A stretch of 34,300 nt of DNA from Candidatus Uhrbacteria bacterium (GTDB lineage Bacteria; Patescibacteriota; Patescibacteriia; UBA9934), in assembly GCA_943359345.1 (NCBI GenBank), contig CALRHE010000008.1, forward strand, positions 1 to 34,300, in the 5' to 3' direction. Positions 1-34,300 of this stretch are shown piece by piece; positions within the stretch are counted from its first letter, which is position 1, and every line of letters begins with the position of its first letter. The position numbers were made by a program, and so were the translations under genes. The notes beneath the pieces are model-generated. The model saw only the letters and a list, made by a program, of their open reading frames with translations, did not search any database and was not told where the DNA came from.

Positions 1-125
1 ACCAGAACTCTTTCTGAATTGTTGCCGGCACGGACCCAATTTCCCAAACGTGGTCAGGTAAGGCTCCCACTTTTCCTTACTCGCTAAGCTGACTTTAACG
101 CCGGTACTATATCCGAGCTTAAAAA

Positions 126-155
126 TAGCCTAATATCCTTTGGGGTAAATGTCAA
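126..155 (-). promoter_or_regulatory. Possible minus-strand promoter
   Basis: Minus strand TTGACA (plus 150-155), 17-nt spacer, weak -10 TAGGCT (plus 126-131). Confidence 0.3.
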
Positions 156-156
156 G

Positions 157-191
157 TAAAAAATGGCCGGCCCATGAAGCTCATGGGCCGG
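157..191 (-). terminator. Rho-independent terminator, minus strand
   Basis: Perfect 11-bp stem CCGGCCCATGA / TCATGGGCCGG with AGC loop; on the minus strand it is followed by a T tract (plus-strand AAAAAA at 158-163). Confidence 0.7.
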
Positions 192-416
192 ATGTTGCAG
201 TTTCACCCAGACCAACCTCCGGTCTGCGGGTCAGCAGCTGCTTTGCGGCGTACCTTGATTTCCCAGATGTCGGGGAATAGATGGATGTTTTTTGATTTCC
301 ATAGTGATGTTGTCCGCACCCCATTGCCGGAGTTGACCGGCAGTCAAAAGTGTTCGCTGTCTTTAAGAAGCCGGGCACATAAATTTATTTAGCCCGCAAA
401 TTTATTACTCTCTTAT

Positions 417-454
417 AAAAAACCACGCCCCCTACACGCCGAAGCGCTAGGGGC
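417..454 (-). terminator. Probable Rho-independent terminator, minus strand, with TTCG loop
   Basis: Minus strand GCCCCTAGCGC-TTCG-GCGTGTAGGGGGC followed by GTGGTTTTTTA. Confidence 0.55.
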
Positions 455-522
455 AGTCATTAGCCATTATTAGACATGCTATGAATTTTTGCTCATCATG
501 TGACAGCCATTCAGGAGGTGTC

Positions 523-819
523 ATGTTGACTACGGCATACATGGTTCGGGTGTTGCTGACTATCATCTACTTTATTCAGTCTCTGCGGCTTATGCAGGGG
601 ATCTGGATCAACTGGCAGGCTGGGGAGGAGGCGTGGGGGGTGCCTTTGAGTATTCCAGCTACCACCACCCTGATGGTGATCTCGACGGGTTTGAGTTCTT
701 ACGCAGCGCTGAGCCAGATCACGCAGCCATTGTTGCGGAACACAGAGCTGATTGCGATGGGAACATTCTGCGCGTGGACTCTCATTTTCGTGATCCAAGC
801 TTGGTGGCTGCGGCAGTAA
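523..819 (+). CDS. Small integral membrane protein (98 aa), function unknown
   Basis: ATG at 523 preceded by a strong SD (AGGAGGTGTC-ATG); three hydrophobic segments; followed by a terminator hairpin. The ORF track start at 481 is upstream of this SD. Confidence 0.7.
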   Translation: MLTTAYMVRVLLTIIYFIQSLRLMQGIWINWQAGEEAWGVPLSIPATTTLMVISTGLSSYAALSQITQPLLRNTELIAMGTFCAWTLIFVIQAWWLRQ

Positions 820-838
820 TCGTTAGACATGACTTCGT

Positions 839-872
839 GCGCCTGAGCCATCTGGCTCGGGCGTTTGTGTTT
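839..872 (+). terminator. Rho-independent terminator
   Basis: GCGCCtGAGCCA-TC-TGGCTCgGGCGT stem followed by TTGTGTTT, just after the stop of 523..819. Confidence 0.6.
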
Positions 873-1250
873 ACGGAAAAATACTTATCCACCATTACCT
901 GTCGGAAGTCACCGACAAGTATTTGTGCAATGACATACCAAATTTCTTAAGTCTTGCTAATGCTGTCGGAAGCCACCGACAGTTTTTTAGTTGTTTATGG
1001 CCAAAAGCTCTTGAAGGTTATCGGTGAACAACGTGTGATGAATGCAGAACAGCGATGTTCGTCGGTGGCCACCGAACGAAGACTGACACAACTGTGAGAT
1101 GCGCAAGCATGCAAAGCTGAACTCTCTTTTCAGAGAGCGCCTGCAAACGAGCGATTTCCTGGTGATTTCAAGCTTCAATGTCCAGGTGTCTGACTGGGGA
1201 GTTGGGCATCTGGACTGTGCCTTAGTGCAACTGAACTGGGAAGTAGGAAT

Positions 1251-1715
1251 AGATATTACAAAATTAGATATTAGCAGCTATTAGAAAATAGTCATTAGAT
1301 GTATGTCAGGGCTTTATAGAAAGTTAATTGTTTGGCAAAAGGCGATGCAATTGGTTGAGGAGGTACATCAAATCACGAAACGTCTGCCTGTATATGAAAA
1401 AGCCAACCTCATTGATCAGATATCCCGATCTTCAATTTCAATACCTTCGAATATCGCAGAAGGTCAGTATAGATTTTCAAAAAATCAAAATAAACAATTC
1501 CTGCGCATTGCCTATGGATCATGCGCCGAACTGGACACCCAGCTCACTATCGTTAAACGGTTAGGTTATGTCGAAGAGCATGAAATTGATACATGTGAAA
1601 AGCTACTAGATGAAATTATGCGCATGCTGAACTCGATGCTTAAACATACATCACGATCCCTCTAATATCTACTTCTCTAATAGCTGCTAATATCTAATTT
1701 TGTAATGACTAATCC
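1251..1715 (+). mobile_element. Inverted-repeat element containing a four-helix-bundle gene
   Basis: Perfect 31-bp inverted repeats ATTACAAAATTAGATATTAGCAGCTATTAGA at 1255-1285 and, inverted, 1676-1706, flanking ORF 1303..1665; related ORF-less copy at 21080-21198. Confidence 0.65.
1303..1665 (+). CDS. Four-helix-bundle protein, 23S rRNA intervening-sequence protein (IVP)/Avd-like family
   Basis: 120 aa; LIVWQKAMQLVEEV..., RSSISIPSNIAEG and FLRIAYGSCAELDTQL are hallmark segments of the S23/IVP four-helix-bundle family. Confidence 0.92.
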   Translation: MSGLYRKLIVWQKAMQLVEEVHQITKRLPVYEKANLIDQISRSSISIPSNIAEGQYRFSKNQNKQFLRIAYGSCAELDTQLTIVKRLGYVEEHEIDTCEKLLDEIMRMLNSMLKHTSRSL

Positions 1716-1739
1716 TTTAATGATTGGCGATCGATCACG

Positions 1740-1785
1740 TTCCCCTCGCGTTAACTGTCCCCATACTCCCATGCCGCGAGGGGAA
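1740..1785. promoter_or_regulatory. Inverted repeat upstream of the M23-like gene
   Basis: TTCCCCTCGCG (1740-1750) and CGCGAGGGGAA (1775-1785), perfect 11-bp arms with a 24-nt loop, 38 nt upstream of ATG 1824. Confidence 0.45.
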
Positions 1786-1823
1786 ATTGATCAATTCCGA
1801 TCAGTTTCTCTACAGGAGAAGTC

Positions 1824-3533
1824 ATGCACACCAATCACGGAAACATGGGTCTGTTGGCAATGATCGCAAATACCATGACCGGCTGCTGCGGTCCGATGTG
1901 TGAGCTCAAGCGGGCTGCCGCTGCGTTCACTGGAGGCGGAGAGGATGCCATTACGGCTGAGTTGCCTTTTGAGGCCGGCTATGCGGCTCTCTGTACTCAG
2001 GGCACTGAGGACACCCCGTCTCACAACGCCACTTCGACCAAGTTCGACGTGGACTTGGACACCCCGAACGATGCCGATGTGCCGGTGTTCGCGCCCGTGG
2101 GCGGAACTGCCTACGTGTTCGACTCCAATCCCACTGGCGGGTTTGGCATCCACATCAACCTTGATCTGGGTGACGACACCTACCTCATTCTGGCTCACCT
2201 TGAGTCTGTCTTCATCGACGACCAGAGCCAGGTGGCGGCTGGGCAATTGCTCGGTTTCGAGGGTACTACCGGCAATTCGTCGGGCGATCACGTGCATTTT
2301 GGCCGTCATGCCGGGGACGCGTCGCTCGATGGCCTGTACGGCGAATCGTTCGACGGGCTCGTCCTCAACATGGACAACAACGGCCAGCACGTGCAGCTCA
2401 TGACGAGCGACATGTGGTGCGCCTTGCCGGGCGGCGAGACCTACAACTCGTTGCTTCCGACTCCGCTCTGGCACCCGAACGGCAGCCTGATCAAGACGCC
2501 GGACAACGACACGGTCTATTTGATCGAGCAGGGCGAGTTGACGCCTTTCCTGACTGAGGACGCTTTTGTGAGTCGCCATTACGACTACACCGACGTGGCT
2601 TTGGTTTCTGATAGCGAGCTCGGTTGCTATGGCCTGAATCAGGGCTTGTCTGATACCACCGTCATTTCGGCGGTGTACGGCAACACCTTGAATCCAGGTG
2701 TGTGGCTGCTGATTGGCAGTTTGTCTGACCCCGCTCGGGAGCGATTGCTCTTGCCGAGCGTGGGTTGGCAGGCAGTCCTGAAGAGCTGGGGCATCATCGC
2801 CGTCAGCTACGACGATCTCTACCACGACACCATCGAAGATGGTCTGGTGGCCGAGTACGCCTATTCTGGGGTGGCCAGCTTCCGCGACGGCAGCTTGGTC
2901 TCGGCCACGGGCGACAGCGCGGTTTACGTCATGAGCGACGGGATCGCGATGCCCATCGAGTTCTGGGATACTTTGCTGCTTTCCGGCTGGGAAGATCGGA
3001 ACATCATCGAGATGAGTGACAGCGAGTTCGACGCGGCCGTCACCGTGAAAGGTGATTGCGGCACGAACATCTACTGCCTGGTCTCTGCCGATGTCACCAC
3101 TTGCGGTGGCCCCGATCTGGATCAGTCCGAAGCACCGTCTGGCACCACTCTGACCACGCCAGACCTGTCCACGACCGGTGACCTCCAGCTCACCTGGCAC
3201 ACTCCGAGCGCTCAGATGGTTGATTCCATCACGCTCGTGGGTGCGGTTACGCCGGCAGGCCAAACAGAAAACCCTTGGGGGACCGTCTTCAACGAGGTCC
3301 TGAACGCCAGTTCGGTGAGCGTCACCGTACTGGGTTTGGCTCAGGGTGACAGCCTGCGCTTCAGCGTGGAGTTCCGTGACAACGGCCTGGCGAGCTGGTC
3401 GTGCTTGGCACCGTTTCCGCCCGGCATCGTGCAGGGCACCGTCACGGCCACTTACCACGGGACCTACCTCGGCTTCACGGCCGCGGATGATCCCACGAGC
3501 ATCGGGTGTGGTCTTACGATCAGCGTGCCGTAG
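1824..3533 (+). CDS. M23-like (LytM fold) peptidase-domain protein with C-terminal repeats
   Basis: SD CAGGAGAAGTC-ATG; FDVDLDTPNDADVPVFAPVGGTAYV ... LILAHLESV ... GTTGNSSGDHVHFG resembles the M23 core; strong third-position GC bias. Confidence 0.75.
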   Translation: MHTNHGNMGLLAMIANTMTGCCGPMCELKRAAAAFTGGGEDAITAELPFEAGYAALCTQGTEDTPSHNATSTKFDVDLDTPNDADVPVFAPVGGTAYVFDSNPTGGFGIHINLDLGDDTYLILAHLESVFIDDQSQVAAGQLLGFEGTTGNSSGDHVHFGRHAGDASLDGLYGESFDGLVLNMDNNGQHVQLMTSDMWCALPGGETYNSLLPTPLWHPNGSLIKTPDNDTVYLIEQGELTPFLTEDAFVSRHYDYTDVALVSDSELGCYGLNQGLSDTTVISAVYGNTLNPGVWLLIGSLSDPARERLLLPSVGWQAVLKSWGIIAVSYDDLYHDTIEDGLVAEYAYSGVASFRDGSLVSATGDSAVYVMSDGIAMPIEFWDTLLLSGWEDRNIIEMSDSEFDAAVTVKGDCGTNIYCLVSADVTTCGGPDLDQSEAPSGTTLTTPDLSTTGDLQLTWHTPSAQMVDSITLVGAVTPAGQTENPWGTVFNEVLNASSVSVTVLGLAQGDSLRFSVEFRDNGLASWSCLAPFPPGIVQGTVTATYHGTYLGFTAADDPTSIGCGLTISVP

Positions 3534-3542
3534 TCGGCATTA

Positions 3543-3575
3543 ATGGAGCAGGACCGAGTCCTGCTCCATTTTCTT
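3543..3575 (+). terminator. Rho-independent terminator of the M23-like gene
   Basis: ATGGAGCAGGAC-CGA-GTCCTGCTCCAT perfect stem followed by TTTTCTT. Confidence 0.85.
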
Positions 3576-3580
3576 CGTGA

Positions 3581-3586
3581 TATAAT
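3581..3586 (+). promoter_or_regulatory. -10 box TATAAT for the type IV secretion-like operon
   Basis: Consensus TATAAT 10 nt upstream of ATG 3597. Confidence 0.55.
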
Positions 3587-3596
3587 CACTCCGGTT

Positions 3597-6218
3597 ATGC
3601 GCTGTTTATCGTCTTTTAGACGATGGTTTGGAAAATTAGCTAAATCACGCCACGCCAGTGTCCTCGTGGCGGTGTTTGTGTTGATTATATTCGTTGGCTT
3701 GGCTGGACCAGCACATTTAATTTTGGCAGAGAATGCGGCTGATCAAATCAGTATTGGCAACACCGCCGCGGCTAATTTGATTTTGTTCATCACGAGCTTC
3801 ACGCAGCACATTACGGGTGCTCTTGCCAAACTTATTATCGTCATCATCGAAATGTTGATTGTACCCATTTTGCAATACAACAGTTTTTCCCTGAGCCCAA
3901 CGATTGGCATAGGTTGGTCGTTGGTTCGTGACGTGGTCAACATGTTTGTGGTGCTGGTGTTGCTCGTGGTTGCCATTGGTACCATTGTCGGCTACGAAAA
4001 GATCAGTTGGCAAAAGAATCTACCCCAGTTTTTGTTAGCAGTGGTGCTAGTGAATTTTAGCCGGACTATTTGTGGCGTGCTGATTGATCTCAGCCAAGTC
4101 GTCATGTTTACCTTTGTGAACGCCTTGCTTGATGTAGCGGCCGGTAATTTTGCCGAGTTATTTGACCTTAATTTTTACGGTGAGTATTCCAGCAGTGCCG
4201 TGCGCGACTCTAACGGAGTCGCCATGCCCATTGATGCTGGTTTGCAGTTGGGAGCTGCCTATTTACAATTCATTCTTTACGCTTGCATTTTGGCGGTCAT
4301 GCTGCTGCTGGCGTTTGTATATTTATGGCGGATTATTTTGTTGTGGGTACTTGTGATCTTGTCACCACTGACGTTTTTTACTTGGGGTCTGGGTAGCATG
4401 TTCAAATTCGCGGCTGGGAATAGCGGGGAATGGTGGAAGAAGTTTACCGCAGCCCTAGTGATTGGTCCGACTTTAACCTTTTTTCTGTGGTTGGCTTTAT
4501 CCACGGCGAGCGGTGACATTGTTGGTTCTGAAGGTTTCGTTAAGCCGGATTCAGCTGTAAGCGTGACCTTGTCTAGCTTTGAAACCTCGAATTTGCTAGC
4601 AACCTTTTTAGCCTTATGTTTGCTGGTTGTAGGCATGCAACAATCAGCCTCCGCCGCTAGTAGTATGGGCGGTTTGGCCAAAAAAGCCTTAGGTGATGAG
4701 AAGTTAGCTCAAAAGCTAGTCGGCGGTGCAGTGGGCTTTTTTGGGGGGTATTCTGCGGCTAGAGGTGCGGCCAGGGCTACCAGCAAAACTGCAGGAGTGG
4801 GTATTGCTGCTGGTAAAGCCATGGGAACTAATATTCCCGGGTGGTTGGGTGGAGGGGTGTTGGGGCGTACCGTAGTTGATAGCTTTGGTGCCGTTCAACA
4901 GCGCGCTGATAAATATAAAAAAACTGGTCGCGCAGCTTCGCGGGAGCGTATCAAAGAAATGACAGATGAACAAAAGGCAGCGCATATTGCCATGATCGCA
5001 GCTGGTAGGACTACGGCATTTGGTGTGGGCACCATGGATGATATTGATGCAATGCAAACTGAGGTTGCTACTAACGCTGCTTTGCGTAAGAAAAATGCTG
5101 CATCATCTCCGGACCTAAATGATTCTATAAATCAGGCCGCCTTGTTGCACGCTGAGAGCGTTAAGGATTCATTCGATGATGGCCAGAAGGAGAAGTATCT
5201 TAAGTTTAAGACGGAAATGGCGCATGTTGTGGCTAGAGTTCTTGGAGCCGCTGAGCTTAGTAAATTAGTTGAGGATGTTAAGTTTAACCCAAGAGATCTT
5301 TCCAAGGCCGCTCTTGAGGATCCGGCTGTGATTGCCGCTCTCAAGAAGAAGGTCGTCAAAACTACTGACGACGGCAAGGCTATTAATGCTTATGAAGAAA
5401 TGTTGCGTGGAGCCTATGGCGAAGAACTGAAGGGGGCTGCCAAAGCTGGGTCTGTACCAAAAGTGCATGATCAGGTGAGTGCAGCATCGGATCCAGGAAA
5501 GCCAATCTTAACAGCAATTAATCCTGCCACAGGTGCCGCATATAGCACTAAAGATATTGTCGGAAACATTGCCGCTAAACGCATTAAAGTTGATTCGTTA
5601 TCTGTATCTGAGTTAACTGGACCGAACGCCGATAATTTGATACGTGGCCTACTTGAAACAGAGCAGGAGCCGACTACGATAATTGATCCTGCTGGCAGGG
5701 CTGCATACTTAGCTCGAGCTGAAAGTTTATCTAATACTGCCGGTGCTTTAACACCAAGACAAGCAGCATTTATTGATAGTTTGAGACTTGATGCTGGAGC
5801 ACTTCCGCTGGATGTTTTTTATCCGACTGCAAGTGGGCTAATGGATGAACAACGTATGATTGGCGTGTTAAAACGTGATGCAGAATATGCAGGTAAGTTA
5901 AGGGGTGTCGTTGTTTCTGGAACAGCATTTGCAGAGCCGGCTCAGGATGCCATTGTTGATGCGCTCACCAGTAAGCAAGTTGAAGATTTGGAAAAAGAAT
6001 TTAGAACCACTACTGATCCGGCACGGACTACGGCTATCGCAGACGCGGTTGAAGCCATTTCTCGCTCTATTGAGGGCTTTATTGCTCGATCTCTTGTGCC
6101 TACGGGTGGGAGAATTAAAGATATTGATCCTGAGCTAGACGGTGTATACAAACGAGTTCGTCGTGCAGCTCGAGCTATGGCCTCAGCTGGTGTGGTACCA
6201 CCACCACCAAACCTGTAA
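3597..6218 (+). CDS. Polytopic membrane protein, VirB6/TrbL-like T4SS component (putative)
   Basis: Multiple TM segments in the N-terminal ~400 aa, then a long hydrophilic tail; first gene of an operon with PrgI and VirB4. Start moved from 3543 to 3597 because 3543 lies in the upstream terminator. Confidence 0.65.
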   Translation: MRCLSSFRRWFGKLAKSRHASVLVAVFVLIIFVGLAGPAHLILAENAADQISIGNTAAANLILFITSFTQHITGALAKLIIVIIEMLIVPILQYNSFSLSPTIGIGWSLVRDVVNMFVVLVLLVVAIGTIVGYEKISWQKNLPQFLLAVVLVNFSRTICGVLIDLSQVVMFTFVNALLDVAAGNFAELFDLNFYGEYSSSAVRDSNGVAMPIDAGLQLGAAYLQFILYACILAVMLLLAFVYLWRIILLWVLVILSPLTFFTWGLGSMFKFAAGNSGEWWKKFTAALVIGPTLTFFLWLALSTASGDIVGSEGFVKPDSAVSVTLSSFETSNLLATFLALCLLVVGMQQSASAASSMGGLAKKALGDEKLAQKLVGGAVGFFGGYSAARGAARATSKTAGVGIAAGKAMGTNIPGWLGGGVLGRTVVDSFGAVQQRADKYKKTGRAASRERIKEMTDEQKAAHIAMIAAGRTTAFGVGTMDDIDAMQTEVATNAALRKKNAASSPDLNDSINQAALLHAESVKDSFDDGQKEKYLKFKTEMAHVVARVLGAAELSKLVEDVKFNPRDLSKAALEDPAVIAALKKKVVKTTDDGKAINAYEEMLRGAYGEELKGAAKAGSVPKVHDQVSAASDPGKPILTAINPATGAAYSTKDIVGNIAAKRIKVDSLSVSELTGPNADNLIRGLLETEQEPTTIIDPAGRAAYLARAESLSNTAGALTPRQAAFIDSLRLDAGALPLDVFYPTASGLMDEQRMIGVLKRDAEYAGKLRGVVVSGTAFAEPAQDAIVDALTSKQVEDLEKEFRTTTDPARTTAIADAVEAISRSIEGFIARSLVPTGGRIKDIDPELDGVYKRVRRAARAMASAGVVPPPPNL

Positions 6219-6236
6219 TAAGTTGCCTGTTTAAAT

Positions 6237-7874
6237 ATGGCGCTTAAGCAATTGCTGCAAATTCCATCAGTCAACACATACGTCTTTGACACTGATTTCG
6301 ACGAAGTTGCAAATCTGGTAGTGATTCGGTATGCCTTGCCACCGGGACGTTTGGACGAGCTCCTGGATTTAGTTGATGCTGTAATTGACGGTTCAATTCA
6401 TTCAAACGAAATGCCAAGTTTTATTGAGCAAGCTTTCGGTATTGCACCGGATAAGGCAGAGGCAGCCGCCAAAGACCTTGCCGGGAACTTATTATTGCCA
6501 CTTGCCAATTATTTACCTGATATTGAGCAGACGATCTTGGATTGGGGCGGGCAATTAAAGGATTATCCGATTTTGCGTATCGCTGTGGATGAAAAAGCCA
6601 AATTTATGGCTTTGGATGAAATCATGAAATCATTGAAGATTTCATTTAATCCAGTCCTTTTCAAACGCTTAGTGTTCTTACTCGAACAATATGCTGCAGG
6701 TGATAAAACAGAAGCCTCGCTCAAGACATTTTTTACCCGGTCTCAGAATATTGGTGGCCTGGGATTGAATGAAGATCAGGCCTCGGCTTTGCTCGCGACT
6801 GCTTTGCCACAAGCTGCAAGTTTGCTCGAGCAAAGTAAGCCAGCCTCGGCACCCAAACCGGCTGAAGCATTAACACAAATCGTAGTCGAGCCACCAACGG
6901 TTAATGTTGTGCCTGAAACAACTCCTAAACAAGAGCTTGAAGTTGTGCCTACACACGCTTTGGTGGCAGAAGTACCAATTGTAAATCAGCCAAAGTTAAA
7001 AGCAGTGACTCCAAAAGCTGAGGTTGATCACAGCGAGCTAAAATTGCCAGCCAAAAAGGCTGCCTTGGCTCGTAAACTGACAGCCAGCAGTCAGGATGTG
7101 TTTACGAGTGCTATAACTTTAGCTACCAATCAAGCCTCAGCAGTTCTCAAGAAAAATAAAATTTCAGACAAAGTTTTCGCTGATCTGGCCGACAAAGCCA
7201 TTCGTGGCGTTAGAGATATTTATCAGACTAGAGATCTGGCAGAGCGAGACTGGCACTTAAAAGGTCAAGACTTGGCTACCCTCATGGTTGCCATCACCGC
7301 CGGGGTAGATATGTATCAGAGTGCGCCTCAGGTTAAGTTAAAAGATAAAAGTGAAAAGCATGCCCTGAGCGAAGGCGAAGGGATAAAAGTGTCAGAAGAC
7401 AAGCAACTTGATGCACGTTTTGCAAAGATAACTAAGGGCAATGTCGACACAGTTATCGAGCCCGCTCGGACTCAGTTGACGGTGGGTAGTGCTGTGCCAA
7501 AAACACCTGCCGGCCAACGAAAAATGGTGGACGTCATGAGCACGCATCGGTTAGCGGGTCCAATCGAGCAGCTCGGTAAGCTCTCGACTACAGAGTTCCG
7601 TCGCTTATCTAGTAGTGCCGCTGAAGCTGCTCAGAAAATTGAAGATTTGCTTTTGGCTTTGGAAACAACTGCCTACTCGGAGCGTGTGAAGGGTGTTTTA
7701 GCCTGGCGCAACAGCCCAATGAATCAACTGTATTTACACATCACTGAGGAAGCTTTGTCTCAAAATTTGGCTTTGCCAGAGGTGAGTAGCCGTCGGCGCG
7801 CTGCCGGCAAAGATAGTCTCAGCCCAGCTGAAATTAAGGCCCTTGCTCTTTTAAACACGAAGATACGCTTTTAG
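6237..7874 (+). CDS. Hypothetical protein in T4SS-like operon
   Basis: 545-aa ORF, 18 nt after the preceding stop; soluble, Ala/Lys/Pro-rich middle segment. Confidence 0.75.
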   Translation: MALKQLLQIPSVNTYVFDTDFDEVANLVVIRYALPPGRLDELLDLVDAVIDGSIHSNEMPSFIEQAFGIAPDKAEAAAKDLAGNLLLPLANYLPDIEQTILDWGGQLKDYPILRIAVDEKAKFMALDEIMKSLKISFNPVLFKRLVFLLEQYAAGDKTEASLKTFFTRSQNIGGLGLNEDQASALLATALPQAASLLEQSKPASAPKPAEALTQIVVEPPTVNVVPETTPKQELEVVPTHALVAEVPIVNQPKLKAVTPKAEVDHSELKLPAKKAALARKLTASSQDVFTSAITLATNQASAVLKKNKISDKVFADLADKAIRGVRDIYQTRDLAERDWHLKGQDLATLMVAITAGVDMYQSAPQVKLKDKSEKHALSEGEGIKVSEDKQLDARFAKITKGNVDTVIEPARTQLTVGSAVPKTPAGQRKMVDVMSTHRLAGPIEQLGKLSTTEFRRLSSSAAEAAQKIEDLLLALETTAYSERVKGVLAWRNSPMNQLYLHITEEALSQNLALPEVSSRRRAAGKDSLSPAEIKALALLNTKIRF

Positions 7875-7878
7875 CCCT

Positions 7879-7932
7879 AGTATTCGAGTTATCGAGTGAT
7901 CGAGTACTTTAGAGTTTTAACCCTCGAATACT
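7879..7932. repeat. Short inverted-repeat element with internal TCGAGT tandem units
   Basis: AGTATTCGAG (7879-7888) / CTCGAATACT (7923-7932), perfect 10-bp arms; internal TTCGAGT-TATCGAGT-GATCGAGT. Confidence 0.55.
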
Positions 7933-7938
7933 CTTGCG

Positions 7939-7947
7939 TGTTATAAT
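7939..7947 (+). promoter_or_regulatory. Extended -10 promoter for the prgI-like gene
   Basis: TGTTATAAT (TGnTATAAT) with ATG 6 nt after the -10 box. Confidence 0.6.
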
Positions 7948-7953
7948 CTGTAC

Positions 7954-8400
7954 ATGCCACGCCAGCAATTTGTCGTGCCACAATTTCTTGACGTTGAAGC
8001 AAAAATTATCGGCCCAATTACGGCCCGACAGTTTTTGATCATGCTTGGCACCTTGCTCCTTGAGTTCTTGATTTATCGCCTGGTGTTGAACTTGTTTTTT
8101 GTGTTGGCGCTCGGTGTTCCCTTGTTGGCGCTCGGCGTAGCTTTCGCCTTTGCTAAGGTCAATGGTCAGCCCTTTCATTATATGGTTTTGAGCGTTTTTC
8201 AGACTTTGCGCCGGCCTAGCAAACGAGTCTGGGACAAAACCTTAAGTGATGCTGATCTGCGCGTGTATTTGAAGCCTGAAGAGGTTGTAGCTGCACCAGA
8301 CAAAATTGTTAAACAACCTTTAGAGCGTTCACGTTTGTCAGAACTGTCAATGATAGTTAATACCGGAGGGGTTTACCAGGGTGACGACAATCAGTTTTAG
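7954..8400 (+). CDS. PrgI family protein (VirB3-like)
   Basis: MPRQQFVVPQFLDVEAKIIGPITARQFLIMLGTLLLEFLIYRLV: PrgI-type N-terminus and two TM segments, directly upstream of VirB4 genes. Confidence 0.8.
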   Translation: MPRQQFVVPQFLDVEAKIIGPITARQFLIMLGTLLLEFLIYRLVLNLFFVLALGVPLLALGVAFAFAKVNGQPFHYMVLSVFQTLRRPSKRVWDKTLSDADLRVYLKPEEVVAAPDKIVKQPLERSRLSELSMIVNTGGVYQGDDNQF

Positions 8401-8403
8401 CTT

Positions 8404-9102
8404 ATGGCCGACAAGAAAAATAAACTCGCCAAGTCAAAAGTGGGTCCGTCAACCCAACGGTATTTGGATATTGCCGAGATTCGTGAAGATGTGGTGGTCA
8501 TGAAAGATGGTACTTTGCGAGCAGTCATGCTGGTTTCAAGTATTAACTTTGCTCTGAAGAGCGAAGACGAGCAGCAAGCCACTGTGCAGGGGTACATGCA
8601 ATTTTTGAACGGTCTTGAACACCCACTTCAAGTGGTTATTCAGTCACGCCGCATGAATATTGATGGTTATCTGGGTCAGCTGAAACAGCAGGAAGGCACG
8701 ATTCAGAACGAACTTTTAAAAGCCCAGATTCGTGACTATATGTCATTCGTGACGGAACTAGTCGAGCTCGGAGAAATTATGCAGAAGCAGTTTTTTGTAG
8801 TGGTTCCATACGACCCAACTGAAACTGGATCCAAACGCAAGAGTTTTATGACTCGATTACAGACGTCATTATCGCCGGCTAAAATCTTGAAATTAAATAC
8901 TAAAAATTTCACTGATCGCAAATCGATTTTAACCCAGCGTGTGGCCAACGTGGCCGCCGGACTCCAGAGTATGGGGCTTCAGGTGGCCACGTTGGATACT
9001 CAAGGGCTGATAGAACTTTACTACACCTGCTACAATCCACAGGTACTTGATACCCAAAAGCTGGTAGATACCAATAAACTTCAGGTCGAGACCAAGTTTT
9101 AA
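8404..9102 (+). CDS. VirB4/TraC N-terminal-domain-like protein
   Basis: RYLDIAEIREDVVVMKDGTLRAVMLVSSINFALKSEDEQ...; 5 nt upstream of the VirB4 ATPase. Confidence 0.75.
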   Translation: MADKKNKLAKSKVGPSTQRYLDIAEIREDVVVMKDGTLRAVMLVSSINFALKSEDEQQATVQGYMQFLNGLEHPLQVVIQSRRMNIDGYLGQLKQQEGTIQNELLKAQIRDYMSFVTELVELGEIMQKQFFVVVPYDPTETGSKRKSFMTRLQTSLSPAKILKLNTKNFTDRKSILTQRVANVAAGLQSMGLQVATLDTQGLIELYYTCYNPQVLDTQKLVDTNKLQVETKF

Positions 9103-9107
9103 GCTTT

Positions 9108-11042
9108 ATGGCCTTCGATCTAGAACAATTTAAACACCAGCAAGCAGCGGCGGCACCCGCTGAGACCAAGTCTTTGAGTAATAAACAGCTCAAAGCTCTG
9201 GAAGACAGGACTACGCTTGAAGAAGAGCGTGTTTATCGTCGTGGCACGGTCTCGGTACGTGATCTGATAGCCCCAGCGGCTTTTGAGGTTCAGCCCACTC
9301 ACCTCATGCTCGGCGATATGTTTGTGCGGACCTTGTTCGTGACCACCTATCCGCGTTACGTAGGCATCGGTTGGGGTTCGCCGATCATTAATTACAAAGG
9401 CAATATCGATGTCGGCATGTTCTTTTATCCTATCAAAGCCGAGGTTATTTTGAAGCAGTTACGGGATAAAGTGGGTGTACTCGAGGCCCAGATTGTATCT
9501 GATAATGACACCGGCAAGCCTCGCGATCCTATCCGAGAAACAGCTTTACGCGACGTTGAACAATTGCGTGATGACCTGACGCAAGGCATTGAGCACTTTT
9601 TCCAGTTCACCTTTTACGTCACCATTTACGCCAAAACTAAAGACGAACTGGATAAGCGCACAGAAAATATCGAGTCGATTTTTGGTAGCAAACTAATTTA
9701 TTCTAAGCGCGGTTTTTATCAGGCTGAACAAGGTTTCAATTCAACCCTGCCACTGTGCAACGACGAGCTCATGATTACTTTTAACATGAGCACGTCACCG
9801 ATTGCTTCGTCGTTCCCGTTCACATCGTCAGATGTCACCAGTGACAACGGTATTTTGTACGGCATTAACCGGCATAACAACTCATTGGTGTTATTTGATC
9901 GTTTTTCGATGCAAAATGCCAACGCGGTAGTGTTTGCTACTTCCGGTGCGGGTAAAAGTTACACGGTTAAACTTGAAATTTTGCGTTCCATGATGATGGG
10001 CACAGACGTGATTGTAATCGACCCAGAAATGGAATACAGACAGCTCACGGATGCCGTTGGGGGAACGTTTATTAACGTGTCGTTGGCTTCAAATGCCAAG
10101 GTCAATCCCTTCGATCTGCCGCGTCCTAAGGGTGAAGAAACCTCGGTGGAAGATATTTTACGGAGTGCGGTGATTACCCTCAAAGGTTTACTGCGTATCA
10201 TGATTGGTAAGCCCATGGGTGAGGTCGGAGTGCTAGGGTTTACCCCAGAAGAAGATAGTATTTTGGATCGGGCTTTGCTAGAAGCTTATGCTAAGAAAGA
10301 CATTACGGCTGATCTGCCGTCGCTCGCAAGTGTCACAGAATATCCTATACTTGATGATCTCCTCGATGTGCTTGAGGGTATGGAGGGGGCGGCTAACTTA
10401 GTGGCTCGCTTGCAGAAATTTACGAGCGGCACTTTTGCTGGACTCTTGAATTCACCGACTACAGTTGAAATGCGCAACCAGTTGGTAGTCTTTTCTGTGC
10501 GCGATTTGGAGGATGAATTGCGACCCATGGCAATTTATACCATCGTTAACTATATTTGGAACGTGGTGCGTTCAGAGCGCAAGAAGCGGATTCTATGTAT
10601 TGATGAAGCTTGGTGGCTCATGCAAAATCAAGATTCAGCCAAGTTTATTTATGCGCTCGTCAAGCGCGCGCGTAAGTATTATTTGGGTGTGACCACGATT
10701 ACTCAGGACGTCAACGACTTTTTGTCTTCGCAGTACGGACAGGCGATTGTCACCAATTCGTCAATTCAGATTTTGCTTAAACAGTCTTCGGCCGGTGTTG
10801 ACCTAATTGTTAAAACCTTCAATCTAACGGAAAGCGAAAAGTACTTGTTGCTTGAAGCAGCGGTAGGCGAGGGGATTTTCTTTGCCGGTCAAAAACATGC
10901 GGCCATGAAGGTAGTGGCTTCGTACACCGAGGATCAGATTATTACTACCAACCCTCAGCAACTCCTAGAACAAGAGCGCGCGCGGGAAGAATTCCAGAAA
11001 TCTCTGACGGCTGCTCAAGCTGTGGCAGAGCCTAAAGTTTAG
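9108..11042 (+). CDS. virB4: VirB4 family type IV secretion ATPase
   Basis: Walker A ATSGAGKSYTVKLE; Walker B RILCIDEAWWLM; DPEMEYRQL and TTITQDVNDFL motifs of the VirB4/TraC family. Confidence 0.93.
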   Translation: MAFDLEQFKHQQAAAAPAETKSLSNKQLKALEDRTTLEEERVYRRGTVSVRDLIAPAAFEVQPTHLMLGDMFVRTLFVTTYPRYVGIGWGSPIINYKGNIDVGMFFYPIKAEVILKQLRDKVGVLEAQIVSDNDTGKPRDPIRETALRDVEQLRDDLTQGIEHFFQFTFYVTIYAKTKDELDKRTENIESIFGSKLIYSKRGFYQAEQGFNSTLPLCNDELMITFNMSTSPIASSFPFTSSDVTSDNGILYGINRHNNSLVLFDRFSMQNANAVVFATSGAGKSYTVKLEILRSMMMGTDVIVIDPEMEYRQLTDAVGGTFINVSLASNAKVNPFDLPRPKGEETSVEDILRSAVITLKGLLRIMIGKPMGEVGVLGFTPEEDSILDRALLEAYAKKDITADLPSLASVTEYPILDDLLDVLEGMEGAANLVARLQKFTSGTFAGLLNSPTTVEMRNQLVVFSVRDLEDELRPMAIYTIVNYIWNVVRSERKKRILCIDEAWWLMQNQDSAKFIYALVKRARKYYLGVTTITQDVNDFLSSQYGQAIVTNSSIQILLKQSSAGVDLIVKTFNLTESEKYLLLEAAVGEGIFFAGQKHAAMKVVASYTEDQIITTNPQQLLEQERAREEFQKSLTAAQAVAEPKV

Positions 11043-11047
11043 TTTGT

Positions 11048-11593
11048 ATGTTGACTCGCAGAAAACTTGAAGTTATCGCAGCTGTGCTGATCTTACTCCT
11101 GCTTTTAGTGGTGTTGTGGTTGGCGCTATATAAACCCAAGCCTGAGCCCGTGACGGCAGAGCCAGAAGTAGTGGTTGAAGTTGTACCAGTAGTGGACCCG
11201 GCTCAAGTCCCGGCTCCGGGCGTAGTTTCGGCCGGCACAGTGGCGCGGATTTTTGTGGAACGCTTTGGGAGCTATTCATCAGAAACTGACTTTGCCAACG
11301 TTGACGATGTCATGATTTTGGCCACCCCAGCCTACCAAGCTGAACTAGCAGCGCTAGTGGCTAGTTATCGTCGTCAATTTGATGCCGATGATGGTTACAC
11401 AGGCATTTCGACCTCGGTGATTACTCTCAAGAATCTGACCGAGTCCGAGACCGCCGCCAATTTCTTGGTTACAACACAACGTGAAGAAGCTGTAGGCAAT
11501 CCAGGCAACGCCACTTTGAGATACCAGGATGCTGAGGTGAGTTTGGTGAAAGTGGGGGATGATTGGCTTATCAATGATCTCACTTGGAAATAA
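11048..11593 (+). CDS. Single-pass membrane protein, possible VirB8/NTF2-like T4SS component
   Basis: N-terminal TM, Pro/Val-rich linker, C-terminal ~110 aa small domain ending DDWLINDLTWK; T4SS-like operon position. Confidence 0.55.
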   Translation: MLTRRKLEVIAAVLILLLLLVVLWLALYKPKPEPVTAEPEVVVEVVPVVDPAQVPAPGVVSAGTVARIFVERFGSYSSETDFANVDDVMILATPAYQAELAALVASYRRQFDADDGYTGISTSVITLKNLTESETAANFLVTTQREEAVGNPGNATLRYQDAEVSLVKVGDDWLINDLTWK

Positions 11594-12218
11594 TTTTGTT
11601 GCGACCTTGCTCGGGGCCGTGTTTCCGAGATTTTGTGTTACCTGTGGCGCCGAAGGCAGGTTGTTGTGCCGAGCGTGTTCCGAGACTTGGTGGCATGAGC
11701 CGCCCGCTGCCGTAGCCGGCCACGCAGCTTTTTTTGCTTACGCTAACCCCGTGGTACGTAAACTTATTTGTGCTTGGAAGTACGATTACGATGTCTCGGC
11801 CTTTGAGCATCTCAAAGAGCAGGCGCAAGACTTGTTACCGGAGTTTAAACAGGCCATGCGTAAGCTGGGAGTCCAAGCCATTGTGCCTGTGCCGCTCAGC
11901 GATCGTCGTCTGCGTGAACGGGGCTTCAACCAGGCACGCATAATTGCGGACTGGCTCGCGCACGAGCTAAATGTCCCAGTGCTCGCGGTACTTGAGCGTA
12001 CTCATCGCCTTGGCCATCAAGCTGAGCGGTCTGACGAGGAGCGCAGGCTGGCGATGGCTGACAGCCCATTTCTTCTAAAAATATCTGATGGACTGCCCTC
12101 GACAGTCTTGTTGGTCGACGACGTCTGGACTACAGGAGCAACTATGCAGGCGGCCATAACAGTACTTGAATCAGCTGGCAAAACTAAAACCTTTGCCCTC
12201 ACCCTTGCTAAAGGATAG
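11574..12218 (+). CDS. comF: ComF family protein (double zinc ribbon/phosphoribosyltransferase)
   Basis: FPRFCVTCGAEGRLLCRAC...; AIVPVPLSDRRLRERGFNQARIIAD; VLLVDDVWTTGATM PRPP motif. Confidence 0.92.
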   Translation: MISLGNNFVATLLGAVFPRFCVTCGAEGRLLCRACSETWWHEPPAAVAGHAAFFAYANPVVRKLICAWKYDYDVSAFEHLKEQAQDLLPEFKQAMRKLGVQAIVPVPLSDRRLRERGFNQARIIADWLAHELNVPVLAVLERTHRLGHQAERSDEERRLAMADSPFLLKISDGLPSTVLLVDDVWTTGATMQAAITVLESAGKTKTFALTLAKG

Positions 12219-12230
12219 GTCGTACTTGCC

Positions 12231-12249
12231 AACGCGACACTGTCGCGTT
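12231..12249. promoter_or_regulatory. Candidate Fur/Zur operator, copy 1
   Basis: Perfect palindrome AACGCGACA-C-TGTCGCGTT upstream of a fur-family gene. Confidence 0.8.
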
Positions 12250-12301
12250 ACAATAACAATATATTGATATTTATTAGACTTTTTTAAGATTTATTTCTTC
12301 A

Positions 12302-12320
12302 AACGCGACACTGTCGCGTT
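12302..12320. promoter_or_regulatory. Candidate Fur/Zur operator, copy 2
   Basis: Identical 19-bp palindrome 71 bp downstream of copy 1. Confidence 0.8.
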
Positions 12321-12338
12321 AGTAATTTGAACGTGATT

Positions 12339-12767
12339 ATGGCAGATACAGAGATGGCTGAAATCCTCTACGAACTTGAGGTGGGAGGTCATAAACTCAC
12401 CCCCTTGCGTCTTGCCCTCATTGAAATCTTCGGTCGCCAGCAGCGGCCCCTTCTTTTAGAAGAATTAGGTAAGCTGCTTATGGGTACTTTAATTAGAGTC
12501 CACCGAGCTACGCTGTATCGCGAATTAGTTTTTTTAGAAAGTAGAAAAATTATTGCCACTGTTTCTTTAGAAGACGGTAAACGACGCTACGAATTTGCTG
12601 ATCGCGATCATCACCATCACTTAGTCTGTACGAGTTGCAAAAAGATCGAAGATGTTGAGCTTAAAGATGATGAACATGGTTTGGATAAGTTGGTAAAAAC
12701 CCAAAACGATTTTCTTATCACCCATCACAGCCTAGAATTTTTTGGGCTGTGTGGCGCCTGTAAATAA
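12339..12767 (+). CDS. Fur family metalloregulator, probably Zur-type
   Basis: HKLTPLRLALIEIF, HRATLYRELVFLE, DRDHHHHLVCTSCKKIEDVE and CGACK motifs; upstream of znuACB. Start 12327 or 12339. Confidence 0.9.
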   Translation: MADTEMAEILYELEVGGHKLTPLRLALIEIFGRQQRPLLLEELGKLLMGTLIRVHRATLYRELVFLESRKIIATVSLEDGKRRYEFADRDHHHHLVCTSCKKIEDVELKDDEHGLDKLVKTQNDFLITHHSLEFFGLCGACK

Positions 12768-12771
12768 CCGT

Positions 12772-13674
12772 ATGCAGTCTCGCGTTTCAGCTGCGTTAGT
12801 ACTCGGGGTTTGTCTAGGAGTCTTGGGGCTCAGTTTATGGTTAGGGCTCAGAACCCCAGACGCAACTCCTCCACTGGACCGACTGAATGTGGTGGCCACC
12901 ATCTACCCTTTGGCCGACTTTGTTAAGCACGTAGGTGGTGAGTTTGTGTACGTTAGTAATCTCATCCCGGCCGGCGTCGAGCCCCACGATTACGAGCCCA
13001 CCCCGAGACAGGTAGCGCAGGTGCTCGAGGCAGATGTTTTGATTTATCTGGGTGGCGGGCTTGACGACTGGGCCGGAGATTTAGTTGATGAAGCTGCTCG
13101 GATGGGTAATTTGAGCCTGAGTATTGAAAAGCACGTGCCTCTAACTGAGCATGATCCGCACATCTGGCTTGACCCCATTGCAGCGGAGGACATAGTTACA
13201 GCTATTCGCGATACTTTGATGGCAGCCGACCCGTTGCACGCGGAAGTTTATCTACACAACGCTGCCGTTTACCTGGAATCATTGCGTGCGCTTGATAGCA
13301 GTTTCACAAGCACGCTCAGCCACTGCCAACTCAATGCTATTATTGTGTCACACGATGCCTTTAGTTATTTAGGGCGTCGCTATAATTTTGATATCTATCC
13401 GATTAGCGGTTTGTCACCTGAGGCTGAGCCGTCAGCTAATGATTTGGTTAGACTAGCCCAAACAGCTCGTGAGCTAGGCATCACTACGATCTTCTTTGAA
13501 ACCCTAGTTAGCCCAAAACTCTCAGCCACCTTGGCTCAAGAAATTGCCGCCAGCACGGCGGTCTTGAACCCGCTTGAAGGTTTGTCACAGGCGGAGTTGC
13601 AGGCCGGAGACAACTATTTGACAGTCATGGACAAAAATCGCGAAGCCTTAGGCTCCGCTATGTTATGCCAGTAA
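12772..13674 (+). CDS. znuA: Metal ABC transporter substrate-binding protein (ZnuA-like)
   Basis: Signal/anchor MQSRVSAALVLGVCLGVLGLSLWLG; TIYPLADFVKHVGGEFVYVSNLIPAGVEPHDYEPTPRQ; HDPHIWLDP. Confidence 0.92.
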   Translation: MQSRVSAALVLGVCLGVLGLSLWLGLRTPDATPPLDRLNVVATIYPLADFVKHVGGEFVYVSNLIPAGVEPHDYEPTPRQVAQVLEADVLIYLGGGLDDWAGDLVDEAARMGNLSLSIEKHVPLTEHDPHIWLDPIAAEDIVTAIRDTLMAADPLHAEVYLHNAAVYLESLRALDSSFTSTLSHCQLNAIIVSHDAFSYLGRRYNFDIYPISGLSPEAEPSANDLVRLAQTARELGITTIFFETLVSPKLSATLAQEIAASTAVLNPLEGLSQAELQAGDNYLTVMDKNREALGSAMLCQ

Positions 13675-14405
13675 AATCCCAATTGCCGGTCATGAGCGTG
13701 AAGAATTTGTCATTTCACTATAATGGCAACCCGATTCTTGAGCGTATTACTTTTGAGATTCAAGCTGGTGACTATGTGGGGATTGTGGGGCCAAACGGCG
13801 GGGGTAAAACTACGCTGCTAAAACTCATGCTTGGGTTGCTGACAGCAGACACGGGGGAGATTTTGTTGTCGGGTGAGCCTATCCGGCATGCTGAAGATCG
13901 TGCACGGATAGGTTATGTGCCGCAGCGCGGGGCTACTGACGATCATCATTTTCCGGCTACGGTTGAAGAAGTGGTCATGAGTGGGCGTACTGCTAGTCGT
14001 GGAATATTTTCGATCCGTTCTAAAGCTGATCGAGCGGCGGTCAAGCGAGCCATGAAAACAGCTGATATCGCTCATCTCTCGCGTCGTCGCATGGGTACAC
14101 TCTCAGGCGGCGAGCGCCAGCGTGTCATGATTGCACGCGCCCTGGCTGGCGACCCAGCCGTGCTTATGCTGGACGAACCTACCTCAGCGGTTGACGCGCC
14201 TAGTCAAGAAGTTTTTTACACCTTTCTTCGCAAACTCCACGATCAAGGTCTCACCATCGTCATTGTGTCTCACGATCTTGATATTGTGACGCATGAAGTT
14301 GATACGATTTTGTGCTTGAACAAACACTTGATATGTCACGGACCGGCTGAGGATGTCATGCACAAAGTTTACGGCAAGCGGGCTAAGGTTATGCATCAAC
14401 ACTAA
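13665..14405 (+). CDS. znuC: Metal ABC transporter ATP-binding protein (ZnuC-like)
   Basis: Walker A GPNGGGKTT; LSGGERQRVMIARAL; LMLDEPTSAVD. Confidence 0.95.
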   Translation: MPVKSQLPVMSVKNLSFHYNGNPILERITFEIQAGDYVGIVGPNGGGKTTLLKLMLGLLTADTGEILLSGEPIRHAEDRARIGYVPQRGATDDHHFPATVEEVVMSGRTASRGIFSIRSKADRAAVKRAMKTADIAHLSRRRMGTLSGGERQRVMIARALAGDPAVLMLDEPTSAVDAPSQEVFYTFLRKLHDQGLTIVIVSHDLDIVTHEVDTILCLNKHLICHGPAEDVMHKVYGKRAKVMHQH

Positions 14406-14407
14406 GT

Positions 14408-15544
14408 ATGAAATGGTTTTTTTGTCTTGTCTGTATGCTTGGTCTCAGTCTGGCCGGCCCAGTGTTAGCGCAAGCAGTTTCAGATGACGGCCAGATTTAT
14501 ACCCGTGGCCAAGTGGTTGAGGTTATTCAGGATAGCCCGGTTACAGATTCGCCCCTTGATAATGCTGAACAAATACTTTTAGTTGAGATCCTGAAAGGTG
14601 AAGACCTGGGTCAGGTCGTAACCGTCACCTACACCTTTTCAACCACAAACTACGAACACCAACGCCTTGAGATAGGGGATAAAGTTGTGTTAACGCGGGT
14701 GATTGATGCGCGTGGAGATAACTATTATGTGCTCGACCATTATCGCTTGCCAGCGGTGATCATTTACCTAGGTTTTTTTGCGGTGGCGGCTTGTGTCTTT
14801 GGTCGAGCTCGAGGTGCTGGGTCATTACTGGGTTTGGCTGCCAGTCTAGCGATTTTGATGTTCTTCGTAGTGCCGCGGATTATTGCGGGTGACAATCCGT
14901 TAGTGATTTCTTTCATCGGAGCTGGGGCTATTGCTGTGGTCTCCATTCTTTTAGCTCACGGCTTTAAACGTCGCACCCTGGTAGCGCTCGTCGCCACGCT
15001 AGTGGCTTTGGCGGTGGCCTTTATTCTGGCTATCCTGTCCGCGACCTTGGCCAACATGTCAGGCGCCGGCACTGAAGAAGCTGTGTACTTGCAGTTTAGC
15101 TATTTAACTAATTTAGACCTGCGGGGCTTGTTGCTGGGAGGCATAATTATTGGCACCTTGGGAGTCCTTGATGACGTAACCACAACACAGGTGGCAACCG
15201 TAGAAGAAATCGGTTTTGCCAACCCAACTTTAGGCGTAGGAGAATTGTATCGTCGGGGTATATCTGTTGGTCGTGAACACATCGCAGCCCTGGTGAACAC
15301 ACTCATCTTGGCTTACGCCGGTGCTTCATTTCCGCTGTTTTTATTATTTGTGTTGCCAGATCACCCACCTCTGTGGATTGTGTTGAATAACGAACATATT
15401 GTTGAGGAGATTTTGCGCGCCTTGGTTGGTGGCTCAGCACTTATGTTAGCCGTGCCGATTTCAACCGCCTTAGCAGCAGCAGTTTTTGGTAGCCTAACTA
15501 AGCCAGCTCAGGCTCGCGCCAAGCATGGCGCTCACCAACATTAG
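14408..15544 (+). CDS. YibE/F-like membrane protein
   Basis: Signal peptide, beta-rich N-terminal domain, multi-TM domain with LGGIIIGTLGVLDDVTTTQVATVEEI, typical of the YibE/F family. Confidence 0.88.
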   Translation: MKWFFCLVCMLGLSLAGPVLAQAVSDDGQIYTRGQVVEVIQDSPVTDSPLDNAEQILLVEILKGEDLGQVVTVTYTFSTTNYEHQRLEIGDKVVLTRVIDARGDNYYVLDHYRLPAVIIYLGFFAVAACVFGRARGAGSLLGLAASLAILMFFVVPRIIAGDNPLVISFIGAGAIAVVSILLAHGFKRRTLVALVATLVALAVAFILAILSATLANMSGAGTEEAVYLQFSYLTNLDLRGLLLGGIIIGTLGVLDDVTTTQVATVEEIGFANPTLGVGELYRRGISVGREHIAALVNTLILAYAGASFPLFLLFVLPDHPPLWIVLNNEHIVEEILRALVGGSALMLAVPISTALAAAVFGSLTKPAQARAKHGAHQH

Positions 15545-16349
15545 TATGCTCGATTTCCTAGATTACGCTTTCATGCAACGAGCCTTATTGGCGGGTTTTA
15601 TGATTGGCGCCGTGGCCCCGCTCTTGGGCATGTTTTTGACGGTGCGTCGTCAGGCTCTGATTGCAGATACACTGGCACATGCCTCGCTGGCCGGAGTGGC
15701 CTTAGGTATTTTAATGGGTGTAGATCCACTTTTAACCGCCGGCGTAGTTTCCGTTGTTGCGGCCTTATTCATTGAGCGTCTGCGGACTCTAGGCTGGTTT
15801 TCAGGGGACTCTTTATTGGCGCTGATTTTGTCAGGTAGTTTAGCCTTCGCCGTTGTTGGCTTGAGCGCCGCGGATAAGTTTAATGCTGGCGTACTGCAGT
15901 ATTTGTTTGGAGGCATTACCACCGTTAGCGCCCAAGATCTGTGGTTAATTGGTGGAGTCGCCAGCCTGGTGTTTGTGCTCTGCAGCTTGCTGTTTAAAGA
16001 ATATTTTCTGCTTTCGTTTGATGAAGATGTAGCTAAAGCTCAGGGCCTGCGGACTGGACTCCTAAACACCTTACTAGCCCTAATGACGGCGCTGGTAGTG
16101 GCTATTGGTATGCGCGTTGTCGGGGTTTTGCTCATCGGTGCTCTGATGGTGGTGCCGGTGTTGGCGGCTACACGCCTAGGCCTGAGTTTCAAAGCCACAG
16201 CGGTCATGTCCGTGATTATTTCATTATTCTCAGTGCTAACGGGTTTAGTCCTATCGTACTATTACGATCTTGCAGCCGGAGGGTCGATTGTACTGGTGGC
16301 GATCGGTATTTTTGCGCTGACCAGCCTAAATTCCTGGCGCCGGGTTTAG
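15525..16349 (+). CDS. znuB: Metal ABC transporter permease (ZnuB-like)
   Basis: LLGMFLTVRRQALIADTLAHASLAGVALG and multi-TM ABC-3 family pattern; overlaps the yibE/F-like gene by 20 nt. Confidence 0.93.
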   Translation: MALTNISMLDFLDYAFMQRALLAGFMIGAVAPLLGMFLTVRRQALIADTLAHASLAGVALGILMGVDPLLTAGVVSVVAALFIERLRTLGWFSGDSLLALILSGSLAFAVVGLSAADKFNAGVLQYLFGGITTVSAQDLWLIGGVASLVFVLCSLLFKEYFLLSFDEDVAKAQGLRTGLLNTLLALMTALVVAIGMRVVGVLLIGALMVVPVLAATRLGLSFKATAVMSVIISLFSVLTGLVLSYYYDLAAGGSIVLVAIGIFALTSLNSWRRV

Positions 16350-16408
16350 ATATTCGAGATCTTTACTTTTTGGGTTTTTGGGGATAATCTAGATCTGGAG
16401 GTGTTCAC

Positions 16409-17074
16409 ATGCCAGCTCTCACAGAGCATAATCGAATTTTTATCGCTCGAGATATTCTCGGCGATTGCCTGGTCACCCCCGTGGAGATCAGGTCAGCAGT
16501 TCCCGGTGTCGCCTACGATCACGACCAGATCTCGGGCTGTCGCGATACGATGCCATCCCCGGATGTGCTCCAGTGGTGTGCGGAAAACCAGTACATGCTC
16601 GTGGCTGGTCCGCCTAAGCCGCTGTCTCTCATCGACATTCTTCACCTCTGGCCAGATTACTTTTATTCCGGGCCGGGAGCCTGCAAGTTTGATCCAGACG
16701 ATGATCCCGTCGCTTCGGACGACACGGCACAATTCGGGTGGATCGGGATGCGCATGGGGGCGGTGCCTGGTTCGATGGGCAAGTCGAAGAGTGCACAGTG
16801 CAAGCTTCTCGACGAAGTTGAGACGGTGCCGAACGTAGCTCAGGCGCTCTGGGCCACGATCGTTTTGCAGAAGGTCCGCAAATTCGAATTAGATCTACGG
16901 ATCTTTGTTCGGACGTCGAGCGTGAACCTGGACGGCAATCGCGTCTGCATCGGTGGTCATGGCGTCCGCGGACAGGAGCGAATTCACTTCCGTCCTTATG
17001 GCGATGACGTCGCGCTCGGTACTCTTGGGCTCGCCGCTTGCTTGAATCGGGTTGTCACCACCACAATCGAGTAG
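16409..17074 (+). CDS. Hypothetical protein (orphan, possibly CPR-restricted)
   Basis: SD GGAGGTGTTCAC-ATG; 221 aa with consistent coding bias; FGWIGMRMGAVPGSMGKSKSAQCKLL core. Confidence 0.75.
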   Translation: MPALTEHNRIFIARDILGDCLVTPVEIRSAVPGVAYDHDQISGCRDTMPSPDVLQWCAENQYMLVAGPPKPLSLIDILHLWPDYFYSGPGACKFDPDDDPVASDDTAQFGWIGMRMGAVPGSMGKSKSAQCKLLDEVETVPNVAQALWATIVLQKVRKFELDLRIFVRTSSVNLDGNRVCIGGHGVRGQERIHFRPYGDDVALGTLGLAACLNRVVTTTIE

Positions 17075-17084
17075 TCGTATCTTG

Positions 17085-17111
17085 GCCCTCCGCGGTGACA
17101 CTGCGGGGGGC
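17085..17111 (+). terminator. GC-rich hairpin after the orphan gene
   Basis: GCCCTCCGC / GCGGGGGGC stem; no good T tract. Confidence 0.4.
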
Positions 17112-17160
17112 ACATCTTATTAAGGAGAGTTTTATTCGGCTAGGGAGCCTCGCTCAGGCC

Positions 17161-17194
17161 ATAAAAATACAACCCGTTTGGGTTGTATTTTTAT
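17161..17194 (-). terminator. Terminator of the tRNA-Ser operon (symmetric, possibly bidirectional)
   Basis: Perfect ATAAAAATACAACCC-GTTT-GGGTTGTATTTTTAT; abuts the tRNA CCA end. Confidence 0.85.
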
Positions 17195-17281
17195 GGCGGA
17201 AGGGGCGAGATTCGAACTCGCGGTACCTTTCAGTACGACGGTTTTCAAGACCGTTACCTTAAACCGCTCGGTCACCCTTCC
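17194..17281 (-). tRNA. tRNA-Ser(TGA), CCA encoded
   Basis: Minus strand GGAAGGGTGACCGAGCGG...GGTCTTGAAAACC...GTTCGAATCTCGCCCCTTCCGCCA; long variable arm. Confidence 0.95.
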
Positions 17282-17282
17282 G

Positions 17283-17372
17283 TGGCGGAGAGGAGAGGAT
17301 TCGAACCTCCGGAACCATTGCTGGTTCACAGGTTTAGCAAACCTGCGCCTTAAGCCACTCGGCCACCTCTCC
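17283..17372 (-). tRNA. tRNA-Ser(GCT), CCA encoded
   Basis: Minus strand GGAGAGGTGGCCGAGTGGC...GGTTTGCTAAACC...GTTCGAATCCTCTCCTCTCCGCCA; long variable arm. Confidence 0.95.
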
Positions 17373-17383
17373 GGGCTCGCTAC

Positions 17384-17437
17384 CGGATAGACTCTCGTTC
17401 GGACTCCCTTGTGGTCGTCCTCTCTTTCGTCTATCCG
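17384..17437 (-). ncRNA. Candidate structured leader hairpin 5' of tRNA-Ser(GCT)
   Basis: Minus strand CGGATAGAC-GAAAGAGA-GGAC-GACCACAAGGGA-GTCC-GAACGAGA-GTCTATCCG; nested stems with an 8/8 purine-rich internal loop, 11 nt from the tRNA. Confidence 0.5.
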
Positions 17438-17447
17438 TCGCTCGCTT

Positions 17448-17471
17448 TGGCCTTCCTGCGGAAGGCCATAA
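17448..17471. other. Short hairpin, possible terminator/processing signal
   Basis: GGCCTTCC-TGC-GGAAGGCC. Confidence 0.4.
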
Positions 17472-17580
17472 GTGAAACAGTTTGGGCTCGTTTATTTAGG
17501 CTTTATGCAAACGAGCTGGGGCAAGGGTACAGTATTTTCTTAAAACCTTCAAGCCCGCCGTGGTATACTTTTGTTAACTT

Positions 17581-18099
17581 ATGGCCGGGGATGATGACCA
17601 AATTAACGCCTTTGAGGACGGTATCGACGTTGGTCGGGTTCTCTTTGCTTGGGAAACCTGGGAATTTGCCCCGGTTGAACGCTCGACACGCTGGTATGTC
17701 ATAGCCGCGGCATTAGGCTTGGGTATGCTGGTTTACGCCTTGTTAACCACCAATTTTGTGTTCGCGCTTATCATAGTTATGTTTGCGGTGATTATGCTCA
17801 TGCGTGATTTGCGCCAACCAGCGCGAGTCCAAGCTGCGATTACCACCGACGGTGTGGTCTTTAATCACGAGTTTTATTCGTTTAAAGATATTAAAGATTT
17901 TTCGGTTATTTATGAACCACCTGATGTTAACAATTTGTATTTAGGTTTTAACGGCCGCTTATCACCGCCCATGTCTATCACGCTTGAGGAGGTTGACCCA
18001 AATGAGGTCAGAGCCCAGCTCCTACCCTTTGTTTTTGAAAACCTAGACCGCGACAGCGAAAGTTTGACAGATACCCTATCACGGGTGTATAAGTTGTAA
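17581..18099 (+). CDS. Hypothetical two-TM membrane protein
   Basis: 172 aa; WYVIAAALGLGMLVYALLTTNFVFALIIVMFAVIMLM; extended -10 TGGTATACT 11 nt upstream. Confidence 0.8.
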   Translation: MAGDDDQINAFEDGIDVGRVLFAWETWEFAPVERSTRWYVIAAALGLGMLVYALLTTNFVFALIIVMFAVIMLMRDLRQPARVQAAITTDGVVFNHEFYSFKDIKDFSVIYEPPDVNNLYLGFNGRLSPPMSITLEEVDPNEVRAQLLPFVFENLDRDSESLTDTLSRVYKL

Positions 18100-18154
18100 C
18101 CGTTAGCTATACAAACTGCTGATTTTTAATACGACTAACGATTACATTTGTAAA

Positions 18155-18277
18155 GAAAACGTATTAAGTTTGGTCAGATTCTAGGAGAGAGTGAGCACGC
18201 CCGAAGCGTATAGAGATATACGGTGAGGGCGAGCGGAGCGAACGACGACGAAGATGGCCAAACTTGGATACGTTTTC
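18155..18277 (+). ncRNA. Candidate structured leader RNA 5' of tRNA-Arg
   Basis: Long outer stem GAAAACGTAT..AAGTTTGGTCA (18155-18176) / TGGCCAAACTTGGATACGTTTTC (18255-18277); inner stem GCACGCCC/GGGCGAGC; CGTATA-GAGA-TATACG apical GNRA hairpin. Confidence 0.55.
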
Positions 18278-18285
18278 TGTAGCTT

Positions 18286-18362
18286 GTGGGCGTAGCTCAG
18301 CTGGATAGAGCATCAGCTTGCGGAGCTGAGGGTCGGGGGTTCGAATCCCTCCGTCCACACCA
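18286..18362 (+). tRNA. tRNA-Arg(GCG), CCA encoded
   Basis: GTGGGCGTAGCTCAGCTGGATAGAGCATCAGCTTGCGGAGCTGAGGGTCGGGGGTTCGAATCCCTCCGTCCACACCA; anticodon loop TTGCGGA. Confidence 0.95.
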
Positions 18363-18402
18363 AAACATCCCTCGCGCCTTGGCGTTGAGGGATGTTTTGT
18401 TA
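18363..18402 (+). terminator. Rho-independent terminator after tRNA-Arg
   Basis: AAAACATCCCTC-GCGCCTTGGCGTT-GAGGGATGTTTTGTT. Confidence 0.85.
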
Positions 18403-18429
18403 GTTGTGGCTGTGCTACTCTAGAAAAAA

Positions 18430-18900
18430 ATGAGTATGTTAAAAAACAGAGATCGCTATCAGGTGTCGCTCAAGGCGCTGATCACCAATGAACACGGTGA
18501 GGTTTTGGCTTTGAACGCTTTGCAGACAGGCTCCTTTGCTGGTTATTTTGACCTGCCTGGTGGGCGCATAGACGTAGGCGAATTTACCGTTCCATTTGTA
18601 GATATATTACGTCGTGAGATTCGTGAAGAGTTGGGAGACATAGCGGTTGAAATCAATCAGGTTCCAGTCGCCGTTGGCCGTCATTTAATCGCGGCTGAGT
18701 CTGAAAAAAGTGATGGGGAATCAATTCACGTTTTATATTTATTCTTCGAAGCTAGATATCAGGGTGGCAGCATCCAGACCAGTGCTGAGCACTCCGGTTT
18801 CCGTTGGTTGGATTTACATAAACATAAATTACCTGATTTGTTTAAGTCCGGCTTGCTTGAAGGCGTGCTGATGTACGTGCAGCATCAGGCTAAGGTTTAG
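18430..18900 (+). CDS. NUDIX hydrolase
   Basis: Nudix-box-like GGRIDVGEFTVPFVDILRREIREELGD. Confidence 0.88.
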   Translation: MSMLKNRDRYQVSLKALITNEHGEVLALNALQTGSFAGYFDLPGGRIDVGEFTVPFVDILRREIREELGDIAVEINQVPVAVGRHLIAAESEKSDGESIHVLYLFFEARYQGGSIQTSAEHSGFRWLDLHKHKLPDLFKSGLLEGVLMYVQHQAKV

Positions 18901-18910
18901 GCGCATACAG

Positions 18911-18943
18911 GGCAACCCGTAGATAGGCCAGGGTTGCTTTTTT
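18911..18943 (+). terminator. Rho-independent terminator after the nudix gene
   Basis: GGCAACCC ... GGGTTGC followed by TTTTTT. Confidence 0.75.
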
Positions 18944-18975
18944 GTTATAACATGTTATCCTCGTCGCTGACGTTG

Positions 18976-21057
18976 ATGGCTATGCCTTTCCATTTAAAAG
19001 ACTCAATTAGTTCAATCATGGGCATTGGGGCGAGCAAGGCCAAAGATTTTGGTCGACTCGGTCTTTTACATTTACGCGATGCGCTGTTTGATTTTCCGTT
19101 TCGGTATGACGACCTGTCGCACGCCGTGGCCATTGATGACGCCAAGCCAGGCAGCAAGGTTACGCTTCAGGGTACGATTGTTTCCATCGATTCACATCGC
19201 AGCCAGAAATCCTGGCGCATGATGGTTACCGAGGCGATTATTGAAGACGGTACGGGCGCTATCAAAGCTATCTGGTTCCACCAGGGTTTTTTGACCAAGA
19301 TTTTAAAGCCTGGTCAGGTTGTGTCTTTGGCTGGCAAGGTCGATGACAAGTATGGTCTGACCCTGATTAACCCTGTTTACGAAATTATTGGCAACGCCAA
19401 GGTGACTAAGGACACGGGCCATATCATGCCGATTTATCGTTTAACCGGTGCTCTGACACAGAAGATTCGTCGCAAGGTTGCCGAAGCGGCTTTAAGTGCC
19501 TTAAAAGAAGTTGAGGACTGGATGCCTGATCAGATTATTCGTGAGGTCGAGCTCAAAGATTTGCCGGCCTCAATTAGCGAGCTCCACTTCCCAGCTTCAA
19601 CTGAGTCAAAAGAAAAAGCTTTACGTCGGCTCAAGTTCGACGAGTTTTTCTTGCACCAGCTTTTGCACGCTAAGTCACGCCGTGAGCTTAAGATGCAGAA
19701 GGCTCCTAAAGTGCCTTTTGACGAAGCGGCTATTAAACAGGCCGTCACAGAGCTGCCGTTTGTGCTAACGGGAGCCCAGAAAAAAGCTATCTGGGCAATT
19801 ATTAAGGACATGAACCGGCCTGAGCCCATGAATCGTTTGTTGGAGGGTGATGTGGGCAGCGGTAAAACTGTGGTCGCGGCCTTGGTCGCCCTGAACGCGG
19901 CCCGGGACGGCTGGCAAACTGCTATGCTGGCTCCGACAGAAATTTTGGCTGAGCAGCACGCGCAGACGTTGCAGCGTTTGTTTGGAGACAAGCTGAAAAT
20001 CGCTTTATACACGCGCACTAAGCGTCGCGTTGGCGATAAGGAAGTCACCAAGGCTCAGCTGTTAGCTGCGTTGAAAAATAACGCTGCTCAAATTGTGATT
20101 GGCACGCATGCTTTGCTGACACAAGATGTACTCTTTGATCGTCTCGGTTTGATCGTGGTTGATGAGCAGCACCGTTTTGGTGTGCGCCAGCGCCAGGCTT
20201 TAAAAGATAAGCAAGGTGACCTAGATGGCATGCCGCATTTGTTATCGATGACGGCTACGCCCATTCCGCGTTCGCTGGCCCTAGTTTTGTATGGCGATCT
20301 TGATCGTTCAATTTTAAACGAGTATCCGGCCGGGCGTAAGCCCATTGAAACTCAAGTTATTGAGCTTGGTCGCGAGCAGCCGGTTTACGACAAAATGCGC
20401 CAAGAAATGGACGCCGGTCGCCAGATTTTTGTGGTCTGCCCTTTGATTGAGGAATCTGACGCTTTGGGTGTGAATTCTGTGTCTCAAGTTTTTAAAGAAT
20501 TCGTACTTGAACCTTTTAAGGGTTATCGCGTAGTCATGTTGCATGGCCGCATGAAAACCAAAGAGAAAGATGATGTCATGCGCAAGTTTGCGGGTGGAGA
20601 GGCTGACATGTTGATTTCGACTACCGTGGTCGAGGTCGGCGTTGACGTGCCCAATGCCACAATTATGTATGTGGAGGGCGCTGAGCGTTTTGGTTTGGCA
20701 CAGCTCCATCAGCTGCGTGGTCGGGTGGGCCGCGGAGAGTATCAGAGTTATTGCTTCTTGCACCCTTCCGGCATACTTGGTGAAACCGCTCGCGAGCGAT
20801 TGTTAGCTATTGAAAACAGCCAAGACGGTTTTGATCTAGCTGAAAGGGATTTACAGTTACGTGGCCCGGGTAATATTTTTGGGACCGAACAATCCGGCTT
20901 TGAGCAGTTTAAGCTCGGCACCATGCATGACATTGATCTGATGTCGTTTGCCAAGGACTTCTCCAAAGAAGTGCTCGACCACAGCCCAGATTTGTTGGCC
21001 TATCCCAAACTCCGCGAGCGATTGTTGCAGTACGTTGATGAGGTGCACTTTGAGTGA
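18976..21057 (+). CDS. recG: ATP-dependent DNA helicase RecG
   Basis: RLLEGDVGSGKTVVAALVAL, VVDEQHRFGVRQR, SMTATPIPRSLAL, TTVVEVGVDVPNATIM, QLHQLRGRVGRGEYQSYC. The ORF-track start (18934) is in the upstream terminator T tract; 18976 or 18982 is more likely. Confidence 0.95.
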   Translation: MAMPFHLKDSISSIMGIGASKAKDFGRLGLLHLRDALFDFPFRYDDLSHAVAIDDAKPGSKVTLQGTIVSIDSHRSQKSWRMMVTEAIIEDGTGAIKAIWFHQGFLTKILKPGQVVSLAGKVDDKYGLTLINPVYEIIGNAKVTKDTGHIMPIYRLTGALTQKIRRKVAEAALSALKEVEDWMPDQIIREVELKDLPASISELHFPASTESKEKALRRLKFDEFFLHQLLHAKSRRELKMQKAPKVPFDEAAIKQAVTELPFVLTGAQKKAIWAIIKDMNRPEPMNRLLEGDVGSGKTVVAALVALNAARDGWQTAMLAPTEILAEQHAQTLQRLFGDKLKIALYTRTKRRVGDKEVTKAQLLAALKNNAAQIVIGTHALLTQDVLFDRLGLIVVDEQHRFGVRQRQALKDKQGDLDGMPHLLSMTATPIPRSLALVLYGDLDRSILNEYPAGRKPIETQVIELGREQPVYDKMRQEMDAGRQIFVVCPLIEESDALGVNSVSQVFKEFVLEPFKGYRVVMLHGRMKTKEKDDVMRKFAGGEADMLISTTVVEVGVDVPNATIMYVEGAERFGLAQLHQLRGRVGRGEYQSYCFLHPSGILGETARERLLAIENSQDGFDLAERDLQLRGPGNIFGTEQSGFEQFKLGTMHDIDLMSFAKDFSKEVLDHSPDLLAYPKLRERLLQYVDEVHFE

Positions 21058-21079
21058 TGAGCTCTGAGTAGAAGGGGCC

Positions 21080-21198
21080 AGATATTACAAAATTAGATAT
21101 TAGCAGCTATTAGAGAAGTAGATATTAGAGACTTACGGGTTGGGACTAATTACTATTTTCTAAGTTCTGCTAATATCTAATTTTGTAATAACTAATCC
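21080..21198. mobile_element. ORF-less (MITE-like) copy of the 1251..1715 inverted-repeat element
   Basis: ATTACAAAATTAGATATTAGCAGCTATTAGAGAAGTAGATATTAGAG at 21084-21130 and inverted ...CTGCTAATATCTAATTTTGTAAT ending 21189. Confidence 0.7.
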
Positions 21199-21211
21199 GT
21201 ATCATTCACAT

Positions 21212-22504
21212 TTACTTAAGTACTTCCCGTACCGATTTAATTTCTTTAGGTGTCAAAAATGTTTTCATTCCCAGCCGGTCAGCTTCCTTCAAGCGTCGTT
21301 CTAGAAAGGGAACAGAGCGCACTTCGCCACCCAAACCTAGCTCTCCAATCACCACTGCGTCAGCCGGGAGAGGTTTGTTTTCAACGGCGCTCATGACGGC
21401 CGCGGCCACAGCTAGGTCGGCGGCGTGCTCGCTGATCCGCATACCGCCAACGACGTTCACGAACACGTCCTGGTCGTAAATCTTTACGCCAGCTCGCTTA
21501 CTGATAATTGCGAGCAACATCTGAAGTCGACCGGCGTCGAACCCAGAAGTCCGGCGTACAGGGTTGGGGAAAAATGTTTTGTCGACCAGTGCTTGGATCT
21601 CAACTAGAAACGGTCGCGAACCTTCCATGACGCAAGTGACGACCGAGCCCGGCCCTGGCACTCGTTCCTTAAGAAAACGCGCTGAGGGATTTTCTACCGT
21701 AATTAACCCCTTCTCGGTCATCTCAAAGACTCCGACTTCATCAGTGCTCCCAAAACGATGTTTTGAGGCTCGCAGAATACGATAGGCTGAATCTGGATCA
21801 CCCTCAAGCGTGAGCACGGTATCTACCAGGTGCTCGAGCGTCTTGGGGCCAGCCACCGCGCCTTCTTTGGTGACCTGGCCAATGATCAAGACGGGTATAT
21901 TCGATGTCTTAGCGTAGCCGATAAGTTCTGACGTAGCCGCTCGCACGGCCGTCGGTGTCCCCGGAAAAGCGTCAGCTTCCGAAGTCATCATGGTCTGAAT
22001 GGAGTCGACGATGACCATGCTCGGAGTCAGCTGTTGCGCAGCGGCTATGATAGCTGCAACGTCGACAGTATTTGAAAACGAAATATGTTTAGGCTCGATA
22101 CCCAGGCGTTCAAAACGTAGACGAACCTGACCCTCTGATTCTTCGCCGGAAGCGTAATAAGCCGTTTTACCCTCAGACCGTTTCGAAAAAGCGTCAGCCA
22201 GCTGAGCTACGAGCGTCGATTTACCAATACCCGGTTCGCCAGCAAGCAAGGTCACCGATCCAGGCACGATGCCGCCCCCAAGCACGCGGTCGAGTTCAGT
22301 AAGCTCGGTGGGGATGTGCTTGGTTTGCATGGTCGCTGCCGTCGCTAGCGCTAGCACCGGCGCGGCCTTAGCTTGGGATTTTTTTGCTAAACCTAAAGAC
22401 GACCCTTGGTTGCTGCCCTCGGTGATAGTTCCCCATTGTCCGCATTCATTACAGCGTCCGGTCCATTTGAGATATTGGGTGTCACAGTGCGCACAAGCAA
22501 ACAT
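21212..22504 (-). CDS. radA: DNA repair protein RadA
   Basis: N-terminal CAHC...CNECGQW zinc motif; LLAGEPGIGKSTLV; ASKHRFG motif; Lon-like C-terminus. ATG at 22504 places MFACAHC at the N-terminus. Confidence 0.95.
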   Translation of the reverse strand: MFACAHCDTQYLKWTGRCNECGQWGTITEGSNQGSSLGLAKKSQAKAAPVLALATAATMQTKHIPTELTELDRVLGGGIVPGSVTLLAGEPGIGKSTLVAQLADAFSKRSEGKTAYYASGEESEGQVRLRFERLGIEPKHISFSNTVDVAAIIAAAQQLTPSMVIVDSIQTMMTSEADAFPGTPTAVRAATSELIGYAKTSNIPVLIIGQVTKEGAVAGPKTLEHLVDTVLTLEGDPDSAYRILRASKHRFGSTDEVGVFEMTEKGLITVENPSARFLKERVPGPGSVVTCVMEGSRPFLVEIQALVDKTFFPNPVRRTSGFDAGRLQMLLAIISKRAGVKIYDQDVFVNVVGGMRISEHAADLAVAAAVMSAVENKPLPADAVVIGELGLGGEVRSVPFLERRLKEADRLGMKTFLTPKEIKSVREVLK

Positions 22505-22515
22505 AAACAAGGGGA

Positions 22516-23808
22516 TTAGGCTCCTCCTCGGCATTGTTTGACGTATGTAAAATGCATAAAATCTTTGAGACCAGTCCCTTCGCCTAACCATGTGAAGCCG
22601 TGTTTTTTGAAGATATTAATAATTGCAACCGGTATATCCCCGCCGCCTTTTGTGCACTGCGCTTCGCAGCTCGCCGCGGTGACGCAAGCGCAGGCTGTGT
22701 CACTATTACCATCGAGGCAGTTTTTTGGACAGTTAGGATTCTTGTCTGGGTTTATATCTATGGCAATGCCGAAGGCATGGGGCGAGAGTACATTTGGGGC
22801 ATTTTTATTGCAACGCCAGCTAAAAGTGCCACCAGCAGTATCCCTACCAATATCGTAGGCTAGATTAAGCTTGTCAATGGCGTCAAAAACTGCTTGAAAA
22901 TCGTCCGCTGCTTGAACGTTGACTTGATACCTGCGAGAGCCGTGCTCAATGGTGGTGAGTTTTACGGCACCTTGTGATGAGCCATAAGTATTAAGCAAAC
23001 AGTCCTGATAGGGACTTTGGCCGTATAAAGCTCGCCCGCTACCGGTGCAAGTTGCGGAATCAGAGCCTAACAGTGAGAAGAGCGAATTAAGTGGGATTTC
23101 TTTGATTGCCGGAACAGCCAAGGACTGGAAGGTAGTGGTCGCGGGATTAATAATAAAAGCGATATTATAGGCCAATAAGAGCAGAATAACCCCTGCCACT
23201 GCATTGCCAATACGTTTTTTGGCTTGGTCGACTACATGCGTATCGCCCCTAGCGGTAGCATATTGAATGCCGGCGATCATGAGCATGACAACGGCCACGA
23301 GCGTACCAGCGCCTAATAAGTAACTATACAACGCGTTCACATAGGTGCCGAGCAGGTTGCTTTGCTGAATACCATTTATAACCTCATATCCAACCGGTAC
23401 CCAAGTGCCATCTTTTCTTTCTAGCCATTTTCCTGTGGTATTGTCATATTTCAAAAAACCTGGGATGGGTACGTTTAGCTTAGGGAAGAGCGGGTCCCGA
23501 ACGGCCGTAGATTCAGCGGCATTGTTGCAAGTGAAAATTGATTGAACGTGAACAAGTTTGTCTATCGGAAGTTCAGATACCGCCTGGCATCCCTCTTCGC
23601 ATTCAGTTTTATCGAGAAAACCAACAGCAGAAATATCTTGTTGACCATAGGGTCCGTTCAGAATGGGGTAGCCAAGAACTGGATCGTAACTTCTTGGCCA
23701 GGCACAGGTACATGATGACGCGTCGCAACTCTCGGTGTATGTTGCCGCAGAAACAAACTGCGGTGCGGACAAAGCCAGAAATACGATGATGAGAAAAACT
23801 TTCTTCAC
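22516..23808 (-). CDS. VirB2/TrbC-like double-TM protein fused to an M15-family (VanY-like) peptidase domain
   Basis: Signal peptide; TM pair VAVVMLMIAGIQYATARGDTHVVDQAKKRIGNAVAGVILLLLAYNIAFIINP; M15-like SPHAFGIAIDINPD ... DFMHFTYV. Confidence 0.8.
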   Translation of the reverse strand: MKKVFLIIVFLALSAPQFVSAATYTESCDASSCTCAWPRSYDPVLGYPILNGPYGQQDISAVGFLDKTECEEGCQAVSELPIDKLVHVQSIFTCNNAAESTAVRDPLFPKLNVPIPGFLKYDNTTGKWLERKDGTWVPVGYEVINGIQQSNLLGTYVNALYSYLLGAGTLVAVVMLMIAGIQYATARGDTHVVDQAKKRIGNAVAGVILLLLAYNIAFIINPATTTFQSLAVPAIKEIPLNSLFSLLGSDSATCTGSGRALYGQSPYQDCLLNTYGSSQGAVKLTTIEHGSRRYQVNVQAADDFQAVFDAIDKLNLAYDIGRDTAGGTFSWRCNKNAPNVLSPHAFGIAIDINPDKNPNCPKNCLDGNSDTACACVTAASCEAQCTKGGGDIPVAIINIFKKHGFTWLGEGTGLKDFMHFTYVKQCRGGA

Positions 23809-24455
23809 AATTGAGTGATTAGATTATCAATCAGCTGGCGAATGTCACGAATAGACATGACTCCAGTATAACGCTCACCATTAATGTAGAGCGTGGGTGT
23901 AGCTGTGATACCGAGGGCCAAACCTTCGTCAAAGCCGCGTTGAACTAGCGGTAAGGTGCTTTGATCTTCAAGACAACGCGTGAAGGGCCGGTCTTTTAAT
24001 TCAAGCTCAGTCGCAATCTCAGTATACAACTCTGGGCCTAATACATCCTGATTGGCCATGAGTAAACTGTGGTATTCCCAGAATTTATCTTGCTCACCGG
24101 CACATTGAGCAGCTACGGCTGCGCTTAAGGCCTGAACATGTTGCGAGGTGTTTGGCATGTCTTTCCAAACAATGCGTACAGCCTCGGCATATTCAGAGCG
24201 TAAAGCAATTAAACTATTTTCAAGCTCGGCACAGCCTTGGCATTGATAATCGCCAAAGTTTACAATCGTGACCGGAGCCGAGGGGGATCCGAGTACTGGA
24301 TCAGCGATAGTCACCGTGGGTTCGGTGATGCCAGTATCATCAGTAAAGAAAATTTTGTCTTTGACGCTTAAGGATGAGGAGAAGAAGAGAATAATAAACA
24401 CGACAATCAGGCTGGCGGTGGTAAGAAAATGCCAAAAGTAGCGCATACTAATCAA
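23805..24455 (-). CDS. DsbA-like/thioredoxin-fold membrane-anchored oxidoreductase
   Basis: N-terminal TM; DPVLGSPSAPVTIVNFGDYQCQGC; TPTLYINGERYTG cis-Pro region. Confidence 0.9.
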   Translation of the reverse strand: MISMRYFWHFLTTASLIVVFIILFFSSSLSVKDKIFFTDDTGITEPTVTIADPVLGSPSAPVTIVNFGDYQCQGCAELENSLIALRSEYAEAVRIVWKDMPNTSQHVQALSAAVAAQCAGEQDKFWEYHSLLMANQDVLGPELYTEIATELELKDRPFTRCLEDQSTLPLVQRGFDEGLALGITATPTLYINGERYTGVMSIRDIRQLIDNLITQL

Positions 24456-25668
24456 GTTGCATCAGACCGAGTCTACCGATGTTATCGGTGAAGAAGAGCT
24501 GATCGCCATCCGCTGACAAGCTTAAATCAAACATTTGTTGTGGTTGGTCAGGAATAGCCACTAGGTTTATTTTACCAGACGGCAGGTTGATGCTGTATAG
24601 ATAGTCAGGCGAATCGATTAGTGAAGGCGCTGAACCCGCGCCAGCTGGCATTTCAAGCGGTACGGCACAGTAGGCCAAGCTGGCACTCGCAAATACACAT
24701 TTATCAACCGTTGTCTTTAGACCTAGACGCAAACGAGTATCACCCGTGCGATCTCCTTGAGCATCGCCATACCACAGACTAGCCCGATAATCATCGCCAG
24801 CATCAGCAATCGAGTAGAGAATGTTGGCGCCGTCCGGTGACCAGATACTCTTAAAGTTGGAGCCGTTTACAATTAAGACTCCCGTGGCCTCACCATTTTC
24901 TCCGATCAGATAAATTTCGTTTTGACCAAAAGCGCTGCCAGCCGCGCCAGTTTTAGAAAAACCGACAATATTACCATCAGGTGACCAATCTACTTCGACT
25001 AAATTATCGTTGCTACCAAGCGGTGCAATAGCTCGAGCGTTACTCCCATCGGCTGAAGTAATTACGAGCGTGCGGTTGGAGGGGTCGATACCGACACTCT
25101 TGGTGGCAATCTCAGAACTATCGCTCGAGAAAGAAAATTCTTCCCAGTGCGAAGGCAGGCTGTGTTGGAGACCGGTGGTAAAGTCATAAACTATGTTGCT
25201 GCCGTCCGGGAACTCAATTACTGCCGAGGTGGCGCCATTTGAGAAGACAACATTTTCAGCCAAAGGGAAAGTACTCTGGGACAGCAGTACAACGTTGCCG
25301 TCATTATCGATAGTGTAAAACTTACCATCGCGCGGGTCGTAGTAAGCAATTGTGCCGCTACTTGTGAGAGTAGGTTTAAACACACCGGCCGTGGTGAGCA
25401 GGGTGATGGCTGTCAGTCCACCGTTAGCCACGGGCGAAGGTGATAGCCTGCCGTCACCATCGACGTTGGCGTCAGGGTTGTCACTGCCAGGTGTTCCCGT
25501 AGCCGAGCTCGGTAAACCACCGTTGGTATTTACGATTTCATCTTCCGGTATTTGAGGCTTAATGCTTGGGCCACCTTTAAAAATCATTAAATAAATCGCC
25601 AAACCCATGAGACCAGCAGTTAAGATGAGTCCAAGTATTTTTAACAATATCTGTCTACGTTCTGACAT
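24448..25668 (-). CDS. Membrane-anchored PD40/TolB-like beta-propeller protein
   Basis: N-terminal TM; repeated VDWSPDGNIVGFSK and SIWSPDGANILYSI motifs. Confidence 0.8.
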   Translation of the reverse strand: MSERRQILLKILGLILTAGLMGLAIYLMIFKGGPSIKPQIPEDEIVNTNGGLPSSATGTPGSDNPDANVDGDGRLSPSPVANGGLTAITLLTTAGVFKPTLTSSGTIAYYDPRDGKFYTIDNDGNVVLLSQSTFPLAENVVFSNGATSAVIEFPDGSNIVYDFTTGLQHSLPSHWEEFSFSSDSSEIATKSVGIDPSNRTLVITSADGSNARAIAPLGSNDNLVEVDWSPDGNIVGFSKTGAAGSAFGQNEIYLIGENGEATGVLIVNGSNFKSIWSPDGANILYSIADAGDDYRASLWYGDAQGDRTGDTRLRLGLKTTVDKCVFASASLAYCAVPLEMPAGAGSAPSLIDSPDYLYSINLPSGKINLVAIPDQPQQMFDLSLSADGDQLFFTDNIGRLGLMQLD

Positions 25669-25670
25669 AT

Positions 25671-26561
25671 TTAGAAGCTAAAGAAGTTGGCAAAAGTATG
25701 AAAAGCCGTGCCAGCAAAATATATAATTCCTCCAGTAATCAGGAATGGGAGCAAAATAACAATGGCCATGTTGATAATTCCAAACGGAATTAATAACCAA
25801 AACATGATCGCCTTTAATAAGCCGATCAGACCGGCCGGAGACCTGAGATTGAATCTGGGGAACCAGATATCGAGCATCATCTTCAGGCTTTTTTTTGTTG
25901 TTGCCTCGACTGATTGTCGGATTTCGGCTAAATTTGTGATTTCATCAGGTTGTTGAACGTCTTCGCTCATGGGGAAGATGGTACGTATGGCCTGAATTTG
26001 GTTTTGCGCAAAATCAAGAGCTTCGTCAATGTACAGCAATTCTCCAGGCGCACCAATAACCTCATCGGCAGCACCAAAGAGTTGAATACCCAGAGCGCCG
26101 ACTTCGGTTGCAGCCTTGGTAGCCATCATTTCAAGACCTTTATCGAGCCCGGAGCTTTGGATAAAAGCCCGGGTAGCCTGTTTCGCGGCCCGTGATCGTA
26201 AATCAAGACCAAGCTGATTATTAAGTTGTAGATTTGCCTCATCTAGAGCTGTTTGATTAAGCGATTCGGTGATTTCATCTGTGTCTTCAGCCATTGATCG
26301 GCGGTCAAGGACCAAACCAACATTTTCACCGATTTGGTGAAAGAGTTGGCGTTGTCTGAAGGCCCGCTGATACATTTCCCCAGCCGTAGCCCCAGGGTTA
26401 TTAGCTGTTTTTTGATTGGCTATGTCGGACAGGTTTCCAAGCGATGCGTTTTTTTGCAACGTGCTAGCGTTCCGTTTTCTGAGCTCCTGCATTCGATCAA
26501 TTCTAAAACTAGCTCCAGTATCTACTGGGCGTAAATTTATAGCTGCGGCTCCAGCTGCCAT
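25671..26561 (-). CDS. Hypothetical membrane protein, possible T4SS-associated
   Basis: 296 aa; C-terminal TM segments LLKAIMFWLLIPFGIINMAIVILLPFLITGGIIYFAG; same operon direction as the VirB2-like gene. Confidence 0.7.
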   Translation of the reverse strand: MAAGAAAINLRPVDTGASFRIDRMQELRKRNASTLQKNASLGNLSDIANQKTANNPGATAGEMYQRAFRQRQLFHQIGENVGLVLDRRSMAEDTDEITESLNQTALDEANLQLNNQLGLDLRSRAAKQATRAFIQSSGLDKGLEMMATKAATEVGALGIQLFGAADEVIGAPGELLYIDEALDFAQNQIQAIRTIFPMSEDVQQPDEITNLAEIRQSVEATTKKSLKMMLDIWFPRFNLRSPAGLIGLLKAIMFWLLIPFGIINMAIVILLPFLITGGIIYFAGTAFHTFANFFSF

Positions 26562-26569
26562 ACCTTCAA

Positions 26570-26578
26570 ATTATACCA
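26570..26578 (-). promoter_or_regulatory. Extended -10 promoter of 25671..26561
   Basis: Minus strand TGGTATAAT, 8 nt upstream of ATG 26561. Confidence 0.6.
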
Positions 26579-29065
26579 CTACTTTATTTGAATTGTTCCG
26601 GTTTTAGCAGCCTTGATTTTGTAAATCTTTTTCGACTTTTTTCCGTGTTCTAGCAGGAGTTCGGCCAAGGGTTGTTCAATCTGCTCTTCAACTACGCGGC
26701 GCACATCCCTGGCACCGAATTTTGGGTTGACGGCTTTAATCAGCGTTTGCGCCGCGCCAGATTCGGTTTTGATAAAGTAGCCGCGTTGTTTGAGGCGTTG
26801 GCTGAGTTCGGCGAGGTCACGTTTGATAACTTTGAGTAGGTCTTTCTCGAGTAAACGTTGGAAGACCACCACCCGGTTGATGCGATTCAGGAGTTCGGGC
26901 TTAAAATGATTTTCTAGGAGTGGTCGGAGGTCTAGGGCATTTGGTTGACCAGACTTAGCTCCGCCAAAACCAAGTTCACCACCTTCAAAGCGTTCGCGTC
27001 CGGCGTTGGTTGTAAAAATAATAATTGCATTCCGGAAACTTACCGACTGACCAGTGGCGTCTGTGAGTACGCCGTCATCGAGTACTTGGAGGAGTAAATT
27101 ATGCACATCGGCGTGGGCTTTTTCGAATTCGTCAAACAAAATTACACAATGGGGACGCTGTTTGACGGCGTCGGTGAGTTTAGCCCCTTCTCGGAAGCCC
27201 ACGTAGCCGGGCGGAGAGCCGACAAGTTTGCTGACGGCAAAGCCCTCAGCAAACTCACTCATATCAAGCCTGAGCAGGGCTTTGGCGTCATCGAAAACTT
27301 CTTTGGCCAGGGCTTTGGCTAGCTCGGTTTTTCCAACTCCAGACGGGCCCACGAACAAGAACGACGCTAGTGGCTTACCAGCGCGTGAGATCCCAAGTTG
27401 GGCGCGGCGTACAGCGTCAGCCACGGCCGCGATAGCTTGGGGCTGGGCGATAACATGTTTTTCAAGGCGCACGGGTAAGTCTCGCAGACGTTCAGTGTCA
27501 GTTGTGGAAAGTTTCTCAAGCGGTACGCCAGTTATACGTGAGGCCACGCGTAAAATTAGCTGATCATTAATGACCGTCTCCGTATGTTTGGCGCGCTCAT
27601 TTTTTAGTCGTGCAATATCTGTGTTGAGCTTGTCCTCGGCGGCCTTGCAGCTAATCGCGTCAGGGAAATGTTCTGAGGCTACGGCTGCAGCTTTGTCACG
27701 TTTAATTTTTTCTAGTTCCTCAGTTTTAGTCTTGAGTTGACTCCGCTCATGATCAAGTCGCTTACCCGATTGGGCGGCGGCGCCAGCTTCATCCAGGAGA
27801 TCTATAGCTTTATCTGGGAATTGCTTACCTGGCATGTGTTTTGAGCTCAGCTCGACTATCAGATTAAGCATGCCGGGCGCAAACCTGACGCCATGATGTT
27901 CTTCATAGCGCGGTAAGAGTCCTTTGAGGATATTCAAGGTTTCATTAGCGTTTGGTTCATGAACATGGATTGGCGCAAACCTGCGGGCCAAGGCCGGATC
28001 AAGTTCGATGTGCTTCTTGTATTCGCTCGCAGTCGTAGCCCCGATACACCTTAGTTCACCCCGGGCTAGCGAGGGTTTGAGAATGTTGGCAGCATCAAGC
28101 GAGCCAGTGGTGGCCCCAGCCCCAATGATGGTGTGTAGTTCATCGATAAACAAAATGGCGTTTGGAAGGGCGCGGATATCTTCGAGCACGTCGTTCAAAC
28201 GGCCTTCAAAATCACCGCGATACATGCTGCCGGCAATTAGCGAACCCATGTCGAGGGCAAAAATACGTCGTCCTAGCAAGCTGGCAGGTACGTCACCGCT
28301 CACAATCCGTTTGGCTAAACCTTCAACGATGGCGGTTTTACCTACGCCCGGCTCGCCCAACAGGAGCGGATTATTTTTGGTGCGTCGTGACAAAACTGCG
28401 GCCAGACGATCAATTTCGTGTTCACGTCCAACTAGGATGTCGAGTTTTTTGCAGTGTTCAGGTGCAGTTAATTCGAGCGTAAAAAATTCGAGTGCAGATT
28501 TTTCTTCGGCATGCTCATGTTTGTCATGAATGTCTCCGCAGTCTTCACACGGTTTTAAATTCGGTTTAGTGACTTCATTCGTTTGACGGGTAAAATCAGG
28601 GAACTGAGCTGTAGTTTTGAAGACGGTATTCAAATGTTCGTACAGGGTGTCAGGGCTTACGCTCTGGCCAGTCAAAAACTGGCTGATCTCGGGAGTCCGA
28701 GTTTGCAACAAGCCAAAGAGTAAATGCTCGGTGCCTACATAGCGGTGTTCGTGCAGGCTGGCTGATAATACAGCTTTTTCTACAGCCTTTTTTGAATCTT
28801 CTGACAACAGTGGGGTAGCCCGATCAATAGCGGTGAGTTGGGGCATCTCTGGCACTTCACGCTGGCCAACTAGATTTTTCAGGACTTCACTTGAGAGTCC
28901 GGCTTTGGTCAGAATTTCAGAACCAATCGAACCCTGCTGCAGGCCCAGAGACCATAACAAATGCAGGGGGGAAATAGTTTCACCTCCATTTTCAACTACA
29001 AATACCAGGGCGCGGGTGAGGACGCCTTTCAAATGGTTGGTAAATTTATCCAAGATGTCAGGCAT
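26579..29065 (-). CDS. clpC: ClpC-like ATP-dependent Clp protease ATP-binding subunit
   Basis: N-domain repeats; two AAA+ modules (LLGEPGVGKTAIVEGLAKRI; FVGPSGVGKTELAKALA); LGFGG loop candidate for ClpP binding. Confidence 0.93.
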   Translation of the reverse strand: MPDILDKFTNHLKGVLTRALVFVVENGGETISPLHLLWSLGLQQGSIGSEILTKAGLSSEVLKNLVGQREVPEMPQLTAIDRATPLLSEDSKKAVEKAVLSASLHEHRYVGTEHLLFGLLQTRTPEISQFLTGQSVSPDTLYEHLNTVFKTTAQFPDFTRQTNEVTKPNLKPCEDCGDIHDKHEHAEEKSALEFFTLELTAPEHCKKLDILVGREHEIDRLAAVLSRRTKNNPLLLGEPGVGKTAIVEGLAKRIVSGDVPASLLGRRIFALDMGSLIAGSMYRGDFEGRLNDVLEDIRALPNAILFIDELHTIIGAGATTGSLDAANILKPSLARGELRCIGATTASEYKKHIELDPALARRFAPIHVHEPNANETLNILKGLLPRYEEHHGVRFAPGMLNLIVELSSKHMPGKQFPDKAIDLLDEAGAAAQSGKRLDHERSQLKTKTEELEKIKRDKAAAVASEHFPDAISCKAAEDKLNTDIARLKNERAKHTETVINDQLILRVASRITGVPLEKLSTTDTERLRDLPVRLEKHVIAQPQAIAAVADAVRRAQLGISRAGKPLASFLFVGPSGVGKTELAKALAKEVFDDAKALLRLDMSEFAEGFAVSKLVGSPPGYVGFREGAKLTDAVKQRPHCVILFDEFEKAHADVHNLLLQVLDDGVLTDATGQSVSFRNAIIIFTTNAGRERFEGGELGFGGAKSGQPNALDLRPLLENHFKPELLNRINRVVVFQRLLEKDLLKVIKRDLAELSQRLKQRGYFIKTESGAAQTLIKAVNPKFGARDVRRVVEEQIEQPLAELLLEHGKKSKKIYKIKAAKTGTIQIK

Positions 29066-29068
29066 AAA

Positions 29069-29962
29069 CTAGATACCCATATCACGCAGGCGCCGGATAC
29101 GTTCATCAATTGGTGGGTGGGTTGAGAACATACTTGAGAGCGAACTGCGACGGTTACGCTCGCCACCAAAAGGGTTAGCGATGAACAGGTGAGAGGTAGC
29201 GTGGTTAGCCTTTTGCATAGGTCTGGCCGCGAGCGAAATTTTTTCTAGGGCCTGGGCCAGACCTTCAGGATAACGCGTGAGGAGGGCACCGGAGGCGTCG
29301 GCGAGATATTCACGGTTACGCGAAATAGCGAGCTTGAGTAGCTGCGCGAACAGCGGGGATAAGATTGCGAGCACAAGGCCAACGATAGCTAGGATTGCAG
29401 CAGAGTTCCCACGTTCATCACGGCGGCCAAAGTGCATAGTGTGCAGCATGATGTCAGCCAACAACATGATAGCGCCCACGAGCACGACCACAATAGTCAT
29501 GACGCGGATATCGTAATTTTTGACGTGTGACAGTTCGTGCGCAATCACGCCTTCAAGTTCTTGTTTGTCGAGAATGTTGAGGATGCCGGTCGTGAAAGCG
29601 ATTGAAGCATGTTCAGGGTCACGGCCCGTAGCAAAGGCGTTTGGGCTCTCATCTTGGATAATATAAATCGCAGGCACAGGTTGGCCGCTCGCGATGCACA
29701 GGTTTTCCACCAGTCTCCACAACTCAGGGGAGTCTTGTTTTTTGATAGCTTTGGCCCCACTCGAAGCTAAAGCAACTTTATCTGCCAAGAAGTAACTAAT
29801 GAGCGCGTGCACGCTGGCAATGATGGTACCAACGATGATCATGCTCGCCGGGTCAATACCTTGAATGTAACTGTAAAGCGCCGACAAACCGATAATCAGG
29901 CCTGCGACTAGAATGATCAGGAACCAAGTTTTGCGTTTATTGGCGGCAATTTGATCGTACAT
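29069..29962 (-). CDS. htpX: HtpX-like zinc metalloprotease (M48)
   Basis: GVIAHELSHVKNYDIRVMT; N-terminal TMs; HPPIDERIRRLR. Confidence 0.94.
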   Translation of the reverse strand: MYDQIAANKRKTWFLIILVAGLIIGLSALYSYIQGIDPASMIIVGTIIASVHALISYFLADKVALASSGAKAIKKQDSPELWRLVENLCIASGQPVPAIYIIQDESPNAFATGRDPEHASIAFTTGILNILDKQELEGVIAHELSHVKNYDIRVMTIVVVLVGAIMLLADIMLHTMHFGRRDERGNSAAILAIVGLVLAILSPLFAQLLKLAISRNREYLADASGALLTRYPEGLAQALEKISLAARPMQKANHATSHLFIANPFGGERNRRSSLSSMFSTHPPIDERIRRLRDMGI

Positions 29963-29995
29963 AGAACAGGAACATCACTATCGCCAGACAGCTCT

Positions 29996-30553
29996 CTAGA
30001 ACTGCACCTGCGGCACGGCGTTGGCTACTTCAGGAGCGTCGTAGAAATCGAAGATTTTGAACCCTAGCAGGCCAGCCATAAGATTGGTTGGAAAGGTCTG
30101 AACAGCGATATTGAATTTGCGTACTAGACCGTTGTAAAAACGGCGTGAAGCTTGAATTTTGTCCTCAGCATCAACCAACTCGGTTTGTAGGTGAGCAAAG
30201 TTAGTTGAGGCCTTTAGGTCGGGATAAGCTTCAGCCACTGCAAATAATGATTTCAGAGTTTGTGACAACTGATTTTCTGCCAGGGCGTGGTCATGGGGCG
30301 TGGCTGCCGACATAGCAGCGGTGCGCGCTTCAGTAACCTTAGTAAAGACGCCTTCCTCGTGCTGGGCGTAACCCTTGACGGTGTTAATTAAATTGGGGAT
30401 AAGATCGTAACGTCGGTTGAGCTGAACTTCAATATCTGACCAGCCTTCTTCAACGCGTGTGCGGCCGCGGATTAACATGTTGTAAATACCGATGACCCAG
30501 ATAAGGATCAGAGCAGCGATACCGAGCAGGACCAAGCCAATTATTGTGGCCAT
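29996..30553 (-). CDS. lemA: LemA family protein
   Basis: N-terminal TM; EEGWSDIEVQLNRRYDLIPNLINTVKGYAQHE; RRFYNGLVRKFN. Confidence 0.94.
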   Translation of the reverse strand: MATIIGLVLLGIAALILIWVIGIYNMLIRGRTRVEEGWSDIEVQLNRRYDLIPNLINTVKGYAQHEEGVFTKVTEARTAAMSAATPHDHALAENQLSQTLKSLFAVAEAYPDLKASTNFAHLQTELVDAEDKIQASRRFYNGLVRKFNIAVQTFPTNLMAGLLGFKIFDFYDAPEVANAVPQVQF

Positions 30554-30640
30554 AAGACAGAGGTTACAATCTTTGCTAAGCTAAGCGTACGTTCTATACT
30601 TTGAGATGTCAAAGTGATAATTGAGTATTTTGGCTAAGCT

Positions 30641-32005
30641 ATGACGATTCCTCGCCACATTTTTAGAACTTACGATATCCGCGGATTGGTGGATACAGAG
30701 ATTACACCGGAATTTGCTTACCACCTTGGTCGGGCCTTTGCGACCTTTATTCGTCGTGAGCTCGGTGGCAAGGCCCCTACGATTGCGGTCGGTTACGACA
30801 TGCGACCAAGCTCGATTCCTTATGAAGCGGAGGTCGTGAAGGGCCTTGTGGCTCAAGGAGCTCGTGTTATTCGCATGGGCCTATTGTCGACGCCTGGGTT
30901 CTATTTCGGCGTTAGTCACGTTGATGCTGATGGCGGTATTCAAATTTCGGCCTCGCATAATCCAGCGGCTTATAACGGTTTTAAAGTTGTTCGTGCCCGC
31001 TCGGTGGCGATTAGCGGTGAGACGGGTATTCAAACGATCGCCGACATTATGGAGAAGGAGGATTTCGAAGGGGAGGGGGTTAATGGGGTTGAGGTTGTTG
31101 AGGGGATTGCTGATAAGCAAGTTGCAGCTGAGATTGAGTTTTCACAAGTAAAAGATTTGCCTAAGTTTAAGCTAGTAGCCGACTCAGCTAACGCCATGGG
31201 AGCTCAGTATCTGGATGTGCTGTTTAAGCATTATGCTTTTGAGGTCACCCGTCTGTACTGGGATTTTGACGGCACTTTTCCGAATCATGAGGCCGATCCG
31301 CATAAGCCTGAAAATAATCAAGCTATTAGTAAAGCAGTCCTTGAACTTGGTGCTGACGTTGGTATTGCGACTGACGGCGATGGTGATCGGATATTTTTCA
31401 TTGACGACACCGGACGGGTGGTCGAACCAGCGATTATTAGCGGGCTTGTAGCCCGAGCCATGTTACGACGTTTCCCAGGGGCCACTATTGGTTATGATAT
31501 TCGTCCAGGCAAAATCACTGAAGATATGATCCGTGAGGGCGGGGGTGTACCGATGGTGACTAGGGTAGGTCACGCCTTGATTAAAGAGGCCATGATCAAA
31601 GCTGGGGCCGTGTTTTCGGGAGAATTGACCGGGCACTTTTATATGAGTATGCCTAGTGGTGTTTACGAAGCGCCGGTAGCCACTATGTTGTTAATTCTTG
31701 CTGAGGTTGCCCGCTCTGGTAAAAAACTGTCTGAGATCGCCGCTGGCCTACGCAAGTATTCATATTCAGGTGAGATGAATTTCAAGCTTGAAGATAAATC
31801 CGGAGCGTTAAGTCGACTCAAGCAACACTTTGCTGACGGTCAGCACTCTGAACTTGATGGTTTATCCATAACTTATCCAGACTTCTGGTTTAACGTGCGG
31901 TGTTCGAACACCGAGCCTTTGCTACGCTTAAACCTAGAGGCAATTGATGACGAGACTATGCAGGCCAGGCTATCAGAGGCAGCTAAGATTATAAATATCG
32001 AGTAG
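30641..32005 (+). CDS. Phosphomannomutase/phosphoglucomutase
   Basis: FRTYDIRG, SASHNPAAYNGFK, TDGDGDRIFFIDD, RCSNTEPLLRLN. Confidence 0.94.
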   Translation: MTIPRHIFRTYDIRGLVDTEITPEFAYHLGRAFATFIRRELGGKAPTIAVGYDMRPSSIPYEAEVVKGLVAQGARVIRMGLLSTPGFYFGVSHVDADGGIQISASHNPAAYNGFKVVRARSVAISGETGIQTIADIMEKEDFEGEGVNGVEVVEGIADKQVAAEIEFSQVKDLPKFKLVADSANAMGAQYLDVLFKHYAFEVTRLYWDFDGTFPNHEADPHKPENNQAISKAVLELGADVGIATDGDGDRIFFIDDTGRVVEPAIISGLVARAMLRRFPGATIGYDIRPGKITEDMIREGGGVPMVTRVGHALIKEAMIKAGAVFSGELTGHFYMSMPSGVYEAPVATMLLILAEVARSGKKLSEIAAGLRKYSYSGEMNFKLEDKSGALSRLKQHFADGQHSELDGLSITYPDFWFNVRCSNTEPLLRLNLEAIDDETMQARLSEAAKIINIE

Positions 32006-32012
32006 GGATGAC

Positions 32013-32041
32013 TTACATTTAGTATAGAGATGGTCTACAAT
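32013..32041 (+). promoter_or_regulatory. Promoter of the RseP-like gene
   Basis: -35-like TTACAT (32013-32018), 17-nt spacer, -10 TACAAT (32036-32041), ATG 8 nt further. Confidence 0.5.
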
Positions 32042-32049
32042 GTCTCGGT

Positions 32050-33135
32050 ATGATTGGTACCATTCTGCTTTTTCTAGCGCTTTTGTCAATTTTGGTTCTG
32101 GCTCATGAGTGGGGACACTTCGCGGCTGCTCGTAAGGCCGGCATGATTGTGGAGGAGTTTGGTATCGGTTTTCCGCCACGTTTGTTTTCTTGGACCAGCC
32201 GTAAAGGCACTCTTTGGTCGATCAACCTGATTCCGATTGGAGGTTTTGTACGTATTCAAGGTGAAAACGGCGACAACCGTTTAGCTGCCGGCAGCTTTGC
32301 GACTAAAAGTTTTTTGGCCCGTTTTGTGGTTCTGTTTGGCGGCGTGTTCATGAACCTAGTTGTTGCAGCTGTACTCTTCTCAATTGGTTTTGGGTTTGGA
32401 TTACCCGCGATCGTGGAGGGTGGTATCGATGCCCGCGCGATCGTTACTAATGAGGCCATTCATGTGGTGCAAGTCTTACCGGGCTCGCCAGCTGAACAGG
32501 CGGGGGTACTGAACGGTGATCAGGTGCTTTCAATCGACGGTGAAAACTTTGCTGACGGCGAAGTAGCTCGCGAGGCTCTGAAACCCAACGTTGACGGATC
32601 ACCGATCGAAATTAAAATTGAACGTGGTGGGGAAGAGCAAACGCTGAAGTTGGCCCCAACTTTTATTGAGGACATTGGTCGTGAAGGCGTGGGCTTGGCC
32701 TTGGTCGAAACTGGCAAAGTTCGTTATCCGTGGTATTTCGCGCCAGTGAAGGGCGTTACCACTACCACTGGTATGACGATCCAAATTGTTGAGGCCTTCG
32801 GTAAACTCATCGCCGGAGTCTTTACTAAGGACTCTGATGTCGCTGCTCAACTGTCTGGTCCTGTGGGTATCGCGGTGCTCACCGGACAGGTAGCCGACCT
32901 AGGTTTGAGTCATTTAGTCCAATTCGCTGCTATGCTGTCAGTAAACCTAGCCGTTTTGAACGCCTTACCATTCCCGGCTCTAGATGGTGGTCGGATTTTG
33001 TTCTTAGCTATAGAGGCCGTACGCCGCAAGCCCGTGAGTCAAGGCTTCGAACAAGCTGTCCATGCCTCCGGTTTCGCGCTTTTGATTTTGCTGGTGGTGT
33101 TTGTGACTTATCGGGACATCGTGAATTTGTTCTAG
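32050..33135 (+). CDS. rseP: Site-2 protease family (RseP-like, M50) with PDZ domain
   Basis: LVLAHEWGHFAAARKAG; PDZ GSPAEQAGVLNGDQVLSIDGE; NALPFPALDGGRI. Confidence 0.94.
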   Translation: MIGTILLFLALLSILVLAHEWGHFAAARKAGMIVEEFGIGFPPRLFSWTSRKGTLWSINLIPIGGFVRIQGENGDNRLAAGSFATKSFLARFVVLFGGVFMNLVVAAVLFSIGFGFGLPAIVEGGIDARAIVTNEAIHVVQVLPGSPAEQAGVLNGDQVLSIDGENFADGEVAREALKPNVDGSPIEIKIERGGEEQTLKLAPTFIEDIGREGVGLALVETGKVRYPWYFAPVKGVTTTTGMTIQIVEAFGKLIAGVFTKDSDVAAQLSGPVGIAVLTGQVADLGLSHLVQFAAMLSVNLAVLNALPFPALDGGRILFLAIEAVRRKPVSQGFEQAVHASGFALLILLVVFVTYRDIVNLF

Positions 33136-33137
33136 CT

Positions 33138-34211
33138 ATGCTCGACCAATTGAAACAATTGCAAGCCGAAGCGCTCAGCGCCTTCACTGCTGCAAAAGAC
33201 ACGAACGACCTTGAGGCAGCACGCGTGGCCTATCTTGGACGCAAGGGTCGTTTGTCCGAGATTATGCCGCAGCTGGCTAGTCTTTCGAATGACGAGAAGC
33301 GTTTGGCTGGTCAAACTGCGAATGAAGTTAAGGCCGCTATCGAGGGTGCATTTATCGCCGCTCAAGCTCGCATCGAGTCGACCGTGGCCGGCGCCAATGC
33401 CGAACGAGCTTGGATCGACATGACCTTGCCCGGCAACCGTCCGAGCGTCGGACACACGCATCTCACAACTCAAGCTATTGCCGACCTCACCGAAATTTTT
33501 GCTAAGCTTGGTTTTAATCGTCAACGCCATCCAGAGGTTGACTGGGATTACTATGCTTTCGAGGCGCTGAATATGCCCAAGGAGCATCCAGCGCGCGATG
33601 ACTGGGAAACTTTCTTCGTTGCCGATCCGGATGGAAAAGATGTACAAACCGGCGAGCTTGGCAAAGTTGTTTTGACTCCACATACAAGTAACGCCCAGGT
33701 CCGAGAAATGAAGAAAGGCGCGTTGCCGATCAGAATGATTAACATCAGTAAATGTTATCGTCGTCAAATTTCCGCTCGACACTTGCCGGTATTCCACCAG
33801 ATCGAAGGCTTGATGATTGATGGAAACGTCACGATCACTGATCTAAAAGGCGTCATCGATCACTTCGTGAAGAACTTCTTTGGTCCCAATACTAAAACTC
33901 GATTGCGCCCCTATCATTTTAGATTTACTGAGCCAAGTTTTGAGCTGGATATTTCTTGCACCGTCTGTAACGGCGAGGGTTCTGTTCAGGGCACTAAATG
34001 CAAATTGTGTAAGGCTGGATGGCTTGAGCTCGGTGGTGCCGGCATGGTCCATACTAATGTCTTAAAGGCCGGCGGTTTGGATCCCAAAAAGTACACCGGC
34101 TTTGCCTTCGGTTGGGGAGTCGAGCGTACGGCCATGATGCGCGGTGGTTTGAAGTTGGACGATATTCGTATGATGTATAAGAACGATCTGAGATTCCTGA
34201 AACAGTTTTAG
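33138..34211 (+). CDS. pheS: Phenylalanine-tRNA ligase alpha subunit
   Basis: Coiled-coil N-terminus; YYAFEALNMPKEHPARDDWETFF; FHQIEGLMID; FAFGWGVERTAMMRGGLKLDDIRM. Confidence 0.95.
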   Translation: MLDQLKQLQAEALSAFTAAKDTNDLEAARVAYLGRKGRLSEIMPQLASLSNDEKRLAGQTANEVKAAIEGAFIAAQARIESTVAGANAERAWIDMTLPGNRPSVGHTHLTTQAIADLTEIFAKLGFNRQRHPEVDWDYYAFEALNMPKEHPARDDWETFFVADPDGKDVQTGELGKVVLTPHTSNAQVREMKKGALPIRMINISKCYRRQISARHLPVFHQIEGLMIDGNVTITDLKGVIDHFVKNFFGPNTKTRLRPYHFRFTEPSFELDISCTVCNGEGSVQGTKCKLCKAGWLELGGAGMVHTNVLKAGGLDPKKYTGFAFGWGVERTAMMRGGLKLDDIRMMYKNDLRFLKQF

Positions 34212-34221
34212 TGGCTAGACC

Positions 34222-34300
34222 CCGACGGTAGGAGGGGCCTATCAGACGATTCGTCGATAGCTCACCATAACATCATTTACTAGACCCTTCCTAACGTCAG
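34222..34300 (+). other. Structured intergenic sequence after pheS (truncated by window end)
   Basis: CCGACGGTAGGAGGGG (34222-34237) pairs with CCCTTCCTAACGTCAG (34285-34300); inner TATCaGACG-ATT-CGTCGATA hairpin. Confidence 0.35.

What the first reader, a model, noticed from the sequence alone, without database searches (positions are those of the whole stretch)
21080..21198. MITE-like, ORF-less copy of the same element between recG and radA, with inner arms flipped
About 20 kb away, 21084-21189 carries the same terminal arms without the gene. Its left inner arm (AGAAGTAGATATTAGAG) equals the right inner arm of the first copy. Its right inner arm (AAAATAGTAATTAG) matches the left inner arm of the first copy (AAAATAGTCATTAG). 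The outermost bases (left AGAT, right ACTAATCC) keep the same plus-strand orientation in both copies. So the interior is inverted relative to the ends, as recombination across the inverted repeats could produce, and the gene is lost: an autonomous/non-autonomous pair in one window.
Basis: seen in the sequence. Interest (0 to 1): 0.75.

Follow-up and report, generated by a model that had tools for sequence, protein, structure and literature searches.

The report
Hairpin mobile element and gene-bearing partner
The 119-base hairpin between recG and radA is one of about 20 gene-less copies of a small mobile element whose single gene-bearing copy, 20 kb away, encodes a widespread protein of unknown function (the 23S rRNA intervening-sequence protein); the same layout, a gene between inverted runs of 7-9-base repeats with gene-less copies scattered nearby, recurs in many bacterial phyla and gives that old mystery protein a testable role.

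Summary
In detail: 21080-21198 is a strong hairpin (z -8.5) whose arms match those around the ORF at 1303-1665. The autonomous/non-autonomous reading is supported and extends well beyond this window. The genome (a 0.73-Mb draft) holds about 20 gene-less copies and one gene copy. [quoted passage not shown] Avd-like four-helix bundle). All four IVP genes of this genome, and most of 111 IVP loci from Patescibacteria, Cyanobacteria, Bacteroidota and others, lie between inverted arms of degenerate 7-9-nt tandem units. Unit sequence differs for nearly every element, and arms recur gene-less in both genomes tested (9 of 9 elements above control). Unit period (7 versus 9) follows the IVP protein tree, not the host. 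In cyanobacterial plasmids arm-gene-arm is present or absent as a unit (507 nt; 90-92% flank identity). Best explanation: a REPIN/RAYT-like pair in which the IVP pentamer recognises its own repeat arms and disperses them in trans. Mobility is shown by comparison; binding and chemistry are inferred.

The parts
21080..21130 (+). left arm of the gene-less hairpin between recG and radA
   Evidence: exact reverse complement of 1660-1706 over 21084-21130
21131..21145 (+). loop, containing the family's conserved ACGGGTTGG core
   Evidence: alignment of 16 gene-less copies
21146..21198 (+). right arm of the gene-less hairpin
1246..1302 (+). left arm of the gene-bearing copy (ATTAGNN heptads)
1303..1665 (+). 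ORF, 120 aa, 23S rRNA-intervening sequence protein (PF05635, E 2e-38); predicted Avd-like four-helix bundle
1660..1715 (+). right arm of the gene-bearing copy
18934..21057 (+). recG, left neighbour (convergent)
21212..22591 (-). radA, right neighbour (convergent)

Best explanation
21080-21198 is a non-autonomous copy of a hairpin-armed mobile element whose autonomous form carries one gene, the IVP four-helix-bundle protein (1246-1715). Shown: the family relationship, the arm architecture, gene-less copies for every element tested, presence or absence of arm-gene-arm as a unit in related plasmids, and co-variation of repeat period with protein clade. Inferred: the IVP pentamer recognises the repeated core of its own arms (conserved core plus variable spacer, 7 or 9 nt per unit, about 4-5 units per arm), as single-stranded DNA or RNA or in the hairpin, and brings about the copying of hairpins carrying that core into intergenic gaps, acting on gene-less copies in trans, as a RAYT does for REPINs. 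The chemistry of insertion is not known. IVP has no recognisable nuclease domain, so a host or borrowed polymerase or nuclease is probably used. At the best-resolved junctions about 10 nt of target are replaced and I see no target duplication.
For: About 20 gene-less copies and one gene copy in G000. All four IVP genes of G000 lie between inverted tandem-unit arms. In 73 IVP loci of the same order, flank complementarity is mean 19.6 against 8.3 for cross-locus pairs; 66 of 73 exceed that control's 99th percentile. In 38 further loci, mostly from other taxa, many have the same arms. Non-IVP ORFs: 99th percentile 11.3 in G000 and 13.3 in G041. Lag-7 identity in arms 0.49 and lag-14 0.46, against 0.25-0.29 at lags 4-6. 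Arms recur gene-less: observed/reversed control 25/2, 22/1, 6/1, 7/2 in G000 and 7/1, 9/0, 4/1, 7/2, 5/2 in 400 kb of G041, gene locus included. Period 7 versus 9 on the protein tree: 6 changes against 13.5 for shuffled labels (0 of 500) and 12.5 for within-host shuffles (1 of 500). Presence/absence: 507-nt arm-ORF-arm in Calothrix brevissima absent from Nostoc carneum, Tolypothrix and Aulosira at 90-92% identity; Nostoc edaphicum nrdB-nrdA insertion absent from Calothrix NIES-4105. No Y1 (RAYT/IS200) transposase in G000; no other gene with these ends was found.
Against: No experiment shows IVP binding its arms or moving anything. The period-clade link could reflect arms and gene simply travelling together. 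Presence/absence pairs show the unit as a whole, not which enzyme moved it, and none is from this species; relatives at the recG-radA gap are too diverged for an exact empty site. A sizeable minority of the loci show weak or no arms. The window's own arms score best at lag 10, not 7, because non-heptad blocks interrupt the ATTAGNN units. Unrelated small ORFs occur in the same layout. The genome is a draft, 97.8% complete, of which 702 of 732 kb was scanned by script.
Confidence: 0.6

Rival explanations
1. The hairpins are ordinary MITE/REP repeats moved by an unrelated transposase or by replication slippage, and the IVP gene is cargo that happens to sit in hairpin loops.
For: Only one of about 20 C8-family copies carries the gene, and the gene-less copies share a loop the gene copy lacks. 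Arms also recur as short single tracts without a hairpin. The same layout occurs with unrelated small proteins: GIY-YIG, PDDEXK_3, DUF559.
Against: IVP genes have such arms across phyla while ordinary ORFs of the same size almost never do; period follows IVP clade within the same host; no Y1 transposase in G000 and no other gene shares these ends.
Confidence: 0.22
2. The arms serve the IVP gene itself: its transcript folds with the ORF in the loop, is cut by RNase III as in rRNA intervening sequences, and the protein autoregulates by binding the repeat RNA. Gene-less hairpins are satellite regulatory or neutral relics.
For: Known 23S rRNA IVS have this stem-plus-ORF layout and are excised by RNase III (PMC4990558). 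The upstream arm is purine-biased on the coding strand in 78 of 88, which suggests a strand-specific (RNA or ssDNA) ligand.
Against: Does not by itself explain dispersal of gene-less copies or presence/absence at many intergenic sites. The own 23S hit was a fragment at a contig edge and could not be checked for an IVS.
Confidence: 0.12
3. One reading: site-specific inversion across the inverted repeats flips the interior relative to fixed ends.
For: The two window copies do have that appearance; two further copies have the inner block on the other arm.
Against: Outer bases are variable dinucleotides with no fixed polarity in 17 copies; insertion in both orientations explains the pair.
Confidence: 0.04

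Closest known systems
REPIN / RAYT (REP doublet hairpins and REP-associated tyrosine transposases; PMC3116915, PMC2817692)
   Same: Many gene-less intergenic hairpins per genome, one or a few gene-bearing partners whose flanks share the repeat, repeat type tied to the partner protein.
   Different: No Y1/HUH transposase; partner is a four-helix-bundle protein without a known catalytic site; arms are tandem 7-9-nt units rather than 20-40-nt REPs.
23S rRNA intervening sequences (IVS) with an S23/IVP ORF, e.g. Coxiella, Leptospira (PMC4990558)
   Same: Same protein family; ORF inside a complementary stem; described as a selfish or parasitic element.
   Different: Here intergenic, with gene-less copies in the same genome and arms of tandem heptads; not in rRNA.
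Avd of diversity-generating retroelements
   Same: Same fold (Avd 4dwl_D TM 0.81; DGR RNP 8ube_D TM 0.79); Avd is described as essential to retrohoming (PMC10053308).
   Different: No RT next to the window's IVP gene; the one RT in this genome has its own bAvd.
Cyanobacterial STRR heptanucleotide repeats and TAACTGA heptamers of Beggiatoaceae (PMC4679880)
   Same: Intergenic 7-nt tandem repeats; TAACTGA repeats often lie just upstream of start codons, as several solo tracts here do.
   Different: A search of the TAACTGA paper for S23, four-helix, intervening or Avd terms finds none; the STRR link is recalled and was not tested here.
Prokaryotic MITEs
   Same: Short, intergenic, terminal inverted repeats, multi-copy.
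   Different: No parent transposase with the same ends found.

Membership tests
PF05635 23S_rRNA_IVP | profile match above curated cut-off | tested here: met
   131 bits against cut-off 33.8
PF05635 23S_rRNA_IVP | four-helix-bundle fold | tested here: met
   AF2 pLDDT 92, TM 0.93 to 2gsc_B
PF05635 23S_rRNA_IVP | homopentameric ring | not testable with these tools
   Relative from Xanthomonas described as a homopentamer (PMC4990558); not modelled here
rRNA IVS | located in a 16S or 23S rRNA gene | tested here: not met
   1246-1715 lies upstream of an M23 peptidase gene, 21080-21198 between recG and radA; Rfam finds only tRNAs in the window
rRNA IVS | excision by RNase III | not testable with these tools
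   -
REPIN/RAYT | Y1 (PF01797) transposase partner | tested here: not met
   no match in own genome
REPIN/RAYT | gene-less hairpins sharing the partner gene's flanking repeat, intergenic | tested here: met
   (0 of 21 copies wholly inside a called ORF)
MITE | short, multi-copy, terminal inverted repeats | tested here: met
MITE | target-site duplication | tested here: inconclusive
   none visible by eye at the copies; plasmid empty-site junctions show small target loss instead
MITE | parent transposase with the same ends | tested here: not met
   only the IVP copy was found to share the ends with a gene in the own genome
DGR / Avd | adjacent RT, template and variable repeats | tested here: not met
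   the single RT is at C6:4721-5350, about 10 kb from the C6 IVP and on another contig than the window, with its own bAvd

The most novel reading that the evidence does not exclude
IVP/S23 four-helix-bundle proteins define a bacterium-wide class of mobile hairpin elements without a transposase: a pentameric Avd-like ring reads tandem 7- or 9-nt units in its own inverted arms and spreads them and gene-less satellites through genomes, explaining both the function of this protein family and the origin of many heptanucleotide repeats.
Probability: 0.4. Interest if true: 0.93.

Novelty: new variant of a known kind. Interest (0 to 1): 0.8.

Why it matters
IVP ('S23 ribosomal' or 'four helix bundle') genes are very widespread and have had no assigned function since they were found in rRNA intervening sequences. 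Intergenic heptanucleotide repeats, as in Cyanobacteria and Beggiatoaceae, are likewise unexplained. The data tie the two kinds of observation together, give a simple testable prediction (each IVP binds its own repeat unit; the 7- or 9-nt register is set by the protein), and show presence/absence of the unit in named, sequenced cyanobacterial plasmids where it could be tested.

Tried and rejected
Interior inversion by recombination: rejected after aligning 17 copies. Low-complexity TTAGATATTAG expansion: rejected, since shared non-periodic blocks and reversed-arm controls do not fit it. Known RNA family: Rfam gathering search finds only tRNAs in the window. RAYT: no Y1 transposase in the genome. 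DGR: RT present but with its own Avd, not next to the window's IVP element. Exact empty site at recG-radA: many relatives keep recG and radA side by side and none of those printed shows this hairpin, but RadA identity is 57-87% and the gap sequence is unrelated. Own 23S rRNA IVS: only a fragment at a contig edge. Loose 15-mer matching of arms gave too many chance hits and was replaced by 18-mers. Literature: 10 searches of open-access PMC found no paper linking IVP genes with tandem-repeat arms; subscription papers and preprints are not covered. I did not test whether cyanobacterial STRR families are the arms of IVP elements.

Full report
What was checked. 21080-21198 lies in the 154-nt gap between the convergent genes recG (18934-21057, +) and radA (21212-22591, -). 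It is a hairpin: 38-nt arms 87% complementary, folding energy -44 kcal/mol against -18.5 +/- 3.0 for shuffles. [quoted passage not shown]).

The family in this genome. The own genome (732 kb, 24 contigs, 97.8% complete) has about 20 gene-less copies and one gene copy. An alignment of 16 gene-less copies plus the gene copy, all turned to the same interior orientation, shows arms of ATTAGNN heptads interrupted by fixed blocks and, in the gene-less copies, a conserved loop. Eleven gene-less copies are in + and five in - contig orientation. The outermost bases are TTAGNN with NN = AT, AA, TC, TA or TT on the left and TC, TT, AT or AA on the right, so there is no fixed polarity of the ends. Copies C7:31782 and C11:13419 carry the inner GAGAAG block on the other arm, so arm exchange (for example quasipalindrome correction, inferred) occurs. 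None of 21 copies lies wholly inside a called ORF; 17 are between tandem genes, often filling the gap to within a few bases.

The pattern is general. The genome has four IVP genes, and each sits between inverted arms of a different tandem unit: ATTAGNN (C8, the window), GTAGACN (C6), GTTGACN (C12) and a 9-nt GGGGTT type (C9). In 73 IVP loci of the same order, upstream flank versus reverse complement of downstream flank scores 19.6 on average against 8.3 for mismatched loci, and 66 of 73 exceed the 99th percentile of that control. Ordinary ORFs of the same size have a 99th percentile of 11.3 (G000) and 13.3 (G041), and the highest outliers are mostly IVPs themselves or small nuclease-family ORFs. 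Among 38 IVP loci collected separately (cyanobacterial plasmids, Bacteroidales, Porphyromonas, Oscillospiraceae, Pelotomaculum, Nitrospirae, Campylobacteraceae, Gemmatirosa, other Patescibacteria), many have the same arms; 16 exceed even a cross-locus control that is inflated by shared unit types. The best period is 7 in 52, 8 in 15 and 9 in 16 of 88 scored elements, arms have about 4-4.5 units, and the upstream arm is purine-rich on the coding strand in 78 of 88.

Gene-less partners are general too. With 18-mers and two mismatches, the arms of nine IVP elements in two genomes recur at 25, 22, 6 and 7 loci (G000) and 7, 9, 4, 7 and 5 loci (400 kb of G041), against 0-2 for reversed arms. These counts include the gene locus itself. 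The GTAGNNN family of G041 has seven gene-less hairpins or partial hairpins.

Protein and repeat co-vary. On a tree of 106 IVPs (few columns, many unresolved forks), period 7 versus 9 needs 6 changes; shuffled labels need 13.5 on average (0 of 500 as low), and shuffling only within host genomes gives 12.5 (1 of 500 as low). Nine genomes hold both kinds, so the host does not set the period. This is what recognition of the unit by the protein would produce, but co-inheritance of arm and gene would contribute as well.

Mobility. Comparing cyanobacterial plasmids, the Calothrix brevissima element (arm of TAGGGTG units, IVP ORF, arm; 507 nt) is absent from Nostoc carneum, two Tolypothrix and Aulosira laxa at 90-92% flank identity, in a gap between an integrase gene and the next gene. 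The Nostoc edaphicum element between nrdB and nrdA is absent from Calothrix NIES-4105. At these junctions about 10 nt of target were replaced and no target duplication is visible. The Anabaena 90 element between cas6 and cas4 is absent from Dolichospermum at 99.4% flank identity, but the gap there holds a different palindrome, so that is not a clean empty site. For the window's own copy relatives are too diverged for a clean empty site; recG-radA adjacency is kept in much of the family and no printed relative shows this hairpin.

Protein. The AF2 model (pLDDT 92) matches 2gsc (TM 0.93), 2rld, Bordetella phage Avd 4dwl (0.81) and a DGR RNP entry 8ube (0.79). The Xanthomonas relative is a toroidal homopentamer (PMC4990558). 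A ring that reads a repeated core with free spacers, as TRAP reads (G/U)AGNN repeats (from memory), is the mechanism I would test first; this step is inference.

Other cargo. The same two genomes have the same layout with unrelated small nuclease-family ORFs: GIY-YIG (arms at 12 loci, control 0), PDDEXK_3/GxxExxY (20 against 1; all 15 scorable loci, including the own one, have inverted arms, mostly of TACAGAT- or TACGAAT-like units) and DUF559 (12 against 0 in G041). Either several protein families have independently become partners of hairpin elements, or the hairpin is the primary replicator and these genes are alternative helpers. This weakens the claim that IVP alone is sufficient, and is itself worth study.

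Verdict. Observation confirmed. Interpretation partly supported: the pair is real, the inversion is not. What it works like is a REPIN/RAYT pair; it is not a member, since the defining Y1 transposase is absent. Novelty is judged against open-access literature only.

Noticed in passing
G000 C4:22428 (-); window 7360-7390: GIY-YIG ORF between inverted CCTGAAYGAAGGTGAAGGRTC arms, with about 10 gene-less relatives in the genome; one tract lies inside the ORF 6237-7874 of the window.
   Followed up: partly
G000 C6:13461 (+), loci L270-L285: PDDEXK_3 (GxxExxY) genes of the order sit between long inverted arms, mostly of TACAGAT/TACGAAT-like units, with many gene-less loci in G000.
   Followed up: partly
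G000 C12:2950 (-); G041 C1:442727 (-): DUF559 genes flanked by inverted CCCCCTTT..AAGGGGG-type arms; 12 loci in 400 kb of G041.
   Followed up: partly
window 31071-31103: Tract of the C9-type 9-nt unit (GGGGGTTAATGGGGTTGAGG..) inside the ORF 30641-32005.
   Followed up: no
G000 C6:4479-5594: Reverse transcriptase with a divergent bAvd gene and nearby repetitive ORFs, probably a diversity-generating retroelement.
   Followed up: no
window 12231-12250 and 12302-12321: Palindrome AACGCGACACTGTCGCGTTA repeated directly 71 nt apart upstream of an ORF at 12327; looks like an operator pair.
   Followed up: no
G000 C1:2300 and C1:76858: Two copies of the window family share the left flank GCTARCATTATAGCAAGAG, whose reverse strand reads like a TGNTATAAT promoter.
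   Followed up: no
L231 (G001, recG-radA gap): A same-genus species carries an unrelated heptad-like tract (GGGGATAGGGAATAGTGAGTGGGGAGTAGG) in the same recG-radA gap.
   Followed up: no
G000 C4:11861, C5:24151, C7:7070: A second gene-less hairpin subfamily (TTAGATATTAGGAATTAGATATTAGTAAG arms) with no gene-bearing copy found.
   Followed up: no
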